Shown: positions 1 to 64,000 of the stretch, in pieces
Layout of the letters: each line of letters starts with the position of its first letter
How positions within the stretch are numbered: position 1 is the stretch's first letter
From: Gemmata palustris
GTDB taxonomy: Bacteria; Planctomycetota; Planctomycetia; Gemmatales; Gemmataceae
Assembly (NCBI RefSeq): GCF_017939745.1
Contig: NZ_JAGKQQ010000001.1
Span: 2,480,001-2,544,000, forward strand
Length of the DNA stretch: 64,000 nt
Direction: 5' to 3'
The notes under the pieces: generated by a model
The model's database searches: none
Seen by the model: only the letters and a program-made list of their open reading frames with translations
What the model was told of the DNA's origin: nothing
Translations under genes and position numbers: made by a program

Positions 1-723
1 GTCGGACCCCGGCCCGTCGTAGTTGAGGGCCGCGCCCCACGCGGTGCGGTACCGGTCCGAGTAGTACGGGCCGAACTCGCCGGCGTAGTTGCCCTCCGGC
101 CCGAGGTGGTTGTACACGACATCGAGGACCGCCGCGAGGCCGCAAGCGTGGCACGCATTCACCAACCGCCGCAAGCCTTCGGGGCCGCCATAAGTGTCCT
201 GCGGGGCGAACAGGTGAACCCCGTCATAGCCCCAGTTCCGCGCGCCGGGGAACTGCGCCACCGGCATGATCTCGATCGCGGTGACGCCGAGATCGAGTAA
301 CTCCGGCAAGCGCGGTATGATCGCGTCGAAGGTGCCTTCGGCGGTGAACGTCCCGACGTGCAGTTCGTAGAAGACGAGGTCCTCGCGCGGGACCCCGCGC
401 CACCCCTGGTCGGTCCATACGAATTTACCCGGGAACACCACCGCCGAGGGCCGGTGGACGCCGTCCGGTTGCCACCGCGAGCACGGGTCCGGGCGTTCCG
501 CCCCGCCGCCGAGACGGTACGCGTACCGCTGCCCCTCGGGCACGCCTCCTTCGGAGTGCGCGAAGTAGCCGTCGCCCTCGGATCGCATTGGCACGTTCCG
601 CCGGCGGTCGCCGTCGATCAGAACCAGTTCGACGCGCTTCACCTTTGGGGCCCACACCCGCCACGTCACGGCACCATCGGGTTGAATTGTCGTACCACAC
701 CTTCGGATCTCTGCCGCTCCCAT
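1..723 (-). CDS. treZ: Malto-oligosyltrehalose trehalohydrolase, 5' part (runs off the left edge)
   Basis: TreZ releases trehalose from maltooligosyl-trehalose in the cytoplasm. Reading from an ATG at 723, behind a GGGAGACG ribosome site, the first 241 codons are open. An N-terminal E-set/CBM48-like part (about residues 1-95) is followed by the start of a GH13 barrel. Visible landmarks are DVVYNHLGPEGNY near residue 201 (GH13 region I) and then GEFGPYYSDRYRTAWG and NYDGPGSD, wording typical of TreZ rather than of glycogen branching enzyme. The catalytic Asp/Glu lie beyond the window. TreY/TreS partners would be expected to the left. Codon use matches the neighbours. Confidence 0.9.
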   Translation of the reverse strand, partial: MGAAEIRRCGTTIQPDGAVTWRVWAPKVKRVELVLIDGDRRRNVPMRSEGDGYFAHSEGGVPEGQRYAYRLGGGAERPDPCSRWQPDGVHRPSAVVFPGKFVWTDQGWRGVPREDLVFYELHVGTFTAEGTFDAIIPRLPELLDLGVTAIEIMPVAQFPGARNWGYDGVHLFAPQDTYGGPEGLRRLVNACHACGLAAVLDVVYNHLGPEGNYAGEFGPYYSDRYRTAWGAALNYDGPGSD

Positions 724-887
724 CTCGTCTCCCGTATCACAATTCTCGTTCGTCGCGGGGCGATGGCGGTGCAACATTAGGGCCAGCGCAATGCACAAGC
801 GCTCGCACCAGTCGAGCCGCAGGCGCCCCGCGGTTCGAGCGGGTCCCGGCCGCCCGTGCCGGAGATGAAACTGACGAGGGCGACGCG

Positions 888-931
888 GGTGGACGTGTCG
901 CGACTGCCGTCACAGCCGCGACACGTCCACC
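888..931 (-). terminator. Hairpin at the end of the repair operon
   Basis: A perfect 15-bp inverted repeat (888-902 with 917-931, 14-nt loop) spans the stop codon of the phosphoesterase gene. There is no U-tract after it. It could end transcription of the operon or protect the 3' end; the role is inferred. Confidence 0.45.
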
Positions 932-1545
932 ACCGCGTCGCCGGCGACGGCGAACACCCGGTCGCCGCGCCGGATCGGCACGGTCGCGGCCCCGGTGAAC
1001 GGGCCGAACGCCGGCAGCACCCCGACCCGCGGCCCGAACCAGAAGCACGGCAGTCGCAACCGCTCGCGCCCCAACACGACGCCGGGGTGCAGGTGCCCGG
1101 CCAGTACGTACCCGTCGTCGGCCTCTTCCGGAACGTGAGCGAGCACGAACGGCCCGACGCGCGACTCGGTCGCCCAGTCGCCCCACCCGTCCGGCGGCGG
1201 GCCGGCGCGGTCGTGGTTGCCGCGCACCAGTCGGATAGAGAGGTCCGGCCGGGCGGCGCGCCACGCGGTCAGTTCGGCCACCACGCCTGGCGTTCGGCCC
1301 TCGTGCGCGTGCCAGAAATCGCCCAGGACGAGTAAGTGCTCGGCCGCAGTGGCGTCGAGCGCCGCGCCCAGGCGCCCGAGCGGTTCCGCCGGGTCGCCCG
1401 GCACCGGCACGCCGGCGGCACGGAACGCCTCCGCCTTACCGAAGTGCGGGTCGGCGATCACCAGCGCCTTGCCCCGCGGCCAGAACAGCGCCCGGTCCGG
1501 GCGCGGGATCAACCGCTCGCCAACGATTCCGACCTCGGCGGTCAT
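910..1545 (-). CDS. pdeM: Ligase-associated metallophosphoesterase
   Basis: 211-residue calcineurin-fold phosphoesterase, last gene of the exonuclease-ligase-helicase-phosphoesterase operon. The metal-binding blocks are in order: ADPHFGK (residues 31-37), GDFWHAHE (75-82), GNHDR (109-113) and GHLHPG (150-155). The ATG at 1545 overlaps the helicase stop codon by 4 bp (ATGA), implying translational coupling. In characterised homologues this protein is a Mn-dependent phosphodiesterase encoded with Lhr helicase and ligase; the exact substrate in vivo is unsettled. Length is normal for the family. Confidence 0.9.
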   Translation of the reverse strand: MTAEVGIVGERLIPRPDRALFWPRGKALVIADPHFGKAEAFRAAGVPVPGDPAEPLGRLGAALDATAAEHLLVLGDFWHAHEGRTPGVVAELTAWRAARPDLSIRLVRGNHDRAGPPPDGWGDWATESRVGPFVLAHVPEEADDGYVLAGHLHPGVVLGRERLRLPCFWFGPRVGVLPAFGPFTGAATVPIRRGDRVFAVAGDAVVDVSRL

Positions 1546-4040
1546 TCCGGTCCCGCCTTCCGCTCCAGCGCCGCGACCATTTTGCGCACGCGGTCGGCGA
1601 GCGTTTCCGACGACACCGCCTCGCGCATCCGCTCGACCAGGAGCGGGAACGCGAACGGGGTCGGCTTGGGCGGGGCGGTGATGACGACCCGGCTCGCCGC
1701 GATGCGTTCCAGCGCCGCGCGCAGCCGCACCACCTCGAACTGGCGGTCCAGCACCTCGCGCCGGGCCTGCCACAACAGCAAGTTCGACGGGTCGTGTTCG
1801 CGGAACGCGTCGTAGAACAGCCCGCTGGACGCCTGGAGCTGCTTGGTTGTGCGACCCGCGTGCGGGAGCCCGGGGTTCACCAGCCCGGCGACACGAGCGA
1901 CTTCGCGGAACTGCCGCTTCGCGAGTTCGGCCGCGTTCAGCGACGCGAGCACGTCGTCCGCGAGCCCGGCGGGCGCGAGCAGCGCCTTCAGGGCGCCCGC
2001 ATCGAGGTCGAGCGGGTCGGGCGACACCAGTTCGAAGCCGTAGTCGTTGCACGCCAGGGCGAACGTCTGCGGGCGCCGGAGCGACAGCCGGTACGCCAGC
2101 AGTGCCGCCACGCCCTCGTGAACGAGCCGCCCCTCGAACGGGTAGAGGAACAGGTGGTACCCGTCGCGGGTCCGGAGGCGCTCGGCGAGAACCTCGTCGG
2201 CGGCCGGCACCCGCGACCACCGTGCCTGAACATCCAACACCGGTCGAATCGCTCTCATCTCCTCGTCTGCGAACTGCCCGCGGGCGGCCTCACCCAGCTT
2301 GGCCCGCACCGCCGCCGACAGTTCGCCGGACAGCGGCAGACGCGAGCCGGACCAGCGCAGCTTCGTGTCCGTTTGCTTCTTGGACAGCCGCACCCACGCC
2401 GTCATCTCGTACAGTTTGACGAACTCGAGCGTGCGCCCGGCGAAAGTGAACCGGTCGCCGGGCTTGAGCCGGGCGGCGAACGACTCGTCCACCGTTCCGA
2501 GCTTCGACCCGCGAAGGAACTGGACCAGCACCGCCGCTTCGGAGGTGATGACGCCGACCGACTGCCGGTGCCGGCGGGCGATCCGCGCGTCCGGCACGCA
2601 GTACAGGCCGTCGCGCACCTCGACGCGGCGATAGTCCGGGTACGCCTTCAGCGCCTCGCCGCCGCGGGTGACGAAGTCGAGCACCCACGCCCATTCGTCT
2701 CGCGACAGGTCGCGGTACGCGTGCGCCGTCCGCACCTCCGCGAACAGTTCGTCGGCACGGAACCCGCCGGCCAGCGCCGAGCCGACGCAGTGCTGCGCCA
2801 GCACGTCGAGCGGCTTGTCGAGCGGGAACCGCCCCTCGATCCGCCCTTCGGCCGCGGCAGCTCGCGCCGCGGACACCTCGATCAACTCGAAGGCGTGCGT
2901 CGGTACGCAGGTGACGCGGCTGGTCTCGCCCGGCCGGTGCCCGCTGCGCCCGGCCCGCTGCAGCAGCCGCGCGACGCCCTTCGGGCTACCCACTTGAAGC
3001 ACCCGATCGACCGGCGAGAAGTCCACCCCGAGGTCGAGCGTGCTGGTGCAGACGACGCACCGCAGCGTACCGGCGCGGAGGCCGTCCTCGACCCAGTCGC
3101 GCGCCTTCCGGTCGAGCGAGCCGTGGTGCAGCGCGACCTGCCCGGCCCACTCCGGGCGGGCGTCGAGCAGCGCCTGGTACCACAGCTCGCACTGCCCGCG
3201 GGTGTTGGTAAACAGCAGCGCCGACCTGCCCTCTTCGATCGCCGCGACCACCTGCGGCAGGAGCGACAGGCCGAGGTGCCCGGCCCACGGGAACCGCTCC
3301 ACGCGCGGCGGCAGTACCGCGTCGATGGCGACCGATTTCGACACGTGCCCGCGGATCACCCGCCCGGCGTTGCCGACGCCCACCAGCGCCGCGAGCGCGG
3401 CGTCCAGGTCACCGAGCGTGGCCGACAGCCCCCACGTGCGGAGCCGCGGGTTGAAGGCGCGGAGCCGTGCGAGCGCGAGTTCGGTCAGTACCCCGCGCTT
3501 CGAGCCGAGCAGCTCGTGCCACTCGTCGCACACGACGCACCGCAGGTCCGCGAATTTGTCGCGCGCGTCCGGGTAGGTGAGCAGGAGCGACAGGCTCTCG
3601 GGCGTGGTGACGAGTGCCGTCGGCAGGCGCGTCTGCTGCCGCGTGCGGGCCGCGGCCGGCGTGTCGGCGGTGCGCGTGCCGACGTCCCAGTTCAGCCCCA
3701 CCGGGCGGAGCGGGGCCTCCAGCGCCAGCGCGGTGTCGGCCGACAGCGCGCGGAGGGGCGTCACCCACAGCACGCGGATCGGTGGTGGAGTTGGAGTCAA
3801 CGACTCTTCCACCGCTTCGAGCAGTGGACCGAAGAACGCGGCGTAGGTCTTCCCGGTTCCGGTGGACGCGTGAACCAGCCCACTCCGGCCTTCACGATAG
3901 GCCGCCCACGCTTCCCGTTGAAAATCGAACGGCGCCCACCCGCGGCGCGCGAACCATTCGGCCGGCGATACCACCTCCGCCGGGTCAATGGGTAAACGCT
4001 TCGGCGGCTTGGGCCGCGGTGGTCTCGGAATGCCCCTCAC
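1542..4040 (-). CDS. Ligase-associated Lhr-type DEXH-box helicase
   Basis: 832-residue superfamily 2 helicase of the Lhr-core type, a 3'-5' ssDNA translocase in known homologues. Seen: ASTGTGKT (motif I, about residue 56), CDEWHELLG (motif II, DEWH variant), GLSATLGD (motif III), TSTLDLGVDFSP (motif V) and QRAGRSGHRPGE (motif VI), then the winged-helix/beta-barrel Lhr-core region. I choose a GTG start at 4040: it overlaps the ligase stop (GTGA) and follows a strong GGAGGGAGGGG ribosome site. A longer open frame upstream is a shadow of the ligase gene. Third gene of the repair operon. Confidence 0.92.
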   Translation of the reverse strand: MRGIPRPPRPKPPKRLPIDPAEVVSPAEWFARRGWAPFDFQREAWAAYREGRSGLVHASTGTGKTYAAFFGPLLEAVEESLTPTPPPIRVLWVTPLRALSADTALALEAPLRPVGLNWDVGTRTADTPAAARTRQQTRLPTALVTTPESLSLLLTYPDARDKFADLRCVVCDEWHELLGSKRGVLTELALARLRAFNPRLRTWGLSATLGDLDAALAALVGVGNAGRVIRGHVSKSVAIDAVLPPRVERFPWAGHLGLSLLPQVVAAIEEGRSALLFTNTRGQCELWYQALLDARPEWAGQVALHHGSLDRKARDWVEDGLRAGTLRCVVCTSTLDLGVDFSPVDRVLQVGSPKGVARLLQRAGRSGHRPGETSRVTCVPTHAFELIEVSAARAAAAEGRIEGRFPLDKPLDVLAQHCVGSALAGGFRADELFAEVRTAHAYRDLSRDEWAWVLDFVTRGGEALKAYPDYRRVEVRDGLYCVPDARIARRHRQSVGVITSEAAVLVQFLRGSKLGTVDESFAARLKPGDRFTFAGRTLEFVKLYEMTAWVRLSKKQTDTKLRWSGSRLPLSGELSAAVRAKLGEAARGQFADEEMRAIRPVLDVQARWSRVPAADEVLAERLRTRDGYHLFLYPFEGRLVHEGVAALLAYRLSLRRPQTFALACNDYGFELVSPDPLDLDAGALKALLAPAGLADDVLASLNAAELAKRQFREVARVAGLVNPGLPHAGRTTKQLQASSGLFYDAFREHDPSNLLLWQARREVLDRQFEVVRLRAALERIAASRVVITAPPKPTPFAFPLLVERMREAVSSETLADRVRKMVAALERKAGPE

Positions 4041-5641
4041 GCCCCTCCCTCCGCCGGGACGTTCAGCAGCGCCTTGACGCGCTCCAGCGTGTCGGCCTCC
4101 TCCGGCTTCTTGTCGGTGCGCCAGCGGAGCATCCGCGGGAACCGCACCGCGATCCCGCTCTTGTGCCGCGTCGAGAGCTGGATGCCCTCGAACCCCAGCT
4201 CGAACACCAGTTCCGGCTTGACCGCGCGGACCGGGCCGAACTTCTCCACGGTGTTCGCGCGCACGAACGCGTCCACCTGCTTGATTTCCGCGTCGGTCAG
4301 CCCGCTGTACGCCTTCGCGATCGGCACGAGCTTGTCGGCGTCCCACACAGCGAAGGTGTAGTCGGTGAACAGCCCCGAGCGCTTGCCGTGCCCGCCCTGG
4401 GCGTTGATGAGCACCGCGTCCACGGTGAACGGTTCGACCTTCCACTTCCACCAGTCGCCCCGCACCCGGCCGACCCGGTACGGCGACCCGCGCCGCTTCA
4501 ACATCATCCCCTCGACGCCGCGCGCGCGGCTGGCCCCGCGCTCCCGGGCGAGCGCGTCCCACGAGTTGAGGGCGAGCCGCGGCGAGAGGATTAGCGCGGG
4601 ATGATTCGCCGCCGCGACAATCGCTTCGAGCTGGTCGCGGCGCTCGCCCAGCGGGCGCTCGCGGAGGTCGGCCCCGTCCGCCTCGATCAGGTCGTAGGCG
4701 ACGAGCACGACGGGGATCTCGTCCAGCAGCTTCTTGCTCACGGTCTTGCGGCCGATGCGCTTTTGGAGGTCGGCGAACGGTTGCACCTGTCCCTGTCTCC
4801 AGGGGAGCAACTCGCCATCGATCACCGTGCCGTCGGGCAGGGCCGCGGCCATCGCCTTCAGTTCCGGGTAGCGGTCGGTGACGAGTTCCTCGCCGCGCGA
4901 CCAGACGAACGTCTGCCCACCGCGCCGGACCACCTGCGCGCGGATGCCGTCCCACTTCCACTCGGCCTGCCACTCGGCCACCGGGCCGAGCGAAGCCGGG
5001 TCGCCTTCCAACGGGTGCGCGAGGAAGAACGGGTACGGGCGACTTAGCTCCGTGTCGCCCGAGTCGGCCGCGACGAGGCCGGTGTAGAACATGGCCGTCG
5101 GCTCCCACGTCCCCATCAGCCGGTGCGAGATCACGTCGGCCGGAAGCTTCGACACCTGCGCCAGGGCGCGCACCACGAGGAGCTGCGACACGCCGACCCG
5201 GAACTCGCCGGTGATGAGCTTGTTCCACACGAACCGCTGCCCGGCGTCGAGTTCCGCCCACGCCGCCAGCACCGCCGCCTTTTGCACCTCTTCTTCGAGG
5301 TCTCGGAGCGGGAGCAGCCGTTTCGTGACCCACTCCGAGAGCGCGACATCGGACGCACGGTCGGCCAGTGGCAGCAGGAGCGCGACGGTTTCGGCCACGT
5401 CGCCGACGTGGTGGTAAGCCTCGTCGAACAGCCACTCCGGGACGCCGGCCAGTTCGCGCGCCCACAGCCGCAGCCGCTTCGACGGCACCGCCTGCCGCGG
5501 CTTGCGCCCGCTCAGGAAGTACACCGCCCACGCGGCGTCGTCGGGCGCGGCGCCCGCGAAGTAGCGGGCCAGCGCCTCGACCTTGCCGGTCGTCCTGGTG
5601 GTCGCGTCGAGCGCGGCGTACAGGTCCGCGAACGCTTTCAT
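4037..5641 (-). CDS. ATP-dependent DNA ligase (LigB/LigC-like, repair-operon type)
   Basis: 534-residue ATP-dependent DNA ligase with an N-terminal helical DNA-binding domain, an adenylation domain and an OB fold. The nucleotidyl-transfer lysine is in EWKWDGIRAQ (about residue 230). Further ligase motifs: SRGEELV, IDGELLPW, VAYDLIEADG, EGMMLKRRGSPY, WWKWK. The ATG at 5641 overlaps the exonuclease stop (ATGA), and the 3' end overlaps the helicase GTG. This ligase is accessory to the replicative NAD-dependent ligase; nick sealing in end or lesion repair is inferred from the operon. Confidence 0.93.
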   Translation of the reverse strand: MKAFADLYAALDATTRTTGKVEALARYFAGAAPDDAAWAVYFLSGRKPRQAVPSKRLRLWARELAGVPEWLFDEAYHHVGDVAETVALLLPLADRASDVALSEWVTKRLLPLRDLEEEVQKAAVLAAWAELDAGQRFVWNKLITGEFRVGVSQLLVVRALAQVSKLPADVISHRLMGTWEPTAMFYTGLVAADSGDTELSRPYPFFLAHPLEGDPASLGPVAEWQAEWKWDGIRAQVVRRGGQTFVWSRGEELVTDRYPELKAMAAALPDGTVIDGELLPWRQGQVQPFADLQKRIGRKTVSKKLLDEIPVVLVAYDLIEADGADLRERPLGERRDQLEAIVAAANHPALILSPRLALNSWDALARERGASRARGVEGMMLKRRGSPYRVGRVRGDWWKWKVEPFTVDAVLINAQGGHGKRSGLFTDYTFAVWDADKLVPIAKAYSGLTDAEIKQVDAFVRANTVEKFGPVRAVKPELVFELGFEGIQLSTRHKSGIAVRFPRMLRWRTDKKPEEADTLERVKALLNVPAEGGA

Positions 5642-6690
5642 GCTTCGCCCTCCCCGCCCGCGTCGGCGGCGTCGTCGCCGTAGCGGGTGGCGATCACGTC
5701 CGCGCCCAACCCCCGCTCGCGCAAGTGCCGCGCGAGTACCGACGCGAACCCGTGCGTCGCCAGCACGCGGCCCGCGCCGCTCTCCCTCACCGCGGTCAGG
5801 AGCCCGGGCCAGTCGGCGTGGTCGGACAGCACGAACCCGCGGTCCACGGCCCGGCGCCGGCGCGCCCCGCGGACGCACATCCACCCGCTCGCGAAAGCCT
5901 CCGACTTCGGCCCGAATTTCTTCGCCCACGGCGACCCGTCGGCCGACGGCGGCGCGATCACCAGCGCCCCGGCCCACGGCTTCGCCTTCGATTTTCCTTT
6001 CCCCTTCGAACCCTCCTCCGTCACGACCTCGCTAACGGACCTCGTCGGCGGGAGCGCGACGCCGCTGTCGCGGTATGCGCGGGTCACCTTCTCGACCGCG
6101 CCGTGCGTGTAGATCGGGCCGATGCCCGCGTCCACGCCCGCCATGACGCGCTGCGCCTTGCCGAGCGCGTAGGCGTACACGATGCTGCACGCGCCCGCGG
6201 CCTTGTTCGCGCGCCACCACGCGTTCACCCCGCCGAACAGCACGTCCGCCCGCTCCCAGCGGTAAACGGGCAGCGCGAACGTCGACTCGGTGATGAACGT
6301 GTGGCAGCGGACGTGCTCGAACGGCAGGCAGGTGGGGTCCGGATCGAGCTTGTAGTCGCCGGTAACGACCCACACCTCGCCGCGGTGTTCGAGGCGTATT
6401 TGTGCCGAACCGAGGACGTGCCCGGCCGGGTGAAACGAGACGCGCACGCCGTTGTGATCGACCGGCTCGCCGTGCGGTACGGCGGTGATGTCGGCGTCCG
6501 TTCCGAGCCGCGTGCGGAACAGGTGCCGCCCCGGTGCCGCGACGAGGTACTTGCCGCAGCCCCAGCGGGCGTGGTCGCTGTGCGCGTGGGTGAGGACCGC
6601 ACGGGGCACCGCGTTCCACGGGTCGATGTGGAACCCGCCTGCGGGGCAGTACAGACCGTCTTCGCTGAGCGTGATCAGGTCCACAGACAC
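5638..6690 (-). CDS. Ligase-associated metallo-beta-lactamase-fold DNA exonuclease (Lexo type)
   Basis: 350-residue MBL/beta-CASP family nuclease and first gene of the repair operon. The metal site HAHSDH is at residues 35-40, and later conserved blocks include HPAGHVLGSAQ, VVTGDYKLDPDPTC, ESTFALPVYRW and LSDHADWPGL. In Pseudomonas putida the homologous protein is a metal-dependent 5' exo/endonuclease encoded with the same three partners. A short Lys/Gly stretch (KGKGKSKAK, about residue 228) is an insertion relative to what I expect. The stop overlaps the ligase ATG. Confidence 0.92.
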   Translation of the reverse strand: MSVDLITLSEDGLYCPAGGFHIDPWNAVPRAVLTHAHSDHARWGCGKYLVAAPGRHLFRTRLGTDADITAVPHGEPVDHNGVRVSFHPAGHVLGSAQIRLEHRGEVWVVTGDYKLDPDPTCLPFEHVRCHTFITESTFALPVYRWERADVLFGGVNAWWRANKAAGACSIVYAYALGKAQRVMAGVDAGIGPIYTHGAVEKVTRAYRDSGVALPPTRSVSEVVTEEGSKGKGKSKAKPWAGALVIAPPSADGSPWAKKFGPKSEAFASGWMCVRGARRRRAVDRGFVLSDHADWPGLLTAVRESGAGRVLATHGFASVLARHLRERGLGADVIATRYGDDAADAGGEGEA

Positions 6691-6724
6691 CGGTTCATAT
6701 CCTTTGCACGGCGACAGTTGTTAT

Positions 6725-7183
6725 TCAAAATACCGAGTGCGGGTTAACCGTTAGTGCGGCGCCCGGCCAGTGCGCCGAAAACAGCCTGCCACCAAACCGC
6801 CCAGAGAGAATAATCAAATTGCATCCAGATAAATTCAGGGTGTACGGCGACTCGGAGCGATGCCGAGACAGAGCGGGCCGGAACACCGCACCCAGGCCGG
6901 CCGCCAGATCCAGCAGCGTCCCGCGTGCAATAGCCCCGTCCGTCACTCTCATAGCGACCAGCGCGTATTACTCGCTATCCGTCACCAGATCGCCGCCAAG
7001 CGCAGCGCCTCGTAGGGCCGGCTCGTCCGGCACAGTAGCGCCGGCCGCATGGAACCCGGCCGCGAGCGCCCTTTTGCCCAGTACGTCCATTCGGGGTGCG
7101 ACGGCCACCGTGTGCCGTATCACTTCGTGAGCCAAGTCGAGTGCCACCGCCCCGGCCGCTCCGCTCGCAATCGCTTCGATCGT
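6725..7183 (-). pseudogene. Decayed hypothetical gene with lost start codon and internal stop
   Basis: The frame from 7183 gives a sensible protein (IEAIASGAAGAVALDLAHEV..., later VAPRMDVLGKRALAAGFHA). Its first codon is ACG (7183-7181), 5 nt after a perfect GGAGGT site where an ATG is expected. A TAA at 6970-6968 interrupts it (DSE*YALV), after which the frame continues (GAIARGTLLDLAAGLGAV) and then fades into lower-GC sequence. I read it as a recently dead gene; the 3' limit is uncertain. No function recognised. Confidence 0.55.
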
Positions 7184-7417
7184 GGGCGACCTCCGTTACT
7201 GCCGATCGCTTACATGCAAAGCAAACCGCGGGCCGCACACTTTGTCATTCCATTACGCGTTGATCGAGTTGGACGGTAAATTCGCCGCATCCCTTATTCT
7301 TGTCGGCGCCGCGTGGTGCCCTCTGGATCGAAGGGGGAGGCGATCCGGACGGTCGATCGGCACGGACCGACAAAGGGGCAGCCGGACCCGGACGTTTCCG
7401 CCGAGCCCCGGCTTCTT

Positions 7418-8209
7418 TCATTTCGCCCAGGGCGAGGCCAGGTACACCGCGTTGATACAGATCAGCTCGGCGCCCGGCAGGCGATACAGCGAACCTGCCG
7501 CGCCCGCATCGGTCACGCGATCGAACGCCTTACGCATCGGGGCCGGCAGGCGGGCGTACACGAGCGAACGCAGGTACTCGACGTGCCGCTCGACGAACGT
7601 GACCGTAGGCAGGTCGAACGGCGCGGCCCGGTCGAACGGGTGCGTGGTGCGGCGAACGGACCCGAACCCGGCCCGGTTGAGGACGGCACGGAGCTTACGG
7701 GACGGGGCCAGTTTGATTGCGTCACCGTATTTCAGCACGCTCGCTTTGTAGACGGCCCGGGGAATGGCCGCTTCCAATTCGGGCGGCCACGGCAACAGCA
7801 CCCGGTGGAACTCGTCCACTTCCAGAACCGCCACGACCCCGTCGGGCTTCACGACGCGGAACATCTCCCGAACGGCGCGGTCCGGGTCCAGGCTGATCAG
7901 GCTCTGGGCGCACCACACCAGGTCGAATGTGGCGTCCGCGAAAGGTAGTTGGTAAGCATCGGCTTTCCGAACGGCGCGCCCGGTCACGGCCGCGCGGGCG
8001 CTACGGAGGTACTCGTCGTTGGAATCGACGGCGGTCAGCCGCCCGCTCGTGCGCTCGGCCAGTCGGCGCGAATAAAACCCGTTGCCGCACGGCACGTCGA
8101 GCGCGTCACCGGCTGCGGGGAGGGCGTCGATGATTCCGTAGAGCTCGTCCCGGAAGGCGTCGTGAAAGGACGTTTGATAGGCGTCGTAATCGGGAGCTGT
8201 TTTCGCCAT
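7418..8209 (-). CDS. Class I SAM-dependent methyltransferase
   Basis: 263-residue methyltransferase with a Rossmann SAM site: ALDVPCGNGFYSRRLAE (motif I, about residue 38), TAVDSNDEYL (post I), ADAYQLPFADATFDLVWCAQSL (motifs II-III) and a VVKPDGVVAVLEV strand. The substrate is unknown; the PLOP (promiscuous small molecule/lipid) Methyltransf_11 group fits best. I start at ATG 8209; the frame stays open upstream without better support. No strong ribosome site is visible, and no partner gene suggests a pathway. Confidence 0.8.
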   Translation of the reverse strand: MAKTAPDYDAYQTSFHDAFRDELYGIIDALPAAGDALDVPCGNGFYSRRLAERTSGRLTAVDSNDEYLRSARAAVTGRAVRKADAYQLPFADATFDLVWCAQSLISLDPDRAVREMFRVVKPDGVVAVLEVDEFHRVLLPWPPELEAAIPRAVYKASVLKYGDAIKLAPSRKLRAVLNRAGFGSVRRTTHPFDRAAPFDLPTVTFVERHVEYLRSLVYARLPAPMRKAFDRVTDAGAAGSLYRLPGAELICINAVYLASPWAK

Positions 8210-8265
8210 ATGGTTTGCGGGATTGTGACCGACAGCCCGGCGGAGAGAGACCGGGCCGTTGGTGG

Positions 8266-8556
8266 TTACGAGGCGTGGACGCGGTCGGACCCGGCCACCT
8301 TCACGATCTTGTTGTACACGCCCAGGAGCATGAACGGGGCCACCCACTGGCCCACGAACTGCGCGTCTTCTTTACGCCCCAGCACCCGGAGCGCGAGGGA
8401 GGCGACGATGGACCCGCCGGCGGCCCACAGGAACACGTCGGAGGGAACTTGCGCGGTGTACTGCTCGATCTTGCGGGCCACCGGACCCTCGGAGTGCTTT
8501 TCGGCTTCGGTGGTATTCTCACTCGGGCGCAGCCCGGGCTGTGTTACGGTCGCCAT
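8266..8556 (-). CDS. Small hypothetical membrane protein
   Basis: 96 residues. A charged N-terminus (residues 1-37) is followed by two hydrophobic segments (about 41-59 and 68-85). No family recognised. It lies in the run of stress and envelope genes between hemolysin III and the methyltransferase. Codon use is normal for the replicon, which supports a real gene. Confidence 0.6.
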   Translation of the reverse strand: MATVTQPGLRPSENTTEAEKHSEGPVARKIEQYTAQVPSDVFLWAAGGSIVASLALRVLGRKEDAQFVGQWVAPFMLLGVYNKIVKVAGSDRVHAS

Positions 8557-8660
8557 GATGATCCTCTTGGAGTGGTGGTCAACGCACGGGAGGTGCGGGG
8601 TGGGCTATTTGATGTGACCGCACGCGGTGAGGGATCGATAACTGGCAGGGGCTGCTTTTC

Positions 8661-8819
8661 TCAATTTGGTGTGGACGAGCACCTTACCTGGTCGAGGCTC
8701 TCGGGCAGGACGTCGCCGGCTTTCTGCGCGCCCTCCTTTGCGGCGTCCCACACGTTGACGGGGTGCCCGTCGAGGGCCGGGGCGAACGTCTTAACCGCTT
8801 GCAGGATATTTGCGTGCAT
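8661..8819 (-). CDS. 52-residue hypothetical protein coupled to hemolysin III
   Basis: Short open frame MHANILQAVKTFAPALDG... ending CSSTPN. Its ATG shares one base with the stop of the hemolysin-III-like gene (TGATG), so it is placed for translational coupling. It has no hydrophobic segment and no recognised domain. Codon use fits the genome. It may be a real small gene or a chance frame. Confidence 0.4.
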   Translation of the reverse strand: MHANILQAVKTFAPALDGHPVNVWDAAKEGAQKAGDVLPESLDQVRCSSTPN

Positions 8820-9598
8820 CAGTATTTCTCGGGGTGTGTTGGTTCGGGCAAGCCGCTCGCTGCATTCGAGTGAACGAGTGACCGGAAAGATTCGTCCCGT
8901 TCGCGCGTCGAATCCGGCGTGATTTCTTCCCGCCCCGTTGCATCAAACGGGATCACGTACCGCACGACGAACAGGAAGAATGTTACGTTGGCGGCAACGC
9001 TGAACAGGTGGAACACCTCGTGGAAGCCGAACCGCAGCGGCCACTCCCACACCATCGGCCATTCGATCAGTTCGCACACCGCGCCGGCGGAATACAGCAC
9101 GCCCCCGGTCCACACCCAGTTCATCGCGCCGCGCCCGACCGCCCGGTAGTAGTGGACGAGCGGGAGCAGCCCGACCCAGCCCATCGCCAGCCCGAGGACG
9201 ACGATCGCCTCGTGGGGCGCTTTTGGCAACAGCCACAGTCCCGCCACCCCGACCGCCGTGGGCACCCACATGCCCAACAAGCAGCACCTCCGCCACCGTC
9301 CCCGGAGTAGGACGACGATCATCGGGGTGTTGGTCCCGGCGATCAGAATGAAGATGGCCGACTGGTCCACGCGCTGGAAGAACCGGAACGCCTCGGGGTT
9401 CTCGTACCGGGTGTACGGCACCCCGTGGAACACGCCGCTGGCCAGATAGAGGAACACCATCGACGCGCCGAACACGGCCACGGCGGGGCGGCGCCCCGAC
9501 CGCACCGGGGTCAACCGGAGCATGATCAGCGTGGCGTAGGCGGCCCAGGCGGCGGCGAACAAATGTGAGGCGGAACTGACCGGGTCGCGTAACTCCAT
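8819..9598 (-). CDS. Hemolysin III / PAQR-family membrane protein
   Basis: 259 residues with about seven membrane segments. It carries the three family signatures: SGVFHG (Ser...His), FFQRVDQSAIFILIAG (Asp) and HEVFHLFSV (HxxxH), the residues that form the zinc site in PAQR proteins. I start at ATG 9598, 5-6 nt after AGGAACTG; the frame is open further upstream but begins with a non-membrane stretch. Bacterial members are often called hemolysin III; a membrane-lipid or metal-hydrolase role is the more likely biology. A charged cytoplasmic tail follows the last helix. Confidence 0.85.
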   Translation of the reverse strand: MELRDPVSSASHLFAAAWAAYATLIMLRLTPVRSGRRPAVAVFGASMVFLYLASGVFHGVPYTRYENPEAFRFFQRVDQSAIFILIAGTNTPMIVVLLRGRWRRCCLLGMWVPTAVGVAGLWLLPKAPHEAIVVLGLAMGWVGLLPLVHYYRAVGRGAMNWVWTGGVLYSAGAVCELIEWPMVWEWPLRFGFHEVFHLFSVAANVTFFLFVVRYVIPFDATGREEITPDSTRERDESFRSLVHSNAASGLPEPTHPEKY

Positions 9599-9701
9599 CT
9601 CAGTTCCTGCTCGCGATCTGGGGATGATGATTGATTTGTTGAGGAGCACGCGGCCCGAGAGACAAGCCCGTGTAGTCCGCCGGCCTCAATCAGAGTGGGA
9701 T

Positions 9702-9875
9702 TTACTTGACCTGCGGGGCGCGCGGGCGCGTGTGAACGGTTTGCTTGGGTTCGGTCGGCTCCGGTGCGGTTCGGAGTTCCGAAAGGTCGTGGAGTTTGGT
9801 TTCTCCCGTCGTGTTCGGACAGCCGTCATCGGCCAGGCGGTACAGGTCGGTGCGCTCGGCGGGTTCTTTGCTCAT
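9702..9875 (-). CDS. 57-residue protein with RLADDGCP motif
   Basis: Starts MSKEPAERTDLYRLADDGCP and ends in a Pro/Thr-rich tail (...PRAPQVK). The motif RLADDGCP recurs in a second small gene at 49023-49124; the two also share the nucleotide run cagccgtcatcggccaggcg on the opposite strand. A good sigma-54-type promoter lies about 33 nt upstream of the ATG (9920-9934). No family recognised and function unknown. The shared motif and promoter class argue that it is a genuine gene. Confidence 0.6.
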   Translation of the reverse strand: MSKEPAERTDLYRLADDGCPNTTGETKLHDLSELRTAPEPTEPKQTVHTRPRAPQVK

Positions 9876-9919
9876 GGCTGTCTCGCAATTGATGGGGATC
9901 AGATCGCGTGTGCCTCAAT

Positions 9920-9934
9920 GCAATCGAGGTGCCG
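9920..9934 (-). promoter_or_regulatory. Sigma-54-type promoter for the RLADDGCP small gene
   Basis: On the minus strand CGGCACCTCGATTGCAT: -24 GGCACC, -12 TTGCA, with exactly 10 nt between GG and GC. The predicted start is about 33 nt before the ATG at 9875. By-eye match only. Confidence 0.5.
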
Positions 9935-10037
9935 CTGCTGACGGTCCGGGTCGAAAGCTCTGTTCATGTGCTTGCGGAATCGTTGAAGGCCGAACGGCGT
10001 CCCCGGCTTCTCGACTCACCTACCAGGAACGGGGCCG

Positions 10038-10502
10038 CTAACGGCCCGAACGGTCCTCTTCCGAAGGCCGTTTCTTATCGTCGCGGTGGACCCACCGGAG
10101 CCACGCGCGCCACAGCGTATCGACGAGCATCAGCAGTTGCTGCGGGTCCACCAGCTTGATGAAGTGCATGTCGAAACCCGCGGCCCTGATCCGCTCGGCT
10201 TCCCGGTCCCCGCTCATTGCGGTAACTGCCACCAAGATGAGGGGGTGATCGTGTGTCTGTTCCCGGAGCCGGATCGCGAGTTCGTCCCCGTCCATGTTCG
10301 GCATGTTCAGGTCGATGAGGCACACACTCGGCCGGAAAGTCACGGCCTCGGCAAGGGCGCTCGGCCCGTCGTAGCAGGCACGTGGCTCGAACCCGAACAG
10401 GCGGAGCAGGTCTACTGACGAGTCGGGCACGTCCCGGTTGTCATCGACATAGAGCACCCGCAGGGGCGGGTTCTCCTCCGGATGGGTGTTGTGGCGGAAC
10501 AC
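10038..10502 (-). CDS. Stand-alone response-regulator receiver
   Basis: A single CheY-like receiver with no output domain. The acidic pair is in LYVDDN, the phosphoacceptor Asp in CLIDLNMPNMDG, the switch Thr in VAVTAM and the Lys in FIKLVDP. A charged tail (HRDDKKRPSEEDRSGR) ends the protein. I prefer a GTG start at 10502 (GGAAG upstream); a longer start at 10580 is possible. No kinase is adjacent. One of four orphan receivers in the window with the same style (about 140 residues, C-terminal leucine-rich helix). Confidence 0.8.
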   Translation of the reverse strand: MFRHNTHPEENPPLRVLYVDDNRDVPDSSVDLLRLFGFEPRACYDGPSALAEAVTFRPSVCLIDLNMPNMDGDELAIRLREQTHDHPLILVAVTAMSGDREAERIRAAGFDMHFIKLVDPQQLLMLVDTLWRAWLRWVHRDDKKRPSEEDRSGR

Positions 10503-10740
10503 GTCAATCACTTCCAGCAGCACGTATTGTTGGTCACCGGACGCGGGCCGCGGAACCGCGGACGATCCAAGAGATCGCAAGTCGTGTGCCGTGATTCGAG
10601 ATGGTTTCCCATCTGGAGAGGGGAGATGAAGGATATGCAGAACTAAAAGTTAATTATTCGCTCGACCGGAGCGTCAGAGGCGCAGTCAACCAAAGGCCCC
10701 GGCTCTCGGGTCGTTACAGCGTGGCGAACCGGAGCACGTA

Positions 10741-11154
10741 TTAACCCACTTCGGCGGACGCTTCGGCTAACCGCTTCAGCAGATCCATCAGTACGCCGGG
10801 CTCGACCGGCTTCAGCAGGTGGAAGTCGATTCCCGTCTCCTCCGATTGTCGGCGCTCTTGGACCAGCCCACAGGTGGTGACCGCAACGTAAACCGGTTGG
10901 TGGTCCGCGAAGCGGTCGCGCAACTGCCGGACCAGTTCCCATCCGTCCATACCGGGCAGCCGGAGTTCCAGGATCACGACGTCGGGGCGCTCGGCCGCTA
11001 GTGCCGTTCCCCCGTCATACGCCGTTTGTACGCCGTGCCCGCAGATGCGCAGGAGGTCGGCGAGGCTGTCGGCGCTGTCACGGAAGTCATCGACAATGAG
11101 GACTGAAATAGAGGGCGACTCGCCAAAAGGGCAAGAACCCGTGGTGGGTGGCAT
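10741..11154 (-). CDS. Stand-alone receiver with Glu in place of the phosphoacceptor Asp
   Basis: 137-residue CheY-like protein. The acidic pair (LIVDDF), switch Thr (VAVTTC) and Lys (LLKPVEP) are intact, but the acceptor position reads VVILELRLPGMDGWE, with Glu where paralogs have Asp (compare [15 protein letters not shown] at 53.2 kb). Glu is expected to block phosphorylation or mimic it. It may be constitutively active or act as a non-phosphorylated scaffold. Start ATG 11154, just after GAGGGG. Separated from the preceding receiver by about 240 bp. Confidence 0.82.
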   Translation of the reverse strand: MPPTTGSCPFGESPSISVLIVDDFRDSADSLADLLRICGHGVQTAYDGGTALAAERPDVVILELRLPGMDGWELVRQLRDRFADHQPVYVAVTTCGLVQERRQSEETGIDFHLLKPVEPGVLMDLLKRLAEASAEVG

Positions 11155-11310
11155 TGGCCCCTCGCGTCATTGGTCCGGCGGAGCGGACGTTAGGCGCGAG
11201 GTGCCCGAGGCATCTGAGGCGGGTAACGTGAGGCTATTGTACGCCACCGTACCCGCCCAGCGCGAACAATACACCGGCTTTGAACCGGTGCTTGTGCCGC
11301 CTGTCCGCGA

Positions 11311-12483
11311 TTACGGCTTGAGAACGACCTTGATGCACCCGTCCTTCTTGTCCCGGAACGTCTTGTACGCGGCCGGCGCGTCGGCCAGCGGCAACTTGTG
11401 TGTGATGACGAAAGACGGGTCGATTTCGCCCTTCTCGATCTTGTCGAGTAGCGGCCGCAGGTACCGCTGGACGTGGGTCTGACCCGACTTCATAGTCAGT
11501 CCCTTGTTCATGAACGCGCCGAACGGGATTTTGTCCGGGAACCCGACATACACGCCCGGCACCGAGATGGTTCCCGCCTTGCGGCAGCACATGATCGCCT
11601 CGCGCAGGACGTGCGCGCGGTCCGTGGTCAGCCCGACCGTGGCCTTCGCCTTGTCGAGGACCGAGTCGATGGTGCCGGCTGCGTGGGCCTCGCACCCGAC
11701 CGCGTCGATGCACCGGTCCGGGCCGCGCCCTTTCGTCATCTCCTGAAGCTGGTCGTAGACGCTCACCTTGTCGAAGTTGATGGTTTCGGCCTTCCCGTGT
11801 TCCTCGGCCATCTTGAGCCGCTCGGGCACCCGGTCGATGGCGATCACCCGCCCGGCCCCGAGCATCCACGCGCTCTTGATCGCGAACTGGGCGACCGGGC
11901 CGCACCCCCACACCGCGACCGTGTCGCCCTTCTCGATGCACGCGTTCTCGGCGGCCATGTACCCGGTAGGGAAGATGTCCGAGAGGAACAGCACCTTCTC
12001 GTCGGGCAGGTCGGACTCGATCTTAATCGGCCCGACGTCGGCGTGCGGCACTCGAAGGAACTCGGCCTGTCCGCCCGCGTACCCGCCCACGAGGTGCGAA
12101 AACCCGAACAGCCCGGCCGGGGAGTGGCCCATCGCCTTTTCGGCGACCTTGGCGTTCGGGTTCGTGGTGTCACAGCACGAGAACAGGGTCTTCTGGCAAA
12201 AGAAGCACGACCCGCAGGAAATGGTGAACGGCACCACCACGCGGTCGCCCTTCTTGAGTTTGGTAACCTTGCTGCCCACCTCGATGACGACGCCCATCGG
12301 CTCGTGCCCGAGGATGTCGCCCTTCTCCATCCCCGGCTGGTAGCCGTCCAGGAGGTGTAGGTCGGACCCGCAGATGGCGGTCGAGGTGATCTTGATGAGG
12401 GCGTCGCTCGGTTGCTCGATCTTGGCGTCGGGAACGGAATCGACGCGGACGTCACCGCTACCGTGCCAGCAGAGGGCCTTCAT
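11311..12483 (-). CDS. Zinc-dependent alcohol dehydrogenase, formaldehyde-dehydrogenase-like
   Basis: 390-residue medium-chain dehydrogenase. The catalytic zinc site is suggested by CGSDLH and GHEPMGVV, and the structural-zinc loop by [18 protein letters not shown] binding is in [27 protein letters not shown]. The family resembles glutathione-independent or class III-like FDH enzymes common in soil bacteria; the substrate is not settled by sequence. The gene lies 38 bp downstream of a hypothetical gene that itself follows katE by 79 bp, so the three probably form one operon. ATG 12483 chosen from the conserved MKALCWHG start. Confidence 0.88.
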
Positions 12484-12521
12484 AATGAGCTTTCGTGGTT
12501 GGGAGACTGAGCGAATGGGTA

Positions 12522-13037
12522 TCAACCGAGGGGTCCTTTGCCCGTGGACCGCTTGCGGGCCGTTGGACGCTCGTCCGTCGTAACCCCGACAAGCACGGGC
12601 GCGGGAGGGAGCGTCGCGAAGTCGAGCGGGCGGTCCTGTAACCAGTCCGTTCGGCCGCCGGTCAGGGCAACGTCGACCGTGGCCACGTACAGACGAACGC
12701 CGCCGACGATCGGACCCGGTCCCGATCCGCTCCGGACGATCCGCAGGTGGCCGGCGGGGTAGCCCGCGAACGGGCGGTCGTTGTGGCACCCCTGAAGACC
12801 CGCGAGCACCTCCTCGGAGTGGCCGATCTCAATGCGGTGGTACGGCTCGTCCGCAAACCTCACGGTACCGGCCGGGAGAACGAGGGCTCCAAAAGCCGCG
12901 CGCACCGCTTCTTCAAAGGAACGCAGCCGCAGCACCGGGGCGGGACCGACCGGGGCCGCCGCGCTTAACCGCGTGTCGATGCCGAACGGGAGCGCCAGTC
13001 CGATGGCCGTGAGGACGGATCGCCGGTCGTGGGACAT
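12522..13037 (-). CDS. Secreted hypothetical protein between katE and the dehydrogenase
   Basis: 171 residues. The N-terminus [19 protein letters not shown] looks like a Tat-type or Sec signal (RR then hydrophobic), with cleavage likely near SAAAP. The mature part ([38 protein letters not shown]) ends in a basic tail. No family recognised. Tight spacing on both sides suggests co-expression with catalase and dehydrogenase. Confidence 0.65.
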
Positions 13038-13116
13038 CGTCGTTGCTCTTGTGAGTGATTTGGGGTGGAGAATGAGAGCGGGATCGGCGCGCCGAACCCG
13101 CTCCGTAACGATCCGC

Positions 13117-15204
<2,088 letters not shown>

Positions 15205-15254
15205 AGGAGTCGTCCTGCTCGAAGGATTGGTGCGAGTTGCGGATCAGGTGAGAA

Positions 15255-15664
15255 GCGCTTGCAAATCGCGCTCCAAAGGGCGGCGGGCTCACCTCGTTAC
15301 CCGCGTCCCTTCGCTGTGTCCCGTGCGAGTTGGTGCGCGAGTCGAGGGACTGGTCCCTCTTCCGCCACATAAACTGCACGTCCTTGCCCGCGGCCGCAGC
15401 GTACAACTCTTCCCACACCGCTTTGCACGTCTCCGGCGTCTTCCCCTACTGAGCGGTACGAATCAAACCGTCATAGTCGGAGACGACCGTGCAGGGACCG
15501 TCGGCTATCTTCACGGCTTCGACGAGTGCGCGGAGTTCCATCTCGTAGCTCGACGTGCCGTCCTGCCGACCCGACGCGGCGCGCGTGGTCACGGCCGCCC
15601 GGCCGCCGACCCGGGTCTGATCATTGAAGGTTCCATCGGTGTGTATTTCCGTGCGCCCGGGCAT
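15255..15664 (-). pseudogene. Degenerate RNase H-like gene
   Basis: From ATG 15664: MPGRTEIHTDGTFND..., SYEMELRALVEA, CTVVSDYDG. These correspond to the first Asp, the Glu and the second Asp of the RNase HI active site. A TAG at 15448-15446 cuts the frame after RTAQ, but the same frame continues with CKAVWEELYAAAAGKDVQFMW, the expected alpha-D/beta-5 region, before losing resemblance around 15255. A 72-residue product would lack the C-terminal third, so I call it a pseudogene. Its tail overlaps the katE promoter region. Confidence 0.65.
15261..15275 (-). promoter_or_regulatory. Sigma-54-type promoter for katE
   Basis: Minus strand TTGGAGCGCGATTTGCAA: GG and GC exactly 10 nt apart, -12 element TTGCA perfect, -24 element GGAGCG against GGCACG. 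The predicted start leaves a leader of about 46 nt. Confidence 0.4.
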
Positions 15665-15762
15665 GCGGCGAGAGTGTCATAGGCGGGGCGCTCGCGCAAG
15701 CGGAGACGAAACGAAGGAACCGGCGGCGCGGGCCACCGCTTCCTCTCTGGCGAGCCGTTCGG

Positions 15763-16221
15763 TTACGGGCGGACGATGACCGGCGGCCCGAGGCGCCGCA
15801 GCTCGCGCGGGGTCACGCCGTAATACTTGTACACCTCGGTGCGGTACGTCGGGGTGTAGAAGCTCGGGTACGTGGTGGCCGTGTAGGTCGGGATCACCTT
15901 GTACTGGTCGGCGGTCAGTGCCAGCACGGCCATGCGCTTCTCGACGTTGAACTTGGCGGCCTCGAACGGCACGGTGAACAGCTTGCCGCCGTTCTCGACG
16001 ATCAGGTACTCCAGGTTCCCGGCGTCGTCGAACACGAGGTCATCGACGGTGCCGACAGCGGTATCGCCCGCGATCAAGATCTTGGTGCCCAACACCTGCT
16101 TGGCCCGGTAATGGTTGTGGTTGTGGGCCGCCGGCGGTGCGGGCGGCTGCGCGGACGCCACGGACGCACCGAACAGGAGGGCGGTCAACGCGCCGGTGCG
16201 CAGGAGGGTGCTCGTCATCAT
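15763..16221 (-). CDS. Secreted PRC-barrel protein
   Basis: 152 residues. Sec signal peptide (hydrophobic run, then ASVASAQPPAPP). The PRC-barrel is about residues 37-100 (KILIAGDTAVGTVDDLVFDDAGNLEYLIVENGGKLFTVPF). The Tyr/Thr-rich C-terminus ends KYYGVTPRELRRLGPPVIVRP. ATG 16221 follows AAGGAG. PRC-barrel proteins of this kind often appear in stress clusters next to catalase and YflT-like proteins, and an envelope location is expected. Predicted sigma-54 promoter about 285 nt upstream, implying a long leader. Confidence 0.8.
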   Translation of the reverse strand: MMTSTLLRTGALTALLFGASVASAQPPAPPAAHNHNHYRAKQVLGTKILIAGDTAVGTVDDLVFDDAGNLEYLIVENGGKLFTVPFEAAKFNVEKRMAVLALTADQYKVIPTYTATTYPSFYTPTYRTEVYKYYGVTPRELRRLGPPVIVRP

Positions 16222-16391
16222 CTCAGACTCCTTCAACATGGACGGAACGGATTCAAACAGGAGCAGCCGCCGACACTTCCATGCCGGCAGCCGCCTCGTC
16301 GTCGACAAGAGTGAGCACTTACCGCTCCGTGAGCCGGGCGCGCCCGAAGATAGAGACCTTTCGGGGTGGAAAAGGCTGCGAGGGAAAGAGG

Positions 16392-16417
16392 AAGCCGGTA
16401 CCCGAAGGCACCGGCTT
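16392..16417 (-). other. Leader hairpin upstream of the PRC-barrel gene
   Basis: An 8-bp inverted repeat (AAGCCGGT...ACCGGCTT, 10-nt loop) lies inside the predicted leader of the PRC-barrel transcript, followed on that strand by a pyrimidine-rich stretch CCTCTTTCCCT. It may be an attenuator or a processing element; it could also terminate an unseen plus-strand RNA. Confidence 0.3.
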
Positions 16418-16505
16418 TCGTTGATAGGTTGGGGGACGGGTGGTGAGGCATGTGAAACGGGCCGGGGGACCTGGCCCGATTTGCTGTTCGACGATGGAGA
16501 GTAAA

Positions 16506-16520
16506 GCAGACGGCGTGCCA
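16506..16520 (-). promoter_or_regulatory. Sigma-54-type promoter for the PRC-barrel gene
   Basis: Minus strand CTGGCACGCCGTCTGCTTT: full TGGCACG at -24, CTGCT at -12, correct GG-N10-GC spacing. The gene start is 285 nt away. It faces a second such promoter (16568-16583) in the opposite direction. Confidence 0.5.
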
Positions 16521-16567
16521 GTGCTCCGCCTGGAGGTGAGGTGTCAATCGGCGCGGGACTTGAATCC

Positions 16568-16583
16568 TGGCACGATCGATGCA
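16568..16583 (+). promoter_or_regulatory. Sigma-54-type promoter for the YflT-like stress gene
   Basis: TGGCACGATCGATGCA: complete -24 TGGCACG, -12 ATGCA (one mismatch), correct spacing. Predicted transcript start near 16594, about 56 nt before the ATG. Confidence 0.55.
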
Positions 16584-16649
16584 ACTGTCCGCGTGCCTCC
16601 GCCCGGCTCATTCGCCACGCGGATCACTCTCCACAACGAGATCGCAACA

Positions 16650-17165
16650 ATGGCAACGGCAACAGTGCGTGCAACGACGGTCGGCGTGTTCGCAACCCGT
16701 GAGGCCGCGGACCGCGCGGTCGCCGATCTGAAGAAGGCCGGTTACCGGGACGATCAGATCGGTTTGGTCGGTAAGAACGCGGACGGGAAGACGGTGAAGA
16801 CGGACGGGGCGGGCGAAACGAACGCCGGTGAAGGCGCGGCGATCGGTGTCGCGGCAGGTGCGGGTGTCGCGGGCCTTGTATCGCTGGGCGTGTCGTTCGG
16901 GGTGATCCCGGTGATCGGCCCGATCCTCGCGATGGGGCCGCTTGCGGCGGCCCTCGTGAGCGCGGCGGGCGGGGCGGCCGTGGCGGGCCTCGCCGGGGCA
17001 CTCATCGGCTGGGGCATCCCGGAAGCGGACGCCAAGTATTACGAGGGCGAGGTCAACGCCGGGCGGTTCCTGGTGACGGTGGACCGGGGTGACCGGGCCG
17101 ACGACACCCGTGGGGTGTTCACCAAGCACGGCGGGTACGACCGGGCGACCGCTCCGACCATGTAA
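16650..17165 (+). CDS. General stress protein, YflT-like/heat-induced domain with glycine-zipper membrane segment
   Basis: 171 residues. The N-terminus VGVFATREAADRAVADLKKAGYRDDQIGLVG (about residues 11-41) is the YflT/GSP17M-like fold. A long Gly/Ala-rich hydrophobic stretch (about 66-125) resembles a glycine-zipper membrane hairpin. The C-terminus YYEGEVNAGRFLVTVD is also typical. ATG 16650 chosen from the conserved MATATVRATTVGVF start. Likely membrane-associated and stress-induced; molecular activity unknown. Confidence 0.82.
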   Translation: MATATVRATTVGVFATREAADRAVADLKKAGYRDDQIGLVGKNADGKTVKTDGAGETNAGEGAAIGVAAGAGVAGLVSLGVSFGVIPVIGPILAMGPLAAALVSAAGGAAVAGLAGALIGWGIPEADAKYYEGEVNAGRFLVTVDRGDRADDTRGVFTKHGGYDRATAPTM

Positions 17166-17188
17166 CCCGCTTGCGGGTCGACGAACGG

Positions 17189-17216
17189 CGAGCCGGGATC
17201 TCCCGGCTCGTTTTCG
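17189..17216 (+). terminator. Intrinsic terminator after the YflT-like gene
   Basis: A perfect 10-bp stem (CGAGCCGGGA/TCCCGGCTCG, minimal loop) followed by TTTTCGTT, 23 nt after the stop codon. It also sits between two convergent genes. Confidence 0.8.
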
Positions 17217-17225
17217 TTGGTACGG

Positions 17226-17765
17226 TCAGGCCGGGCCGGGTTCGCTCGACGGTTCTTCTTCCGTCCGGGACCGCTTCAATTCGTCGGCGATCAACTCGAC
17301 CTGAGTAGTTTGGATCATTTCTCGAAGTTCCGGGTCCTTGGCCGCCGCGCCGAGACCGAGCTTCGTGTGAATCTCCCGGAGCATCTCCAGCATCTTGGTC
17401 GTCTCCTGCTCGGCGAGGAGCCCGATCTGCAGGTGCAGCTCCGCCTGCTCGGCCGACTCCCGCCCCTGCCGGTTCTGGGCCATGAGCACCACGGTGGACA
17501 GGACGATGGCCTCGACCGCGAGGACGAAGTTCAGGAACTCGAACGGGAACGGGTCGATGTGGCCGATCCCGGGCACCGCGTTGATGCCCACCCACACACC
17601 AACAACCACGACTTGCGCCACCAGGAAGCGGTGGCTCCCGACGAACCCGCTGATCGCGTCGGTGATCCGATCGATGCGGCTGCGCCCACTGCGCACCTGG
17701 GCCGCGAGGTCGCGGACGGCGGCGATGTTGCGGCTCACAGCGCCGGAGAGCAGATGTTCGGACAT
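17226..17765 (-). CDS. DUF1003 family membrane protein
   Basis: 179 residues. Two membrane segments (about 47-67 and 79-98) are followed by NRQGRESAEQAELHLQIGLLAEQETTKMLEMLREIH, the hallmark of DUF1003 (CRP1-like). An acidic tail closes it. ATG 17765. It is divergent from the AI-2E-type gene across a 166-bp interval that holds one strong and one weaker sigma-54-type promoter. Function unknown. Confidence 0.85.
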   Translation of the reverse strand: MSEHLLSGAVSRNIAAVRDLAAQVRSGRSRIDRITDAISGFVGSHRFLVAQVVVVGVWVGINAVPGIGHIDPFPFEFLNFVLAVEAIVLSTVVLMAQNRQGRESAEQAELHLQIGLLAEQETTKMLEMLREIHTKLGLGAAAKDPELREMIQTTQVELIADELKRSRTEEEPSSEPGPA

Positions 17766-17820
17766 TCGAGTTCCTCACTTCGGGAGCGCGGGCCGTTCAC
17801 ACGCGGGGTTTGCCGGTCAT

Positions 17821-17835
17821 GCATCTTAGGCTCCC
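17821..17835 (-). promoter_or_regulatory. Possible sigma-54-type promoter for the DUF1003 gene
   Basis: Minus strand GGGAGCCTAAGATGCA: correct GG-N10-GC spacing, -12 ATGCA good, -24 GGAGCC weak. The weakest of the set and could be chance. Confidence 0.25.
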
Positions 17836-17879
17836 CGACACGACGGTTCGCGCGCCGTACCGGGACCGCCGTTCGACAG

Positions 17880-17895
17880 CGGCACGGCCCTTGCT
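17880..17895 (+). promoter_or_regulatory. Sigma-54-type promoter for the AI-2E-type permease
   Basis: CGGCACGGCCCTTGCT: GGCACG at -24 and TTGCT at -12, exact spacing. Predicted start near 17906, 26 nt before the ATG. One of the best matches in the window. Confidence 0.55.
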
Positions 17896-17931
17896 CCGCG
17901 CACCCGGTGCGACCTCCTCGGAGAACTACAT

Positions 17932-19745
17932 ATGAGCCGCCCCAAACCCGTCTCCGTCCGCCCCTTACCCGTTGCGGGGGAGAAGGCCTTCTACCGTCTC
18001 GGTGTCATCCTGATGACCGTCGGGATTCTGTACTGGGCGCAGACGGTCCTGCTCCCACTGGCACTGGCGATCCTGTTCGCGTTCGCCCTCACCCCGGTTG
18101 CGGGGTGGTTGGAGCGCCGCCGCCTCGGCCGGGTTCCGGCGGCGCTGCTCTCGACCGGTGGGGCGATCGCTTTGCTCGCCGGAGTGCTTACGGTTGCCGA
18201 GCGGCAGACCGAGCGCCTGATCACCGACCTGCGGGGGGACGCGTACCAGAAGAACATCGCCCATAAGCTCGACCCGCTCCTCGACCTGGTCCACCGGCTC
18301 GACCGGCTGGAGGACGCGGTCACCCCCGAGTCACCCCCGAAGCCGCCGGACGAAGGGCCGAAGCCGACCGACCCGCCGACCCCGGTGCTCGTCAAGCAGT
18401 CGGGCAACGGGGTGCTCGCGTGGCTCCCGTCGCTCGCCCGCCCCGCGGCCGAGGTGGCGGCCACGCTCCTGCTCGTCGCCGTGCTCACCACGTTCATGCT
18501 GGTGCAGCGGGCGGGGACCCGCGACCGGCTGCTCGGTCTGGCCCGCCGGCGCCAGTTGACCACCACCACGCGGGCGCTGGACGACGCGGCGGAGCGGGTC
18601 GGCCGGTTCCTGCTGTTGCAGGCCGCCACGAACGCCACAATGGGCCTCATCATGGGGGTCGGGTTGGCGCTGATCGGGGTTCCTTACGCGCCGCTGTGGG
18701 GGATGCTCACGGCCGGGCTCCGGTTCTTGCCGTATGTGGGCATCTGGCTGTCGGCACTGTTCCCATTCGTACTGGCGCTGGCCGTGTTCCCGGGGTGGGG
18801 ACCGGCGCTCCTCGTCGTGCACTGTACGGCGGGTTCGATCTAGTGATGAGCAACGTGGTAGAGCCGCTGCTGTTCGGACACGGGACCGGGGTGTCGTCGC
18901 TGGCGCTGCTCATGGCAACGGTGTTCTGGGCGTTCCTGTGGGGGCCGGTCGGACTACTGCTGGCGGTCCCGCTGACCGTGTGTCTGGTCGTGCTGGGCGA
19001 GCACATCCCGTCGCTCGGGTTCCTGCGCACGCTCCTCGGCGACGCCCCGGATGTGGACTCGGGGGCGCTGTTCTTCCACCGGGCGCTGGTCGGGGATTAC
19101 GACGGCGCGGAGGTGCTCATCGGGGAACTCGCCGACGCGCCGCTCGCCGACGTGTACGGCAAGGTGCTGATGCCGGCGCTCGCCCAGGCGAAGGCCGAGC
19201 GCGAGCGCGGGGACCTGGAGCGGGAAGAAGAGGGGCGCGTGTACCGGGGTGTGCGTGCGGTGCTCAAGGGAGCTCTGGCCTCGCGCCGACCGGCCGTGTC
19301 CGCTGGGAACGGGCCGATTGTGATCGGGTGCGCGGCGCAAGGGATCGGGGACCGGATCGCACTTGGGATGCTCGGGGACCTGGTGGCCGAGGCGGGCGGG
19401 GAGTTGGTTGTGGTGCCGGCCGCGAAATTGGTGGAAGAAGTCCGAGTGCGGACCGGGAAGAAGGGGAACATAACGGTGTGCCTGGTGGCACTCGCACCGG
19501 GCGGATTGAGCCGGGCGGCACGGCTGAGCGAACAAGTTCGGTCGGCGAAGGCGACAATCGTGGTCGGCCGATGGGGGAAAGAAGCGGACACAGTATCGGC
19601 CGAGAAACTCCTGAAGTCGGCCGGCGCGACACAGATCACGTGGACGTTGGCGGAGACGCTCAGCGCGCTGTTACCGGCAAAACCCGAGGTCCGTAAGCCG
19701 GAGCCGAATGCGCCGAAAAAGCCCGTTCCGGTCGGGGCGAAATAG
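17932..19745 (+). pseudogene. AI-2E family transporter with C-terminal extension, split by a one-base deletion
   Basis: The first frame (17932-18843) gives 303 residues of a PerM/YdiK-type AI-2E permease (VLLPLALAILFAFALTPVAGWLERRRLGRVPAAL, later PYAPLWGMLTAGLRFLPYVG) and ends in an artificial tail. The next frame resumes exactly in register with family sequence: ALYGGFDLVMSNVVEPLLFG, WGPVGLLLAVPLTVCLVVLGEH, then a soluble extension of about 250 residues ending at 19745. Adding one G at 18818-18820 (gtcgtg-g-cactg) restores one 604-residue protein. Either a sequencing error or a fresh mutation; the extension keeps good codon use, so the gene was recently intact. Confidence 0.8.
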
Positions 19746-19797
19746 GGAGCCAAGAAAGCATACAGAGCAGACAGGAAGAGGGGACGACGAGGGCTCC

Positions 19798-20082
19798 TCA
19801 TTCCCGCACCGCACACTTCCTCCGCGCGGCCAGCATCTGCCACAACTCCGCGCGGAGCGCCTCGGCCTGCTTCACCCACTCCGCTGAACACGGATTGTCG
19901 GCGTCGTAGAACGCCACCACGCCACGACACCGCGCCTCGACATCCTCGACGGTCACGAGCGACACGAGGTCGGGCTTCTTGTGGAGCGAGCAGAGTTGGT
20001 GGCGGAACTGTCGAACGAGATCGACCGCTTGCTTGCCCGTGAGCGAGGAATTGCCAAGAGAGACGCGGAACGTGCGGGTCAC
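19798..20082 (-). CDS. Hypothetical protein, 94 residues
   Basis: Starts MTRTFRVSLGNSSLTGKQAVDLVRQF, soluble and helical. It contains two Cys positions (HQLCSLH, EARCRGV) but no clear metal site. It begins 10 bp after the RNA-ligase fragment on the same strand, so the two were probably one transcription unit. No family recognised. Confidence 0.55.
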   Translation of the reverse strand: MTRTFRVSLGNSSLTGKQAVDLVRQFRHQLCSLHKKPDLVSLVTVEDVEARCRGVVAFYDADNPCSAEWVKQAEALRAELWQMLAARRKCAVRE

Positions 20083-20092
20083 GACGACGCGC

Positions 20093-20325
20093 TTACTCGT
20101 CGTATTTCAGAAGGAACTTCGGGTTGATCGCCTTGAAGCTCGGGCGGCCCCCGATGTCCTCGTCGTATTCCTCGACCAGCGGGCGCAAGACGACCCCCTC
20201 GCGCTGGACCTGCGGGTTGAGCACACTCGTCCCCTCCGAAAACGTGACCAGCTCGTCTACAGTATGGTTCAGTATGAGCGTTCCGAGCTGCGGAACGGGT
20301 TCCAAACCCATCTCGGCCAAGCCCG
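20093..20325 (-). pseudogene. 3' fragment of an RNA ligase (DRB0094 type)
   Basis: The last ~77 codons encode HTVDELVTFSEGTSVLNPQVQ, then REGVVLRPLVEEYDED (ligase motif IV, EGVV-RP) and SFKAINPKFLLKYDE (motif V, K-I--KFL-K), the typical C-terminal end of DRB0094-family RNA ligases that seal nicks or repair RNA. The adenylation Lys and the N-terminal half are absent: upstream the frame breaks and is joined to an unrelated gene fragment. The fragment cannot be catalytic. Confidence 0.7.
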
Positions 20326-20504
20326 TCTGCCACAGGCCGCCAGAAGTTGCGGACGATGCCGTGCGGAACGTGGTTGTCTTCCTCGGCACCGTCGAGACCA
20401 AACTGATCCAGAACCCACTTTGCTTCGTTGGAATCGCACCGTCCAGACAATCCAGCAGGGAACTGCTTGCTGATGCTGACGTGGTACTCGAAGCCCTTGT
20501 TCAT
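20326..20504 (-). pseudogene. 5' fragment of a hypothetical gene (HVSIS...GAEEDNHVP type)
   Basis: ATG 20504 starts MNKGFEYHVSISKQFPAGLSG; the frame continues with LDQFGLDGAEEDNHVP and IVRNFWRPVADG and then loses sense at about 20325, where the RNA-ligase frame takes over. This looks like a deletion fusion of two neighbouring genes. The family is known to me only as an uncharacterised phage/bacterial protein type. Confidence 0.5.
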
Positions 20505-20747
20505 TCCCGGTTCGGAAGCGACTTCTACGGCGCTGATAACGGCGAGGTTGACCGCGTCAGCATCGCCCACATGCAAACTTCGGCAGCGGAGGATGTGTCG
20601 GGTGAGCTGGTGTTTCAGATTCGTGGACTGCGCAAACTGGAACTGCCGCTGGCGGTCTCGGTGTGTGAACAGGAAACCGCTGAAGGGAAGGCCAAGGGCA
20701 TTAACTGTGTGAACTGCACTCTCTGTTGGCGTCCGCTGTAAAACCTT

Positions 20748-20785
20748 ACGCCCCAGTTCCCGAGAGGGAGCCGGGGCGTCTTTTC
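20748..20785. terminator. Bidirectional hairpin terminator
   Basis: The stem ACGCCCC...GGGGCGT (20748-20779) has TTTT on both sides (CTTTTCT rightward, AAGGTTTT leftward). It lies 20 nt after the stop of the pyridoxamine-oxidase-like gene (-) and most likely ends that transcript. Confidence 0.65.
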
Positions 20786-20798
20786 TCCGCCATCGGTT

Positions 20799-21335
20799 TC
20801 ACACCCTCAGCTTGCCCTCGATCGAATCGTCCAGCGTCTTCCCGACGGCGGCCCCGATGAGCATCTTCACGTAAGCCACCGCGCTCCCGTGCTTCGTGTC
20901 CCAGTAGTACCCGTCGGTCGGCGTGACCCTGATGACGGTGATTCGCGGATCGTCCTTCCCGCCGGTGAACCAGGTCTTGAGGATCGGCTCCCACAATTCC
21001 TCGATCTTCGCCCGGTCGGTGGTGACAGTGGCCCGCCCGGTCAGGCTCAGGAAGTCGGAGTTCGGCGCCCCCTGGAACAAGAGCTTTACAGACGGGTCGT
21101 GCGCCAGCTCCTGGTTCTGGTGACTGTCGCTCGCGCTCAGGAACCACAGGTTCCCGTCGTCGTCCACCTTGCGGACGTTCATCGGGCGGGTGCCGCCGGT
21201 CTCGCCGTTGGGAACCGTGGTGCAGAAGAAGCAGTTCTTCGCGTACCCGACGAGCTCCCGGATCTTCGCGACCGCGGCCTTGCCCTGCAGGTCGTCTTTG
21301 TTCTGTTCCGGCTGGTTCTCGTTGATCGAATTCAT
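20799..21335 (-). CDS. Pyridoxamine 5'-phosphate oxidase-like general stress protein
   Basis: 178 residues of split-barrel flavin-binding fold, related to general stress protein 26. Landmarks: ELVGYAKNCFFCTTVPNGETGGTRPMNV (about residues 27-54), GNLWFLSASDSHQNQEL, VKLLFQG, FLSLTGRATV and DGYYWDTKHG. These proteins bind FMN or F420-type cofactors; the physiological substrate is unknown. ATG 21335 follows CGGAGC. It is divergent from the SDR gene with back-to-back sigma-54-type promoters between them. Confidence 0.87.
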   Translation of the reverse strand: MNSINENQPEQNKDDLQGKAAVAKIRELVGYAKNCFFCTTVPNGETGGTRPMNVRKVDDDGNLWFLSASDSHQNQELAHDPSVKLLFQGAPNSDFLSLTGRATVTTDRAKIEELWEPILKTWFTGGKDDPRITVIRVTPTDGYYWDTKHGSAVAYVKMLIGAAVGKTLDDSIEGKLRV

Positions 21336-21377
21336 TGTGAAGCTCCGTTGTGGAAAGGCTTTGCCGGGCGTTCCTCC

Positions 21378-21392
21378 GCAAACCACGCGCCG
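21378..21392 (-). promoter_or_regulatory. Sigma-54-type promoter for the PPOX-like stress gene
   Basis: Minus strand CCGGCGCGTGGTTTGCGG: GGCGCG at -24 (one mismatch), TTTGC at -12, exact spacing. Predicted leader about 31 nt. Its -24 box abuts the -24 box of the opposite promoter. Confidence 0.5.
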
Positions 21393-21406
21393 GTATGCCT
21401 TGTGCA
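21391..21406 (+). promoter_or_regulatory. Possible sigma-54-type promoter for the SDR gene
   Basis: CGGTATGCCTTGTGCA: GG-N10-GC spacing correct, -12 TGCA good, -24 weaker. Predicted start near 21417, 26 nt before the ATG. Confidence 0.35.
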
Positions 21407-21442
21407 GTCGTGATGGCGTCTGCACCACACCTGGAGTTGCCA

Positions 21443-22315
21443 ATGAGCCAGCAGAAGGAACCGAAAGGCCCGATGAAGCCGCAGTCCCAGCCGAAGCCCG
21501 GCCTGGACTCGGCAATGGACCCGCCGCCGAAGTACAAAGCCCCGCTCTATAAGGGCGCCGACAAGCTCAAGGGTAAGGCCGCGCTCATCACCGGGGGCGA
21601 CTCCGGGATCGGGCGATCGGTCGCGGTCCTGTACGCGCGCGAGGGGGCGGACGTGGCGATCGTGTATCTGGCTGCTGAGCAGTCCGATGCCGAGGAAACC
21701 AAGAAAGCGGTGCAGGAAGAAGGGCGCAAGTGCCTGCTCCTCCCCGGTGACGTGAAGGACCCGAAGTTCTGCCGGGACGCGGTCGAGGAGACCGTTGCCG
21801 AGTACGGGCGGCTCGACGTGCTGGTGAACAATGCGGCGTACCAGGAGACGCAGCAGAAGCTCGAGGACATCAGCGACGAGCAGTTCGACACGACGTTCCG
21901 GACGAACATCTACGGGTACTTCTACATGGCCAAGGCGGCGGTCGCGTACCTGCCGAAGGGCGGGGCGATCGTGAACTGCGGGTCGATCACCGGGCTCGAA
22001 GGGAACAAGACGCTGATCGACTACGCCAGCACCAAGGGCGCGATCCACGCCTTCACCAAGAGTCTGGCGCAGAACCTGATCGACCGGGGCATTCGGGTGA
22101 ACTGCGTGTCGCCGGGGCCGATCTGGACGCCCCTGCAACCGGTGTCGAAGCCGCCGGACAAAGTGGCCGAACACGGCGCCGGCACTCCGCTGAAGCGCCC
22201 CGGCCAGCCCGAGGAGGTGGCCCCGGCGTTCGTGTTCTTCGCGTCGGAGGCGGATTCGAGTTACATCAACGGCGAGATCCTGACCCTGCTCGGCGGCGAG
22301 ACGCGGGCGAGCTGA
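21443..22315 (+). CDS. Short-chain dehydrogenase/reductase (YhdF/YhxC-like stress SDR)
   Basis: 290 residues. A Pro/Lys-rich N-terminal extension of about 40 residues precedes the Rossmann fold. NAD(P) site TGGDSGIGRSVA, NNAAYQ, catalytic Ser in NCGSITG, catalytic YASTKGA, then VNCVSPGPIWTPLQP and a C-terminal INGEILTLLGGE. This subgroup is found with catalase and YciF-type proteins in stress clusters of many soil bacteria; its substrate is not known. ATG 21443 follows TGGAG. A two-helix membrane protein gene follows after 11 bp. Confidence 0.9.
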   Translation: MSQQKEPKGPMKPQSQPKPGLDSAMDPPPKYKAPLYKGADKLKGKAALITGGDSGIGRSVAVLYAREGADVAIVYLAAEQSDAEETKKAVQEEGRKCLLLPGDVKDPKFCRDAVEETVAEYGRLDVLVNNAAYQETQQKLEDISDEQFDTTFRTNIYGYFYMAKAAVAYLPKGGAIVNCGSITGLEGNKTLIDYASTKGAIHAFTKSLAQNLIDRGIRVNCVSPGPIWTPLQPVSKPPDKVAEHGAGTPLKRPGQPEEVAPAFVFFASEADSSYINGEILTLLGGETRAS

Positions 22316-22326
22316 AAGGCGATCAT

Positions 22327-22773
22327 ATGGCGACCGATGACGAGAACGCAAAGGCCCTGCCGGAGGGGTACACATACCTGCGGCAGGAGTTGCGGTTCGA
22401 GCACACGCTGCTCGGATCGCGGATGACGTATTACATGACCAGCCAGTCGTTCCTGTTCACGACCGCGGCCATCGCTCGGGCGGTGCAGTGGCACGGGGTC
22501 TACTGGTTCTCGGGTGTCATGGTTCCGATCGTCGGGATCGCCGCCTCGGCCGTCTTGCTGTTCTCGATCCACGCGGCCTACGGGCGCATGGACCAGTGGC
22601 GGGCGAAGGAGAAGCTGTTCGAGGGCAAGCACCCGTTGATCGTGCTGTACCCCGAAGAGAAGCACCGCAAGAGCCTGCTGTTCACGACCCTGATGCCGTG
22701 GCTGCTCATTTCCGTCTGGATCGTCTTTGCCGTTCTCATCCACATCTTCAAGCCACAAGGCGGGGGAATGTGA
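22327..22773 (+). CDS. Small membrane protein in operon with the SDR
   Basis: 148 residues. The N-terminal soluble part has YLRQELRFEHTLLGSRMTYYMTSQSFLFTTAAIA. The most hydrophobic segments are at about residues 61-82 and near the C-terminus (PWLLISVWIVFAVLIHIF). ATG 22327 is preceded by GAAAGGCGA, 11 bp after the SDR stop. The short arginine-rich cytoplasmic pattern recalls RipA/SLATT-like small membrane proteins, but I am not certain of a family. Confidence 0.72.
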   Translation: MATDDENAKALPEGYTYLRQELRFEHTLLGSRMTYYMTSQSFLFTTAAIARAVQWHGVYWFSGVMVPIVGIAASAVLLFSIHAAYGRMDQWRAKEKLFEGKHPLIVLYPEEKHRKSLLFTTLMPWLLISVWIVFAVLIHIFKPQGGGM

Positions 22774-22794
22774 AATCCGCCGGGTGTCAAAACG

Positions 22795-22819
22795 AAAAAA
22801 GCCCCTTAAACCGGGGGCT
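22795..22819 (-). terminator. Intrinsic terminator of the DUF892 gene
   Basis: On the minus strand AGCCCC..GGGGCT stem with a short loop followed by TTTTTTCG. It lies about 17 nt after the DUF892 stop and between convergent genes. Confidence 0.75.
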
Positions 22820-22835
22820 CGTTCCGTTTCCGCGG

Positions 22836-23441
22836 CTACTTCTTGCTACCCGCTTTGGGCGCGGACTTCCCGCCCTTCGGGGCGGGCTTGGGGTCTTCGG
22901 GCTCCTCTTCGCCCTCTTCTGTGTCGTCCTCACCCTCTTCGTCGTCTTCAGCCCCTTGGGCCTCGACGTTGATGACGGTCTCGGCCAACTCGTTCAGCTT
23001 TTCGTCGGCCTCCTTTTCCTCGTCCAGCGTCTCCTGGAGCAGCACCTCGGCCTCGGAGTACCCGAGTAGGCCCGCGAAGGTCCGCACGCACCCGTACCCG
23101 GCCATCTCGTAGTGCTCGACCCGCTGGGCGCACGCGATCAGTGCGGCGTCGATCACGGACGGGTTGCCGTCTTCTTCGAGCACCTCTTTGCCTTCTTCGA
23201 TCAGCCCCTCCATGGCTTTGCACTTCTTTCCCTTCGGGCTCACTTCGAGGGCGGTGAAGATCTGCTCCAAGCGCCCGATCTGGGTGCGGGTGACCTCCAG
23301 GTGCTCGGTGAACGCGGCCTTCAGTTCCGGAGCGGTCGCCTTCTTGGCCATCTTCGGCAGCGCCTTGAGGAGCTGATTTTCCGCGTTGTACAGGTCCTTC
23401 AACTCGTCCACGTACAAATCGTGCAGGGAATCCAGGGACAT
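22836..23441 (-). CDS. DUF892/YciF family ferritin-like protein with acidic-then-basic tail
   Basis: 201 residues. The four-helix ferritin-like core (about 1-160) begins LHDLYVDELKDLYNAENQLLKALPKMAKKA. Carboxylate and His ligands are visible in ELKDLYNAENQ, FTEHLEVTRTQI and RVEHYEMAGYG. The tail is unusual: an acidic block (AEDDEEGEDDTEEGEEEPEDP) then Lys/Pro/Gly repeats (KPAPKGGKSAPKAGSKK), histone-tail-like and possibly DNA- or metal-binding. ATG 23441 follows GGAGC. Probable role in stationary-phase oxidative or metal stress. Confidence 0.9.
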   Translation of the reverse strand: MSLDSLHDLYVDELKDLYNAENQLLKALPKMAKKATAPELKAAFTEHLEVTRTQIGRLEQIFTALEVSPKGKKCKAMEGLIEEGKEVLEEDGNPSVIDAALIACAQRVEHYEMAGYGCVRTFAGLLGYSEAEVLLQETLDEEKEADEKLNELAETVINVEAQGAEDDEEGEDDTEEGEEEPEDPKPAPKGGKSAPKAGSKK

Positions 23442-23498
23442 ATCGTGCTCCGGGAGCGAATTAGTGCGGGGACGGAAACAATCGGCAGGAACTGTTCA

Positions 23499-23513
23499 GC
23501 AATTCACGAGCCG
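23499..23513 (-). promoter_or_regulatory. Sigma-54-type promoter for the DUF892 gene
   Basis: Minus strand GCGGCTCGTGAATTGCTG: GGCTCG at -24 (one mismatch), TTGCT at -12, exact spacing. Predicted leader about 47 nt. Confidence 0.45.
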
Positions 23514-23593
23514 CTCGGCACGCTTCTTCGCGTGCAAGTTCCGTGAAGCCGATCCCGCGTCCGGTGGAATTGCGGCACTTGTCACGCGCCGAT

Positions 23594-24294
23594 TCAGGTG
23601 CATTCGTAAGCCACCTTGACCTTCCCGAATTCCAGTTCTTCGACGCTACTCTTCGGCACGTAGAAGTTGATCCGGTCCGCCATCGATCCGAAGCTGGCGA
23701 GCAACAGGTGTCCCCTCGGGACGGGATACTTGGCCTCGTAGGACGGCAAGCCGAACAGGCGGTGAGTAGCCGGGGAGAAGCGGTTGTGGAACATCTCGTG
23801 GAAGTAACCGAACTCGTCCCGCTCTCCACCGATCACCGTGGCGCCGCGGGCGTCCTTGCGGTCTTTCCACACATCGCGTTCCCGGCGCGTCAGCCCGTAC
23901 CGCTGGATGCGGTCCGGCACGCGGTACCCTTGGGAGAGCGTCAGGAGCCGCGGGTACAGGTGTCGGTCGTGGAAGTCCACACCGTACCGCGGGTCGACGA
24001 CCACATGGGCCCGGTGCAGGCGCTTGGGTGGAAAGAAGAACACGCGCGATCCCTTGCCCAGCGGGCCGCGGTCGTCGTGGTAAAAGAACGACAGCAGCCC
24101 GGCGCGGGGCAGGCGGGCCACTCGAAGTCACTCGGAACGTCCGGTCGGCCGCCGAGCTTGGAATGACCGGCGGGAATGTCCGCGTCGGCGACGTTGCTGG
24201 ACTCGGCGTTGATGCAGGGCCGCACTTGGTCGAGAACCTTGTCCGCCAATCCCGGCACCCGATCTCGGATGAAGGATTCGACTTCAGCGTCCAT
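23594..24294 (-). pseudogene. DUF1963 (YwqG-like) gene broken by internal deletion/frameshift
   Basis: The 5' frame from ATG 24294 reads MDAEVESFIRDRVPGLADK... to HSKLGGRPDVPSDFEWP. The remaining family sequence resumes in another frame: LPRAGLLSFFYHDDRGPLGKGSRVFFFPP ... HRLFGLPSYEAKYPVPRGHLLLASFGSM, ending at 23594. The segment that normally follows the EWP signature (LAFLAQ-type) is missing at about 24110-24120, so this is a deletion plus frame change rather than a single-base error. Function of the family unknown. Confidence 0.7.
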
Positions 24295-24297
24295 ACG

Positions 24298-25407
24298 TTA
24301 TCCCGGCCCCTTGTCGTGCTCGCCCAGCCAGCTCGGGTTCTTCGCCGTACCGTCGAACGCGTTGGTCGTCTTGAACCGCTCGAACTCGCCCTTCATCGCA
24401 GCACTCTTCGTCTTCGCGAGCAGGTCCGCCGTTTCCTTCTCCGTCAGCGGCTTGAACGTCCTCGCCAGGTCCAGGGCCTGCTTGAGGATCGCCATGCTGT
24501 CGATCCCGGTGATGACGACCGAGGTCGGCAGGCTCAGTGCGTATTGGAGGCACTCGACCGGGGTCGCGGTCTTACTCTTCAGCACCAGCCCGTCGCCCAG
24601 CGCCTTCATGCCGAGCACCCCGACGCCCTCCTTCACAAGCACCGGCACGACCTGCTTCTCGAAGCTGCGGAAGTGCGCGTCGAGGACGTTGAGCGGCATC
24701 TGGGCGGTGTCGAACTTGACCCCGTGCTCCTTCGCCACCTCTAGCATCCGCAGGTGGACCGCCGGGTCCTTGTGCCCGGTGAACCCGACGTAGCGGATCT
24801 TCCCGGCCCTCTTCGCCGCGTCCACCGCCTCCTGCGCCCCGCCCGCGACGAAGATGCGGTCGGGGTCCTCCATGCGGATGATCTCGTGGTGCTGTACCAG
24901 GTCGATCACGTCCGCCTGGAGCCGCTTCAGGCACTCGTCGATCTGTTCGGCGGCGGCCTTCTTCGTGCGGCCGTCGATCTTGGTCATCAGGAACACCTTC
25001 TTGCGGTACCCGTCCTTCAGGGCCTTGCCCATCCGGATCTCGGACCCGCCGTCGTGGTAGTCCCAGCAGTTGTCCATGAACGTGATGCCGGCGTCGATCG
25101 CCGAGCGGATGATGGCGATGCTGTCCTTCTCGCCCTTCTGGCGGCCGATGTGGTGCCCGCCCAGGCCGATGGCCGAGACCTCCTCCTTGGTGCTGCCGAG
25201 CTGCCGGTACAGCATGTCGCCCTTGCGCGTCTCCTTGGGCCGCGCCGGAGCGGCAATCTTGGGCTCGTCCGCGGTGACGGCGCCTGCCGCCACGGCCGCC
25301 GTGATCGTTCCGATGAACTCGCGCCGCTGCGTGGGTGGATCCCTTGTTTGGGTGACGTGTGCGTCGGGTTGCAAAGCCGGTGCCGCTGCCGATCGCACCG
25401 GTTTCAC
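24298..25407 (-). CDS. Tat-exported aldo/keto reductase
   Basis: About 369 residues. The N-terminus contains TQRREFIGTITAAVAAGAVTADE, a Tat-type signal. The AKR barrel follows: STKEEVSAIGLGGHHIG, DAGITFMDNCWDYHDGGSEIRMGKAL (catalytic Asp, Tyr), KVFLMTKIDGR (Lys), DLVQHHEI (His). The start is uncertain: I propose GTG 25407, which overlaps the stop of a HAD-gene remnant (GTGA). Planctomycetes have many such Tat-type reductases; the substrate is not deducible. Confidence 0.85.
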   Translation of the reverse strand: MKPVRSAAAPALQPDAHVTQTRDPPTQRREFIGTITAAVAAGAVTADEPKIAAPARPKETRKGDMLYRQLGSTKEEVSAIGLGGHHIGRQKGEKDSIAIIRSAIDAGITFMDNCWDYHDGGSEIRMGKALKDGYRKKVFLMTKIDGRTKKAAAEQIDECLKRLQADVIDLVQHHEIIRMEDPDRIFVAGGAQEAVDAAKRAGKIRYVGFTGHKDPAVHLRMLEVAKEHGVKFDTAQMPLNVLDAHFRSFEKQVVPVLVKEGVGVLGMKALGDGLVLKSKTATPVECLQYALSLPTSVVITGIDSMAILKQALDLARTFKPLTEKETADLLAKTKSAAMKGEFERFKTTNAFDGTAKNPSWLGEHDKGPG

Positions 25408-25586
25408 TGCTGAGCCGGCGTCATCGCTAGAGGGGATTGATCGAGGTGAGCTGCGAGATCGGCCGGGTCGTCGAAAACCGCGTCCGCCTTGAGGCCCGTC
25501 CACCCGCCGCACCGCAGCCCTATGACGCGCACTCCGGCCCGACACCCCCGCTGCAACAGACTCACCGGCCCACGAGCGAAAATCAC
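25404..25586 (-). pseudogene. C-terminal remnant of a HAD-family hydrolase
   Basis: The open stretch ends GVRVIGLRCGGWTGLKADAVFDDPADLAAHLDQSPLA. VIGLRCGGW and DDPADL.A.LD.SPL are typical of the end of phosphoglycolate-phosphatase-like HAD proteins. The catalytic motifs (DxDxT etc.) would lie upstream, where only unrelated AT-richer sequence is found (25590-25778). The stop overlaps the AKR GTG start, a relic of an operon. Confidence 0.5.
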
Positions 25587-25778
25587 CGCTCCGGCGCTCT
25601 TACGGCGGGATCGACCGCCCCGAGATTTTCGCCGAGAGAACCTTCAAAGGACTGGTCTGCCCACTGGCGCAAGGCACTCAAAATGCTATTTCCTTTCGCG
25701 AGCGTATTTCATCATCAATACGTCATTCGGGCTGAGGCTGATTGCTGCATTTAAGGTATTCTGATCGACAATTTTCAT
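25587..25778. other. Lower-GC intergenic stretch
   Basis: About 190 bp with AT-rich runs (ATTTCATCATCAATACGTCATT) between the kinase stop and the HAD remnant. I see no gene and no clear terminator. Confidence 0.4.
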
Positions 25779-27569
25779 TCAAATCAGGGGGCCGTCACGC
25801 ACGTTGCTCGCGATAACGATGTTGAGTGAAGAAACGGAATACGTGCCCTCGGTTACATGGGGTACATATTCTGTCTTTTTAACATTCGCCAGTTTGCCGT
25901 CTTTCATTTCTTGCACGATAGTCGTCCGCTCCTGAATTCTCTCGCAGCGGAGGCCCTCATCCGGCAAGAAGTCCAGCGCACGCGGGAAGTATTTGAAGTC
26001 GATATCGTCTACCTTTTTGTCCGCATCTGCTACCCAGCGACTGTTGACCAGAAACACCGGGTCAAGAGTTCCGTTTTCGAGCGCCCACGACGGTCGCTCC
26101 ATCCGAAGCGCACCTTTCTGTTGCGGTTCGGCACGTTCGGTCGGACCTTTTTGCGGCGCCTCGACGTTGGTCGGCTTCAGCGATGTCATGAACAACGCCC
26201 CGAGCAACAGGATGGAACCACCCAGAGCGATTGCAACCGCCACTAAGATCCACCACACGGGCGCCGTCTGCGAACGGTCAGGCGCGCTCTCGATACCGGT
26301 TTTCTTCACACGCGGAGGAGCCGGTCGTGACTTCGGTTCGGCCCGAGGAAGTGCCCCGCCCAGTCGTTGGGCCAGTTCGGCCCCGTCGGCTGGGCGGCGC
26401 TCGGCACTGTCGTCCCAGCACCGGTTCAGGAGCTCGACGTCGGTTCTCGACACGCCGAGGTCAAGGAGTTCTTCTTTCCATCCGTCACCGCCCGGGCGCT
26501 CGAGCGTTAAGTCGCCGCGGAGCAACTGGTACCACAGAACCCCCAACGAATAGACGTCATCCCGCACATCGGCGGGGAGCCCCCGCTTCTGCTGGGGCGA
26601 GGCGTACACCGGCGTGTACGCGCGGATCGTGACGAGCGCGGAGCCCGACGGGGTTCGGACGTGCCCCACGGGTTGGACGATCTTGCTGATACCGAAATCA
26701 GCGATCACCAGCTTCGGCCCCTCGCCTGTGTTCCGTATCAGCACGTTCGAGGGCTTCAGGTCACGATGGACGACGCCCAATTTATGGAACTGTCCCGCGG
26801 TCGCGGCCAGCGCGCGAATGGCTCCCTGAATTCGCTGGATCCGCTTCGCGCCCGGCAGCCCGTTCCACTCTCCGGGCAGGCGGGACAAATCACCCCCGCC
26901 GATGTACTCGAACTGCAACCACGGCGGGTCCGCGAGCGGTTCGGCCTGGCGCAGTTTCACCACCCCGTCGTGTGGCGCCTGGCGGTGGATCTCGCGCAAC
27001 GCGGCCGCTTCGGCCCGCGTGAATCGAGTGCGGGCGTCCGAATCGAGAAAGAACTTGAACGCCGCAACGGGAACTTCGTCATCGGGGTTCTCGGCCTTCC
27101 ACACCTCGCCGAACCCGCCCCCGCCCAAGGGTTCGGTGAGCTTCCAAGAGGGCAGCCCCGGGACCGAATCGCCGACCGTGAAACGCGGCGGCCGTTGGGG
27201 CAGGAACGCGGCCAGTTCGGCTGCGGAATTGATGTTCACGGTGGCGGGCACGGTCGTCGCGGACGGGTCGCCGAGGATACGGGCCGCTTGCTTGGCGGAC
27301 GCTTGGAACTGTGAGAGGTACGCCTCGACCTGCGCCCGGACCGCCTCGGTCAGTTGCAGCCGGTCGTCGCCCATCGCCTCGGCGAGTTGTTCCCGAAAGT
27401 TCTCGAACCGGGCGGCGATCAGGGCGTCGAGCTCTTCCCTCAACTTCGCCTGCTCGCGGCGTTTGGCGTAGGCGTCGAGGAGCTTCTGGGCGACGCCGGA
27501 GGGATCGTACTTCGCGCCCAGGTTGGCGACCGCCAGCCCGAGGGTCACCAGCAGATTGCGGAACTTCAT
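25779..27569 (-). CDS. Transmembrane Ser/Thr protein kinase
   Basis: 596 residues. An N-terminal helical/coiled region (about 1-105) precedes the Hanks-type kinase: GGGGFGEVWKA (P-loop, ~150), AAFKFF (Lys), VVHRDLKPSNVLI (catalytic loop), IADFGISKI (DFG), YASPQQ (in place of APE) and RDDVYSLGVLWYQLL. A single membrane helix (WWILVAVAIALGGSILLLGALF, ~445-467) follows, then an extracytoplasmic domain of ~130 residues with no recognised family. ATG 27569 follows GGAGCC. Gemmata genomes carry many such kinases. Confidence 0.92.
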   Translation of the reverse strand: MKFRNLLVTLGLAVANLGAKYDPSGVAQKLLDAYAKRREQAKLREELDALIAARFENFREQLAEAMGDDRLQLTEAVRAQVEAYLSQFQASAKQAARILGDPSATTVPATVNINSAAELAAFLPQRPPRFTVGDSVPGLPSWKLTEPLGGGGFGEVWKAENPDDEVPVAAFKFFLDSDARTRFTRAEAAALREIHRQAPHDGVVKLRQAEPLADPPWLQFEYIGGGDLSRLPGEWNGLPGAKRIQRIQGAIRALAATAGQFHKLGVVHRDLKPSNVLIRNTGEGPKLVIADFGISKIVQPVGHVRTPSGSALVTIRAYTPVYASPQQKRGLPADVRDDVYSLGVLWYQLLRGDLTLERPGGDGWKEELLDLGVSRTDVELLNRCWDDSAERRPADGAELAQRLGGALPRAEPKSRPAPPRVKKTGIESAPDRSQTAPVWWILVAVAIALGGSILLLGALFMTSLKPTNVEAPQKGPTERAEPQQKGALRMERPSWALENGTLDPVFLVNSRWVADADKKVDDIDFKYFPRALDFLPDEGLRCERIQERTTIVQEMKDGKLANVKKTEYVPHVTEGTYSVSSLNIVIASNVRDGPLI

Positions 27570-27737
27570 CGTGCGGCTCCGGTCCCGGCGCGGGCGGCAT
27601 ATCCGCGCGCGTAAACTCAATCATGTCAAGAATTCGGAAGGATTCGAGCGGCCACGTTCTCGGGCGGCTTACTCGCCTAAAGAGAACCGGGGCACGCCCG
27701 TTCGCACCGAGTGGCCAGTAGTCATCCGGCTAATCCC

Positions 27738-28543
27738 CGTTTACGGGTAGTGGCCCACCGGTTGGGATTGCTCTAAAGTGTTGGGATGCTGGACGCAACA
27801 CCCCCTCGTCCCCCGATTCCGCCGTGCCCCCGGTGCGGTGCGACCCATGTGGTGCGCAACGGTCTCACCCACTCGGGCACTCCGGGGTTCCGGTGCCGGG
27901 GGTGCGACCGGCGGTTCGTTGCGGACCCGAAGACCGGACCGGTCCCGGAGGCCACGAAGGATCTGGTGCGGCGCCTGTTGGCCGAGCGCATGGGAATCCG
28001 GGCCATCGCGCGGGCCGTCGGGGTGTCCCGGTCGTGGCTCCAAGGGTTCGTCAACGAGCTGTATCGACAGGAGACCCCACACGAGCCGGGACCGCCCCCA
28101 AAAAGTGCGGCCCGGTCGTGATCGAGGCCGACGAATTGTGGAGCTTCGTGGGTTCCAAGGGTGATGTCCATTGGGTCTGGGTAGCCCTGGACTTGGGCAC
28201 CCGGCGGGTGCTCGCAATGGTTCTCGGGGACCGGTCCGCAGCCACGGCCCAACGGCTCTGGGACGCGCTCCCGCGCGGGTACCGGACCGGGGTCACCGTG
28301 TACACCGACTTCCTCGCCTCGTACCGTGGCGTGATCCCACGCGCCCGGCATCGACCCGTGGGCAAGGACACGGGCCTCACCGCCCACATCGAACGGTTCT
28401 GGCTTACCCTGAGACAACGATGCGCCCGACTCGTGCGCAAGACTCTCACGTTCTCCAAGTGCCCCAGGAACCACCTCGGCGCCTTGTGGTATTTCATACG
28501 CCTGTACAACGAATCCCGACATTAGGGCCACTACCCGTTTACG
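27738..28543 (+). mobile_element. IS1-family insertion sequence with 8-bp target duplication
   Basis: The element spans 27746-28535 (790 bp). Its ends are inverted repeats GGTAGTGGCCC / GGGCCACTACC, flanked by the direct repeat CGTTTACG (27738-27745 and 28536-28543). It encodes a two-frame transposase. The clean ends and duplication indicate a recent insertion into the 3' end of a minus-strand reading frame (PGMGGSDETVPTEIKIADVTPRK). Confidence 0.9.
27786..28525 (+). CDS. IS1-family transposase InsAB, made by -1 frameshift
   Basis: The first frame (27786-28121) encodes an InsA-like part with a zinc ribbon (CPRCGATHVVRNG...FRCRGCDRRF) and HTH (RAIARAVGVSRSWLQ). The second frame, entered by a -1 shift at the CCCAAAAAG tract near 28097-28104, encodes the DDE part: VIEADELWSF, VYTDFLASY, HIERFWLTLRQR, ending LYNESRH. 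IS1 elements are known to use -1 frameshifting on an A-rich tract, so the arrangement looks functional. Confidence 0.88.
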
Positions 28544-28633
28544 TGGGGTGACGTCGGCGATCTTGATCTCCGTCGGCACCGTCTCATCGCTGCCACCCAT
28601 GCCCGGCATGCTTCTCGCAGACTCACGTGAGCA
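28544..28633 (-). pseudogene. Gene end interrupted by IS1
   Basis: The minus-strand frame MPGMGGSDETVPTEIKIADVTPRKR runs into the IS. Joining across one copy of the target duplication gives RKRGLAG and a stop, so the IS struck near the C-terminus of a small protein or of a longer gene whose start I cannot place. Confidence 0.3.
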
Positions 28634-28880
28634 CGACCATCAGTTCGTCGTACAGTAATCGTAAATCGCCCAGAACTTCGGTCCGTACCCTTTCACCGTT
28701 ACCTGATAGTTCTTTGTCCCGGCGAAGGTCAGTGTAAACGATTTGCCGTCGAACGCGCTCGCGACATCCGAAAAGTGATAATTGCTGGGACCAAACCTTG
28801 CCCGTTCGCGGTTACCGGCGTTCTCGCTTCGTTCACTTCCGGTGGCGCCGCCGGTGCCCCTCGGGTAAACTGCTTCCGCC
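28634..28880 (-). pseudogene. C-terminal fragment of an unidentified protein
   Basis: Open frame without a start, ending FDGKSFTLTFAGTKNYQVTVKGYGPKFWAIYDYCTTN; the end has the alternating pattern of a beta-rich domain. An in-frame stop near 28880 closes it upstream. No family recognised. Confidence 0.3.
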
Positions 28881-28896
28881 CCTCACAGAGACGCTC

Positions 28897-29483
28897 ATGC
28901 GATGACTGACGCTGATCGTATTCGCCCTCCCGACGGCCGTAGCTGCCCCGGTGCCGAAGCACCTGATGCCGAAGGACGAGCCGTACTGGCCCACCACCGT
29001 TGGCACGAAGTGGGGATACGATCATAAGGAGTTCACGTTCACCGAGCAGATCACCAGGGCCGAGCCGATCAAGGACGGGGTCCGGGTTACAGTTCGGGTG
29101 CGCATGAAAGGCGAGTGGGATGACACCTACGACGTGGGGACGGCCGGGGCGACCCAGCGCACGTGCGATAGTTGAACGGTGGACACGAGGGTACTCCGGT
29201 TCCCGATCAAGCCCGGAGACGTGTGGCCGCTCGTCATCCCGATCCAGAAGGGGCTCGTGTGCGACGGTGGTACGGTTACCGTCGGCGACAGTGAGGATGT
29301 CAAAGTGCCGGCCGGGACGTTCCGAGCGACGAGCGTGGCGATTCTGGTCACAGAAGTGGACGGGCAGCCACTCGCGAAACCGACCACTCACATCGACTGG
29401 TACGCCAAGGGGGGGGGCTCCTCCGACGGGAGTGGAACGGCGGTGAGCGGGTGCTCAAGTCCTTCACCCCCGGCAAGAAGTAG
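28897..29483 (+). pseudogene. Secreted hypothetical protein, paralog of 50601-51190, with two stops and a frameshift
   Basis: ATG 28897 is followed at codon 3 by TGA. The frame then gives a signal peptide (LTLIVFALPTAVAAPVPK) and PYWPTTVGTKWGYDH. A second TGA lies at 29173-29175, then FPIKPGDVWPL and VKVPAGTFRATSV. In a nine-G run (29409-29417) the frame changes to end RREWNGGERVLKSFTPGKK. The paralog shares the order signal peptide, YPTSVGAKWVYEW, VPTGKFHTVRFES, VLKSFTPGK. Clearly dead, or a badly erroneous read. Confidence 0.7.
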
Positions 29484-29503
29484 CTATTACGAGAGAGAAT
29501 ACG

Positions 29504-29842
29504 ATGCGCACGTTACTCTATTGCATGCTGCTAGCGGCCTTCTGCGGAACGACTGTGGCGGACGACAAAACGGACGAGAAGATCGACGCCACGAAACTGG
29601 TGGGAGTTACAGATTTCTTTATTTTCGAGTTCACGAAAGACGCGCGAGTATTCATGAGCCTCGTCGGGGACCTCGGCAAGGCTATCTACAGCACCGACGG
29701 CAACAAGTGAATCATCAAAGTGACGGTAAATGACACGACCGAAGAGATGGCAGTGAAGGTCCTGAAGCTCACAGGTACGGAGCTCGCACTTCAGTTGCCT
29801 GGCGGGAAAAAGAACGAGCTCGTCCGATTCCAGGAAAAGTAG
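29504..29842 (+). pseudogene. TIGR03066-like secreted protein with internal TGA
   Basis: MRTLLYCMLLAAFCGTTVADDKTDEKIDATKLVGV: signal peptide plus the start of the Gemmata paralogous family TIGR03066. A TGA at 29708-29710 (TDGNK*IIKVTV) interrupts it; the same frame goes on to VKVLKLTGTELALQLPGGKKNELVRFQEK and TAG at 29840. TGG to TGA is the simplest explanation. Family function unknown; presumably a secreted lipocalin-like or beta-rich protein. Confidence 0.65.
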
Positions 29843-30147
29843 CTCTCGAGGACCAGCTTCGTGTTAACCGTTCTAAAACTGGCAGGCAACAGACCGCGGG
29901 TGAGCCAAGCCCGCAACCAAACCGGGCGACCGGGCAGCGAGGAAGTAGGCTTCCTAAAGCTGTGAACCCATGATCACATGGTGGCCTTCCGTGAATTGCT
30001 TGGGGAGCTACTTCTTTTGAGTTGAGAGCCACTGTGACGCCGCGACCTGCCCGCCGGCGTCGTTGATTTCAGAAGCAAGAACACCCGCCAATTGGCGGGT
30101 GTTCTTCTTTGTGACCCGATGTGGGGGTGAGGCGCGGGTCTCTGTAA
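29843..30147. other. Intergenic region with a perfect palindrome
   Basis: No gene seen. It holds the 30-bp palindrome annotated at 30077-30106. Confidence 0.4.
30077..30106. terminator. Perfect 30-bp palindrome, probable bidirectional terminator
   Basis: A 15-bp half-site (AAGAACACCCGCCAA) with its exact complement, no spacer, ending in TTCTTCTTT rightward. It lies 42 nt beyond the stop of the small membrane gene (-), fitting termination of that transcript too. Confidence 0.6.
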
Positions 30148-30246
30148 TTAGGCCGCCAAAAGCGCGACTACTACGGAAACGAGTGCGATCAGTAGGGTGG
30201 CCGAGTACGCTCCCGGTCCCCAGTCCGAGTCGTCGATTTCGTCCAT
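30148..30246 (-). CDS. 32-residue single-span membrane protein
   Basis: MDEIDDSDWGPGAYSATLLI followed by a hydrophobic run ending VVVALLAA: an acidic N-terminus and one membrane helix. ATG 30246 is preceded by GGAGCG at the right distance, and a palindromic terminator lies just beyond. I treat it as a real small protein of unknown role. Confidence 0.5.
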   Translation of the reverse strand: MDEIDDSDWGPGAYSATLLIALVSVVVALLAA

Positions 30247-30445
30247 CGTCGCTCCAAAGGTGTTCGGAATAGATCCCGGCCCGAGCCGGTCAGTAAGCCC
30301 GGACGGTTCGCCCAAGTGACCAGGGACCGCGAGAAAAACACCGGCGGCGGAGGGCCCAACTCCGGCGCCATAGCCGCGCCTCCCAAACGGCAACCAACCC
30401 TAGCTCAGGATCGTGCCGCCTGAAGGGGTGCGGATGTCAGGGTTA

Positions 30446-30493
30446 GTCCCACTTCTCGACACCCGCCCTCGAGCGGGTGTCGAGAAGTGGGAC
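30446..30493. repeat. Long perfect inverted repeat (21-bp stem)
   Basis: 30446-30466 pairs exactly with 30473-30493 around the loop CCTCGA. No U-tract on either side. It sits in a 350-bp gap (30247-30594) with no other feature and is not obviously downstream of a gene. Confidence 0.6.
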
Positions 30494-30594
30494 CTGCCCA
30501 GGATCTTCCGGGAAGAGGTTATTTGGCATTTCGCTTGCACGACTGGGCACTGAAGCGTGCCGTTTGTGCCTGTAGGTGGGTGAGCGGAAAGAAC

Positions 30595-30801
30595 ATGAGT
30601 GGTGCCGAAGTGCCGAAGTTCCGGACGGGCGATTACGTTATTCGGGCCGGGCGCCCGGCGATCATCGAGCGGGGAATCGTGCGCGACGCGATTCCCATCT
30701 CGACCGGACTCGTGAACCATTGGTGGGTGTACTGGGAGGTGACGGAACTGAAGATCGAGCACGAGAGCGATCTGATCCTCGACCCGGACCCCGGCCCGTG
30801 A
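30595..30801 (+). CDS. Small hypothetical protein, 68 residues
   Basis: MSGAEVPKFRTGDYVIRAGRPAIIERGIVRD... with an SH3-like feel (TGDYVIRAG, WWVYWEVTEL) and an acidic end. ATG 30595 preceded by GCGGAAAG. No family recognised. Confidence 0.5.
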   Translation: MSGAEVPKFRTGDYVIRAGRPAIIERGIVRDAIPISTGLVNHWWVYWEVTELKIEHESDLILDPDPGP

Positions 30802-30974
30802 TTCGGACCAACCGCGCGCGTGCACCGGACGCGATTCCAAGTGCCCGTTACGACATTCGCTCGCTCTTGCTTTTGTAGCCTCTCATAGCGGATCGAAAAG
30901 CATTCGAGTTTCGCGATCGGCGCGGTCGTCGATCGCGTTTAGGATGATGTCGGTTGAATCAGGAGGCCTCTCCC

Positions 30975-31376
30975 ATGAGTTCCGATCCCGCGGCGCGTTA
31001 CCTCGCCTTCGCCGTCACGGTGAACCCGAATCATCCGGGCGGATCGAATTCTCAGCACCAACTGAAGTACCGACTCGTTTTCACCACCAGCCAGCTTTCA
31101 GTCGCCCGGGGCGACTCCTCGGTAACGTGCGTTGACCCGCTGGCCCCGAGGTGGGCCGAAGAGCGGTACCCGCCGCACCGGGTGCCCCTGCTTAACTTGA
31201 TGGAGCGCGAGCACGTTTTCGCCCCTTATGTCATCGAGAGGATGCTCGGCGACGTTTGGACGGATTGGCTGGCCGGGTTCCTGACCGATGACGAACTCGA
31301 GAACCGGGTGGTGCGCATCTTCAACTGGATCGAGTTCGTGACCCAGTCCCGCTCGCGGCTGATCCCCCGGTTCTAA
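30975..31376 (+). CDS. Hypothetical protein, 133 residues
   Basis: Soluble protein starting MSSDPAARYLAFAVTVNPNHPGG, with RWAEERYPPHRVPLLNLMEREHVFAPYVIERML and a C-terminal amphipathic helix. A strong AGGAGG lies 8 nt upstream of ATG 30975. Codon use fits the genome. No family recognised. Confidence 0.65.
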   Translation: MSSDPAARYLAFAVTVNPNHPGGSNSQHQLKYRLVFTTSQLSVARGDSSVTCVDPLAPRWAEERYPPHRVPLLNLMEREHVFAPYVIERMLGDVWTDWLAGFLTDDELENRVVRIFNWIEFVTQSRSRLIPRF

Positions 31377-31492
31377 ACAGCGGTTACCACTCCGGCACCG
31401 GCGTCGCTCCACCTGGAGACTCATCGGCGCTTGCACCAGGTGCCGGATCGGTCATGCTGGGGGCGGTAAACGAATTTCATACACCACGTTAG

Positions 31493-31852
31493 GTGAGCAC
31501 TCACATGCTCAGTGCAGCACTCGTTGTTCTAATGAGCGTCACGGGGGACACTTCACAGGTATCACTCCCGACCATCAAGCTCCTCAGCCCGAACCGTATT
31601 CAGAGAACCAAATACCTACACTCACTGGAGAAAGCAGCCGCTAAGTACGAGAAGGAAATTGAACGGTTCAGAGCCCTCTCAATGATTCCCATACTACCCC
31701 TACCCGCGATGCCAACTCAAGAGCAACAGCAAGAGAACCTCAAGCTCCGATTGGATCAGGCACGCTATCAGCAGCAGTTAGGCGTCACACTTAGGTTGCA
31801 TGAAAATATCGTCAAAAGGATCGCTGAAGTCCGCGGAGAGCTGAAGCCCTGA
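31493..31852 (+). CDS. Hypothetical secreted coiled-coil protein, 119 residues
   Basis: GTG start at 31493 (ATG 31505 also possible). A short hydrophobic N-terminus (MLSAALVVLMSVTG) is followed by a long helical region (YLHSLEKAAAKYEKEIERFRAL, EENLKLRLDQARYQQQ-like), probably coiled coil. Its GC content is visibly lower than that of the neighbours, which may indicate foreign origin. No family recognised. Confidence 0.5.
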   Translation: MSTHMLSAALVVLMSVTGDTSQVSLPTIKLLSPNRIQRTKYLHSLEKAAAKYEKEIERFRALSMIPILPLPAMPTQEQQQENLKLRLDQARYQQQLGVTLRLHENIVKRIAEVRGELKP

Positions 31853-31993
31853 ACATCCGTTTGTCCGTCATCAGCCGCCGAGGTGCTCGACCACTCCCGC
31901 GGTCCGGGGCCGCACGCGCGGGTGCTGGGTTATTGATCTCGTGTTGGGGAAGGTGCTACAGTCGAGCGAGAGTTAGCGGGCTCGCTTAGGATT

Positions 31994-32206
31994 TTAAGCG
32001 GTTGTGGGTCCGGTCGGCTTTACCCCCGGCTCCTGAACGGGTAGGCAGCACTTTCTCCGCCCACAGCATTGCGGCCACGTGGACCGCGTGTAAGTCTTAC
32101 GCTCTTGGTCCGTGATCCGTGTCTGGTGCCCGCAGCGGGGGCACCACAAGTGATGCTCGGGCGCCGAAGAATCCTGTGCCTTTCGCTTGGCACGCTGTCG
32201 GGCCAT
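31994..32206 (-). CDS. Small zinc-ribbon-like hypothetical protein, 70 residues
   Basis: Basic N-terminus (MARQRAKRKAQDSSAPEHH) then LWCPRCGHQTRIT and WPQCCGRRKCC, two Cys pairs compatible with a zinc ribbon. Followed on the minus strand by a Pro-rich tail. Could be a genuine small DNA/RNA-binding protein. Confidence 0.4.
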   Translation of the reverse strand: MARQRAKRKAQDSSAPEHHLWCPRCGHQTRITDQERKTYTRSTWPQCCGRRKCCLPVQEPGVKPTGPTTA

Positions 32207-33270
32207 CTTGCCTTCTACGCAGACGAATCAAAAACAGCGCCGGCGGGGTCCACGCACCGGCGCTGCATCGCACGTCCCCTTCACGGGCGAGAGTTAAAAG
32301 TAACAACACCACCCCGGCGCACAATAGCGGTAGGACACGTTCTCGATTGCCGCCCAGTAGTTCCAGCTTCGCGACTCACGCCGCCTACTATTCATTGCCC
32401 ATAAAGGCCGCCCGGCGACAGGGGGTGAGGGGCTCAACCGTTCATGGCCGGCCACTGTCATGGGGTAAGGCGCGAGTACCCTGCGGCCCCTGCGATTCCG
32501 CTATGACCGCCCTAGTCGGGGCGCCCTGGTTCGGACGGCCTCAACCTCGGCCAGACGGACGGGTACAAGGGCCACGCGCCCAGCCGATCTTTTTCGCTCA
32601 CGTCTCGGGCTCGAGGTTCGCGGATCTCGCTTGAAACCGTTGGCTGCGCCCTGCTCGCGTGGCTCGCGATCGGTGCGGTGCTGGCGCCGCTCGTCGGCAA
32701 GACGCTGGCTGCACACCAACAGGAAGACGCGGAGAGCTACAGAGGTGGTGCGCGTTCAGCGCGATCCATCAACCATTCCGTGCCACGCCGGCCCACTCCA
32801 AGGGCAGAGCCAATTTCACCCCAGACGGGTGAAGCAACTCGATTCGACCCTTGACCACGGATCGGACGGATCCGATGCCATCGACCCTTCCTCAAACTCA
32901 AGCGTCACAATGGTTGTTCCGTCCGCAGAAACGTCGTCATCGTCGTCACACGGCACGAGTTTCCGAGGATTTATTGCGATAGAGGATGACGACGCACGCG
33001 CCGTGGGATGGGGCGCGTTGTCACTGTCGTCACCGACCCGGCGGTAATTTCCGGGCGATTCGCTCGCGTGACAACGATGACGACAATGACGACGTTTTCT
33101 GGCTCTTTACTGACGGACCCTATGTATACATGATAGGCGCCGGGCCGCCTGCATGTCGAGTAGATCGTGGAACCGCTCATTCGGTTCAGCTCCTACGATT
33201 CGGCTCGAGGCTCTGAGCCCGAGGATGTCGCCCCACCTTCGTTGCAATCAGGAAGTGAAGGGCCAGATAC
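32207..33270. other. Gene-poor kilobase
   Basis: No frame here has convincing codon use or family resemblance. The only protein-like piece is a plus-strand stretch near 32633-32850 (LETVGCALLAWLAIGAVLAPLVGKTL, one hydrophobic helix) that lacks a start. Tandem GTC/GAC triplets occur around 32930-33100. The left end of an IS630 element closes the stretch. Confidence 0.4.
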
Positions 33271-34527
33271 TAAGTACAGCTCCCCGTAAGTAGAGGAACA
33301 GTTTAAGATTCGCAACGCAGGATGGCGAAGCCCAGGACTTCTTGAGCAAGGTTGCTCCAATGGCAAAGCGTCAACGAATCGTTTCCGTTACCGCGAAGCA
33401 GCGGGACGAACTCGACCGCTTGTTGCGACGCCCCAGCGTTGCAGCGGGACTCGCCAAACGCGCACGCGCCATCCTGCTTCTGGCCGGTGGCGTTTCGGTT
33501 TCTGCGACGGGCCGGTTGGTCGCGATGCAACGCCGGCATTTGTACAAGTGGATCGAACGCTTTCGCCAACACGGGGTGGCCGGACTCGCCGATGGCAAGC
33601 GCACGGGCCGACCGCCGGTCTTTTCCCCCCGAAGTTGCGATCCACTTGGTCAAGATCGCCTGCGAACGGCCTGACGAGGTGGGTCGGTCGTTGTCCCACT
33701 GGGATTGTGCGGAGCGGGCCCGGCAACTGATCACCGACGAGGTGGTGGGTTCGGTTTCGCCGCAGACCGTGCAACGTATTTTAGCCAACCACAAACTCAA
33801 GCCGTGGCGGAAGCACCTGTGGCTCTCGCCCAAGGCGCCGCGTGACGCCGCGTTTCGCAAGCGGGTGAAGAACATTTGCACGCTCTACACACGAAAACTG
33901 GCACCGCATGAAGCGGTGTTGTGCGTGGATGAGAAAACGAGTTTGCAGCCCCGGACGCGCTTGTCGCCGACATTGGCGGCCCAACCTGAACTGCCGGTTC
34001 GCGTGGAACATGAGTACCAACGCAAAGGAGCCTTGAATCTGTTCGCCGCCTTCGACACGCGGACGGGCAAGGTCTACGCGCACACAGCGGAACGCAAACG
34101 CCAGAAGGAGTTCATCGAATTCTTGGACCAACGGGACCGTGAGATCCCGGCATCGATCACGAAGGTTCACCTGGTGATGGACAACTTGCGGATGCACACG
34201 GGCAAGCAAGTGCGAGCCTGGTTGGAGAGGCATCCGCGCTTCAAGTTCCACCATCCGCCGGTGCATTGTTCGTGGATGAATCAAGTGGAGCAGTGGTTCA
34301 GCATCTTGCAACGCAAGCGGTTGGCCATCGCCGACTTCGCGGACAAGGCTCACTTGGCCGAACGCCTCCACGCATTTGCGGCGGAGTGGAACGAGCAGGC
34401 CCATCCGTTCAACTGGACCCGAAAGTCCGTGACGAAAATCATGGCCAAGTGCGAACTCGCCAAAGGCGAAAACCCAGTGGCGATTGCCGCATAAGATTGT
34501 TCCCCTACTTACGGGGAGCTGTACTAA
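33271..34527 (+). mobile_element. IS630-family element
   Basis: The element spans 33274-34524. Its ends are imperfect inverted repeats of about 28 bp (GTACAGCTCCCCGTAAGTAG at the left, its complement at the right), flanked by TAA (33271-33273, 34525-34527) compatible with TA-type insertion. One two-frame transposase inside. Confidence 0.85.
33360..34494 (+). CDS. IS630-family transposase in two frames
   Basis: The first frame (from ATG 33360) holds HTH domains: QRDELDRLLRRPSVAAGLAKRARAILLLAGGVSVSATGRL. At TTTTCCCCCC (33621-33630) the reading must shift by +1 (or -2) to continue with PPEVAIHLVKIACERPDEVG and the DDE domain: VLCVDEKTSLQ, HLVMDNLRMHTGK, VHCSWMNQVEQWFSILQR. Either programmed frameshifting, known in IS630, or an indel in the homopolymer. 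Confidence 0.82.
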
Positions 34528-34569
34528 GGCAGCGGGGGATCACGACTCATCCGCTCGCTTCGTTTCGCA

Positions 34570-35526
34570 TCACTTCCGAATGAACTCGAACGCACCGGCC
34601 GGGAAGGGACCGTAGGGGGCCGAGGTGATCCCGTTCCGGGCCGCGCCAACAAATTGTTGGGGCGGGACGATGATGCGCACCTTCACGACGACGGTTTCGC
34701 CCGGTTGCGCGAAGCCCGCGTGGACCACCGCCGTCGCCAAGCCCGAGTCGAGCGTGTACACGTCGCTGCCCCAGATGTTCCCCTGTCCCGGCCCCTGAAC
34801 TCCGGTCACCCGGAACACGAACTCTTTCCCGAACTGGTTCGCATAGTTCAGAAGGGTGAGCGGAGCCGGTTGCGCGTTCATGGCCGGCTCGACCGGGTCC
34901 GGCCCGGTGCGGACCAGTCGCACGTCGGTCAACTTGAGGTGCTGCTCGCCGAACTGGAACGTGCCCACGCGGAGCGACTCGGTCGTCAGTTTCCCCGCGA
35001 TCTTGGAATCGTCCGTGTGAATCACGTCAAACTCGCGCGGCTCCAGGTGCGCGGCCGGCACCTTGTTGCGGACGAACGTCACGACCTCCTCGGCCCGGCG
35101 CGAGACCTCCGGGTCTTCGTGCTTGAGGGCCTTCACGAGGGACGGGTACGCCCGGTCGCGGAGCTCCTTGAGTTCCTCGGTGGCGGACTCGCGCACCTTG
35201 AAGTCCGAGTGGTTCAGCTTGGCGATCGCGGCCGCGGCCTTATCCGTGGTGGCCGCCGGGAGCCGGATCGCGAACTCGATGCGCCGGATCTCGGACACCG
35301 CGATCCGCAGGGTGCCGTGCTTGGTGACGAGTTCGAGCTTCTCGTCGAGGAGCTTCAGCTTCATGACGCTGTCGTCGATGTACTTGACTTCGACGTCGGT
35401 ACCCGTGCGCGGCTTGCTCGCCTCGGACGTTGGCGCCGGTTGCGGTCCGCCCACGGTGGGCGCCGCGGAGAGCCCGAACGACAGCGCGACGGGAACGATC
35501 CAGAGAACCTTGCGAACCGTGGGCAT
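34570..35526 (-). CDS. Secreted HEAT-repeat/LCCL-like domain protein
   Basis: 318 residues. Signal peptide MPTVRKVLWIVPVALSFGLSAAP. The central HEAT-like pair is AAAAIAKLNHSDFKVRESATEELKELRDRAYPSLVKALKHEDPEVSRRAEEVV. The C-terminal LCCL-like domain (~230-318) has FRVTGVQGPGQGNIWGSDVYTLDSGLATAVVHAGFAQPGETVVVKV. The combination is common among planctomycete exported proteins; role unknown, probably surface or periplasmic binding. ATG 35526 follows GGAGGG. Confidence 0.82.
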   Translation of the reverse strand: MPTVRKVLWIVPVALSFGLSAAPTVGGPQPAPTSEASKPRTGTDVEVKYIDDSVMKLKLLDEKLELVTKHGTLRIAVSEIRRIEFAIRLPAATTDKAAAAIAKLNHSDFKVRESATEELKELRDRAYPSLVKALKHEDPEVSRRAEEVVTFVRNKVPAAHLEPREFDVIHTDDSKIAGKLTTESLRVGTFQFGEQHLKLTDVRLVRTGPDPVEPAMNAQPAPLTLLNYANQFGKEFVFRVTGVQGPGQGNIWGSDVYTLDSGLATAVVHAGFAQPGETVVVKVRIIVPPQQFVGAARNGITSAPYGPFPAGAFEFIRK

Positions 35527-36192
35527 GGGTCGCCCTCCGAAGGGTGGTGAGCCGTCCGAAACGAGAGGTCCTTGTGCTCAAACAAGCGGGAACCCGTCCG
35601 TGGGGTTGATGATGGTACCCGAGCTCCGCATGAGATCGCGCGGACGAACGTAACTGAAGATGATCCGTGAAAAAATCTGTGCCGTAAAGGGCGGTTCCGG
35701 CCGTGCCCAGATCCATACTCGGCAGCGGTTTAGGCCAGTCGAGTCGGGTGCGTTTCCACAGTTGGTGCGTGGGTTCTCCGATTGCGGCGCGTATCGGAGT
35801 TCTATCCGACGCGGGTAACGCCGATGCACACCTGGAGCTTGAACCCTTTCGCTACGCAGAAAAACGGCGACCGTTGTGTTACGAGAGCGTGCCTTCAGAA
35901 CTGAACGCAGTAACTCCGGAGCCGTTGGCGGTATTGGGCACAATGGGGCACGGGCCGAGAGCAACACTTTTACGACTACCTCACGGATGCGGATCCGTAG
36001 TACTCGCGCGGCACGTCCGCGGACCTCTGCTCGAGCGGTACCGGACCGTGCCCGAGGTCTCCCAGACGGCCCGCCCTCCAGACGAGAAGAAGGCCTGCAC
36101 AAATCGTTCGATTTTTCACATTCAAACGCCCCGCTCGGTGCTTATGCTATTTTTGCCAGATCGCTCAGTTTATCTATCCCCCGAAGAATCCC
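35527..36192. other. Gene-poor intergenic region
   Basis: About 660 bp between divergent genes. Several open frames cross it but none has a supportable product. I see no clear promoter or terminator. Confidence 0.35.
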
Positions 36193-36987
36193 ATGCTTCC
36201 GCCCCTCAGCCCGGCCGCGCTGAAGGCCGCTGCCCCGGACCCCGACCCGCTCGACGCGCGCGCCGAGGAGTACGCGCGACAGGCCCAAAAGATGGAAGCC
36301 CTGGGCCGGGTCGCGGTCGAAGTGGCCCACGACTTCAACAACCTGCTCACCGCCATTAACGGGTTCGCCGAACTGGTCGCCGACCTCCTGCCGGAGGACA
36401 GCCCCGCCCGGGAACCGGCCCGACAGATCCGGCTCGCGGGCCAGAAGGCCGTTGCCCTCACCCAGCAACTCGTGACGTTCGGGCGCCCGAACGGGAACAA
36501 GCCGCCGGTCGATCTGAACGATGTGCTCCACGAACTCGCCCCGATCATGGACCGGCTCGTCGGACCCGGTGTCGTCTTGGCGGTCGCTCCGGGACCCGAG
36601 CTGTGGGTGACCGGGGCCGACGCCGGGAGCGTGGAGCAGGTCATTCTGAACCTGTGCGCCAACGCCCGGGACGCGATGCCCGGTGGCGGGCAGTTGTGCA
36701 TCGAAACGGCCAACGTCGCCCCCGAGGACCCGGGCGGGATCGGGTACGTGCTACTGGCGGTCACGGACACCGGTGAGGGGATGGCGACCGAGGTGCGGGC
36801 CCGATTGTTCGAGCCGTTTTACACGACCAAGCCCCCGGCACGCGGATCCGGGCTCGGGTTGGCCACGGTGTTCGGGGTGGTGCAGCGGGCCGGTGGGCGG
36901 GTCAACGTATCCAGTCAGCCGGGGCGCGGCACCCGGTTCGAGGTGTACCTGCCACGCAAGACCGAGAGCGCATCGGACCTCACCTGA
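36193..36987 (+). CDS. Soluble NtrB-type histidine kinase
   Basis: 264 residues without sensor or membrane part. HisKA: RQAQKMEALGRVAVEVAHDFNNLLTAINGFAEL (phospho-His in AHDFNN, ~50). HATPase: VEQVILNLCANARDAMPGGG (N box), VTDTGEGM (G1), FEPFYTTKPPARGSGLGLATVFGVV (F and G2). It is probably fed by protein partners or lacks sensing. A receiver gene follows 124 bp later on the same strand and is the natural partner. Confidence 0.9.
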   Translation: MLPPLSPAALKAAAPDPDPLDARAEEYARQAQKMEALGRVAVEVAHDFNNLLTAINGFAELVADLLPEDSPAREPARQIRLAGQKAVALTQQLVTFGRPNGNKPPVDLNDVLHELAPIMDRLVGPGVVLAVAPGPELWVTGADAGSVEQVILNLCANARDAMPGGGQLCIETANVAPEDPGGIGYVLLAVTDTGEGMATEVRARLFEPFYTTKPPARGSGLGLATVFGVVQRAGGRVNVSSQPGRGTRFEVYLPRKTESASDLT

Positions 36988-37111
36988 CGTGCCGAACCGC
37001 GCATTTAAGGGACGAGTAGGTACGAGCCGATTTGGGGGTGAGTAATAGAGTAATTCGGGCGGGTTCGCCCCGCGCGCCGCATTGCTCTCCTCCTCTCCCG
37101 ACGGAGCGGGA

Positions 37112-37543
37112 ATGAGTTCGCCTGATCCGAGTCCCCCGACGGTCCTCGTCGTGGACGACGAACCCCTCATCACACACCTGTTGGCGCTGACCCTGGGTCG
37201 GGCCGGATTCGTGGTCCGCACGGCCGGCAACGGGGCGGACGCGCTCGACGCGTACCGGGCCGGTGGGATCGACCTGGTGGTACTCGACGTCCAGATGCCC
37301 CGACCGTGGGACGGCCCCCGGACCCTGGCCGCGCTTCGGGCCGTGGACCCGGACGTGCGGGCCGTGTTCGTGTCCGGGAGCACGGGCGCGTACACGCACG
37401 AGGAGCTGCTCGCCCGCGGCGCGTTACGGGTGATCGCGAAACCGTTCCCGAGCCTGATTCGACTGGTCGAGGACCTCCGGGGGCTGATCCCGGGAGCGGA
37501 ACCACCAGTCGGTACCGATGACGGGGCGAGCACGAGCGGCTGA
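37112..37543 (+). CDS. Stand-alone receiver paired with the histidine kinase
   Basis: 143 residues. LVVDDEP, phosphoacceptor in DLVVLDVQMPRPWDG, VFVSGST, KPF: all receiver residues present. ATG 37112 follows GGAGCGGGA. No output domain, so signalling is by protein-protein contact or phosphorelay. Proximity to the kinase suggests a cognate pair. Confidence 0.88.
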   Translation: MSSPDPSPPTVLVVDDEPLITHLLALTLGRAGFVVRTAGNGADALDAYRAGGIDLVVLDVQMPRPWDGPRTLAALRAVDPDVRAVFVSGSTGAYTHEELLARGALRVIAKPFPSLIRLVEDLRGLIPGAEPPVGTDDGASTSG

Positions 37544-37815
37544 CTAAGGAGGCTCGTCACAATACGTTGACGAACTTTTCCCAGTCTCGGGCCGGATGGC
37601 GGAATTCCAATCGCCGTGGAACTTGTGGCGTTTGATCTTCACCATGTCCAGTTCCTCGTCCGTGAGCTTCGTTCCGAGCGGGTAGCTTGCCGTGTCGAGT
37701 TCGGCTTCGATTCGCAGGCCCTGTTCTGTCGTGGTATTCGCGATCAGGTTGATGATCACCTCGTGATCGATGATCACAGCGACGAACCGTCGGTGCCGCT
37801 TCTTAATGACAACTT
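37544..37815 (-). pseudogene. ISAzo13-type transposase, C-terminal remnant
   Basis: The minus-strand frame ends VIINLIANTTTEQGLRIEAELDTASYPLGTKLTDEELDMVKIKRHKFHGDWNSAIRP, the characteristic end of ISAzo13-family transposases (TTT..GL.V.AELD...Y..G...SDEE...... H.FHGDWNY). The catalytic part upstream is absent or out of frame. Confidence 0.6.
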
Positions 37816-38340
37816 GTCGATCCCGATCCGGCGGATCGGGCCCTGTGGAACCGTCGCCGCCTGCGCTCCAAGTTCTTCTCGGGGATCGCGGAGAACCGAG
37901 CCGCGTTGGCCACATCGGAGTTCCGGGGCAATTCGGTGGCGCGACGGAGTAAGCGCTCGGTGGCATGGGCACCATCCGCCAAAAAGTCGATCGGCGGGGT
38001 AAAACATGTACCGCAACGTTCGCAGGCGAACTGGCCCACGCGAACGGTCCGTTCGACCGTCACGCTCGACGCTATCCAGTACCGTGACGGGAATGTGTGG
38101 GCGTCGATCGAGCTGTGCTGCGAGAACCTCGGATTAAGCCTGGAAACGTAACGACACGAACTCGCAGGTAAGGACTGGGCAGATACCGCCGAGATGAGCG
38201 CAACTGGTCCCGACGACAAGCAGTACACCATGTCGATGATCGACCCCGACACGCTCCCGATGTGGCTCGCGTCGATCGGCACGCAGGAATCTGGAGACGG
38301 CATACTGCCGGGCACGGTATCCTTGGGCCCGATCCGATAA
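37816..38340 (-). pseudogene. Zinc-ribbon transposase-like remnant
   Basis: The minus-strand frame carries VRVGQFACERCGTCFTPPIDFLADGAHATERLLRRATELPRNSDVANAARFSAIPEKNLERR, resembling the N-terminal zinc-finger/HTH part of an IS transposase. No credible start and no catalytic region. Family uncertain. Confidence 0.35.
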
Positions 38341-38355
38341 CCGCGGTACCATCAC

Positions 38356-38889
38356 ATGCGAACAGCGCTCGTACCGGTCCTTCTCGCGCTCGGGGCGGGT
38401 TGCGGCTCGCCCGCGCCGGAAGAATCCCGACCCACTTCAACTCAGGAGCCCGAAGAGCCCGCCCTGGCGCTCCAGGATCAACTCGCCTGGCTCAAGAGCG
38501 CCCGTGCCGCGCTGGCCCAGCGAGTGGGCGAGCTCGAGCGCGATGCGGCCCGGGCCGCGGATCGCCACCGCCTCGCGGTTCGGGCGCACGAGCTTGCCAC
38601 CTACGACAACGGCGGGGACCGGAACGGTGCGGAGGGGCGGCGCAAACAAGTGGAAGAGTTGCTGAACCAACGAGCGGCCCTGATCGAGAAGACCCGCGAG
38701 GAGATCCGACACCTTCGGGAGCACCGCCTCGCAGAATACGACCGGCTCACCGTCGAGGGCGACGAGCGGTTGGCGGCCGGGCGATCGGACCTGTTGGTTT
38801 ACCCCGCGGCCATCGCGTCCGACTACCGAGTTGCGGTTGCACAGCGCTGGTCGGATCTGGACGCTCCGATCCGGAAACAACGAAAGTGA
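38356..38889 (+). CDS. Putative coiled-coil lipoprotein
   Basis: 177 residues. Lipobox LLALGAGC (Cys at residue 16), a Pro/Glu linker, then a long charged helical region (LQDQLAWLKSARAALAQRVGELERDAARAADRH..., KQVEELLNQRAALIEKTREEIRHLREHRLAEYDRL), probably coiled coil. Envelope-anchored structural or assembly role inferred. The ribosome site is weak. Confidence 0.7.
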   Translation: MRTALVPVLLALGAGCGSPAPEESRPTSTQEPEEPALALQDQLAWLKSARAALAQRVGELERDAARAADRHRLAVRAHELATYDNGGDRNGAEGRRKQVEELLNQRAALIEKTREEIRHLREHRLAEYDRLTVEGDERLAAGRSDLLVYPAAIASDYRVAVAQRWSDLDAPIRKQRK

Positions 38890-38961
38890 AATTGCTTCGC
38901 GCGGACGAATGCTGACAAGGTTTCGGGGATTCGGTGAAGTGGCCAGGCGGGAAGGCGGGCC

Positions 38962-39648
38962 TCATTTACCCAACAGTGACACCCTGTACTCGCTGAACGT
39001 GATTTCGGACGCCGTTCCCAAGCAATTCTCAGCCACCACACCGATTCTTACTTTCGTACCCCACGGCACTTCGGCCGGGCCGAAGTCCTTCCACGCCTTG
39101 CCGTCACGGCTCCAACCTGCCACCACGTTCTGGCCCGCGCGAGAGAGGCGCAAGAACCCCGCGTCATCGGGCATTCGGAGGCGCTGAATGCGGTCCACGC
39201 TCTCGGACCCACTGACCCGGGACCAAACTGCGTTCCGGTTCCCGTTTACGCTCCCGACGCACCGGCGCACCACCACGAACGGCCCTTCCGTGCCCACCGC
39301 CATCAGCCCACCCGACCGATACGGACCGCTCCCCTCCGGCTCGCGTTCCGGTGCGGGCACGGAGACGCGAACGACCGCCACGAAATTGCCCTCGACCTCG
39401 CGCAGGACACGCGGCGCCTCGTCCGACACGCCCTCACGGCCCGAGCCGAGCACCCGATCCACTGCGGGGAGCCGAATCCGCAATTCGCTGTTTTTCAGTG
39501 TGAATTCGCAGTCGCGTTGGGGCGAAACCCACGCCCCATATGCACGGGCCAACCGGGTTCCGTTGTCCTCGGGCGGAACCGGCGCCGCAACTACGAGCGA
39601 AGTCGTGCAAGCGATCAGCGTAACCAACGAACGGCGAAGCATCCCCAC
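38962..39648 (-). CDS. Secreted DUF1349-like (concanavalin-fold) protein
   Basis: 228 residues. Signal peptide MGMLRRSLVTLIACTTSLVVAAPVPPE. The middle and end (NFVAVVRVSVPAPE, SGGLMAVGTEGPFVVVRRC, FLRLSRAGQNVVAGWSRDGKAWKDFGPAEVPWGTKVRIGVVAENCL) follow the DUF1349 pattern of a lectin-like beta sandwich. Sugar binding is possible; no catalytic residues recognised. Confidence 0.75.
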   Translation of the reverse strand: MGMLRRSLVTLIACTTSLVVAAPVPPEDNGTRLARAYGAWVSPQRDCEFTLKNSELRIRLPAVDRVLGSGREGVSDEAPRVLREVEGNFVAVVRVSVPAPEREPEGSGPYRSGGLMAVGTEGPFVVVRRCVGSVNGNRNAVWSRVSGSESVDRIQRLRMPDDAGFLRLSRAGQNVVAGWSRDGKAWKDFGPAEVPWGTKVRIGVVAENCLGTASEITFSEYRVSLLGK

Positions 39649-39826
39649 CTCCCCGATGCCATGACATCCACAGGAGGACGCTCGCCTTATCGCTTCCTAA
39701 CACGCGCGCGAATCTCTTACGGGAATCGGACGGCCGCCGCGGCGTCACGCGCGCCCGTTGAGGTGCGCGAACAGCGACGAGAACAGGATGAATCGCATAG
39801 CGGTGGCCCGCGGCAATCGAACTCAC

Positions 39827-39889
39827 CACGAGCCTTACACCCTCCCAGTGGGGCAACGTTGCCCCCAGTGGGAGGGTGTAAGGCTCGTG
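39827..39889 (-). repeat. Long nested inverted repeat after the Flp pilin gene
   Basis: 21-bp perfect arms (39827-39847 and 39869-39889) around a 21-nt centre that is itself nearly palindromic (GGGGCAACGTTGCCCC). It starts 19 nt after the pilin stop, so a terminator or mRNA-stabilising role is plausible, but no U-tract follows. Confidence 0.6.
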
Positions 39890-39908
39890 TTCAATGCGCG
39901 AAGTTCAC

Positions 39909-40097
39909 TCAGCTCCCGGCGGGCGGCTTGACCGAAGAACCGACGAATGAGAAGGTGCTGTTGGCGTTGGAGCCGAGGGTGGTGATGGCGGCGATGCACA
40001 CCACGACGATGAGGGCCAACATCACGGCGTACTCGACGGCCGTCGGGCCGTCTTCGGCCTTCAGGAACGACACCACGCTCTTGGTCAAGTTGCGCAT
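39909..40097 (-). CDS. Flp/Fap-type type IVb pilin
   Basis: 62 residues. Short basic leader MRNLTKSVVSFLKAEDGPTAVEYAVMLALIVVVCIAAITTLGS: the conserved Glu-Tyr (VEY) at the start of the hydrophobic N-terminal helix is diagnostic. It is the subunit of Tad/Flp pili after prepilin-peptidase cleavage. No tad assembly genes are nearby, so it is an orphan pilin gene. ATG 40097 follows CGGAGC. Confidence 0.9.
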   Translation of the reverse strand: MRNLTKSVVSFLKAEDGPTAVEYAVMLALIVVVCIAAITTLGSNANSTFSFVGSSVKPPAGS

Positions 40098-40183
40098 ACT
40101 CGTGCTCCGAAAAAGGGTCGGCGCTCGCGGCGCCCGTGACGGATGAAGAGCGGTGCTCGCGCGCCCGGATGGGCGGGGAGAGG

Positions 40184-40510
40184 TCACGACTCGCGATCGA
40201 CACACAGACGTAGCAGCGCGCCGTTGGTGTGCGGAACGGTTTTGCGGATTTGTTCGACCGTGTCGGGATTCTCCGTCCAGAACGCCGACACTCGCAGAAA
40301 CCGATCGCAACACGGGTGAAGTGAGGAGCTGGCGATCAATTCGTAAGCACCTTCGCCCGCGCCGCCTCGATCGCGGCGAACACGGCGGCGAGTTCCTCGA
40401 TGTGCCGGAACCGCTGGAGTTGCTCGTCGAACGCGGCCAGGACGAGCAGCGCGCCGGCCACGGGCAACGCGCATACCTGGGAAGTTGCGTGGACTTGCGC
40501 ACCGCCAGTC
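40184..40510 (-). pseudogene. Frameshifted hypothetical gene
   Basis: One frame reads VCALPVAGALLVLAAFDEQLQRFRHIEELAAVFAAIEAARAK; a shift near 40345 leads to GAYELIASSSLHPCCDRF and FLRVSAFWTENPDTVEQIRKTVPHTNGALLRLCVDRES. The pieces join logically, so one gene has suffered an indel. The start is lost next to transposase debris. No family recognised. Confidence 0.4.
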
Positions 40511-40595
40511 GCGGTGCTACATCTTGGGCCGCGGTTCTGGCCGTGCTCCCGAAGCACAACTCGGGCGGCGCCGACCGCCCCATGCGCGGTGACAC

Positions 40596-40715
40596 ATGGC
40601 CGCGAAGCGGGTCGCGGTGGAATCGATCGGTTCATACTCCGAGTCACTGACCGACCCGCGGGACCAGCGGAACCGCGAGCACCGGTTCGTGGACATCGTT
40701 ATTGCGGCGTTCCGT
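40596..40715 (+). pseudogene. Possible ISAs1-type transposase N-terminal scrap
   Basis: The plus frame VESIGSYSESLTDPRDQRNREHRFVDIVIAAF matches the N-terminal pattern of ISAs1-type transposases (F..L.DPR..R...H.L.DI...A). Only about 35 codons survive. Confidence 0.35.
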
Positions 40716-40813
40716 CGCGAACGACCGGCTCCGGGGTTCATTTCACGTCCGCACCCCGACAGAACCACACGCCGGGGTGGACGGGAACCCGACCGCTCAA
40801 CTTCGGAACGTCT

Positions 40814-41527
40814 TCATCCCTGCCTCCAGAAGTATGGAACGTGTAACGAGGTGCGCTCGATGTCCTCGGGGCCGAGATCCTGCACAACAGCGCCCTCCGG
40901 TCGATCCGCGCGCCGCGCCGGGGTGCCCCACGACTCGGCATCGAGCTGGAGGCGGTCCACCTCCTCGCGAAGACGCGCCAGTACTTGGCACTTCACGACG
41001 TGGACCGTTCCGGCTGTCATCCCGAGCTCCGGCCCGACCGCCGCGCCGGTCCGCCCTTCCACCGCGGTCCCCCAAAACGCCTGCCAGTCGAGCGGTGAGA
41101 ATTCGCGCTTCACACGGCCCATTGCGGTCCTCGCGAGCTGGCGCTGGAGCTCACTTTCCCAGTCCGTATCGAGGTCCGGCGTGCGCCCGAGTTCAAAAGT
41201 GGCAATCGATCCGGTGGCGTCGGTCCGGCGCGGCCGGTCCTCGTTGGCCGAGCGAACGGCCGCCATCGCGCTCTGGGTGGCGGTGACGAGCCGGGCGTGG
41301 ATCGCGTCGCGGCCCGAGGCGCCGGCCCCCGGCCCTTCGCCCCGGGCGGCGCGCGTCAGAACCTCGTGCATGAGGTCGGCCGCGGCCGCGTCCCCGAACC
41401 CCCGCTTCCGGGCGAGCGCGTAGACGACGGGGCCGAAGAGCCGCACGAATTCCCGCCCCGTGCCCCGAGCCGTCTCGTTTCGGGCGGGAGGCCGGAGCGT
41501 TTCGCGAGGTCCAAAGGTGTTCATCAT
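40814..41527 (-). CDS. ECF-type RNA polymerase sigma factor (planctomycete style)
   Basis: 237 residues. Region 2: FVRLFGPVVYALARKRGFGDAAAADLMHEVLTRAA. Region 4: REFSPLDWQAFWGTAVEGRTGAAVGPELGMTAGTVHVVKCQVLARLREEVDRL (HTH at AAVGPELGMTAGTVHVVKCQV). A C-terminal extension after region 4 (~35 residues) is unusual. ATG 41527 follows GGAGAAAGG. No anti-sigma gene is seen next to it. Confidence 0.85.
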   Translation of the reverse strand: MMNTFGPRETLRPPARNETARGTGREFVRLFGPVVYALARKRGFGDAAAADLMHEVLTRAARGEGPGAGASGRDAIHARLVTATQSAMAAVRSANEDRPRRTDATGSIATFELGRTPDLDTDWESELQRQLARTAMGRVKREFSPLDWQAFWGTAVEGRTGAAVGPELGMTAGTVHVVKCQVLARLREEVDRLQLDAESWGTPARRADRPEGAVVQDLGPEDIERTSLHVPYFWRQG

Positions 41528-41805
41528 GTAACCTTTCTCCGTGGACCAGGTTCAGAGGCCGAATCGCATCGCTCCCAGATCCGCTCTAAAACTCGGCCCG
41601 GTCAGGTGCCACCCGAGCCGTTTCCGCGTCAGCTCGACGCGACAAGGTCACGGCCCGCGAACACAACGGGCGATCCGAAATGATCGCCGGCGGCCCCGGG
41701 AATGAACGATGCGACCGGCACATTGGGCCTTCAGCGATCTTCTTCCGCCAGGACCGGGCCGAGTTCCCGTGCCCGAGGTTGCAGCGACACCTACCACCTG
41801 CTAAA

Positions 41806-41851
41806 ACGGAGGCAGGCTCCGTATTGCAACATTACCGGAGGGATCCTCCGT
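41806..41851 (+). promoter_or_regulatory. Two CGGAG-type palindromes, putative TetR operators
   Basis: ACGGAG-N5-CTCCGT (41806-41822) and CGGAGG-GAT-CCTCCG (41836-41850), sharing a CGGAG half-site, end 18 nt before the regulator's ATG. Position and symmetry fit autorepression. Confidence 0.5.
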
Positions 41852-41868
41852 TTTCAAGGGGTCATTCG

Positions 41869-42453
41869 ATGGCCGAGAGACCGCCCAAACCATCCGGGCG
41901 AAAACCGCGGGCCGACGCCGAGCGGAACCGGGCGCGCATCCTCGAGGTGGCAAAGGGAGCTTTCACCAAATCGGGGGCCGAGGCGAGTCTGGATGAGATC
42001 GCGCGGGAGGCGGGGGTCGGGCCTGGAACGCTCTACCGCCACTTCCCGACGCGGGAGGCGCTCCTCGAGGCCGTGTACCGGACAGAAGTGGAGAAGCTCG
42101 CCCTGGCCGGGCGGGAACTGGCCCTTAAGCTCTCGCCGCCCGAGGCGTTGCGGGCCTGGCTCCTCCTGTTCGTGGATTACATCGCGGCCAAGAAGATCAT
42201 CGCCCCGGCCCTCTCGACCCTGGTCCAGTGCCACCCCAGGGTGGTCGAGGCGTCCCGCACCCGAATTCACGACGCGATGCGGTTCTTGGTGCAGCGTGCG
42301 GTGGAGAGCGGGGACGTCCGAACGGACCTGGACCCGATCGACCTGCTGGGTGCGATCGTGGGCGTGGCCCACGTGCCGGCCATTCCGGACTGGCAGGCGA
42401 GCGCGAAGCGACTCGTGGACATCCTGATCGCGGGATCGCGGCCCGTGAAGTGA
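41869..42453 (+). CDS. TetR-family transcriptional regulator
   Basis: 194 residues. HTH: RARILEVAKGAFTKSGAEASLDEIAREAGVGPGTLYRHFPTREALLEAVYRTEV (~residues 20-73), the classic TetR DNA-binding domain. The C-terminal ligand domain is alpha-helical; the ligand is unknown. ATG 41869 chosen from the MAERPPKPSGRKPRADAERN start. No obvious target gene adjacent; downstream is repeat and transposase debris. Confidence 0.9.
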   Translation: MAERPPKPSGRKPRADAERNRARILEVAKGAFTKSGAEASLDEIAREAGVGPGTLYRHFPTREALLEAVYRTEVEKLALAGRELALKLSPPEALRAWLLLFVDYIAAKKIIAPALSTLVQCHPRVVEASRTRIHDAMRFLVQRAVESGDVRTDLDPIDLLGAIVGVAHVPAIPDWQASAKRLVDILIAGSRPVK

Positions 42454-42480
42454 GCGGAGAAAGGCGGCACGCCGCTGACC

Positions 42481-42588
42481 CGGATACTCGCGGGCGCGTT
42501 CCGCCGGGCGACGATCGCTAGGGGGTATCTCGCCAGAAAAGCCCCCGCCCGCGGATACTCGCGGGCGCGTTCCGCCGGGCGACGATCG
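42481..42588. repeat. 37-bp direct repeat, two exact copies
   Basis: Copies at 42481-42517 and 42552-42588 (71-bp period) beginning CGGATACTCGCGGGCGCG. They lie between the TetR gene and transposase debris, possibly a duplication made during IS movement. Confidence 0.75.
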
Positions 42589-43012
42589 AGCACAGTTTCT
42601 GGGGCCAAGTCGGAAGCCGGGTTGGTGCATTACGAGGGGCGGCAGTACGTCGGGCTGATCCGGCACCTGATCCTAGCGCTGCTGGTGCGGGGTTCGTTAC
42701 CACCCACGCGGGGCGGCTCCGGGGGGGGGGTGGAACCCGGCGGTAACGGCGGAGCAGGTGTGCCGGGCGCTGAATCAGCGGTGCGAAGAATGCGGCGGTC
42801 CGCGGGCGATTCATCATGGCGCCCTCTGGTGGTTGGGCATCCTATCGTACTCAGAACGAGCCGCTACCGAAGACCCTGCTGGAGACGTGCGCACTCTACC
42901 TGACCGCCAAGTCCGGTGCAACCGGCGAGGAGAGCTACGCATGACGATTCAGCTGTTCACCGTCACGCCGCGCTGGTGCAAGCGCAGCCCCTCTGACCAC
43001 GGGAAACGAAAC
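42589..43012 (+). pseudogene. Degenerate transposase remnant
   Basis: Plus-strand pieces in shifting frames (HYEGRQYVGLIRHLILALLVRG; CRALNQRCEECGGPRAIHHGALWWLGILS; RQVRCNRRGELRMTIQLF) look like the C-terminal region of an IS4/IS701-type transposase. Frames change at a G-tract near 42721-42730. Too broken for a firm family. Confidence 0.35.
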
Positions 43013-44173
43013 TAGTGCAGCTTCAGGCGGATAGTTGTGCGAGCGGCTCCAGGTGCTCGCATCCGTAGTAGTCGCACACGCGGGTTCGGACCTCGACTGC
43101 TGCCAGCAGGCGGTCGGGTTCGACGATGGCCCTCTTGCCGTGCGCCCACTTGGGCTCGATGGGGTTGAGCCACGGGCTCTTCACCGGCAGGAAGCACGCC
43201 ACGATCCGAACCCCGCCCTCCGCACGAGCCTTCCGGTTGTGGCCCTTGATCCACACCCGCACGCGCTTACTGACGTGCCACGCCGCGTTGTCCCACACCA
43301 ACAGTAGCGCCTTCTTCCCCTCCGCCTTCAGCCGCTCGCACACCCAACCCAAGTAGTCCTCCGTCACTTGCGAGACCGGGCGGCCCGACACGAACCGCAA
43401 CATCATCCGGCCCGTGTCCCCGCGCAACAGCCCGTAGCACGACAGCGCCTTCGGGTCGGTATCGCCCTTCGGCACCTCGCGCTCGACCAGCCGCAACGGG
43501 TCGTCGGACCAGGCGTGCATCGCGGGGAGGGCCAACCGGCTCCACCAGCACTCGTCTTGGTACCCCAGCACCCACTCCGGGTGCGACGCCGCCAATCGGA
43601 TCAGCCGGTCGCGCGCTTTTTTTTTTCGCGCGTAGGCGGGGTCGGGACTTGTGATCCACTGCTTGGCCCGCTTCCACCCGTGCCCCAGGCGCTTGACCGC
43701 CTGCCGGACGGCCTCGTGGGAGAGCCGGCGCGGGGGCAACTCCTGCTCGAAGGCGACTTCGGCCAACAGATCCAGGGTCCAGGTGCTCCGGGCCTTGCCG
43801 AAGCGGCGCGGGGACTGGTGGAGGATGCCCTTGAGCGGATCGGCCTTCGCCTCGTCGAGGATCGGCTGGGCATCCTTGGGTCCGCGCTTCTTCTCGGCCA
43901 AGCAGCCGGCCCCCTCCTTCTCGAAGGCATGGATCGTGTTGCGAACGGTTTGCGAGGCGCAGCCGACCCGGCGCGAGATCTGGGACGGGGTTTGTTGGTC
44001 GGCGCTGGCCAGCAGGATCTGGGCGCGCCGGAGGGTAAGAACTTCCCGGCTGCGGAGGCCCTGTCGGAGCGCCCCGCGCTCGGATTCCGTCAACTCACGA
44101 AGAAACAGTGCTTTCATGAACCATTATTCGCAACCAACTGACCCCTCACAACAAACCGAATGACTCTCCACTA
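43013..44173 (-). mobile_element. Complete IS630-family element
   Basis: The element spans 43015-44171 with imperfect terminal repeats (GTGCAGCTTCAGGCGG against GTGGAGAGTCATTCGG) and a TA dinucleotide on each side (43013-43014, 44172-44173), the IS630 target. It contains one intact transposase gene. Confidence 0.8.
43023..44117 (-). CDS. IS630-family transposase, intact
   Basis: 364 residues. HTH part (SQISRRVGCASQTVRNTIHAFEKEG) and a DDE nuclease: LGYQDECWWSR (D), LLLVWDNAAWHVSK (D), PVKSPWLNPIEPKWAHGKR (E). ATG 44117. No frameshift is needed, unlike the other IS630 copy in the window, so this element may still be active. Confidence 0.92.
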   Translation of the reverse strand: MKALFLRELTESERGALRQGLRSREVLTLRRAQILLASADQQTPSQISRRVGCASQTVRNTIHAFEKEGAGCLAEKKRGPKDAQPILDEAKADPLKGILHQSPRRFGKARSTWTLDLLAEVAFEQELPPRRLSHEAVRQAVKRLGHGWKRAKQWITSPDPAYARKKKARDRLIRLAASHPEWVLGYQDECWWSRLALPAMHAWSDDPLRLVEREVPKGDTDPKALSCYGLLRGDTGRMMLRFVSGRPVSQVTEDYLGWVCERLKAEGKKALLLVWDNAAWHVSKRVRVWIKGHNRKARAEGGVRIVACFLPVKSPWLNPIEPKWAHGKRAIVEPDRLLAAVEVRTRVCDYYGCEHLEPLAQLSA

Positions 44174-44212
44174 GGAGCGCCCGGCAGCACATTTTCTTTG
44201 GAAGAAACAAAC

Positions 44213-44659
44213 GTGTCACGCGCACGCGATATGATTTTGTTGCCCGAGGTTCACCCTTTGGAGTCCACCGTGAGTGCGCTGCGAGAGCTGAAACCCCAGA
44301 TCCTGTCCGAAGGTCACGACCTGCACATTTGCGATGCCGACGTGGCCCTGATCCGCGAGCACCTGCCCGCCAACGGTACCATCGATCAGGACGATCTGAT
44401 GGTTCTCACCGAGATCCGAAGCGAGGCCTACTCCTCGTGCGCCGCGTTCGACGAGCTGTTCTTCCCCGCGTTCAAAGCGTACTTGCTCGCTGACGGGACG
44501 ATTTCGCACCACGAGCAGTTCTTATTGCTGCGGATGCTCTACGGTGGTGGCGGAGTCGATGACACGGAGCGACGGTTCCTGGTCGAGTTGCGAAACGAAG
44601 TCACGGTGTTGACCCCAGAGTTCGAGGACCTGTGCCGGCTCGCGCTGACGACGTCGTGA
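44213..44659 (+). CDS. TerB-like hypothetical protein
   Basis: 148 residues from GTG 44213 (GGAAGAA upstream; a TTG at 44198 is the alternative). All-helical: two similar halves, each with an acidic loop, CDADVALIREHLPANGTIDQDDLMVLTEI and AYLLADGTISHHEQFLLLRMLYGGGGVDDTERRFLVELRNE. The pattern recalls TerB-like domains with possible metal-binding loops. Its 3' end overlaps the convergent gene by 59 bp. Confidence 0.65.
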   Translation: MSRARDMILLPEVHPLESTVSALRELKPQILSEGHDLHICDADVALIREHLPANGTIDQDDLMVLTEIRSEAYSSCAAFDELFFPAFKAYLLADGTISHHEQFLLLRMLYGGGGVDDTERRFLVELRNEVTVLTPEFEDLCRLALTTS

Positions 44660-45038
44660 CCTCGGGTACTGGAAGCAACCGTTTGTCGAGCCAGGTCGCG
44701 ATACCGAACAACACGATCGCGACCGCCAGCGTCAGGGATGACCACGATAGCCACCCGATGTGCATGCGGGTCACGTGGCCCGCCGTGATGCGACCGCCCT
44801 CATCCCTCAGGGTGTACTCGTCGTGGTAACTCACGAGCGGCGAGTGCGACCAGCCGAAAACGTAGTCCCCGGTCCGCGGCAGATCCTCCGGGTGCTCCTT
44901 CAGATGAGCCGCCTGGGCGGGAGTCGGGGTGATGCCCGCGAAGGCGCGGGCGAACGGCTGAACGGCGAGGAAAAAGGCGATGAAGCTGAGCACGGACAGC
45001 CAATTCCGGAGACGTTTGCGGGTGAGCATCGGGCACAT
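44601..45038 (-). CDS. Hypothetical membrane protein, 145 residues
   Basis: N-terminal membrane helix (WLSVLSFIAFFLAVQPFARAFAG), a periplasmic stretch with TPAQAAHLKEHPEDLPRTGDYVFGW and YHDEYTLRDEGGRIT, and a second helix (LSWSSLTLAVAIVLFGIATWL). ATG 45038 follows GGGGAG. No family recognised. Confidence 0.6.
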   Translation of the reverse strand: MCPMLTRKRLRNWLSVLSFIAFFLAVQPFARAFAGITPTPAQAAHLKEHPEDLPRTGDYVFGWSHSPLVSYHDEYTLRDEGGRITAGHVTRMHIGWLSWSSLTLAVAIVLFGIATWLDKRLLPVPEVTTSSARAGTGPRTLGSTP

Positions 45039-45085
45039 CCACGGTTGCTCCCCGAGAATCTCGAGAGCAGTTACAGGGTGTGGCG

Positions 45086-45532
45086 TTATGTGGGGGTCGG
45101 CAGAGTGCCCGGTTCGTCTTCCGACTGTTTATAGAAGCACTCCCAAACGAATGCGCCCGCCTCATGTGAGAAGACGCAGGACCACGATAAGTCGCATGCC
45201 GCGACAACTAACTCGAGCTGGTTTGCCGACTCGCGCCGCAGACTCCGCAGTCCGTTCGCTCGATACCCTGCGGCCCCCTGACCGCCGGTGTTCGCCTGCT
45301 CCGGGATCTCCACACCACTGAACAGCCAAGCATCCACAGGCAGCTTCTCGGCGAGGGCCTGTATCGCCCGGTTGCCCTGAAACGAAGGAGCGCCTGCTGC
45401 GATGAGAGGCAAGAAACTGGTGCGCCAACGCCGAACCAGTGCAATGTATTCTCGGTCAGAGATCGGCGACCAAGAATTCGCTTCCGTGTCAAGCCAGTCT
45501 TCCACATCTGGTAGCACCCCGACGATACCCAT
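45086..45532 (-). CDS. Hypothetical protein, 148 residues
   Basis: Soluble protein from ATG 45532 (MGIVGVLPDVEDWLDTEANSWSPIS...), with many aromatic residues in the C-terminal half (CDLSWSCVFSHEAGAFVWECFYKQ). No family recognised; codon use is acceptable. Confidence 0.5.
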   Translation of the reverse strand: MGIVGVLPDVEDWLDTEANSWSPISDREYIALVRRWRTSFLPLIAAGAPSFQGNRAIQALAEKLPVDAWLFSGVEIPEQANTGGQGAAGYRANGLRSLRRESANQLELVVAACDLSWSCVFSHEAGAFVWECFYKQSEDEPGTLPTPT

Positions 45533-45756
45533 TTGGCACACTCTTTGTGGCCGAACTAGTGTTTTGTCTACAGCCCTTCACACCAAACCTACCCGCGGAA
45601 ACGCACCGCGCCAACGTGCTTCACGACTTCGAGAGGCCGGCGCGTCGCACTGCTAAACACGACTGAGTGAGTGGGTTACCGAGTGGCACAGCGCCGAGAT
45701 CGGACCCGCCACCTTGGTGGGTGTTGCCGTCCGTGCGCTCGGCTCCGGGAACCCGA

Positions 45757-46122
45757 TCACCCGCTCGTGACGGGATCTCGGTACGCCCCCGACTGTGGGT
45801 CGAACGAGCAGCACCCGAGCCCCTCGCGACCCGCACGGAGGATCTTCCCGAGCACGTCCGGCCGCGCCGCGAGCTTCCACGAGCAGGTCACGATGACGGC
45901 GCGCAGCGGCGGCTCCATGATCACCGAAAAGCCGGGGCCGAGTAACGCTGGACCTTCCTCTTTCAGATCCGAGAACTCGGCCAGGAACGCGGCCTTAACC
46001 GCTTCCGCGGATAGCTCGGCAACGCCATCCACGGGTTCCATCTGCGCGAGGCGGCGGTACGTGTCGACGGGGCGACCGGTGATTGGCCCCTCCGGCCGCC
46101 AGAACGCGAGGTCATTCGACAC
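45757..46122 (-). CDS. Hypothetical protein, 121 residues
   Basis: GTG 46122 preceded by AGGAGG. Begins VSNDLAFWRPEGPITGRPVDTYRRLAQ, then SAEAVKAAFLAEFSD and LLGPGFSVIMEPPLRAVIVTCSWKLA, ending CCSFDPQSGAYRDP. A compact alpha/beta protein of unknown family; the general look resembles contact-system immunity proteins, but no toxin is adjacent. Confidence 0.6.
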   Translation of the reverse strand: MSNDLAFWRPEGPITGRPVDTYRRLAQMEPVDGVAELSAEAVKAAFLAEFSDLKEEGPALLGPGFSVIMEPPLRAVIVTCSWKLAARPDVLGKILRAGREGLGCCSFDPQSGAYRDPVTSG

Positions 46123-46194
46123 GGCAACCTCCTGAGTTCGCAGGTATTGCATCATGATGGTGCGGCGACGAAAACACGAGGGGCCAGGAGAGGC

Positions 46195-46848
46195 TTACGC
46201 CTTCCCAGAAATCGCGTCCACCACCCAACACCCTCTCACGTGCGGCCCCGGCCCCCGGCAATGAGCCAGAATCTCTTCGTCTTCACACCCGGTGTCACCG
46301 AGGGCATCCGCCAGGATCGGCATCGTGGAGAAGTCGCGGGAGTCGTACATTTGCTGAGCCAGGGCGAGAAGAGTGGATGTGCGCCACTCGGGGAGGAAGG
46401 TGATGGGCCGGAAGGGATTTCCAAAGACGTCACGGATGATCTGAACAAGGGCATCTCGCTCGGCAATGCGCCTCGCAGTCCCCGAAAACGCTTCAATGAC
46501 CGAACCCATCGCATTACTTCGATCGTTGTCATTAAGATGTCGTTGTGATGAATAAGCCGATGTGGCGGCGGCGGCACGCTGGGGACTCTCTCCGTATTTG
46601 TTGCTGACCGCTGTCCACGCCGCCTGCGCGCCGGTTTGCGCCTCGGCTAGGGGCACTTCGGAAATCAGCCCGTCGGCGAAGCGTTCCGACAAGTCAATCG
46701 CGCGACGGCTGCGGTCGTCGACCATCCATTTCCAGATCCGGCGGCTACAGGCACATACGACCAGCCGCCATTTCCGATCGCTAGCCTTGATGCCACTAAA
46801 AGCAAACCGTCCAAGTTCTTCACACGCCAGCCATTCCGCTTCGGTCAT
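46195..46848 (-). CDS. Gemmata-type paralogous hypothetical protein (MTEAEWLAC family)
   Basis: 217 residues. MTEAEWLACEELG..., KASDRKWRLVVCACSRRIWKWM, RSRRAIDLSERFADG, QAAWTAVSNKYGESPQRAA, ALVQIIRDVFGNPFRPI and the closing HCRGPGPHVRGCWVVDAISGK are the conserved landmarks of a family expanded in Gemmata. Cys/Arg-rich helices suggest a nucleic-acid or metal role, but the function is unknown. ATG 46848 follows GGAGGG. Strong taxonomic marker. Confidence 0.85.
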   Translation of the reverse strand: MTEAEWLACEELGRFAFSGIKASDRKWRLVVCACSRRIWKWMVDDRSRRAIDLSERFADGLISEVPLAEAQTGAQAAWTAVSNKYGESPQRAAAATSAYSSQRHLNDNDRSNAMGSVIEAFSGTARRIAERDALVQIIRDVFGNPFRPITFLPEWRTSTLLALAQQMYDSRDFSTMPILADALGDTGCEDEEILAHCRGPGPHVRGCWVVDAISGKA

Positions 46849-46865
46849 CGGGTGCCCTCCGGTTG

Positions 46866-47669
46866 TCATTTTAGGCCCGCGAGTCTCTGTGCCATGTACC
46901 GGGCGGGAGATGCGCCGAGGGCCTTGCGGAACATGAAGACGAAGCCGCTCGCGCTCTCGTAACCCAGATCAGTGGCCACCGACTGAACGGTCGCCCCCTG
47001 CGACAGCCACTGCAGCGCCAGGGTGATGTGGAACTGGTGCCGCCACCGGCCGAAGCTCACGCCCGTCTCCTGAAGCACTTGGCGGCGCAGGGTCCGCTCG
47101 CTGACCCCGATGCGATCCGCCCACTCCTGCACCGTTGCCCGGTCGGACGGGTTGGCCGTTAACCCGTCGGCGATCTTCCGCAACTCGCCGTCCGAAGGCA
47201 TCGGCAGGTGCAGCTTCTCCACGGGCGCGGCCGCGAGTTCCTCAAGGAGCACCGCCACCAGACGCGATTCCGGCCCCTTGATCGGGTACAGGGTGGGGAA
47301 CCGGGCGCAACGAAGCAGGAGTTCGCGGAGAAGAGGAGAAACGGAAACTGTGCAGCACGTTTTGGGCATCATCCGGGCGGATGGCGCGTCCACGAACAGG
47401 CTGTAGCACTCGACCTCGCCGGCGCTTTTGGCACTGTGCGGCGTGCCCCCGGGCACCCAGACGGCGCATTGCGGCGGCACGATCCACAAGCCCCGGGCCA
47501 CCTCGCACGTCACCACGCCCCGCATCATGTAGATCAGTTGCCCCTTCTTGTGCTGGTGAACCTCCACCTCCATACCGAGAGAGCCGGTCGTCACCCCGAA
47601 CGCCATTGCCGGACGAGGCACCAGGTCGGGCTCGATCAGGCCCTCGTCGGCCTTATGCATCATCTTCAT
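46866..47669 (-). CDS. AraC-family transcriptional regulator with cupin domain
   Basis: 267 residues. N-terminal cupin (EVEVHQHKKGQLIYMMRGVVTCEVARGLWIVPPQCAVWVPGGTPHSAKS) and C-terminal double HTH (VQEWADRIGVSERTLRRQVLQETGVSFGRWRHQFHITLALQWLSQGATVQSVATDLGYESASGFVFMFRKALGASPARY). It is divergent from the TetX-like monooxygenase gene with 112 bp between starts, so local control of that gene is the natural hypothesis. Confidence 0.92.
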   Translation of the reverse strand: MKMMHKADEGLIEPDLVPRPAMAFGVTTGSLGMEVEVHQHKKGQLIYMMRGVVTCEVARGLWIVPPQCAVWVPGGTPHSAKSAGEVECYSLFVDAPSARMMPKTCCTVSVSPLLRELLLRCARFPTLYPIKGPESRLVAVLLEELAAAPVEKLHLPMPSDGELRKIADGLTANPSDRATVQEWADRIGVSERTLRRQVLQETGVSFGRWRHQFHITLALQWLSQGATVQSVATDLGYESASGFVFMFRKALGASPARYMAQRLAGLK

Positions 47670-47781
47670 CGTCGACGTCACCACTGGATGTCCGATTTTC
47701 GACACAATTTGGCAGACTGTCCCGATGTGGCCACAGGGGGGACATCGTATCCTGCAACCTGCCAACCGGAAAGGAATCAGG
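47670..47781. promoter_or_regulatory. Divergent promoter region AraC regulator/monooxygenase
   Basis: 112 bp. The hexamer CGATGT near 47723-47728 pairs with ACATCG near 47742-47747, and GGATGTCC lies near 47686, candidate operator elements for the AraC protein. Confidence 0.35.
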
Positions 47782-48903
47782 ATGAACGTCACGATCATTG
47801 GCGGGGGCCTCGGTGGCCTGGTACTTGCGCGCGTGCTGCATGTTCACGGCATCCCCGCGACGGTCTACGAAGCGGAGCCAACAGCAAACGCCAGGTCGCA
47901 AGGTGGTATGCTCGACATCCACGAAAACGATGGGCAGGAGGCGCTCAAGGCGGCAGGGCTGTTTGAAGAGTTCCTTGCGATCATCCACCCCGGCGGGCAG
48001 GCGACACGGGTTCTCGACAAGGACGGCACAGTCCTGTTCGATCAGCCCGATGACGGCACCGGCGGTCGGCCCGAGGTTCCCCGAGGAGAGCTGCGCCGGA
48101 TCCTGCTCGAATCCCTTCCTCCCGGCACAGTTCGCTGGGGGCACAAGGTCGCGTCGGTGTCCCCACTTGGCGCCGGGCGGCACACGGTGACCTTTACTGA
48201 CGGCTCAGCGACGACGACCGATCTCCTCGTGGGGGCCGACGGCGCGTGGTCGAAGGTCCGCCCGCTCCTCTCCGAGGCGAAGCCGACCTACACCGGCACC
48301 ACGTTCGTCGAGACGTACCTGCTCGACAGCGACGCCCGACACAGAGCGAGCGCGGTAGCGGTCGGCGGTGGCTCGATGATGGCACCGGTGGAGGGTAAAG
48401 GCATCTTCGCGCACCGCGAGCCCAATGGCGTGCTGCACGCGTATGTGATCTTGTGCAAGCCGAGGGAGTGGGTCGACGGCATCGACTTTTCAGACAGGGC
48501 GTCGGCCTTGGCCTGCGTCGCCAGAGAATTCGAAGGGTGGGGTCCCGAACTGATGGCGCTCATCACCGGGAGCGATACCCACCCCGTGCCTCGCGCCATT
48601 TATGCACTGCCGGACGATCACAGGTGGGATCGTGTACCCGGGGTGACGCTGGTCGGCGACGCGGCGCACCTGATGCCCCCGAACGGCGAAGGGGCCAACC
48701 TCGCGATGTTCGACGGGGCCGAACTCGGGAAGGTGATTGCTGCTAACCCCGGTGACATCAATGCCGCGCTCGTCGGGTATGAACAGGAACTCTTCCCCAG
48801 AAGCACGGCCGTAGCTGCGGCAGGTGGGCTCGAGGATCTCTTCGGCCAGGGCGCGCCGCACCGCTTGGTTGAATTCTTCACCAGGTCACCGCCCGTCAAG
48901 TGA
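47782..48903 (+). CDS. TetX-like FAD-dependent monooxygenase
   Basis: 373 residues of class A flavoprotein hydroxylase. FAD site VTIIGGGLGGLVLARVL; the DG motif is in LLVGADGAWSKVRP and the GD motif in LVGDAAHLMPPNGEGANLAMFDGAELG. The stretch GGMLDIHENDGQEALKAAGL parallels the TetX sequence [20 protein letters not shown]. TetX hydroxylates tetracyclines; whether this one does is untested. ATG 47782 behind AAAGGAATCAGG. Divergent AraC regulator upstream. Confidence 0.87.
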   Translation: MNVTIIGGGLGGLVLARVLHVHGIPATVYEAEPTANARSQGGMLDIHENDGQEALKAAGLFEEFLAIIHPGGQATRVLDKDGTVLFDQPDDGTGGRPEVPRGELRRILLESLPPGTVRWGHKVASVSPLGAGRHTVTFTDGSATTTDLLVGADGAWSKVRPLLSEAKPTYTGTTFVETYLLDSDARHRASAVAVGGGSMMAPVEGKGIFAHREPNGVLHAYVILCKPREWVDGIDFSDRASALACVAREFEGWGPELMALITGSDTHPVPRAIYALPDDHRWDRVPGVTLVGDAAHLMPPNGEGANLAMFDGAELGKVIAANPGDINAALVGYEQELFPRSTAVAAAGGLEDLFGQGAPHRLVEFFTRSPPVK

Positions 48904-48973
48904 TCGTATCCAGCGGCGCAATGTCTACGCTCTCCTGTGCCTTTCGGGAGGGGGCGGACTCGAAACCATAAAC

Positions 48974-49001
48974 GAAAAAAGCCCCGCATCACGCAGGGCT
49001 T
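48974..49001 (-). terminator. Intrinsic terminator of the 33-residue RLADDGCP gene
   Basis: Minus strand: AAGCCC..GGGCTT stem followed by TTTTTTCG, about 22 nt after the small gene's stop. Supports the idea that a short transcript is made here. Confidence 0.65.
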
Positions 49002-49022
49002 GGGGGAGGCAGCAGGAGGCTT

Positions 49023-49124
49023 TCAGTCGGAATCGCTCTCGTCGAGCCAGGCGTCCCCATGAGGGCAGCCGTCATCGGCCAGGCGGATTAACTCGTCGCG
49101 GTCCAATGCGATGATGGCTTGCAT
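49023..49124 (-). CDS. 33-residue protein with RLADDGCP motif
   Basis: MQAIIALDRDELIRLADDGCP... ending in an acidic tail DESDSD. Second copy of the RLADDGCP motif found at 9.8 kb. It has its own sigma-54-type promoter (49171-49185) about 35 nt upstream and an intrinsic terminator just downstream, so a dedicated short mRNA is likely. No family recognised. Confidence 0.6.
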   Translation of the reverse strand: MQAIIALDRDELIRLADDGCPHGDAWLDESDSD

Positions 49125-49170
49125 GCTTCGGCCCTCTTGGCGTTGGCGGGGAGGCGATGGGAGTGTCTAA

Positions 49171-49185
49171 GCAGCGGGTGTGCCA
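49171..49185 (-). promoter_or_regulatory. Sigma-54-type promoter for the 33-residue gene
   Basis: Minus strand GTGGCACACCCGCTGCTTA: TGGCACA at -24, CTGCT at -12, exact GG-N10-GC spacing. Predicted leader about 35 nt. Confidence 0.5.
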
Positions 49186-49403
49186 CCGGGGCGTGCGGAT
49201 CTTTGGCGACATTTCTTGAGGCCGTTTCGGCGCGCAATCGGCGGTTTATTTCGCGTTACTCCTAAATGCGGACACCCCGGCGGCAGGCCGGGGCGTTCCG
49301 TGAGGTTGGGCGGGGTGCAATTTGTTCCCGTCGGCAGGCAGGAAGTACATTGTCGTTGTAAACGCGGGATGCAAAACCTCATTGTTTCAACGGCGTGCCC
49401 ATC

Positions 49404-50486
49404 ATGAGCGAAGCTGCCTCAATGTTCAATGCCTCGCGGGCCGGGCTGATCATCCGCGAAAAGCAGCCGGCCAATCTGGAGTTCCCGTTCGCGTCCCTCG
49501 GCCCGGTCACCCCGACCAACGAGTTCTTCGTCCGTACCCATTTCCCCGTCCCGGCGATCCGCGCGAGGGACTGGACGCTCACCGTCGATGGGGAGGTCGA
49601 GCGGGGGTTGGTCCTGACGTATGACGACCTGCTCCGGATGCCCGCGACGACGGCTCCCGTTCTGCTGGAGTGTGCGGGTAACGGTCGCGCGCAGCTCGTC
49701 CCGAAGGCCAAAGGGCTGCTGTGGGACACCGGGGCCGTCGGTACCGCTGAATGGACCGGAGTGCCCCTCTCCGTCGTGCTGGAAAAGGCCGGTGTGAAGA
49801 AGGGCGCCGTGGATGTCATCTTCCAGGGCGCGGACAAAGGTGAGGTGGACGACCCGAAGTCTCCCGGAGTGGTTCACTTCGAGCGGAGCCTGCCGCTGGC
49901 CAAGGCGATGCGGCCCGAGGTGCTCCTGGCGTACAGGATGAACGGCAAAGACCTCACGCCGGACCACGGGTTCCCGGTGCGGGCCATCGTCGGCGGGTGG
50001 TACGGGATGGCCTCGGTGAAGTGGCTGACGCACGTAACTGTAACAGCGACACCGTTCGAGGGGTTCTGGCAGTCGCTGGAGTACGCCTACTGGAAGCGGG
50101 ACCGGGAACGGCCCACGCTGACCGCCGTCACCGAGGTGCAGGTCAAAGCTCAGATCGCCCGCCCGGCTCTGGCCGAAGCTGTGCAAGCCGGAAAGTCGTA
50201 CCGGGTGTTCGGAGCAGCGTGGAGCGGTGAGTCGGACGTGGCCGGGGTGGAGGTCAGCACCGACGCTGGGAAGACGTGGTCGGAGGCCCCGCTTTTGGGT
50301 GACTCGGTGCCGTTTGCGTGGCGGCTGTGGGAGTTCCCGTGGGACGTGCCCAAAACCACCGGGCGGTACAAAGTGATGGCACGGGCGACCGACACGAAAG
50401 GTCACACGCAGCCAGAGAAACACGATTCGGACCGGCGGACCTACATGATCAACTTTGCCTTCACGGTCGAGGTCGAGGTGATGTGA
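49404..50486 (+). CDS. Sulfite-oxidase-fold molybdopterin oxidoreductase
   Basis: 360 residues. Moco domain: PTNEFFVRTHFPVP (His), the molybdenum-ligand Cys in VLLECAGNGRAQL (~93), WTGVPLSVVLEKAG and DHGFPVRAIVGGWYGMASVKWL. The C-terminal dimerisation domain (YRVFGAAWSGESDVAGVEVSTDAGKTWSEA, WEFPWDVPKTTGRYKVMARATDTKG) is complete. No signal peptide or heme domain, so a cytoplasmic YedY/SorA-like enzyme; sulfite is the default but unproven substrate. ATG 49404 preferred to GTG 49395. Confidence 0.9.
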   Translation: MSEAASMFNASRAGLIIREKQPANLEFPFASLGPVTPTNEFFVRTHFPVPAIRARDWTLTVDGEVERGLVLTYDDLLRMPATTAPVLLECAGNGRAQLVPKAKGLLWDTGAVGTAEWTGVPLSVVLEKAGVKKGAVDVIFQGADKGEVDDPKSPGVVHFERSLPLAKAMRPEVLLAYRMNGKDLTPDHGFPVRAIVGGWYGMASVKWLTHVTVTATPFEGFWQSLEYAYWKRDRERPTLTAVTEVQVKAQIARPALAEAVQAGKSYRVFGAAWSGESDVAGVEVSTDAGKTWSEAPLLGDSVPFAWRLWEFPWDVPKTTGRYKVMARATDTKGHTQPEKHDSDRRTYMINFAFTVEVEVM

Positions 50487-50600
50487 TCCCGCTTGGCGGT
50501 ATCGGAGAAGTAAGCGTTCACGGAGTAGCCGCGCCTAAGCGAACAAGATGACGGTGGGCGCACCCAACTCTTCCTGCTCACTTCGCGGCGCCACCGGAGC

Positions 50601-51190
50601 TCACTTGCCCGGCGTGAACGACTTGAGCACCTTGGTTTCCTCGGCATTCCCAATCCGCGTGACCATCTTCACCCAGCCCACGTTGGGGGCGAACCACCGT
50701 GTCGTTTTCTGGGTCCCGGCCCCCCCACGGGAGTCTCGGACTCGAAGCGGACGGTGTGAAACTTCCCGGTCGGAACCTCGACCTCCTCGACAGCCCCAAC
50801 GATACAAACCACTTTCCGTCCGCCCTCGGTTACTTCCCAATCCCATCGGTCGCCGGCTTTGGCCGGGAGCTTCAGCATCGGGTACGGGAACTTGGTCTCT
50901 TCCAACCCGATGGTCCCAAAGAACACACCCTTTTCGGACACAAGAATCTTGCGGTACGGCCTCGTCTTCTCACCGACCAGTACGCCGATGGTGACGACGG
51001 TCTTTCCGTCTTTTTCATCGACGGCGGTAACCTGTTCAGTTCGGTCGCTCCCTCCCCACTCATAAACCCACTTCGCGCCGACGCTCGTGGGGTAGTAGAG
51101 CGCTGGCTTTTGGGCCGGTGGAACAGGAGCCGCCGGGGCCAAGGCGACGAGCGTTACGAACACGAAGAGCGTGATGAACAGGCGAGTCAT
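50601..51190 (-). pseudogene. Secreted hypothetical protein, paralog of 28897-29483, frameshifted in a C7 run
   Basis: ATG 51190 (GGAGTC upstream): signal peptide MTRLFITLFVFVTLVALAPAAPVPPA, then YYPTSVGAKWVYEWGGSDRTEQVT and VPTGKFHTVRFESETPVGG. The frame is wrong after a run of seven C (50720-50726); the next frame gives GTQKTTRWFAPNVGWVKMVTRIGNAEETKVLKSFTPGK, which fits the family. One base change in the run restores a protein of about 196 residues. Could be a sequencing error, a mutation or a contingency tract. Confidence 0.75.
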
Positions 51191-51241
51191 CGGGGGACTC
51201 CAACAAGATTGGAACGTCCCCAATCTTAACTGAGCCAGGAG

Positions 51242-51502
51242 ATGTGGTCGATTGCCCTCCCGGTACGCGATTGTTCAGTTGGTAGATTTGTTCGACCGGT
51301 CATCCCGTTGGACCTTCGGGCCGAATTCCTGCGTATGCGCGGCGGGGAGAAGGTGCCGAAGGTGCGTCGGGAGAGGGTACTGCAAGCGGCCCGCGAGATT
51401 CTTGAGGACCCGCGCCAATACGAGAGCCAGAGGCCGAGCATGACGTTCGAGGACCTTGAACCCGACGATGTGTTCGACGACCCGGAAGACGGCGACGAAT
51501 AA
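51242..51502 (+). CDS. Small hypothetical protein, 86 residues
   Basis: The C-terminal half (KVPKVRRERVLQAAREILEDPRQYESQRPSMTFEDLEPDDVFDDPEDGDE) has good codon use and a helix followed by an acidic tail. The start is doubtful: ATG 51242 has AGGAG directly adjacent, too close, and ATG 51335 is an alternative. No family recognised. Confidence 0.4.
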   Translation: MWSIALPVRDCSVGRFVRPVIPLDLRAEFLRMRGGEKVPKVRRERVLQAAREILEDPRQYESQRPSMTFEDLEPDDVFDDPEDGDE

Positions 51503-52036
51503 CTCCGTGTCAGGTGCGAATCACTCGATAACCGGCGCCAAGGCGACCGGCTTTCTGGTGACGCCCTGTATGCGGTCCAAGACTTGCAACTTTGCCGCCC
51601 ATACTCCTGCAACGCCGCCCCACGTTGCACCTACTCTGCATTCCGTCGAGTGTCTACATGATTCTGTCACCAGCTGCCGTCGAAGCCGTTTTTGTTACGG
51701 GCGAAGAGACCACGCCTGTGACCCGCCTCGCCGGTGCCCAAGGGACGGTCCCAGCCGGAGCCGCGCCCACGTACCCGAGCGACTCGCGTCGCGCCGCACG
51801 AGCCGAACATGCGCGCGGAACCCGCGGCCAAGGCAAGTACGCAGACGAACGAGGTCTTCAGGAAGATTGACGAGACACTGCCGGTCGCGCTACGTTAGTT
51901 CTACCGTCACAGATGCGCGCAGGAGTTCCGTTAAGCCCCCGAACGAGGCCCGAACCGAAATCGTTGGTTTGGTCTCTCTAACCGCGGACGCTTCATACCG
52001 CTAGTCGGCGTTTTAATCTTACGAACGGAAGAAGTC
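51503..52036. other. Intergenic region without a supported gene
   Basis: About 530 bp. One short plus frame ends TNEVFRKIDETLPVALR (stop near 51898) and may be a gene remnant. Nothing else convincing. Confidence 0.35.
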
Positions 52037-52476
52037 ATGAGCCTGCACGACGACCTCAAAGCCCGCGTGACCGCCGCGGTTCGGGGCGGGGACACGTTAA
52101 CCCGTGACGCGCTCAGGACCGTGCTCGGGGAGGCGCAGGCCGAAGCCGTTCGGCGCAAGAGCGAGGCCACCGACGAGGTGGTTCTGGCCGTCGTGAAGAA
52201 GACGGTCGCCGGGTTGAAGGAGACGATTCCGCTGGCCAAGCAGGCGGGTCGGGACACGACTCCGCAGGAAGCGGAATTGGCCCTGTTGGAATCACTCTTA
52301 CCCAAGGCGTGGGACCAGGAGGCCGTTGCCGCGGCGCTTGCCCGCACCGGGACGAACTCCGAGCCGCCAAAAATGATGGTCAGGCAATGGGGGTAGCCAT
52401 GAAGGTGCTTAAGGCGAAGGGGGCGGTGACGAACCCGGACGACGTTAAGGCAGTGGTCGCCGCGGCACGAGCTTAA
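52037..52476 (+). pseudogene. GatB/YqeY domain protein with a one-base frameshift
   Basis: MSLHDDLKARVTAAVRGGDTLTRDALRTVLGEAQAEAVRRK... LLPKAWDQEAVAAAL is a normal YqeY start. At CCAAAAATG (52369-52375) the frame is lost; the next frame continues KNDGQAMGVAMKVLKAKGAVTNPDDVKAVVAAARA, the standard YqeY end, stopping at 52476. One extra A restores 146 residues. YqeY has an Asn/Gln-amidotransferase-like domain with a tRNA-related role inferred. Probably a sequencing error or a very recent mutation. Confidence 0.8.
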
Positions 52477-52580
52477 GCCCGGTCGACACAGCGGCCCACC
52501 ATATCCGGACCGGGAGAACCGCTGGCGTGCGCGGCCCGAGGTTTGCAGTGAGGGGTCTCACCTCGCCCACGGAGAGGACC

Positions 52581-52964
52581 ATGTCTTACAACACGATGCG
52601 CTCTTTCCTCAACGCGTACCTGCGGCCCGTTAGCCAGTCACCGCGCCGAAAAACGGTTTGGAAACAAGTAACCCTCACAGACTTGAGCGCGGCCGAGGGG
52701 TTGCTTGACGAACTAGAGCGGGGCGGGGTGAAGGACCAGCGATTGGCTATCTCCGACCACGCATTTATCGTTCAATGGCGCTCGACATGTCCGGCCCGGA
52801 GAGGCGTCCCTAAACGCGCCGAATCCACGAACTGTCCTGTCGGTGAACGAGTCGAGCCCAAGGGGCCGACCGGGGCGTGCCATGAGACAAGGACCGTACA
52901 GGGCCGCAATGGCCCTGTTGCGATTTCTCTTGCTTACTCGACCGTTCTTCAGCTTATAGTTTAA
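52581..52964 (+). CDS. Hypothetical protein, 127 residues
   Basis: MSYNTMRSFLNAYLRPVSQSPRRKTVWKQVTLTDLSAAEGLLDELERGGVKDQRLAISDHAFIVQWR is well formed with ACGGAGAGGACC before ATG 52581. After IVQWR the sequence loses character (STCPARRGVPKRAEST...), so a stop codon may have been lost there and the last ~60 residues may be read-through. No family recognised. Confidence 0.5.
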   Translation: MSYNTMRSFLNAYLRPVSQSPRRKTVWKQVTLTDLSAAEGLLDELERGGVKDQRLAISDHAFIVQWRSTCPARRGVPKRAESTNCPVGERVEPKGPTGACHETRTVQGRNGPVAISLAYSTVLQLIV

Positions 52965-53025
52965 TGCACGAAACTCGCCAACTACCGGTTGGATGAGCAT
53001 TTCAGTCCCGTCGGTTGGTCGGCGG

Positions 53026-53451
53026 TCAAGCGGCCTCAGATGGGCCGGTCTCGTCTCTCGAAGCCATAAGGCGATGAACTCGCGACAAAAGCGCGGTCAG
53101 GGTCGCCGGGTCCGCGGGCTTGACTAAGTGCAGGTCGATGCCTGCATCAGCCGAGCGCAGCCGGTCGTCATCGGTCCCGTGCCCGGTGACCGCAACGACC
53201 ACCGGCTGCTTACCGTTTGATTGCGTGCGTAGTCGGCGGGCCACCTCCCAGCCGCTCATTCCCGGCAGACCGATGTCGAGCAGCACCACGTCCGGCGGTT
53301 CCGCCAGAGCCACGTGGAGCGCATCGGCACCGCAAGATGCGACTCGAACCGTGTGCCCACTCATGGTCAGTAAATCAGCAACGGATTCGGCCACGTCCTG
53401 CAAATCCTCGACGACCAAAACGGACAGCGGGGCGCGGGGTAGCTCATTCAT
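53026..53451 (-). CDS. Stand-alone response-regulator receiver
   Basis: 141 residues. LVVEDLQD, phosphoacceptor Asp in [29 protein letters not shown]: a complete receiver with no output domain. Same architecture as the receivers at 10-11 and 55 kb. ATG 53451. Partner kinase unknown. Confidence 0.9.
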
Positions 53452-54002
53452 TTGTGTCTAACCGGAGAGGTTTGCCTGGGTCGCCCCATGAGCAGGAAGG
53501 CGGGACTGCCTGCTTGGGTTATACTGCACCAGCGACCCACCCTTAAAATGGGGCTCGGCCTGAGTGTTTTATGAGCCTGAACCGCAGCTGTTCATGGCCC
53601 CCTCGGTACAAACACGGACTCGCCGCCTTGTAAGTCGAAGCGGCCGAATGCCCCAACTGCCGATGGCGGAACGTGACCGTGGCGCCCTGCAATCCGGCCA
53701 AGTGGCACCGAGACCGACGGGTGAGAAGCGCCACCAGAGTTTCGCAGTTTGCGGGCGGGAAGTGCCGAAAGGAAGCAGCGGCAAGACAATCGTTTGAGCA
53801 GGAGAATCAGGCCTTTCCTGCTCATCGTTTTCGTGGCCTCACGTGACCGTCTTCAACAGGGGATGATGCCCCCACTCCCGGAATCGAAAGGGCGCGAACA
53901 CAGGTTATTCTCGGCGTCCCCTGAAGTGACACAAGTCGTCCTTGCGGGTCAGCGCTCGTCAGCAGAGGATAGGCCTGTCGCCGTAATCCGTATTCGGGAG
54001 GC
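53452..54002. other. Gene-free stretch
   Basis: About 550 bp without a supportable gene on either strand. It borders the broken IS630 copy and probably holds its left flank. Confidence 0.35.
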
Positions 54003-55074
54003 CGATGATGCGCCCCACATATTCGTTTCCCGAGGCCGTGGTCGAAGCGATCGCGCGTGATCGGTATGGGCACCCGGACCCGCGCGTTCAGGGCGCATGG
54101 AGATCCTTTGGCTCAAGAGCAAGAACCAGACCCACGGGTGCATCGCCGAGCTGGCCAATGTGTCGCGGTCCACGGTCCAGCGGGTGCTGCGGATCTTCGC
54201 GGTCAAAGGTCTGGACGGCGTCCGGTCGTTCGGTTGGAAAGGCCAGCCCAGCGCCCTGACGCCGCACCGGGCCACGATCGAAGAGGAGTTCCGCGCGCGT
54301 CCGCCGCACACGGCTCACGACGCGCGCGCGGCGGATCGAGGAGCGGACCGGCGTCCGACGGAAGCCATCACGGGTCCGTAAGTTCCTGAAGGACGACCTG
54401 GGGATGAAGTGCCTGAAGGTGGCCCCAATCCCGGTCCCACCGAAGAAGACCGTCGTGGAACACGCCCGAACGCAGGCGGACTTTTTAAAAGGCGGAACTG
54501 GAACCGAAGCTGGCGCAGGCTCGGGGCGGTAACCGGACCGTGTATTTCGTAGACGCGTCGCACTTCGTGTTGGCGTCGTTCCTGGGGTGGGTGTGGTGCT
54601 TCGTGCGGCTGTATGTGCGGGCGGCGAGTGGCCGGCAGCGGTACAACGTGCTGGGGCGCTCAACGCGGTCACGCACGAACTGGTGACGGAGATCAACACG
54701 ACCTACATCACGGCGACCTCGGTGTGTGCGTTGCTCCGCACGATCGCGAACCGAGGGATGCCGATACCGGTCACGTTGGTGATGGACAACGCCCGGTACC
54801 AGCGGTGCGCGTTGGTGCAGGGCGCGGCCAAGGAGTTGGGTATCGAGTTGCTGTTCCTGCCGAGTTACTCGCCCAACCTGAACCTGATCGAGCGACTGTG
54901 GAAGTTCGTCAAGATGGAAGTTCTGAACAGCCGCCACCATCAGGATTTCAAAAGTTTCAGGACGCCATCGACGGGTGCCTGGCTGATCTGACGACCAAAC
55001 ACCGCCAGAAGCTGGCCACTCTGTTGACGCACAACTTCCAGACCTGGGGCAATGTGTCACTCCTGAATGCGTAA
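54003..55074 (+). pseudogene. IS630-type transposase broken by about five frameshifts
   Basis: Successive frames give MRPTYSFPEAVVEAIARDRYGHPDPRVQ, LKSKNQTHGCIAELANVSRSTVQRVLRIFAVKGLDGVRSF (HTH), RTVYFVDASHFVLASFLGWVWCF (first D), VTLVMDNARYQRCALVQ (second D), FLPSYSPNLNLIERLWKFVK (E) and QDAIDGCLADLTTKHRQKLATLLTHNFQTW. The breaks are at about 54096, 54335, 54488, 54655 and 54953; several sit in short homopolymers. The right end abuts the receiver gene at 55.1 kb. Confidence 0.8.
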
Positions 55075-55418
55075 AGCATAACGGCAACGAGCAGTGTGTA
55101 TGGCTCGTCCGCCTTCATCACGAGGTAGTCGAACCCCGTGGCCCGGCTCTCGGCCACGGACCACGGCCCGCGCGTCAGTGCCACCAAGGCAGGACCGCGC
55201 CCGTTCCGCCGCCGCAGCCAAGCGGCAACCTCCCACCCGCCCTCCATGAGCGGCTCGAGTACCACCACATCGGGTTCGAGAGCGTGGGCCGCGTCTAGGG
55301 CCGCTCCCGAGGAACCCACGGCGCGAGCCGCAAAGCCAGCTGATTCGAGTAGCTCCACAATCTCATCGGCCGCACCCGGGGTGTCGTCGGCGACGAGCAC
55401 ACTGAGCGGGTTCTCCAT
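55075..55418 (-). pseudogene. Stand-alone receiver, Glu at the phospho-site, 3' end displaced by IS630
   Basis: ATG 55418 (AAGGAG upstream): MENPLSVLVADDTPGAADEIVELLESAGF..., acceptor position VVVLEPLMEGGWE with Glu instead of Asp, then LVALTRG and VMKADEPYTLL. Near 55085 the frame runs into the transposon end and would continue for about 45 alien residues to 54957. The last helix of the receiver is therefore lost. The second D-to-E receiver in the window. Confidence 0.65.
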
Positions 55419-55663
55419 GTTCCGGGGCTCCTTACGAGCAACGCTGGACGACCGTATGCGAGTTAGAGGACGTGGAGGACGAAACGGTTCAGTCCTCTTA
55501 GCTTGCCTGGCCCGCACAACCTGAGCAACCGCGACACTAATCCTAACTGCTGTTTCGGATTGGGTTTGCTTCCAGCGGTTGCCCAACCTTGAATATCAAC
55601 TAGGACCGCCCAGTTGCTACGGACGGCAGATTTACCCCCAACTGTTCGTTCGAGGGCGTTCCG

Positions 55664-56146
55664 ATGCCAGTACCGGTCATGAGTTCCGTCGTTCGCGCGA
55701 TTCTGTCGGAGAACCTCGACCTGTCGGCCGACGATGTGATTCGCAAGGCCAAGGTGCGCGGGGTCACGTCCCCAGAACGGGTCATCCGGACCACGGCCCA
55801 CAACATCAAGAGCGAGCTCAAGAGGCGGGCCGCGAAGGCTTCCGCGCCCAAGCCGATCCCGGCTGCGGCCCGCACGACCAAGACCCCGGACCGAGCCCCG
55901 TGCCGGCCGCGGTCGCTGTGGTTGTTCCGAGGTGGTCACTCCTGTTCTGGCCCCAATCTCGTCGTCAGCGAGCCCCGATTTGGCCTCGGTGCTGGCGAAC
56001 ATCGCACTGGTGAACACGGTCGTTGGGGAATGCGGGGAGCCGAACCGGCCCGACGAGTGGCCGAAGCGGTTCGGGCGTGCGGAAGTGTTGAGGCGTTCCT
56101 GTTGCACCTCAACCTCATCGCTCAAGTACGTGGCACCACGGTATGA
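55664..56146 (+). pseudogene. Hypothetical gene with three frameshifts
   Basis: A good start MSSVVRAILSENLDLSADDVIRKAKVRGVTSPERVIRTTAHNIKSELKRRAAK (ATG 55664 or 55679) is followed by family-like pieces in other frames: PEVVTPVLAPISSSASPDLASVLANIALVNTVVGECG and RRVAEAVRACGSVEAFLLHLNLIAQVRGT. Breaks at about 55900, 55930 and 56035. The first 60 residues look like a small helical DNA-binding-type domain; function unknown. Confidence 0.6.
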
Positions 56147-56178
56147 GTCGGTTCGACGGAGTGGCTCTCGGACCCGCT

Positions 56179-56837
56179 TCACACCGTGTCATCGGGTTCG
56201 ATGCCCATCAGCTCCTTCCACTCCCGAACGACCCACTGGTGGGTCTCTCTCGTGCCATAGAAGTCGATGTCCATGCCCCGCGGGTGTTGTTCCAGGTACG
56301 GGGTCGTGAGGGCGTTGTGCCGGAACACGAGATTGGTGCCCGCGACCCGGGCCAATCCCAACTCGACCTGCTCATGCTCGGCCAGGTCGCCGACCTCACG
56401 CCACATCACCGCCAAACTGGACTCGCCCAACAAGTTGAAGACCGCGTCGAGTACCGGGATGCGATACCGTTGAACGTCCGGGTGAAACACCGCGTTGTGA
56501 ACGAAGATGAAGGACGAAATCGGGGCCGGGACCTCCAAAGTCGTCGCGGATGTTGTTCGTGCCGTCGGTGAGAATGACGTGCAACTCGTGGAGCCCCTGC
56601 GAGTCGTTGTCGCAGATGCGGAACAGTGACTCCCCGTCCGCGATGGCGTCGCCCCAGAGGATGTGGTCCACCGCGACCCGGGCCACCAGGTACTCGCGCT
56701 CGATGCTCTCGTCGAAGCACCGCACGTCCACGCGGAGCGAGCGCACGTAATCCTCGGGTTCGGCGCGAGACCGACGCGGCGGTCTTCCAGTACAGCTGCA
56801 TTTGCGCGCTTCCATTTCGTAATCGGCTGACGGTCAT
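56179..56837 (-). pseudogene. Hypothetical gene with two or more frameshifts
   Basis: Sensible pieces in three frames: MTVSRLRNGSAQMQLYWKTAASVS; AEPEDYVRSLRVDVRCFDESIEREYLVARVAVDHILWGDAIADG ... LTDGTNNIRDDF; PAPISSFIFVHNAVFHPDVQRYRIPVLDAVFNLLGESSLAVMW ... REWKELMGIEPDDTV. Breaks near 56770 and 56535. A weak resemblance to GNAT-type acetyltransferases in the last part; not certain. Confidence 0.55.
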
Positions 56838-57432
56838 TCAAGATACGAATGGCGGAGCCGCCCTTCACGCCCTCGCCTGCAGGGCTATTGAAAGTTTCAT
56901 CTTGGTGAAATGGGGATGTGCTATTCCGGTGCCCCGCCGTCGCAATTGGAGCGGCGGGCACTTGGAGTTGCTTCGATGCCTCCCACTTGCCTGTTGGATG
57001 CGTTGGCCGCCGTTCCCGATCCACGAGATGACAAGGACGGTCCTTCCTTTCGCTCCCATCCTCGCTCTGCTGGTCGTCGGCATCCTCTTGGGCCGACGTT
57101 CGCCCGGTGCGATCATCCAACTCGCCGACGATTATGGTGGCGACTTCGCCCTTCCTAGGGTTCCCACGACGACGATTGCCCACCGCTTCCACGCTCTCCA
57201 AACTGCTCCCGCGGGTCGACGTTCGGGGGCGCTGGAGGCGGTTCTGCGTAAGTGGATCGCGGCCCGTCTGCCGCCCGACGACGTGCTCGTCGTCAACATG
57301 GACGGCAAGTTCGCTCGCGGCAGCGCCGACCGAGCCGCGCAACTACCCGGCGTTCACCTCCTGGCGGCATTCGCGCCACGCTTCCAAGCCGTTCTGGCTC
57401 AACTGCGTGTCGATACCAAGACCAACGAGCAC

Positions 57433-58846
57433 AAGGCCGCGGGTGTCCCTGTAGATTTTGGCAGGCGGTAGTGGTTAGGCTGTTGGTCCTTGCACTTTTT
57501 GACTCTGGGAGGCACGGATGCCGACGCTAACCATCGAGTACCAGACCGACGCGGAACGACTGATTTTGGAGCAGGCGCTGGCGTTTTCGCTCAGATGCGA
57601 CACGTCGGTGCCACCGCCCCGATGGTACGGTACTGGCCGCTTGTGAACGAGTCGCCCTCGACTCCGGACGCGAACTCGTCCGCGACACGTTGGCTTCCGC
57701 CGTCCAGAGTCGCGCCGACACCACCGATGCTTCCAAAAAGTCGGGCAGCAGGCTCAAAGGACGACGCCCCGCTGGCTCTTGACGGCACTCGGGCGCATCC
57801 GCCTCCGCCGTCAGTACGCCATCCGCGCCGATGGCGGAGCGTTCCCGGCCGATGCCGTTCTGGGAGCCGAGGGTATGTAACGACCGCCGCACAGCGGATG
57901 GCGGTTCTGGCCGGTGCGAGGGATTCCTTTGCGCGTGCGGAAGTAACGCTGCGTGAGTTGGCCGGTTGGGAGTTAGACGACGAGGTGATTCGCCAACTCA
58001 CACACGCCGCCGCGAAGAGTCTGAGGGGCCCCGCGAGCATCGCGCCGACGCCGAACGATTCGCAACGGCCGGGGAGTCGTCGAGGTGCAAATCGACGCCG
58101 GAAGGTGAACACCACGACCGGATGGCGGGACATCAAGTTGGGCGTGGTTTGCAAGCGAGAGCGGGGAAGTCCGCGACGCCCGAAAAGTGGAGCGACCGCG
58201 TGTTGCCGCCCCAACGATTCGGACCGTGGTGGCCAACGTCGAGGGCGCGAGCATTTTCGCGGAGCGCGTGCGAGCGGAGGCGGATCGCCTGAAGGTGACC
58301 ACCGCCAGCGACGTGACGGTATTGGGTGACGGCGCGGAGTGGATCTGGAATCTGGCGGCCGATGTGTTGCCCCAGGCCGCCGGTGTATTGACGTGTATCA
58401 CGCGATCGAGCACATCGGGACTGCGGTGAAGGCGATCTGGGGTGAGACGGCGGAGGCGACCGCTCGTCGGCAGAGCGCGCCTTGTTGGCCGTGGTGACGG
58501 ATGGGAAAGCCGGGATCGAGCGGTGGATCGCCGATACGTTCGGCGCGTTGCCGTCGGAATCCAACGGAGACGTGTTGCGGGCGTTGGCGCGTTACCTCGG
58601 CTCGCACCCGACGCGGTTGGGCTACGCGCAACGGCTGGCAAATGGTCGGAGTATCGGCAGCGGGTTAATCGAGGGTTCGGTGAAGCAGTTGGTGAATCGC
58701 CGGATGAAACTAACCGGCGCGCGGTGGCGCGTGGAACACGTCGGGCCGCTGGTGGAACTGGCGGCCGTCATCGAGACCCCAGACTGGCACGACTTCTGGA
58801 CCGCCGCTTGAGCGTTGCCAAAATCTACAGGGACACCCAAGGCCGC
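57433..58846 (+). mobile_element. Nested ISKra4-type element with 8-bp target duplication
   Basis: The element spans 57441-58838 (1398 bp). Perfect 23-bp terminal inverted repeats (left starts GGGTGTCCCTGTAGATTTTG) and direct repeats AAGGCCGC at 57433-57440 and 58839-58846. It lies inside the ISAs1 transposase gene in the same orientation; deleting it with one repeat rejoins HKAA and ALELL of that transposase. Confidence 0.88.
57519..58811 (+). pseudogene. ISKra4-family transposase, frameshifted
   Basis: Starts MPTLTIEYQTDAERLILEQALAF; pieces in other frames include VLAGARDSFARAEVTLRELAGWELDDEVIRQLTHAA, RVRAEADRLKVTTASDVTVLGDGAEWIWNLAADVLPQAAGVL, then LLAVVTDGKAGIERWIADTFGALPSESNGDVLRALARYLGSH and the end SIGSGLIEGSVKQLVNRRMKLTGARWRVEHVGPLVELAAV (stop 58811). 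These match the ISKra4 group. At least four indels, so the element is not autonomous now. Confidence 0.75.
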
Positions 58847-59657
58847 GCTGGAGTTGCTCAACATCCTGCCCCCCCGCCCGGGCGGGTACATCATCACCGG
58901 CGACGCGATGTTCACACAAGCCGATGTGTGCCAAGCGGTTCGCGATCGGGGCGATGACTATGTGCTGGTGGTCAGGACAACCAGCATGCCCTGGCCGTGG
59001 ATATCGACGCGGGACTCGCATTCGCCGCTCAAGCGGCGACATTTTCCCCGACGGGCGGGTGCCGCCGAAGGAACCGGCGCCCGGTCCACGGTTCGCGCGA
59101 ACGACCGAGAAGGGCACGGGCGCGTTGAGCACCGGAGTTTGGAGAGCACGGTGATCCTAACGGTGCATCCGAAGTGGCCCGGGCTGAAGCAGGGGTTCCG
59201 CGTGCGCCGCTGGGGGATTCGCAAGGGCAAGGCGTATGAGGAGGTGGTCCACGGGATCACCAGCCGGCCCCGGAGAAGGCCGACGCGAAACGGCTGCTGG
59301 AGTTGGTGCGCGAGCACGGGCGGATCGAGAACAGTCTGCACTACGTCCGGGACGTGACGCTGGGCGAGGATGCGTGCCCGGTGCGCGCGGTTCCGCGCCG
59401 CAGGTGCTCGCCGCGTTACGCAACGTGAGCGTTCATCTCCTCGCACACGTCGAAGCCGACAACCATGCGCGCGCTATACGGAGGTTGGCCGCTCGATTCC
59501 ACGAAGCGATCAACCTCCTCACTTCACCACTGTGAAACTTTCAATGGCCCTGGGGCCCGGCCCGGCCTGCGAAGATTTCCTATTGATTCCGATCCGACTC
59601 CCCGGTATGGGCCGCGCAAATTGTTCAGCGCGGCTGTTTTCTGGGGGGAGTTCGGCC

Positions 59658-60833
59658 ATGCGATACGTTCGTTCGTGGGCGGGGATCGGCGCGTTGTTAG
59701 TGTTCGCCGGTAGCGCCGCCGCTCAGCCGGCCGCGTTTCCCGGGGCCGGGCCGATTGTTCCGAGCGGAGGGGCGCCTCTGGCGCCCGCTCTTCAGACGGC
59801 CCCACCAACCGGGCAACCCGTTCGCTCGCTCTCCGCACTGTCGGACGACATTCTCCCGCCGAAAGACCTCACCCCGGCCGGCTTCGGGGACATCGTTCCG
59901 CCGCCCGACAAGCACGGCGGGCACGGCGAGATCCCGGGCCACCTCACGCCGATGGTGCCGGAACACGGCGGGTTCTACACGTCGGCCGAGTTCCTGCTGA
60001 TGCGCCCGCGGAACACGGACATGGACTTCGTGATCCGCAACAGCAGCGGCGGGCTGGGCACCGTCGGCCCGATCGATTCGCTCAACTACCAACTCGGCAC
60101 CGGGTTGCGGGCCGAGGTCGGCTACCTGTACGACGGCGGGAAGTGGGAGACGGCGTTCGCGTACACGTACCTCACCGCCGGGGCCGACAGCACCATCTTC
60201 TCGACGCCGAACGTGTCGCTGCTCCCGACCCTCACGCGCCCCGGTCTGACCGACCGCGCGCTCACCGCGTCGGGCACCGCGGACCTGGACTACCAACTGT
60301 TCGACCTGCTCGCGGGCCGGCGCTTCGTGATCCAAGACAACTTCGCGGTGCGGGCGATCGCCGGGTTCCGGTTCGCTGACATCCGGCAAACACTCAATGC
60401 GTTCTACGACGGCGCCGACGCGAACCAGGCCGCGGTGCGAACGCGGTCGCGGTTCCAGGGCTTCGGTCCGCTCATCGGTGCGGAAGCGACTCTGGCCGGG
60501 CCGATGGGGTTCCATCTCTACACCCGCGCCACCGGGGGCTTTCTGAGCGGGCGCAGCACAAACGTGGTGGTTGAAACCAACGACAGCGGCGCGTCCACCT
60601 ACGTGAACAGCCGCTACGACGTGCGGAAGGAAGTGCCGTTCGGGAGCCTGGCGGTCGGTGCCGGCTGGCAGTTCCGCACCATCTCGCTCCGCGCCGGTTA
60701 CGAAGTGACGCACTGGCAGGGCATTTTCGAGCGCCCGCGGTTCGTGGACGACGTGTCGCAGGGCAAGGTCATCACCCGCCCCTCGAACCTGTCCCTCGAA
60801 GGGCTGTTCATCCAGGCGTCCGTGCTGTATTGA
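59658..60833 (+). CDS. BBP7-family outer-membrane beta-barrel protein
   Basis: 391 residues. Signal peptide MRYVRSWAGIGALLVFAGSAAAQPAA; a Pro-rich linker; barrel from about residue 110 with alternating strands (FYTSAEFLLMRPRNTDMDFVI, TGLRAEVGYLYDGGKWETAFAYTYLTAG, YQLFDLLAGRRFVIQDNFAVRAIAGFRF, GSLAVGAGWQFRTISLRAGYEVTHWQGIFERPRFVDD) ending in the aromatic LFIQASVLY. BBP7/Lpg1974-type barrels are abundant in planctomycetes and probably form pores. ATG 59658 behind GGGGGAG. Confidence 0.9.
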   Translation: MRYVRSWAGIGALLVFAGSAAAQPAAFPGAGPIVPSGGAPLAPALQTAPPTGQPVRSLSALSDDILPPKDLTPAGFGDIVPPPDKHGGHGEIPGHLTPMVPEHGGFYTSAEFLLMRPRNTDMDFVIRNSSGGLGTVGPIDSLNYQLGTGLRAEVGYLYDGGKWETAFAYTYLTAGADSTIFSTPNVSLLPTLTRPGLTDRALTASGTADLDYQLFDLLAGRRFVIQDNFAVRAIAGFRFADIRQTLNAFYDGADANQAAVRTRSRFQGFGPLIGAEATLAGPMGFHLYTRATGGFLSGRSTNVVVETNDSGASTYVNSRYDVRKEVPFGSLAVGAGWQFRTISLRAGYEVTHWQGIFERPRFVDDVSQGKVITRPSNLSLEGLFIQASVLY

Positions 60834-60848
60834 GCGAGCCAAAGAACA

Positions 60849-60958
60849 CACAGGGCTTCCGCCCTGTGCTACGAAAGACGGCCCCTCCGGGGCGAAAACC
60901 AAACCCCTCTTCCGCTGCGGAGCGGCCGGCGTTTGTAGCACAGGGCGGAAGCCCTGTG
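60849..60958. repeat. Composite palindromic repeat downstream of BBP7
   Basis: Two 24-bp arms (60849-60872, 60935-60958) are exact reverse complements. Each arm is itself a hairpin, CACAGGGCTTCCGCCCTGTG. It lies 15 nt after the stop codon. Looks like a REP/MITE-type dispersed repeat also usable as a terminator. Confidence 0.7.
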
Positions 60959-61056
60959 CGCTCTTGTCTCAACAAACACAAAAGCCTCCAGTCATCGAAA
61001 TGAATGGAGGCCGCAATTGACGGATACCGATTTCCGACACAACTCGGCCGCTTCGC

Positions 61057-61521
61057 TTAACCCGGGCTGTCGGGCGTGAGATCAATGCGGAACAACGGGT
61101 GGCCCGGGTGCCGGCCGTCGAATTGCAGTGTGAGCATGTAAGAACCGGGGCGAAACATGTGCGGCGGAATCGACGGGTTCAGGTGCGGGAGCGGCCGGCT
61201 GATATACACGCGGTACCGCGTGCGCAGCACCGGCATCCCGGCCGAGAGATCGATCGGCTCGATGTCGCCGACCGACATCGCCATGAGTTGGTGTTCGACG
61301 AAGAGGCGCGGCTGCCCGACGTGAAGGCCACCAATCACGACTTCGACGGGCAAGTTGTGAGGCGCGCGCGCCACGTCCGCCGGTTCCGACTGCTCCGATC
61401 CCGCCACTGACGTTGCTCCCTGACCACTGATCGCTTCGTGCGCGACCCACCCCACGAACGCGAGCACGACCGCACCGAGCAGCACAACCGGATGAACGTG
61501 GGAGAGTTTTGCAGTGAACAT
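61057..61521 (-). CDS. Membrane-anchored hypothetical protein, 154 residues
   Basis: An N-terminal signal-anchor helix (HVHPVVLLGAVVLAFVGWVAHEAI) precedes an extracytoplasmic domain with LPVEVVIGGLHVGQPRLFVEHQLMAM and a beta-rich C-terminus (YRVYISRPLPHLNPSIPPHMFRPGSYMLTLQFDGRHPGHPLFRI). ATG 61521 is 8 nt after GGAG. No family recognised. Confidence 0.65.
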   Translation of the reverse strand: MFTAKLSHVHPVVLLGAVVLAFVGWVAHEAISGQGATSVAGSEQSEPADVARAPHNLPVEVVIGGLHVGQPRLFVEHQLMAMSVGDIEPIDLSAGMPVLRTRYRVYISRPLPHLNPSIPPHMFRPGSYMLTLQFDGRHPGHPLFRIDLTPDSPG

Positions 61522-61848
61522 TGACACGTCTCCGTCTTGCGCGACGAATCGAGTTTAAATGACCCGAAACGCGCTGCGCTCGGTCCTGGTCGTTGGTTCG
61601 ATCGGGGTAGTACCGCAAGCCCCGTACCTTACGTGGGTGTTTGCGGTTGTGGTGTGACGAGCCGTGCGACGACTTCCTTATCGTCGTACCGAGAAGACGA
61701 GAGACCGGGTGCGTTCTAACATCGCGCTCGGGCACGGACTAAAAACATACTCCACAGCTCACACATGAGTCAGATTGCAGTCGTGAATCTGCGCCGTGTG
61801 CGGTACCGGGCGCACACCCGATTGTCGAAATGCGTTCTAAGCTGTGGC

Positions 61849-63165
61849 ATGACTTCTCGTAATGTTTTCTCACTCGCAGTTCTGGCCCTCGTTGGGGTTT
61901 TGCTCGCCGGCCAGGTACGGCAATTACTCGCCGACCCGACCGTGTGGCCCCCGGACGATTTCGTCGAATACTGGGCCGCGGCGAAACTGACGTTGAACGG
62001 GCAGAACCCGTTCGATGAGTCGCTGTTGCTGCCGCTCCAACAGTCCGCCGGGCGCGACACGCCCGAAGCGATCATGATGTGGAACCCGCCGTGGTCGCTC
62101 CCCGCGGTGCTGCCGCTCGGTCTGTTGCCCGCGCGCGAAGCTCAACTGCTGTGGCTCCTCGTTCACCTCATCGTCACCGGCTTCTGTGCGGACCGGGCGT
62201 GGCTCCTGCTCGGTGGGGCGCGCGAGCGGCGGTGGATCGGCTGGGCGGTCGCGTTCACGTTCATGCCGACCGTGTTCGCCCTTTCTATCGGGCAAATCAG
62301 CATGTTCCTCGTGCTCGGTGCGGTGCTGTTCCTCGAATGCGAGCGCCGGGCCGTCAAAAACCGCTCGTGGGAATACTGCGCGGGCGCGGCGACCGTACTC
62401 GTGGCGATAAAACCGCATCTCGCGTACCTGTTGTGGGCCGGTATCGTGGTGGACGCAGTCGTTCGCGGCCGGTGGCGCGTGCTCGCGGGCGGCGCGGTGA
62501 TGGGGCTGGCATGTGCCCTGCTCCCGCTGGCATTTAACCCGCAGGTGTGGCACCAGTACGCGGACGCGATGGGGAACCGCCCGCCGGCTCAGTGGATCTC
62601 GCCCACGCTCGGTTCGGTGCTGCGAATGGCGTTCGGAGAACAGCTTTTCCGACTTCAGTTCGTTTCCGTCGGAATCGGAGTGATTTGGTTCGTATGGTAC
62701 CGGTGGGCAAAACGGAACACATGGGACTGGACGGAGCAGCTCCCGCTGCTGCTGCTCGTGTCGTTCGTCACCGCGCCGTATGGCGCGTGGCCGTTCGACA
62801 TGGTATTGTTGCTCCCGGCAGTATTCGCGATGGTGATTGGGGAGAACCTACCCCCAGCCCCCCTCCCTGAAGGGAAGGGGGACCGAACTTCCGCGCTCAA
62901 GTGTTACCTCCCCAACCACAGAGGTGCACGCGCCGGCTCCCCCTTCACTTCAGGGAGGGGGGCTGGGGGGGTAGGTTCTCCCCCAATCCTTGCTGGTCTT
63001 CTCGCCGTGAATTTGGGTTGCCTCGTGATAAACCTGCTCCAACTCGGCTCGTTCTGGTTCCTGTGGGTGTCGCCCGCCGTGCTTCTCCTGTATGTGGTTC
63101 ACACGCAGCGCCCCCACGAAGCGCGAGCCAATCTCGCACCCCGAACCGCCGCGGTGACGGCATGA
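61849..63165 (+). CDS. GT87-type (DUF2029) membrane glycosyltransferase with an in-frame palindromic insertion
   Basis: 438 residues with about ten membrane helices. Landmarks of polyprenyl-phosphate-sugar-dependent GT87 enzymes: DFVEYWAAAKLTLNGQNPFDE near the N-terminus, MMWNPPWSLPAVLPLGLLP, SIGQISMFLVLGAVLFL, AIKPHLAYLLW. Residues about 330-378 (ENLPPAPLPEGKGDRTS...GGVGSPP) are low-complexity and encoded by a 145-bp inverted repeat inserted between two helices. ATG 61849 from the conserved start. The stop overlaps the next ATG (ATGA). Confidence 0.8.
   Translation: MTSRNVFSLAVLALVGVLLAGQVRQLLADPTVWPPDDFVEYWAAAKLTLNGQNPFDESLLLPLQQSAGRDTPEAIMMWNPPWSLPAVLPLGLLPAREAQLLWLLVHLIVTGFCADRAWLLLGGARERRWIGWAVAFTFMPTVFALSIGQISMFLVLGAVLFLECERRAVKNRSWEYCAGAATVLVAIKPHLAYLLWAGIVVDAVVRGRWRVLAGGAVMGLACALLPLAFNPQVWHQYADAMGNRPPAQWISPTLGSVLRMAFGEQLFRLQFVSVGIGVIWFVWYRWAKRNTWDWTEQLPLLLLVSFVTAPYGAWPFDMVLLLPAVFAMVIGENLPPAPLPEGKGDRTSALKCYLPNHRGARAGSPFTSGRGAGGVGSPPILAGLLAVNLGCLVINLLQLGSFWFLWVSPAVLLLYVVHTQRPHEARANLAPRTAAVTA
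62839..62983. repeat. In-frame palindromic insertion inside the GT87 gene
   Basis: Arms 62839-62872 and 62948-62983 are reverse complements except for a 2-nt difference in a C-tract, with about 75 nt between. The reading frame is kept through the insert, adding about 48 Pro/Gly-rich residues between two membrane segments. Confidence 0.75.
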
Positions 63166-64000
63166 AGTTCCCGCGCTGGCTCGGACCGGGTGCGGTCGCG
63201 TTCCTTCTCATCTGGTTGATTCTGCTCGGGGCCGGGCGCTCGGCGTTCTTCCGAGACCCCGGCACGTTCTGGCACACCACAACCGGAGAACTCGTCCTCA
63301 AAGAGGGCTTCATTCGCGCGGACCCGTACACGTTCACGTTCGGCGGTCAGTGGTGGGTGCCGTACCAGTGGCTCGGCGAAGTCGGCATGGCGCTGGCGCA
63401 CCGGGCGGGCGGTTTCGATACGCAGTTACTCGCCGCGGTCACGCTGATCGCCGCGGTGTTCGCGTGGCTCACCGTAAGGCTGCTGCGCACCGGGTTACAC
63501 CCGATCGTCGTGTACGTCACCATTGCACTGGCTCTGGCCGCGGCCGGCTCGCACTTCCACGTCCGCCCGCACCTGTTCACGCTCGCGTGTATGACGGTGG
63601 TCGCGCTCGCGCTCGCGGACGCCGACGTCGCCCGTCCGCGGCTCAAGCGCCTCTTCTGGCTCATTCCCGTGTGCGTCGTTTGGACGAACGTCCACGGCGG
63701 CGTGCTAGGCGGCATCGGCACACTCTGCATCGCGTTCGCGGGCTGGTTGGTCTTCTGGAAGCTGAAGCGCCCGTCGCCGATACGATCCTGGCGCGACGTC
63801 GGGTTGCTCGCTCTCGTCGCGTGCGGGTGCGGGCTCAGCGTGCTCGCGAGTCCTTACGGGGTGGACATGGTGAGGACGTGGCACGTCATCATGGACGCGC
63901 CCGAACTGCGTGACATCATCTCCGAGCACCGGCCGCTCGATGTGAAGGCCCCTTATGCGTGGCCCGTGCTCGCGCTCGCTGCGGTGTATCTGCTCGTACT
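63162..64000 (+). CDS. Polytopic membrane protein, possible glycosyltransferase (runs off the right edge)
   Basis: 279 codons in the window, ATG 63162 overlapping the GT87 stop by 4 bp. N-terminal helix (GAVAFLLIWLILLGAG), then a periplasmic loop with DPGTFWHTTTGELVLKEGFIRADPYTFTFGGQWWVPYQWLGEV, acidic/aromatic residues as in GT39/GT83-type (Pmt/ArnT-like) enzymes, and six or more further helices. HFHVRPHLFTLACM resembles loops in that superfamily. Coupling to GT87 suggests joint work on a lipid-linked sugar. The C-terminal part is missing. Confidence 0.75.
   Translation, partial: MKFPRWLGPGAVAFLLIWLILLGAGRSAFFRDPGTFWHTTTGELVLKEGFIRADPYTFTFGGQWWVPYQWLGEVGMALAHRAGGFDTQLLAAVTLIAAVFAWLTVRLLRTGLHPIVVYVTIALALAAAGSHFHVRPHLFTLACMTVVALALADADVARPRLKRLFWLIPVCVVWTNVHGGVLGGIGTLCIAFAGWLVFWKLKRPSPIRSWRDVGLLALVACGCGLSVLASPYGVDMVRTWHVIMDAPELRDIISEHRPLDVKAPYAWPVLALAAVYLLV

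Follow-up and report, generated by a model that had tools for sequence, protein, structure and literature searches.

In the window, the whole 64,000-nucleotide stretch of Gemmata palustris DNA that was analysed, a GT87-type membrane glycosyltransferase gene lies on the plus strand at 61765-63165 (466 codons from the first ATG; assigned by ORF, Pfam and orthologs). The 466-aa host protein matches Pfam GT87 at E 5.8e-17, and its match in the PDB, at E 0.029 only, was left unused. Similarity to orthologs begins only at about residue 22-24, and the true start may for this reason be the ATG at about 61849. An inverted-repeat search locates a near-perfect palindrome within this gene at 62839-62983. 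Its outer arms (62839-62855 and 62967-62983, 17 nt) are 100% complementary, and its inner arms (62851-62882 and 62938-62969, 32 nt, separated by a spacer of 55 nt) are 97% complementary. The palindrome strand folds at -115.5 kcal/mol, compared with -67±4.8 for shuffled sequences (z -10.2). The ORF runs unbroken across the palindrome, and the preliminary description, in which an inverted repeat at these positions leaves the frame of a GT87-type gene open, is confirmed by the arms, the fold and the 466-aa ORF.

Each arm of the palindrome itself folds as a hairpin, so that two REP-like units stand face to face. The arm motif occurs in the 64-kb window only in these two arms, where 0 occurrences are expected. 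Comparison from copy to copy delimits a common, putatively mobile unit of 133 bp, AACCTACC...GGTAGGTT, at about 62845-62977, a boundary set from the copies themselves without a clean empty site. Its left REP-like unit (62845-62882, plus strand) consists of the tag CCTACC and the hairpin CCCCCCTCCCTGAAGGGAAGGGGG and reads NLPPAPLPEGKGD. A variable loop with a translation of about RTSALKCYLPNHRGARAG follows at 62883-62937; on the minus strand of the window copy this loop holds one TAA in the family frame. The right REP-like unit (62938-62977, minus strand) is inverted, ends in GGTAGG and reads SPFTSGRGAGGVGS. An Rfam scan of the palindromic stretch gave no family at gathering score; the RNA-family matches were to miRNA models only, with scores far below gathering, and were rejected as generic hairpin matches.

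The insert would be read as GENLPPAPLPEGKGDRTSALKCYLPNHRGARAGSPFTSGRGAGGVGSPP, about 48 residues. It corresponds to residues 359-407 of the GT87 protein, contains 10 Gly and 8 Pro among 49 residues, and is flanked by hydrophobic segments on the Kyte-Doolittle scale, one ending at about residue 362 and the next starting at about 403. The earlier statement that about 48 Pro/Gly-rich residues are added between two membrane helices thus holds for the composition and the hydrophobic flanks; the number does not, since the nearest orthologs (genomes G008 and G010) have 33 nt at the site against 144 in the window gene, a net gain of 37 codons and not 48. The preliminary description had also proposed a comparison with orthologs lacking the insert. 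These two are without the element, but their 33 nt (11 other codons) mean that no clean empty site was obtained for GT87, and the direction of change at this site is therefore left unclaimed.

Copies of the element and their host genes

Within the Gemmata palustris genome (9.23 Mb, 3 contigs) BLAST gives at least 103 matches to the element (40 of 93 candidates scored), and a pattern search gives 85 hairpin units at no more than one mismatch and 0 for the reversed control pattern, both counts missing diverged copies since only BLAST and one hairpin pattern were used. The search for dispersed copies suggested by the preliminary description accordingly returns many, often in frame; as the two nearest orthologs also lack the element, neither of the outcomes that it named as refuting arises. 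Among 18 congeners the hairpin unit is present in 12, with 25 or more in 10 of the 18 and the highest number, 121, in G008; it is absent from the other six (G005, G009, G012, G013, G014 and G017). Outside the genus it occurs in 1 of 40 genomes. Scanned for exact 24-mer matches, GTDB genomes yielded 81 stretches, almost all of them from planctomycetes (Gemmata, Fimbriiglobus and other MAGs), with no Rickettsia among the stretches listed. Locus L256 of Gemmata sp. IIL30 has element and flank values equal to those of the G010 loci L194 and L207. Single exact 24-mer matches in an Armatimonadaceae MAG (L268) and a Paludibacteraceae MAG (L275) may be due to transfer, contamination or chance. Along contig C1 of G000, from 0 to 8 Mb, clusters per Mb number 2, 4, 3, 3, 7, 10, 13 and 13, the first half being poor in element clusters.

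Placement relative to genes was assessed at 55 loci around copies in the Gemmata palustris genome, with clusters classed by a trained home-made codon score and no gene caller. When only clusters with at least one unit at no more than one mismatch are kept (n=60), about half, 32, lie inside genes, in frame in coding-like ORFs, 2 are on the same strand and not open, and 26 are at an edge or intergenic, a distribution that is not mostly extragenic. The clusters dropped under this rule include L109, L125 and L138, which are in frame under a looser count (35 clusters in frame, within 33 ORFs). External clusters, mostly from planctomycete assemblies, comprise 45 in frame, 8 not open and 13 at an edge or intergenic (n=83, of which 17 were skipped as too near locus ends); 28 loci from the congener survey overlap in part with external loci and are excluded from the counts. 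When the same elements were placed at random in the genome's own DNA by simulation (n=3000), 759 were in frame, 864 not open and 1377 at an edge, and random native 140-bp stretches were in frame in 1589 of 3000 cases. Set against these native stretches, the 32 of 60 elements in frame show the repeats to be about as frequent in genes as ordinary DNA, and few copies break a frame (2 of 60 clusters, compared with 864 of 3000 simulated). Partial copies with a single unit are also in frame, and decay between the arms has kept the frame in the penicillin-amidase ortholog of G008, in which the element has a 90-nt in-frame internal deletion.

Many of the copies in frame lie in unrelated conserved genes. 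A Pfam family was found for 30 of the 33 host ORFs (none for L108, L132 and L140), and match coordinates place the element within or between Pfam matches in at least 17. Such hosts include RecO, Pnkp (two copies), penicillin amidase, CT_A_B carboxyltransferase, RsmB, HrpB, a zinc alcohol dehydrogenase, a dihydrolipoyl acyltransferase, UPF0261, an MFS/spermine synthase, a sulfatase-BNR protein, a TPR protein, two PSCyt2/PSD1 proteins, a ketosynthase/FabA protein, an AMP-binding protein and an acyltransferase/AMP-binding protein. RecO_N and KdtA_N have one Pfam match each in the genome, and both genes (RecO and KdtA) bear a copy. Alignment of the bacterial Pnkp ligase domain with 4drf breaks at query 775|823 (chain 285|292), that of the aldehyde dehydrogenase host with 3b4w at query 321|386 (chain 333|359), and that of the CT_A_B host with 5dud at query 168|241 (chain 130|172). 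Two copies at separate sites, both in frame, are found in one Pnkp gene (L118) and in an 1840-aa ORF (L145:1-5520).

Reading frames of the repeat

One of the three arm frames is closed by TGA, TAA or TAG and two are open. Of the 32 in-frame clusters of the genome itself, 29 use the favoured frame, PTPPSPLPEGKGE / SPFPSGRGAGGVGS. Single-unit copies in which both arm frames are open are in the favoured frame in 14 of 16 cases from this genome and 11 of 14 external ones, where 'favoured' means not matching the motif of the other frame. Dimers fall into spacing classes three bases apart: the main class, with a spacing of 74, 77 or 80, takes in 21 of 30 dimers of the genome and 13 of 14 in-gene dimers, and the spacing of in-gene dimers is 2 mod 3 in 13 of 14. 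In-gene dimers occur in both orientations (A 6, B 7).

Read on both strands, the 21 main-class dimers are free of stops in the favoured frame 41 times out of 42, compared with 25.6±3.1 after shuffling of the loops (max 35, n=2000), a test that overstates independence because the copies are related; the other arm-open frame, a comparison that shares this relatedness, is open in only 27 of 42 readings of the same dimers. Among the 42 readings of the favoured frame only one is not open, that of the window copy on its minus strand. All 16 readings are open in the 8 of the 21 dimers not scored as in-gene; 5 of the 8 are open into a neighbouring coding-like frame, and truly intergenic dimers open on both strands are therefore as few as three. 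Among external in-gene dimers the spacing is 2, 0 and 1 mod 3 in 13, 10 and 5 cases, a weaker form of the three-base rule, since the arm frames are paired in other ways there. Of 47 external dimers 7 are too near locus ends, and the 28 in-gene and 12 other dimers scored each have at least one frame open on both strands, a count made without a shuffle control.

Openness is kept and the peptide sequence is not conserved. Substitutions are spread evenly over codon positions with no third-position excess (p 0.45), and selection on the peptide sequence was rejected on that account. Judged from its sequence the repeat looks fitted to translation. Of the hairpin frames one is closed, the favoured one is free of stops on both strands, and a copy would therefore be readable in either orientation; such a both-strand rule suggests a repeat adapted to being translated. 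A translated copy would form a flexible Pro/Gly/Ser/Glu-rich linker of 20-50 residues, probably tolerated in loops or between domains with the function of the host protein retained.

Palindromes in orthologous protein loops

The loop of the GT87 protein that contains the element varies in length across the genus. Exact inverted repeats of at least 13 bp are found in it in 7 of 18 parsed orthologs, window copy included, with lengths of 22 bp in G000, 41 in G001, 32 in G015, 21 in G014, 19 in G003, 16 in G005 and 13 in G004; the other 11 have no inverted repeat of this length. Outside the parsed set, a facing pair is visible in the ortholog alignment for G007. The comparison of orthologs proposed in the preliminary description is thus complicated by 6 of the 17 parsed orthologs other than the window's, which have inverted repeats in the same loop, mostly of other families. 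In G001 the GT87 ortholog (L038) is read in frame through its exact inverted repeat of 41 bp, which belongs to another family. Loop peptides differ between orthologs, which points to several palindrome families and not to one old insertion.

Other host genes present comparable distributions. At the first Pnkp site inverted repeats occur in 6 of 9 testable orthologs and at the second in 2 of 8, and at the element sites of CT_A_B and penicillin amidase they occur in 5 of 10 and 4 of 8, the remaining orthologs of these three genes being truncated or absent. The Pnkp of G009 has a 35-bp exact inverted repeat. Repeat-free orthologs are mostly short-looped, e.g. the CT_A_B of G005 and G009, with an exception in G002, which is long at Pnkp site 1. 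G005 and G009 are without the present family yet carry other palindromes at Pnkp site 1, so that the hot spots are the loops themselves and not a single family. The Pnkp elements of G000 and G008 stand in opposite orientations; that one is an inverted form of the other was considered and rejected, since the loops are too unlike. Orthologous loops filled by different palindromes would offer a direct test of mobile DNA building protein loops, and element sites may serve as natural maps of insertion-tolerant protein positions.

Movement and relation to known repeats

Between L131 and one L118 copy the loops are 98% identical, from ACCTACC to GGTAGGTTC, and the flanks are unrelated. Copying has been recent, and by their sequences the copies have moved between sites. 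A target-site duplication of at least 3 nt was found in 0 of 19 dimers with five end offsets tried, and since the duplication is missing a single-strand mechanism would fit; the enzyme, which would act in trans, may be of the single-strand (HuH) type or another. It is highly probable that the element represents a mobile palindrome family of about 130 bp in Gemmata-type planctomycetes, with gene-blind insertion, frame-keeping survivors and predicted read-through linkers. The family unit would be two inverted REP-like hairpins around a variable loop of about 55 bp; copies would insert roughly regardless of genes, and those in genes would persist only if the frame is kept.

Rickettsia palindromic elements (RPEs) were reportedly described by Ogata et al. 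in 2000/2002. To our knowledge most known protein-coding palindromes come from Rickettsia, intracellular bacteria with small genomes; here a bacterium with a 9-Mb genome has tens of in-gene palindromes in conserved genes, single-copy ones among them. In three papers (PMC10969869, PMC2229807, PMC3733652) RPEs are dispersed palindromes of about 105-150 bp, many in frame in conserved genes, the RPE-bearing enzyme Gmk is reported active, and no target-site duplication is known. The likeness to RPEs drawn in the preliminary description is sustained in that the Gemmata element, too, is palindromic, about 100-150 bp long, bounded by terminal inverted repeats and dispersed, with many copies in frame within unrelated conserved genes. 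It differs in its high G+C, its phylum and its make-up of two REP-like hairpins. Palindromes of other families in the orthologous loops and a frame without stops on either strand are further traits of the Gemmata element that may set it apart from RPEs.

According to Di Nocera et al. (2013, PMC3733652), GTAG/CGTC REP dimers can lie inside genes, DNA-repair genes among them, and there encode 20-30 or more residues. The same source gives GTAG as an end tag of REPs, places most REPs in intergenic regions, describes different REPs at about the same site in recB of two Xanthomonas species, and mentions GTAG/CGTC REPs for Planctomycetes in general. Dimers of the Gemmata repeat likewise lie inside genes and are readable as protein; unlike GTAG/CGTC REPs, the repeat has no tag in the defining position and has a far larger genic share (32 of 60 clusters). 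Long inverted repeats within protein genes are also read through in nematomorph mitochondria (PMC6649704, accessible text), where, unlike in Gemmata, the arms encode conserved protein regions and a dispersed mobile family is not described. The accessible part of a 2025 REP survey (PMC12306157) has no mention of 'Gemmata' or 'Planctomycet', and a literature search, with subscription papers mostly outside its scope, returned no report of in-frame palindromic elements in Gemmata. The earlier remark that such elements are rarely reported in planctomycetes receives no firm support from these sources. By analogy the element appears to behave like RPEs or intragenic REPs and unlike a REPIN-RAYT system; it is a protein-coding palindromic repeat and is filed neither as an RPE nor as a REPIN-RAYT member.

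The element is unlikely to be an ordinary REPIN, a REP doublet mobilised by a RAYT/TnpA-REP transposase, with its in-gene copies mere survivors. Two inverted REP hairpins also make up the REPIN unit (Bertels and Rainey 2011, PMC3116915), and the missing target-site duplication is counted as a likeness to REPIN-RAYT systems. Outer-end tags, tens of copies and the presence of 3 Y1 transposase genes in the Gemmata palustris genome would agree as well. The tag of REPs stands directly 5' of the hairpin, whereas the GTAG of the Gemmata unit (GGTAGG) is 3' of it, a reversed polarity, and the repeat is often genic. No hairpin unit of the present family was found near the Y1_Tnp genes at 31 loci (3 own and 28 from relatives, flanks up to 1.5 kb), the 28 being drawn from about 70 listed matches in 21 genomes (own plus 20 relatives). 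Two loose unit matches near Y1 genes (L161, L173) proved on reading to be other sequences. The linkage test was able to succeed, since the Y1 locus L095 has GTAG-tagged hairpin dimers of another family on both sides, and G008, with its 121 units, has no Y1_Tnp match. The preliminary description had spoken of a MITE, and the size, terminal inverted repeats, dispersed copies and recent copying would suit a classical MITE with a DDE transposase acting on the terminal inverted repeats. This is nonetheless improbable, as the 19 dimers have no target-site duplication, the arms are themselves hairpins, and no full-length transposase-bearing relative with the ends AACCTACCCCC was encountered (no systematic census); with no mover found at the 31 Y1 loci either, the term is not upheld where it implies derivation from a DDE transposon.

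Palindromes could also form or be renewed in place, by template switching or gene conversion within flexible loops, which would explain unrelated palindromes in the same loops across species and the very long exact inverted repeats (GT87 of G001, 41 bp; PNKP of G009, 35 bp). There is little probability in such an origin here, for a sequence of about 130 bp at unrelated sites with nearly identical loops requires copying from site to site, and the same arms recur in tens of genes. Intron- or intein-like removal from RNA or protein, leaving the host protein free of the element, would suit the highly stable RNA hairpin. It is very hard to credit, as removal would make an open frame unnecessary, yet one frame is open on both strands; the lack of an Rfam family and the in-frame single-unit copies also speak against it. 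An ancestral GT87 loop in place of an insertion, to which the variable length across the genus and the 11 other codons of the two nearest orthologs might lend themselves, is equally far-fetched: the DNA recurs in tens of unrelated genes, and most parsed orthologs (11 of 18) are without an inverted repeat of at least 13 bp. The dispersed copies refute it, save for the direction of change in the GT87 gene.

Beyond a mobile family with gene-blind insertion and frame-keeping survivors, it can be proposed only tentatively, as a conceivable but less than even prospect, that genes are the repeat's main refuge, that both-strand readability evolved from in-gene donors and that the loops were lengthened largely by many palindrome families. 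Selection on host proteins would then keep in-gene copies open, new genic and intergenic copies would descend from them, and unrelated palindrome families would repeatedly colonise the same protein loops in these planctomycetes.

The GTAG-tagged family at L095 and the Y1 transposase there plausibly form a REP-RAYT pair. The same family is present in the window as an intergenic dimer at 60842-60965 (GTAGCACAGGGC...), or at 60850-60957 by narrower bounds. Strong inverted repeats are also found in the window at 39818-39898 (36-nt arms, 86%) and at 30446-30493 (21-nt arms, perfect).
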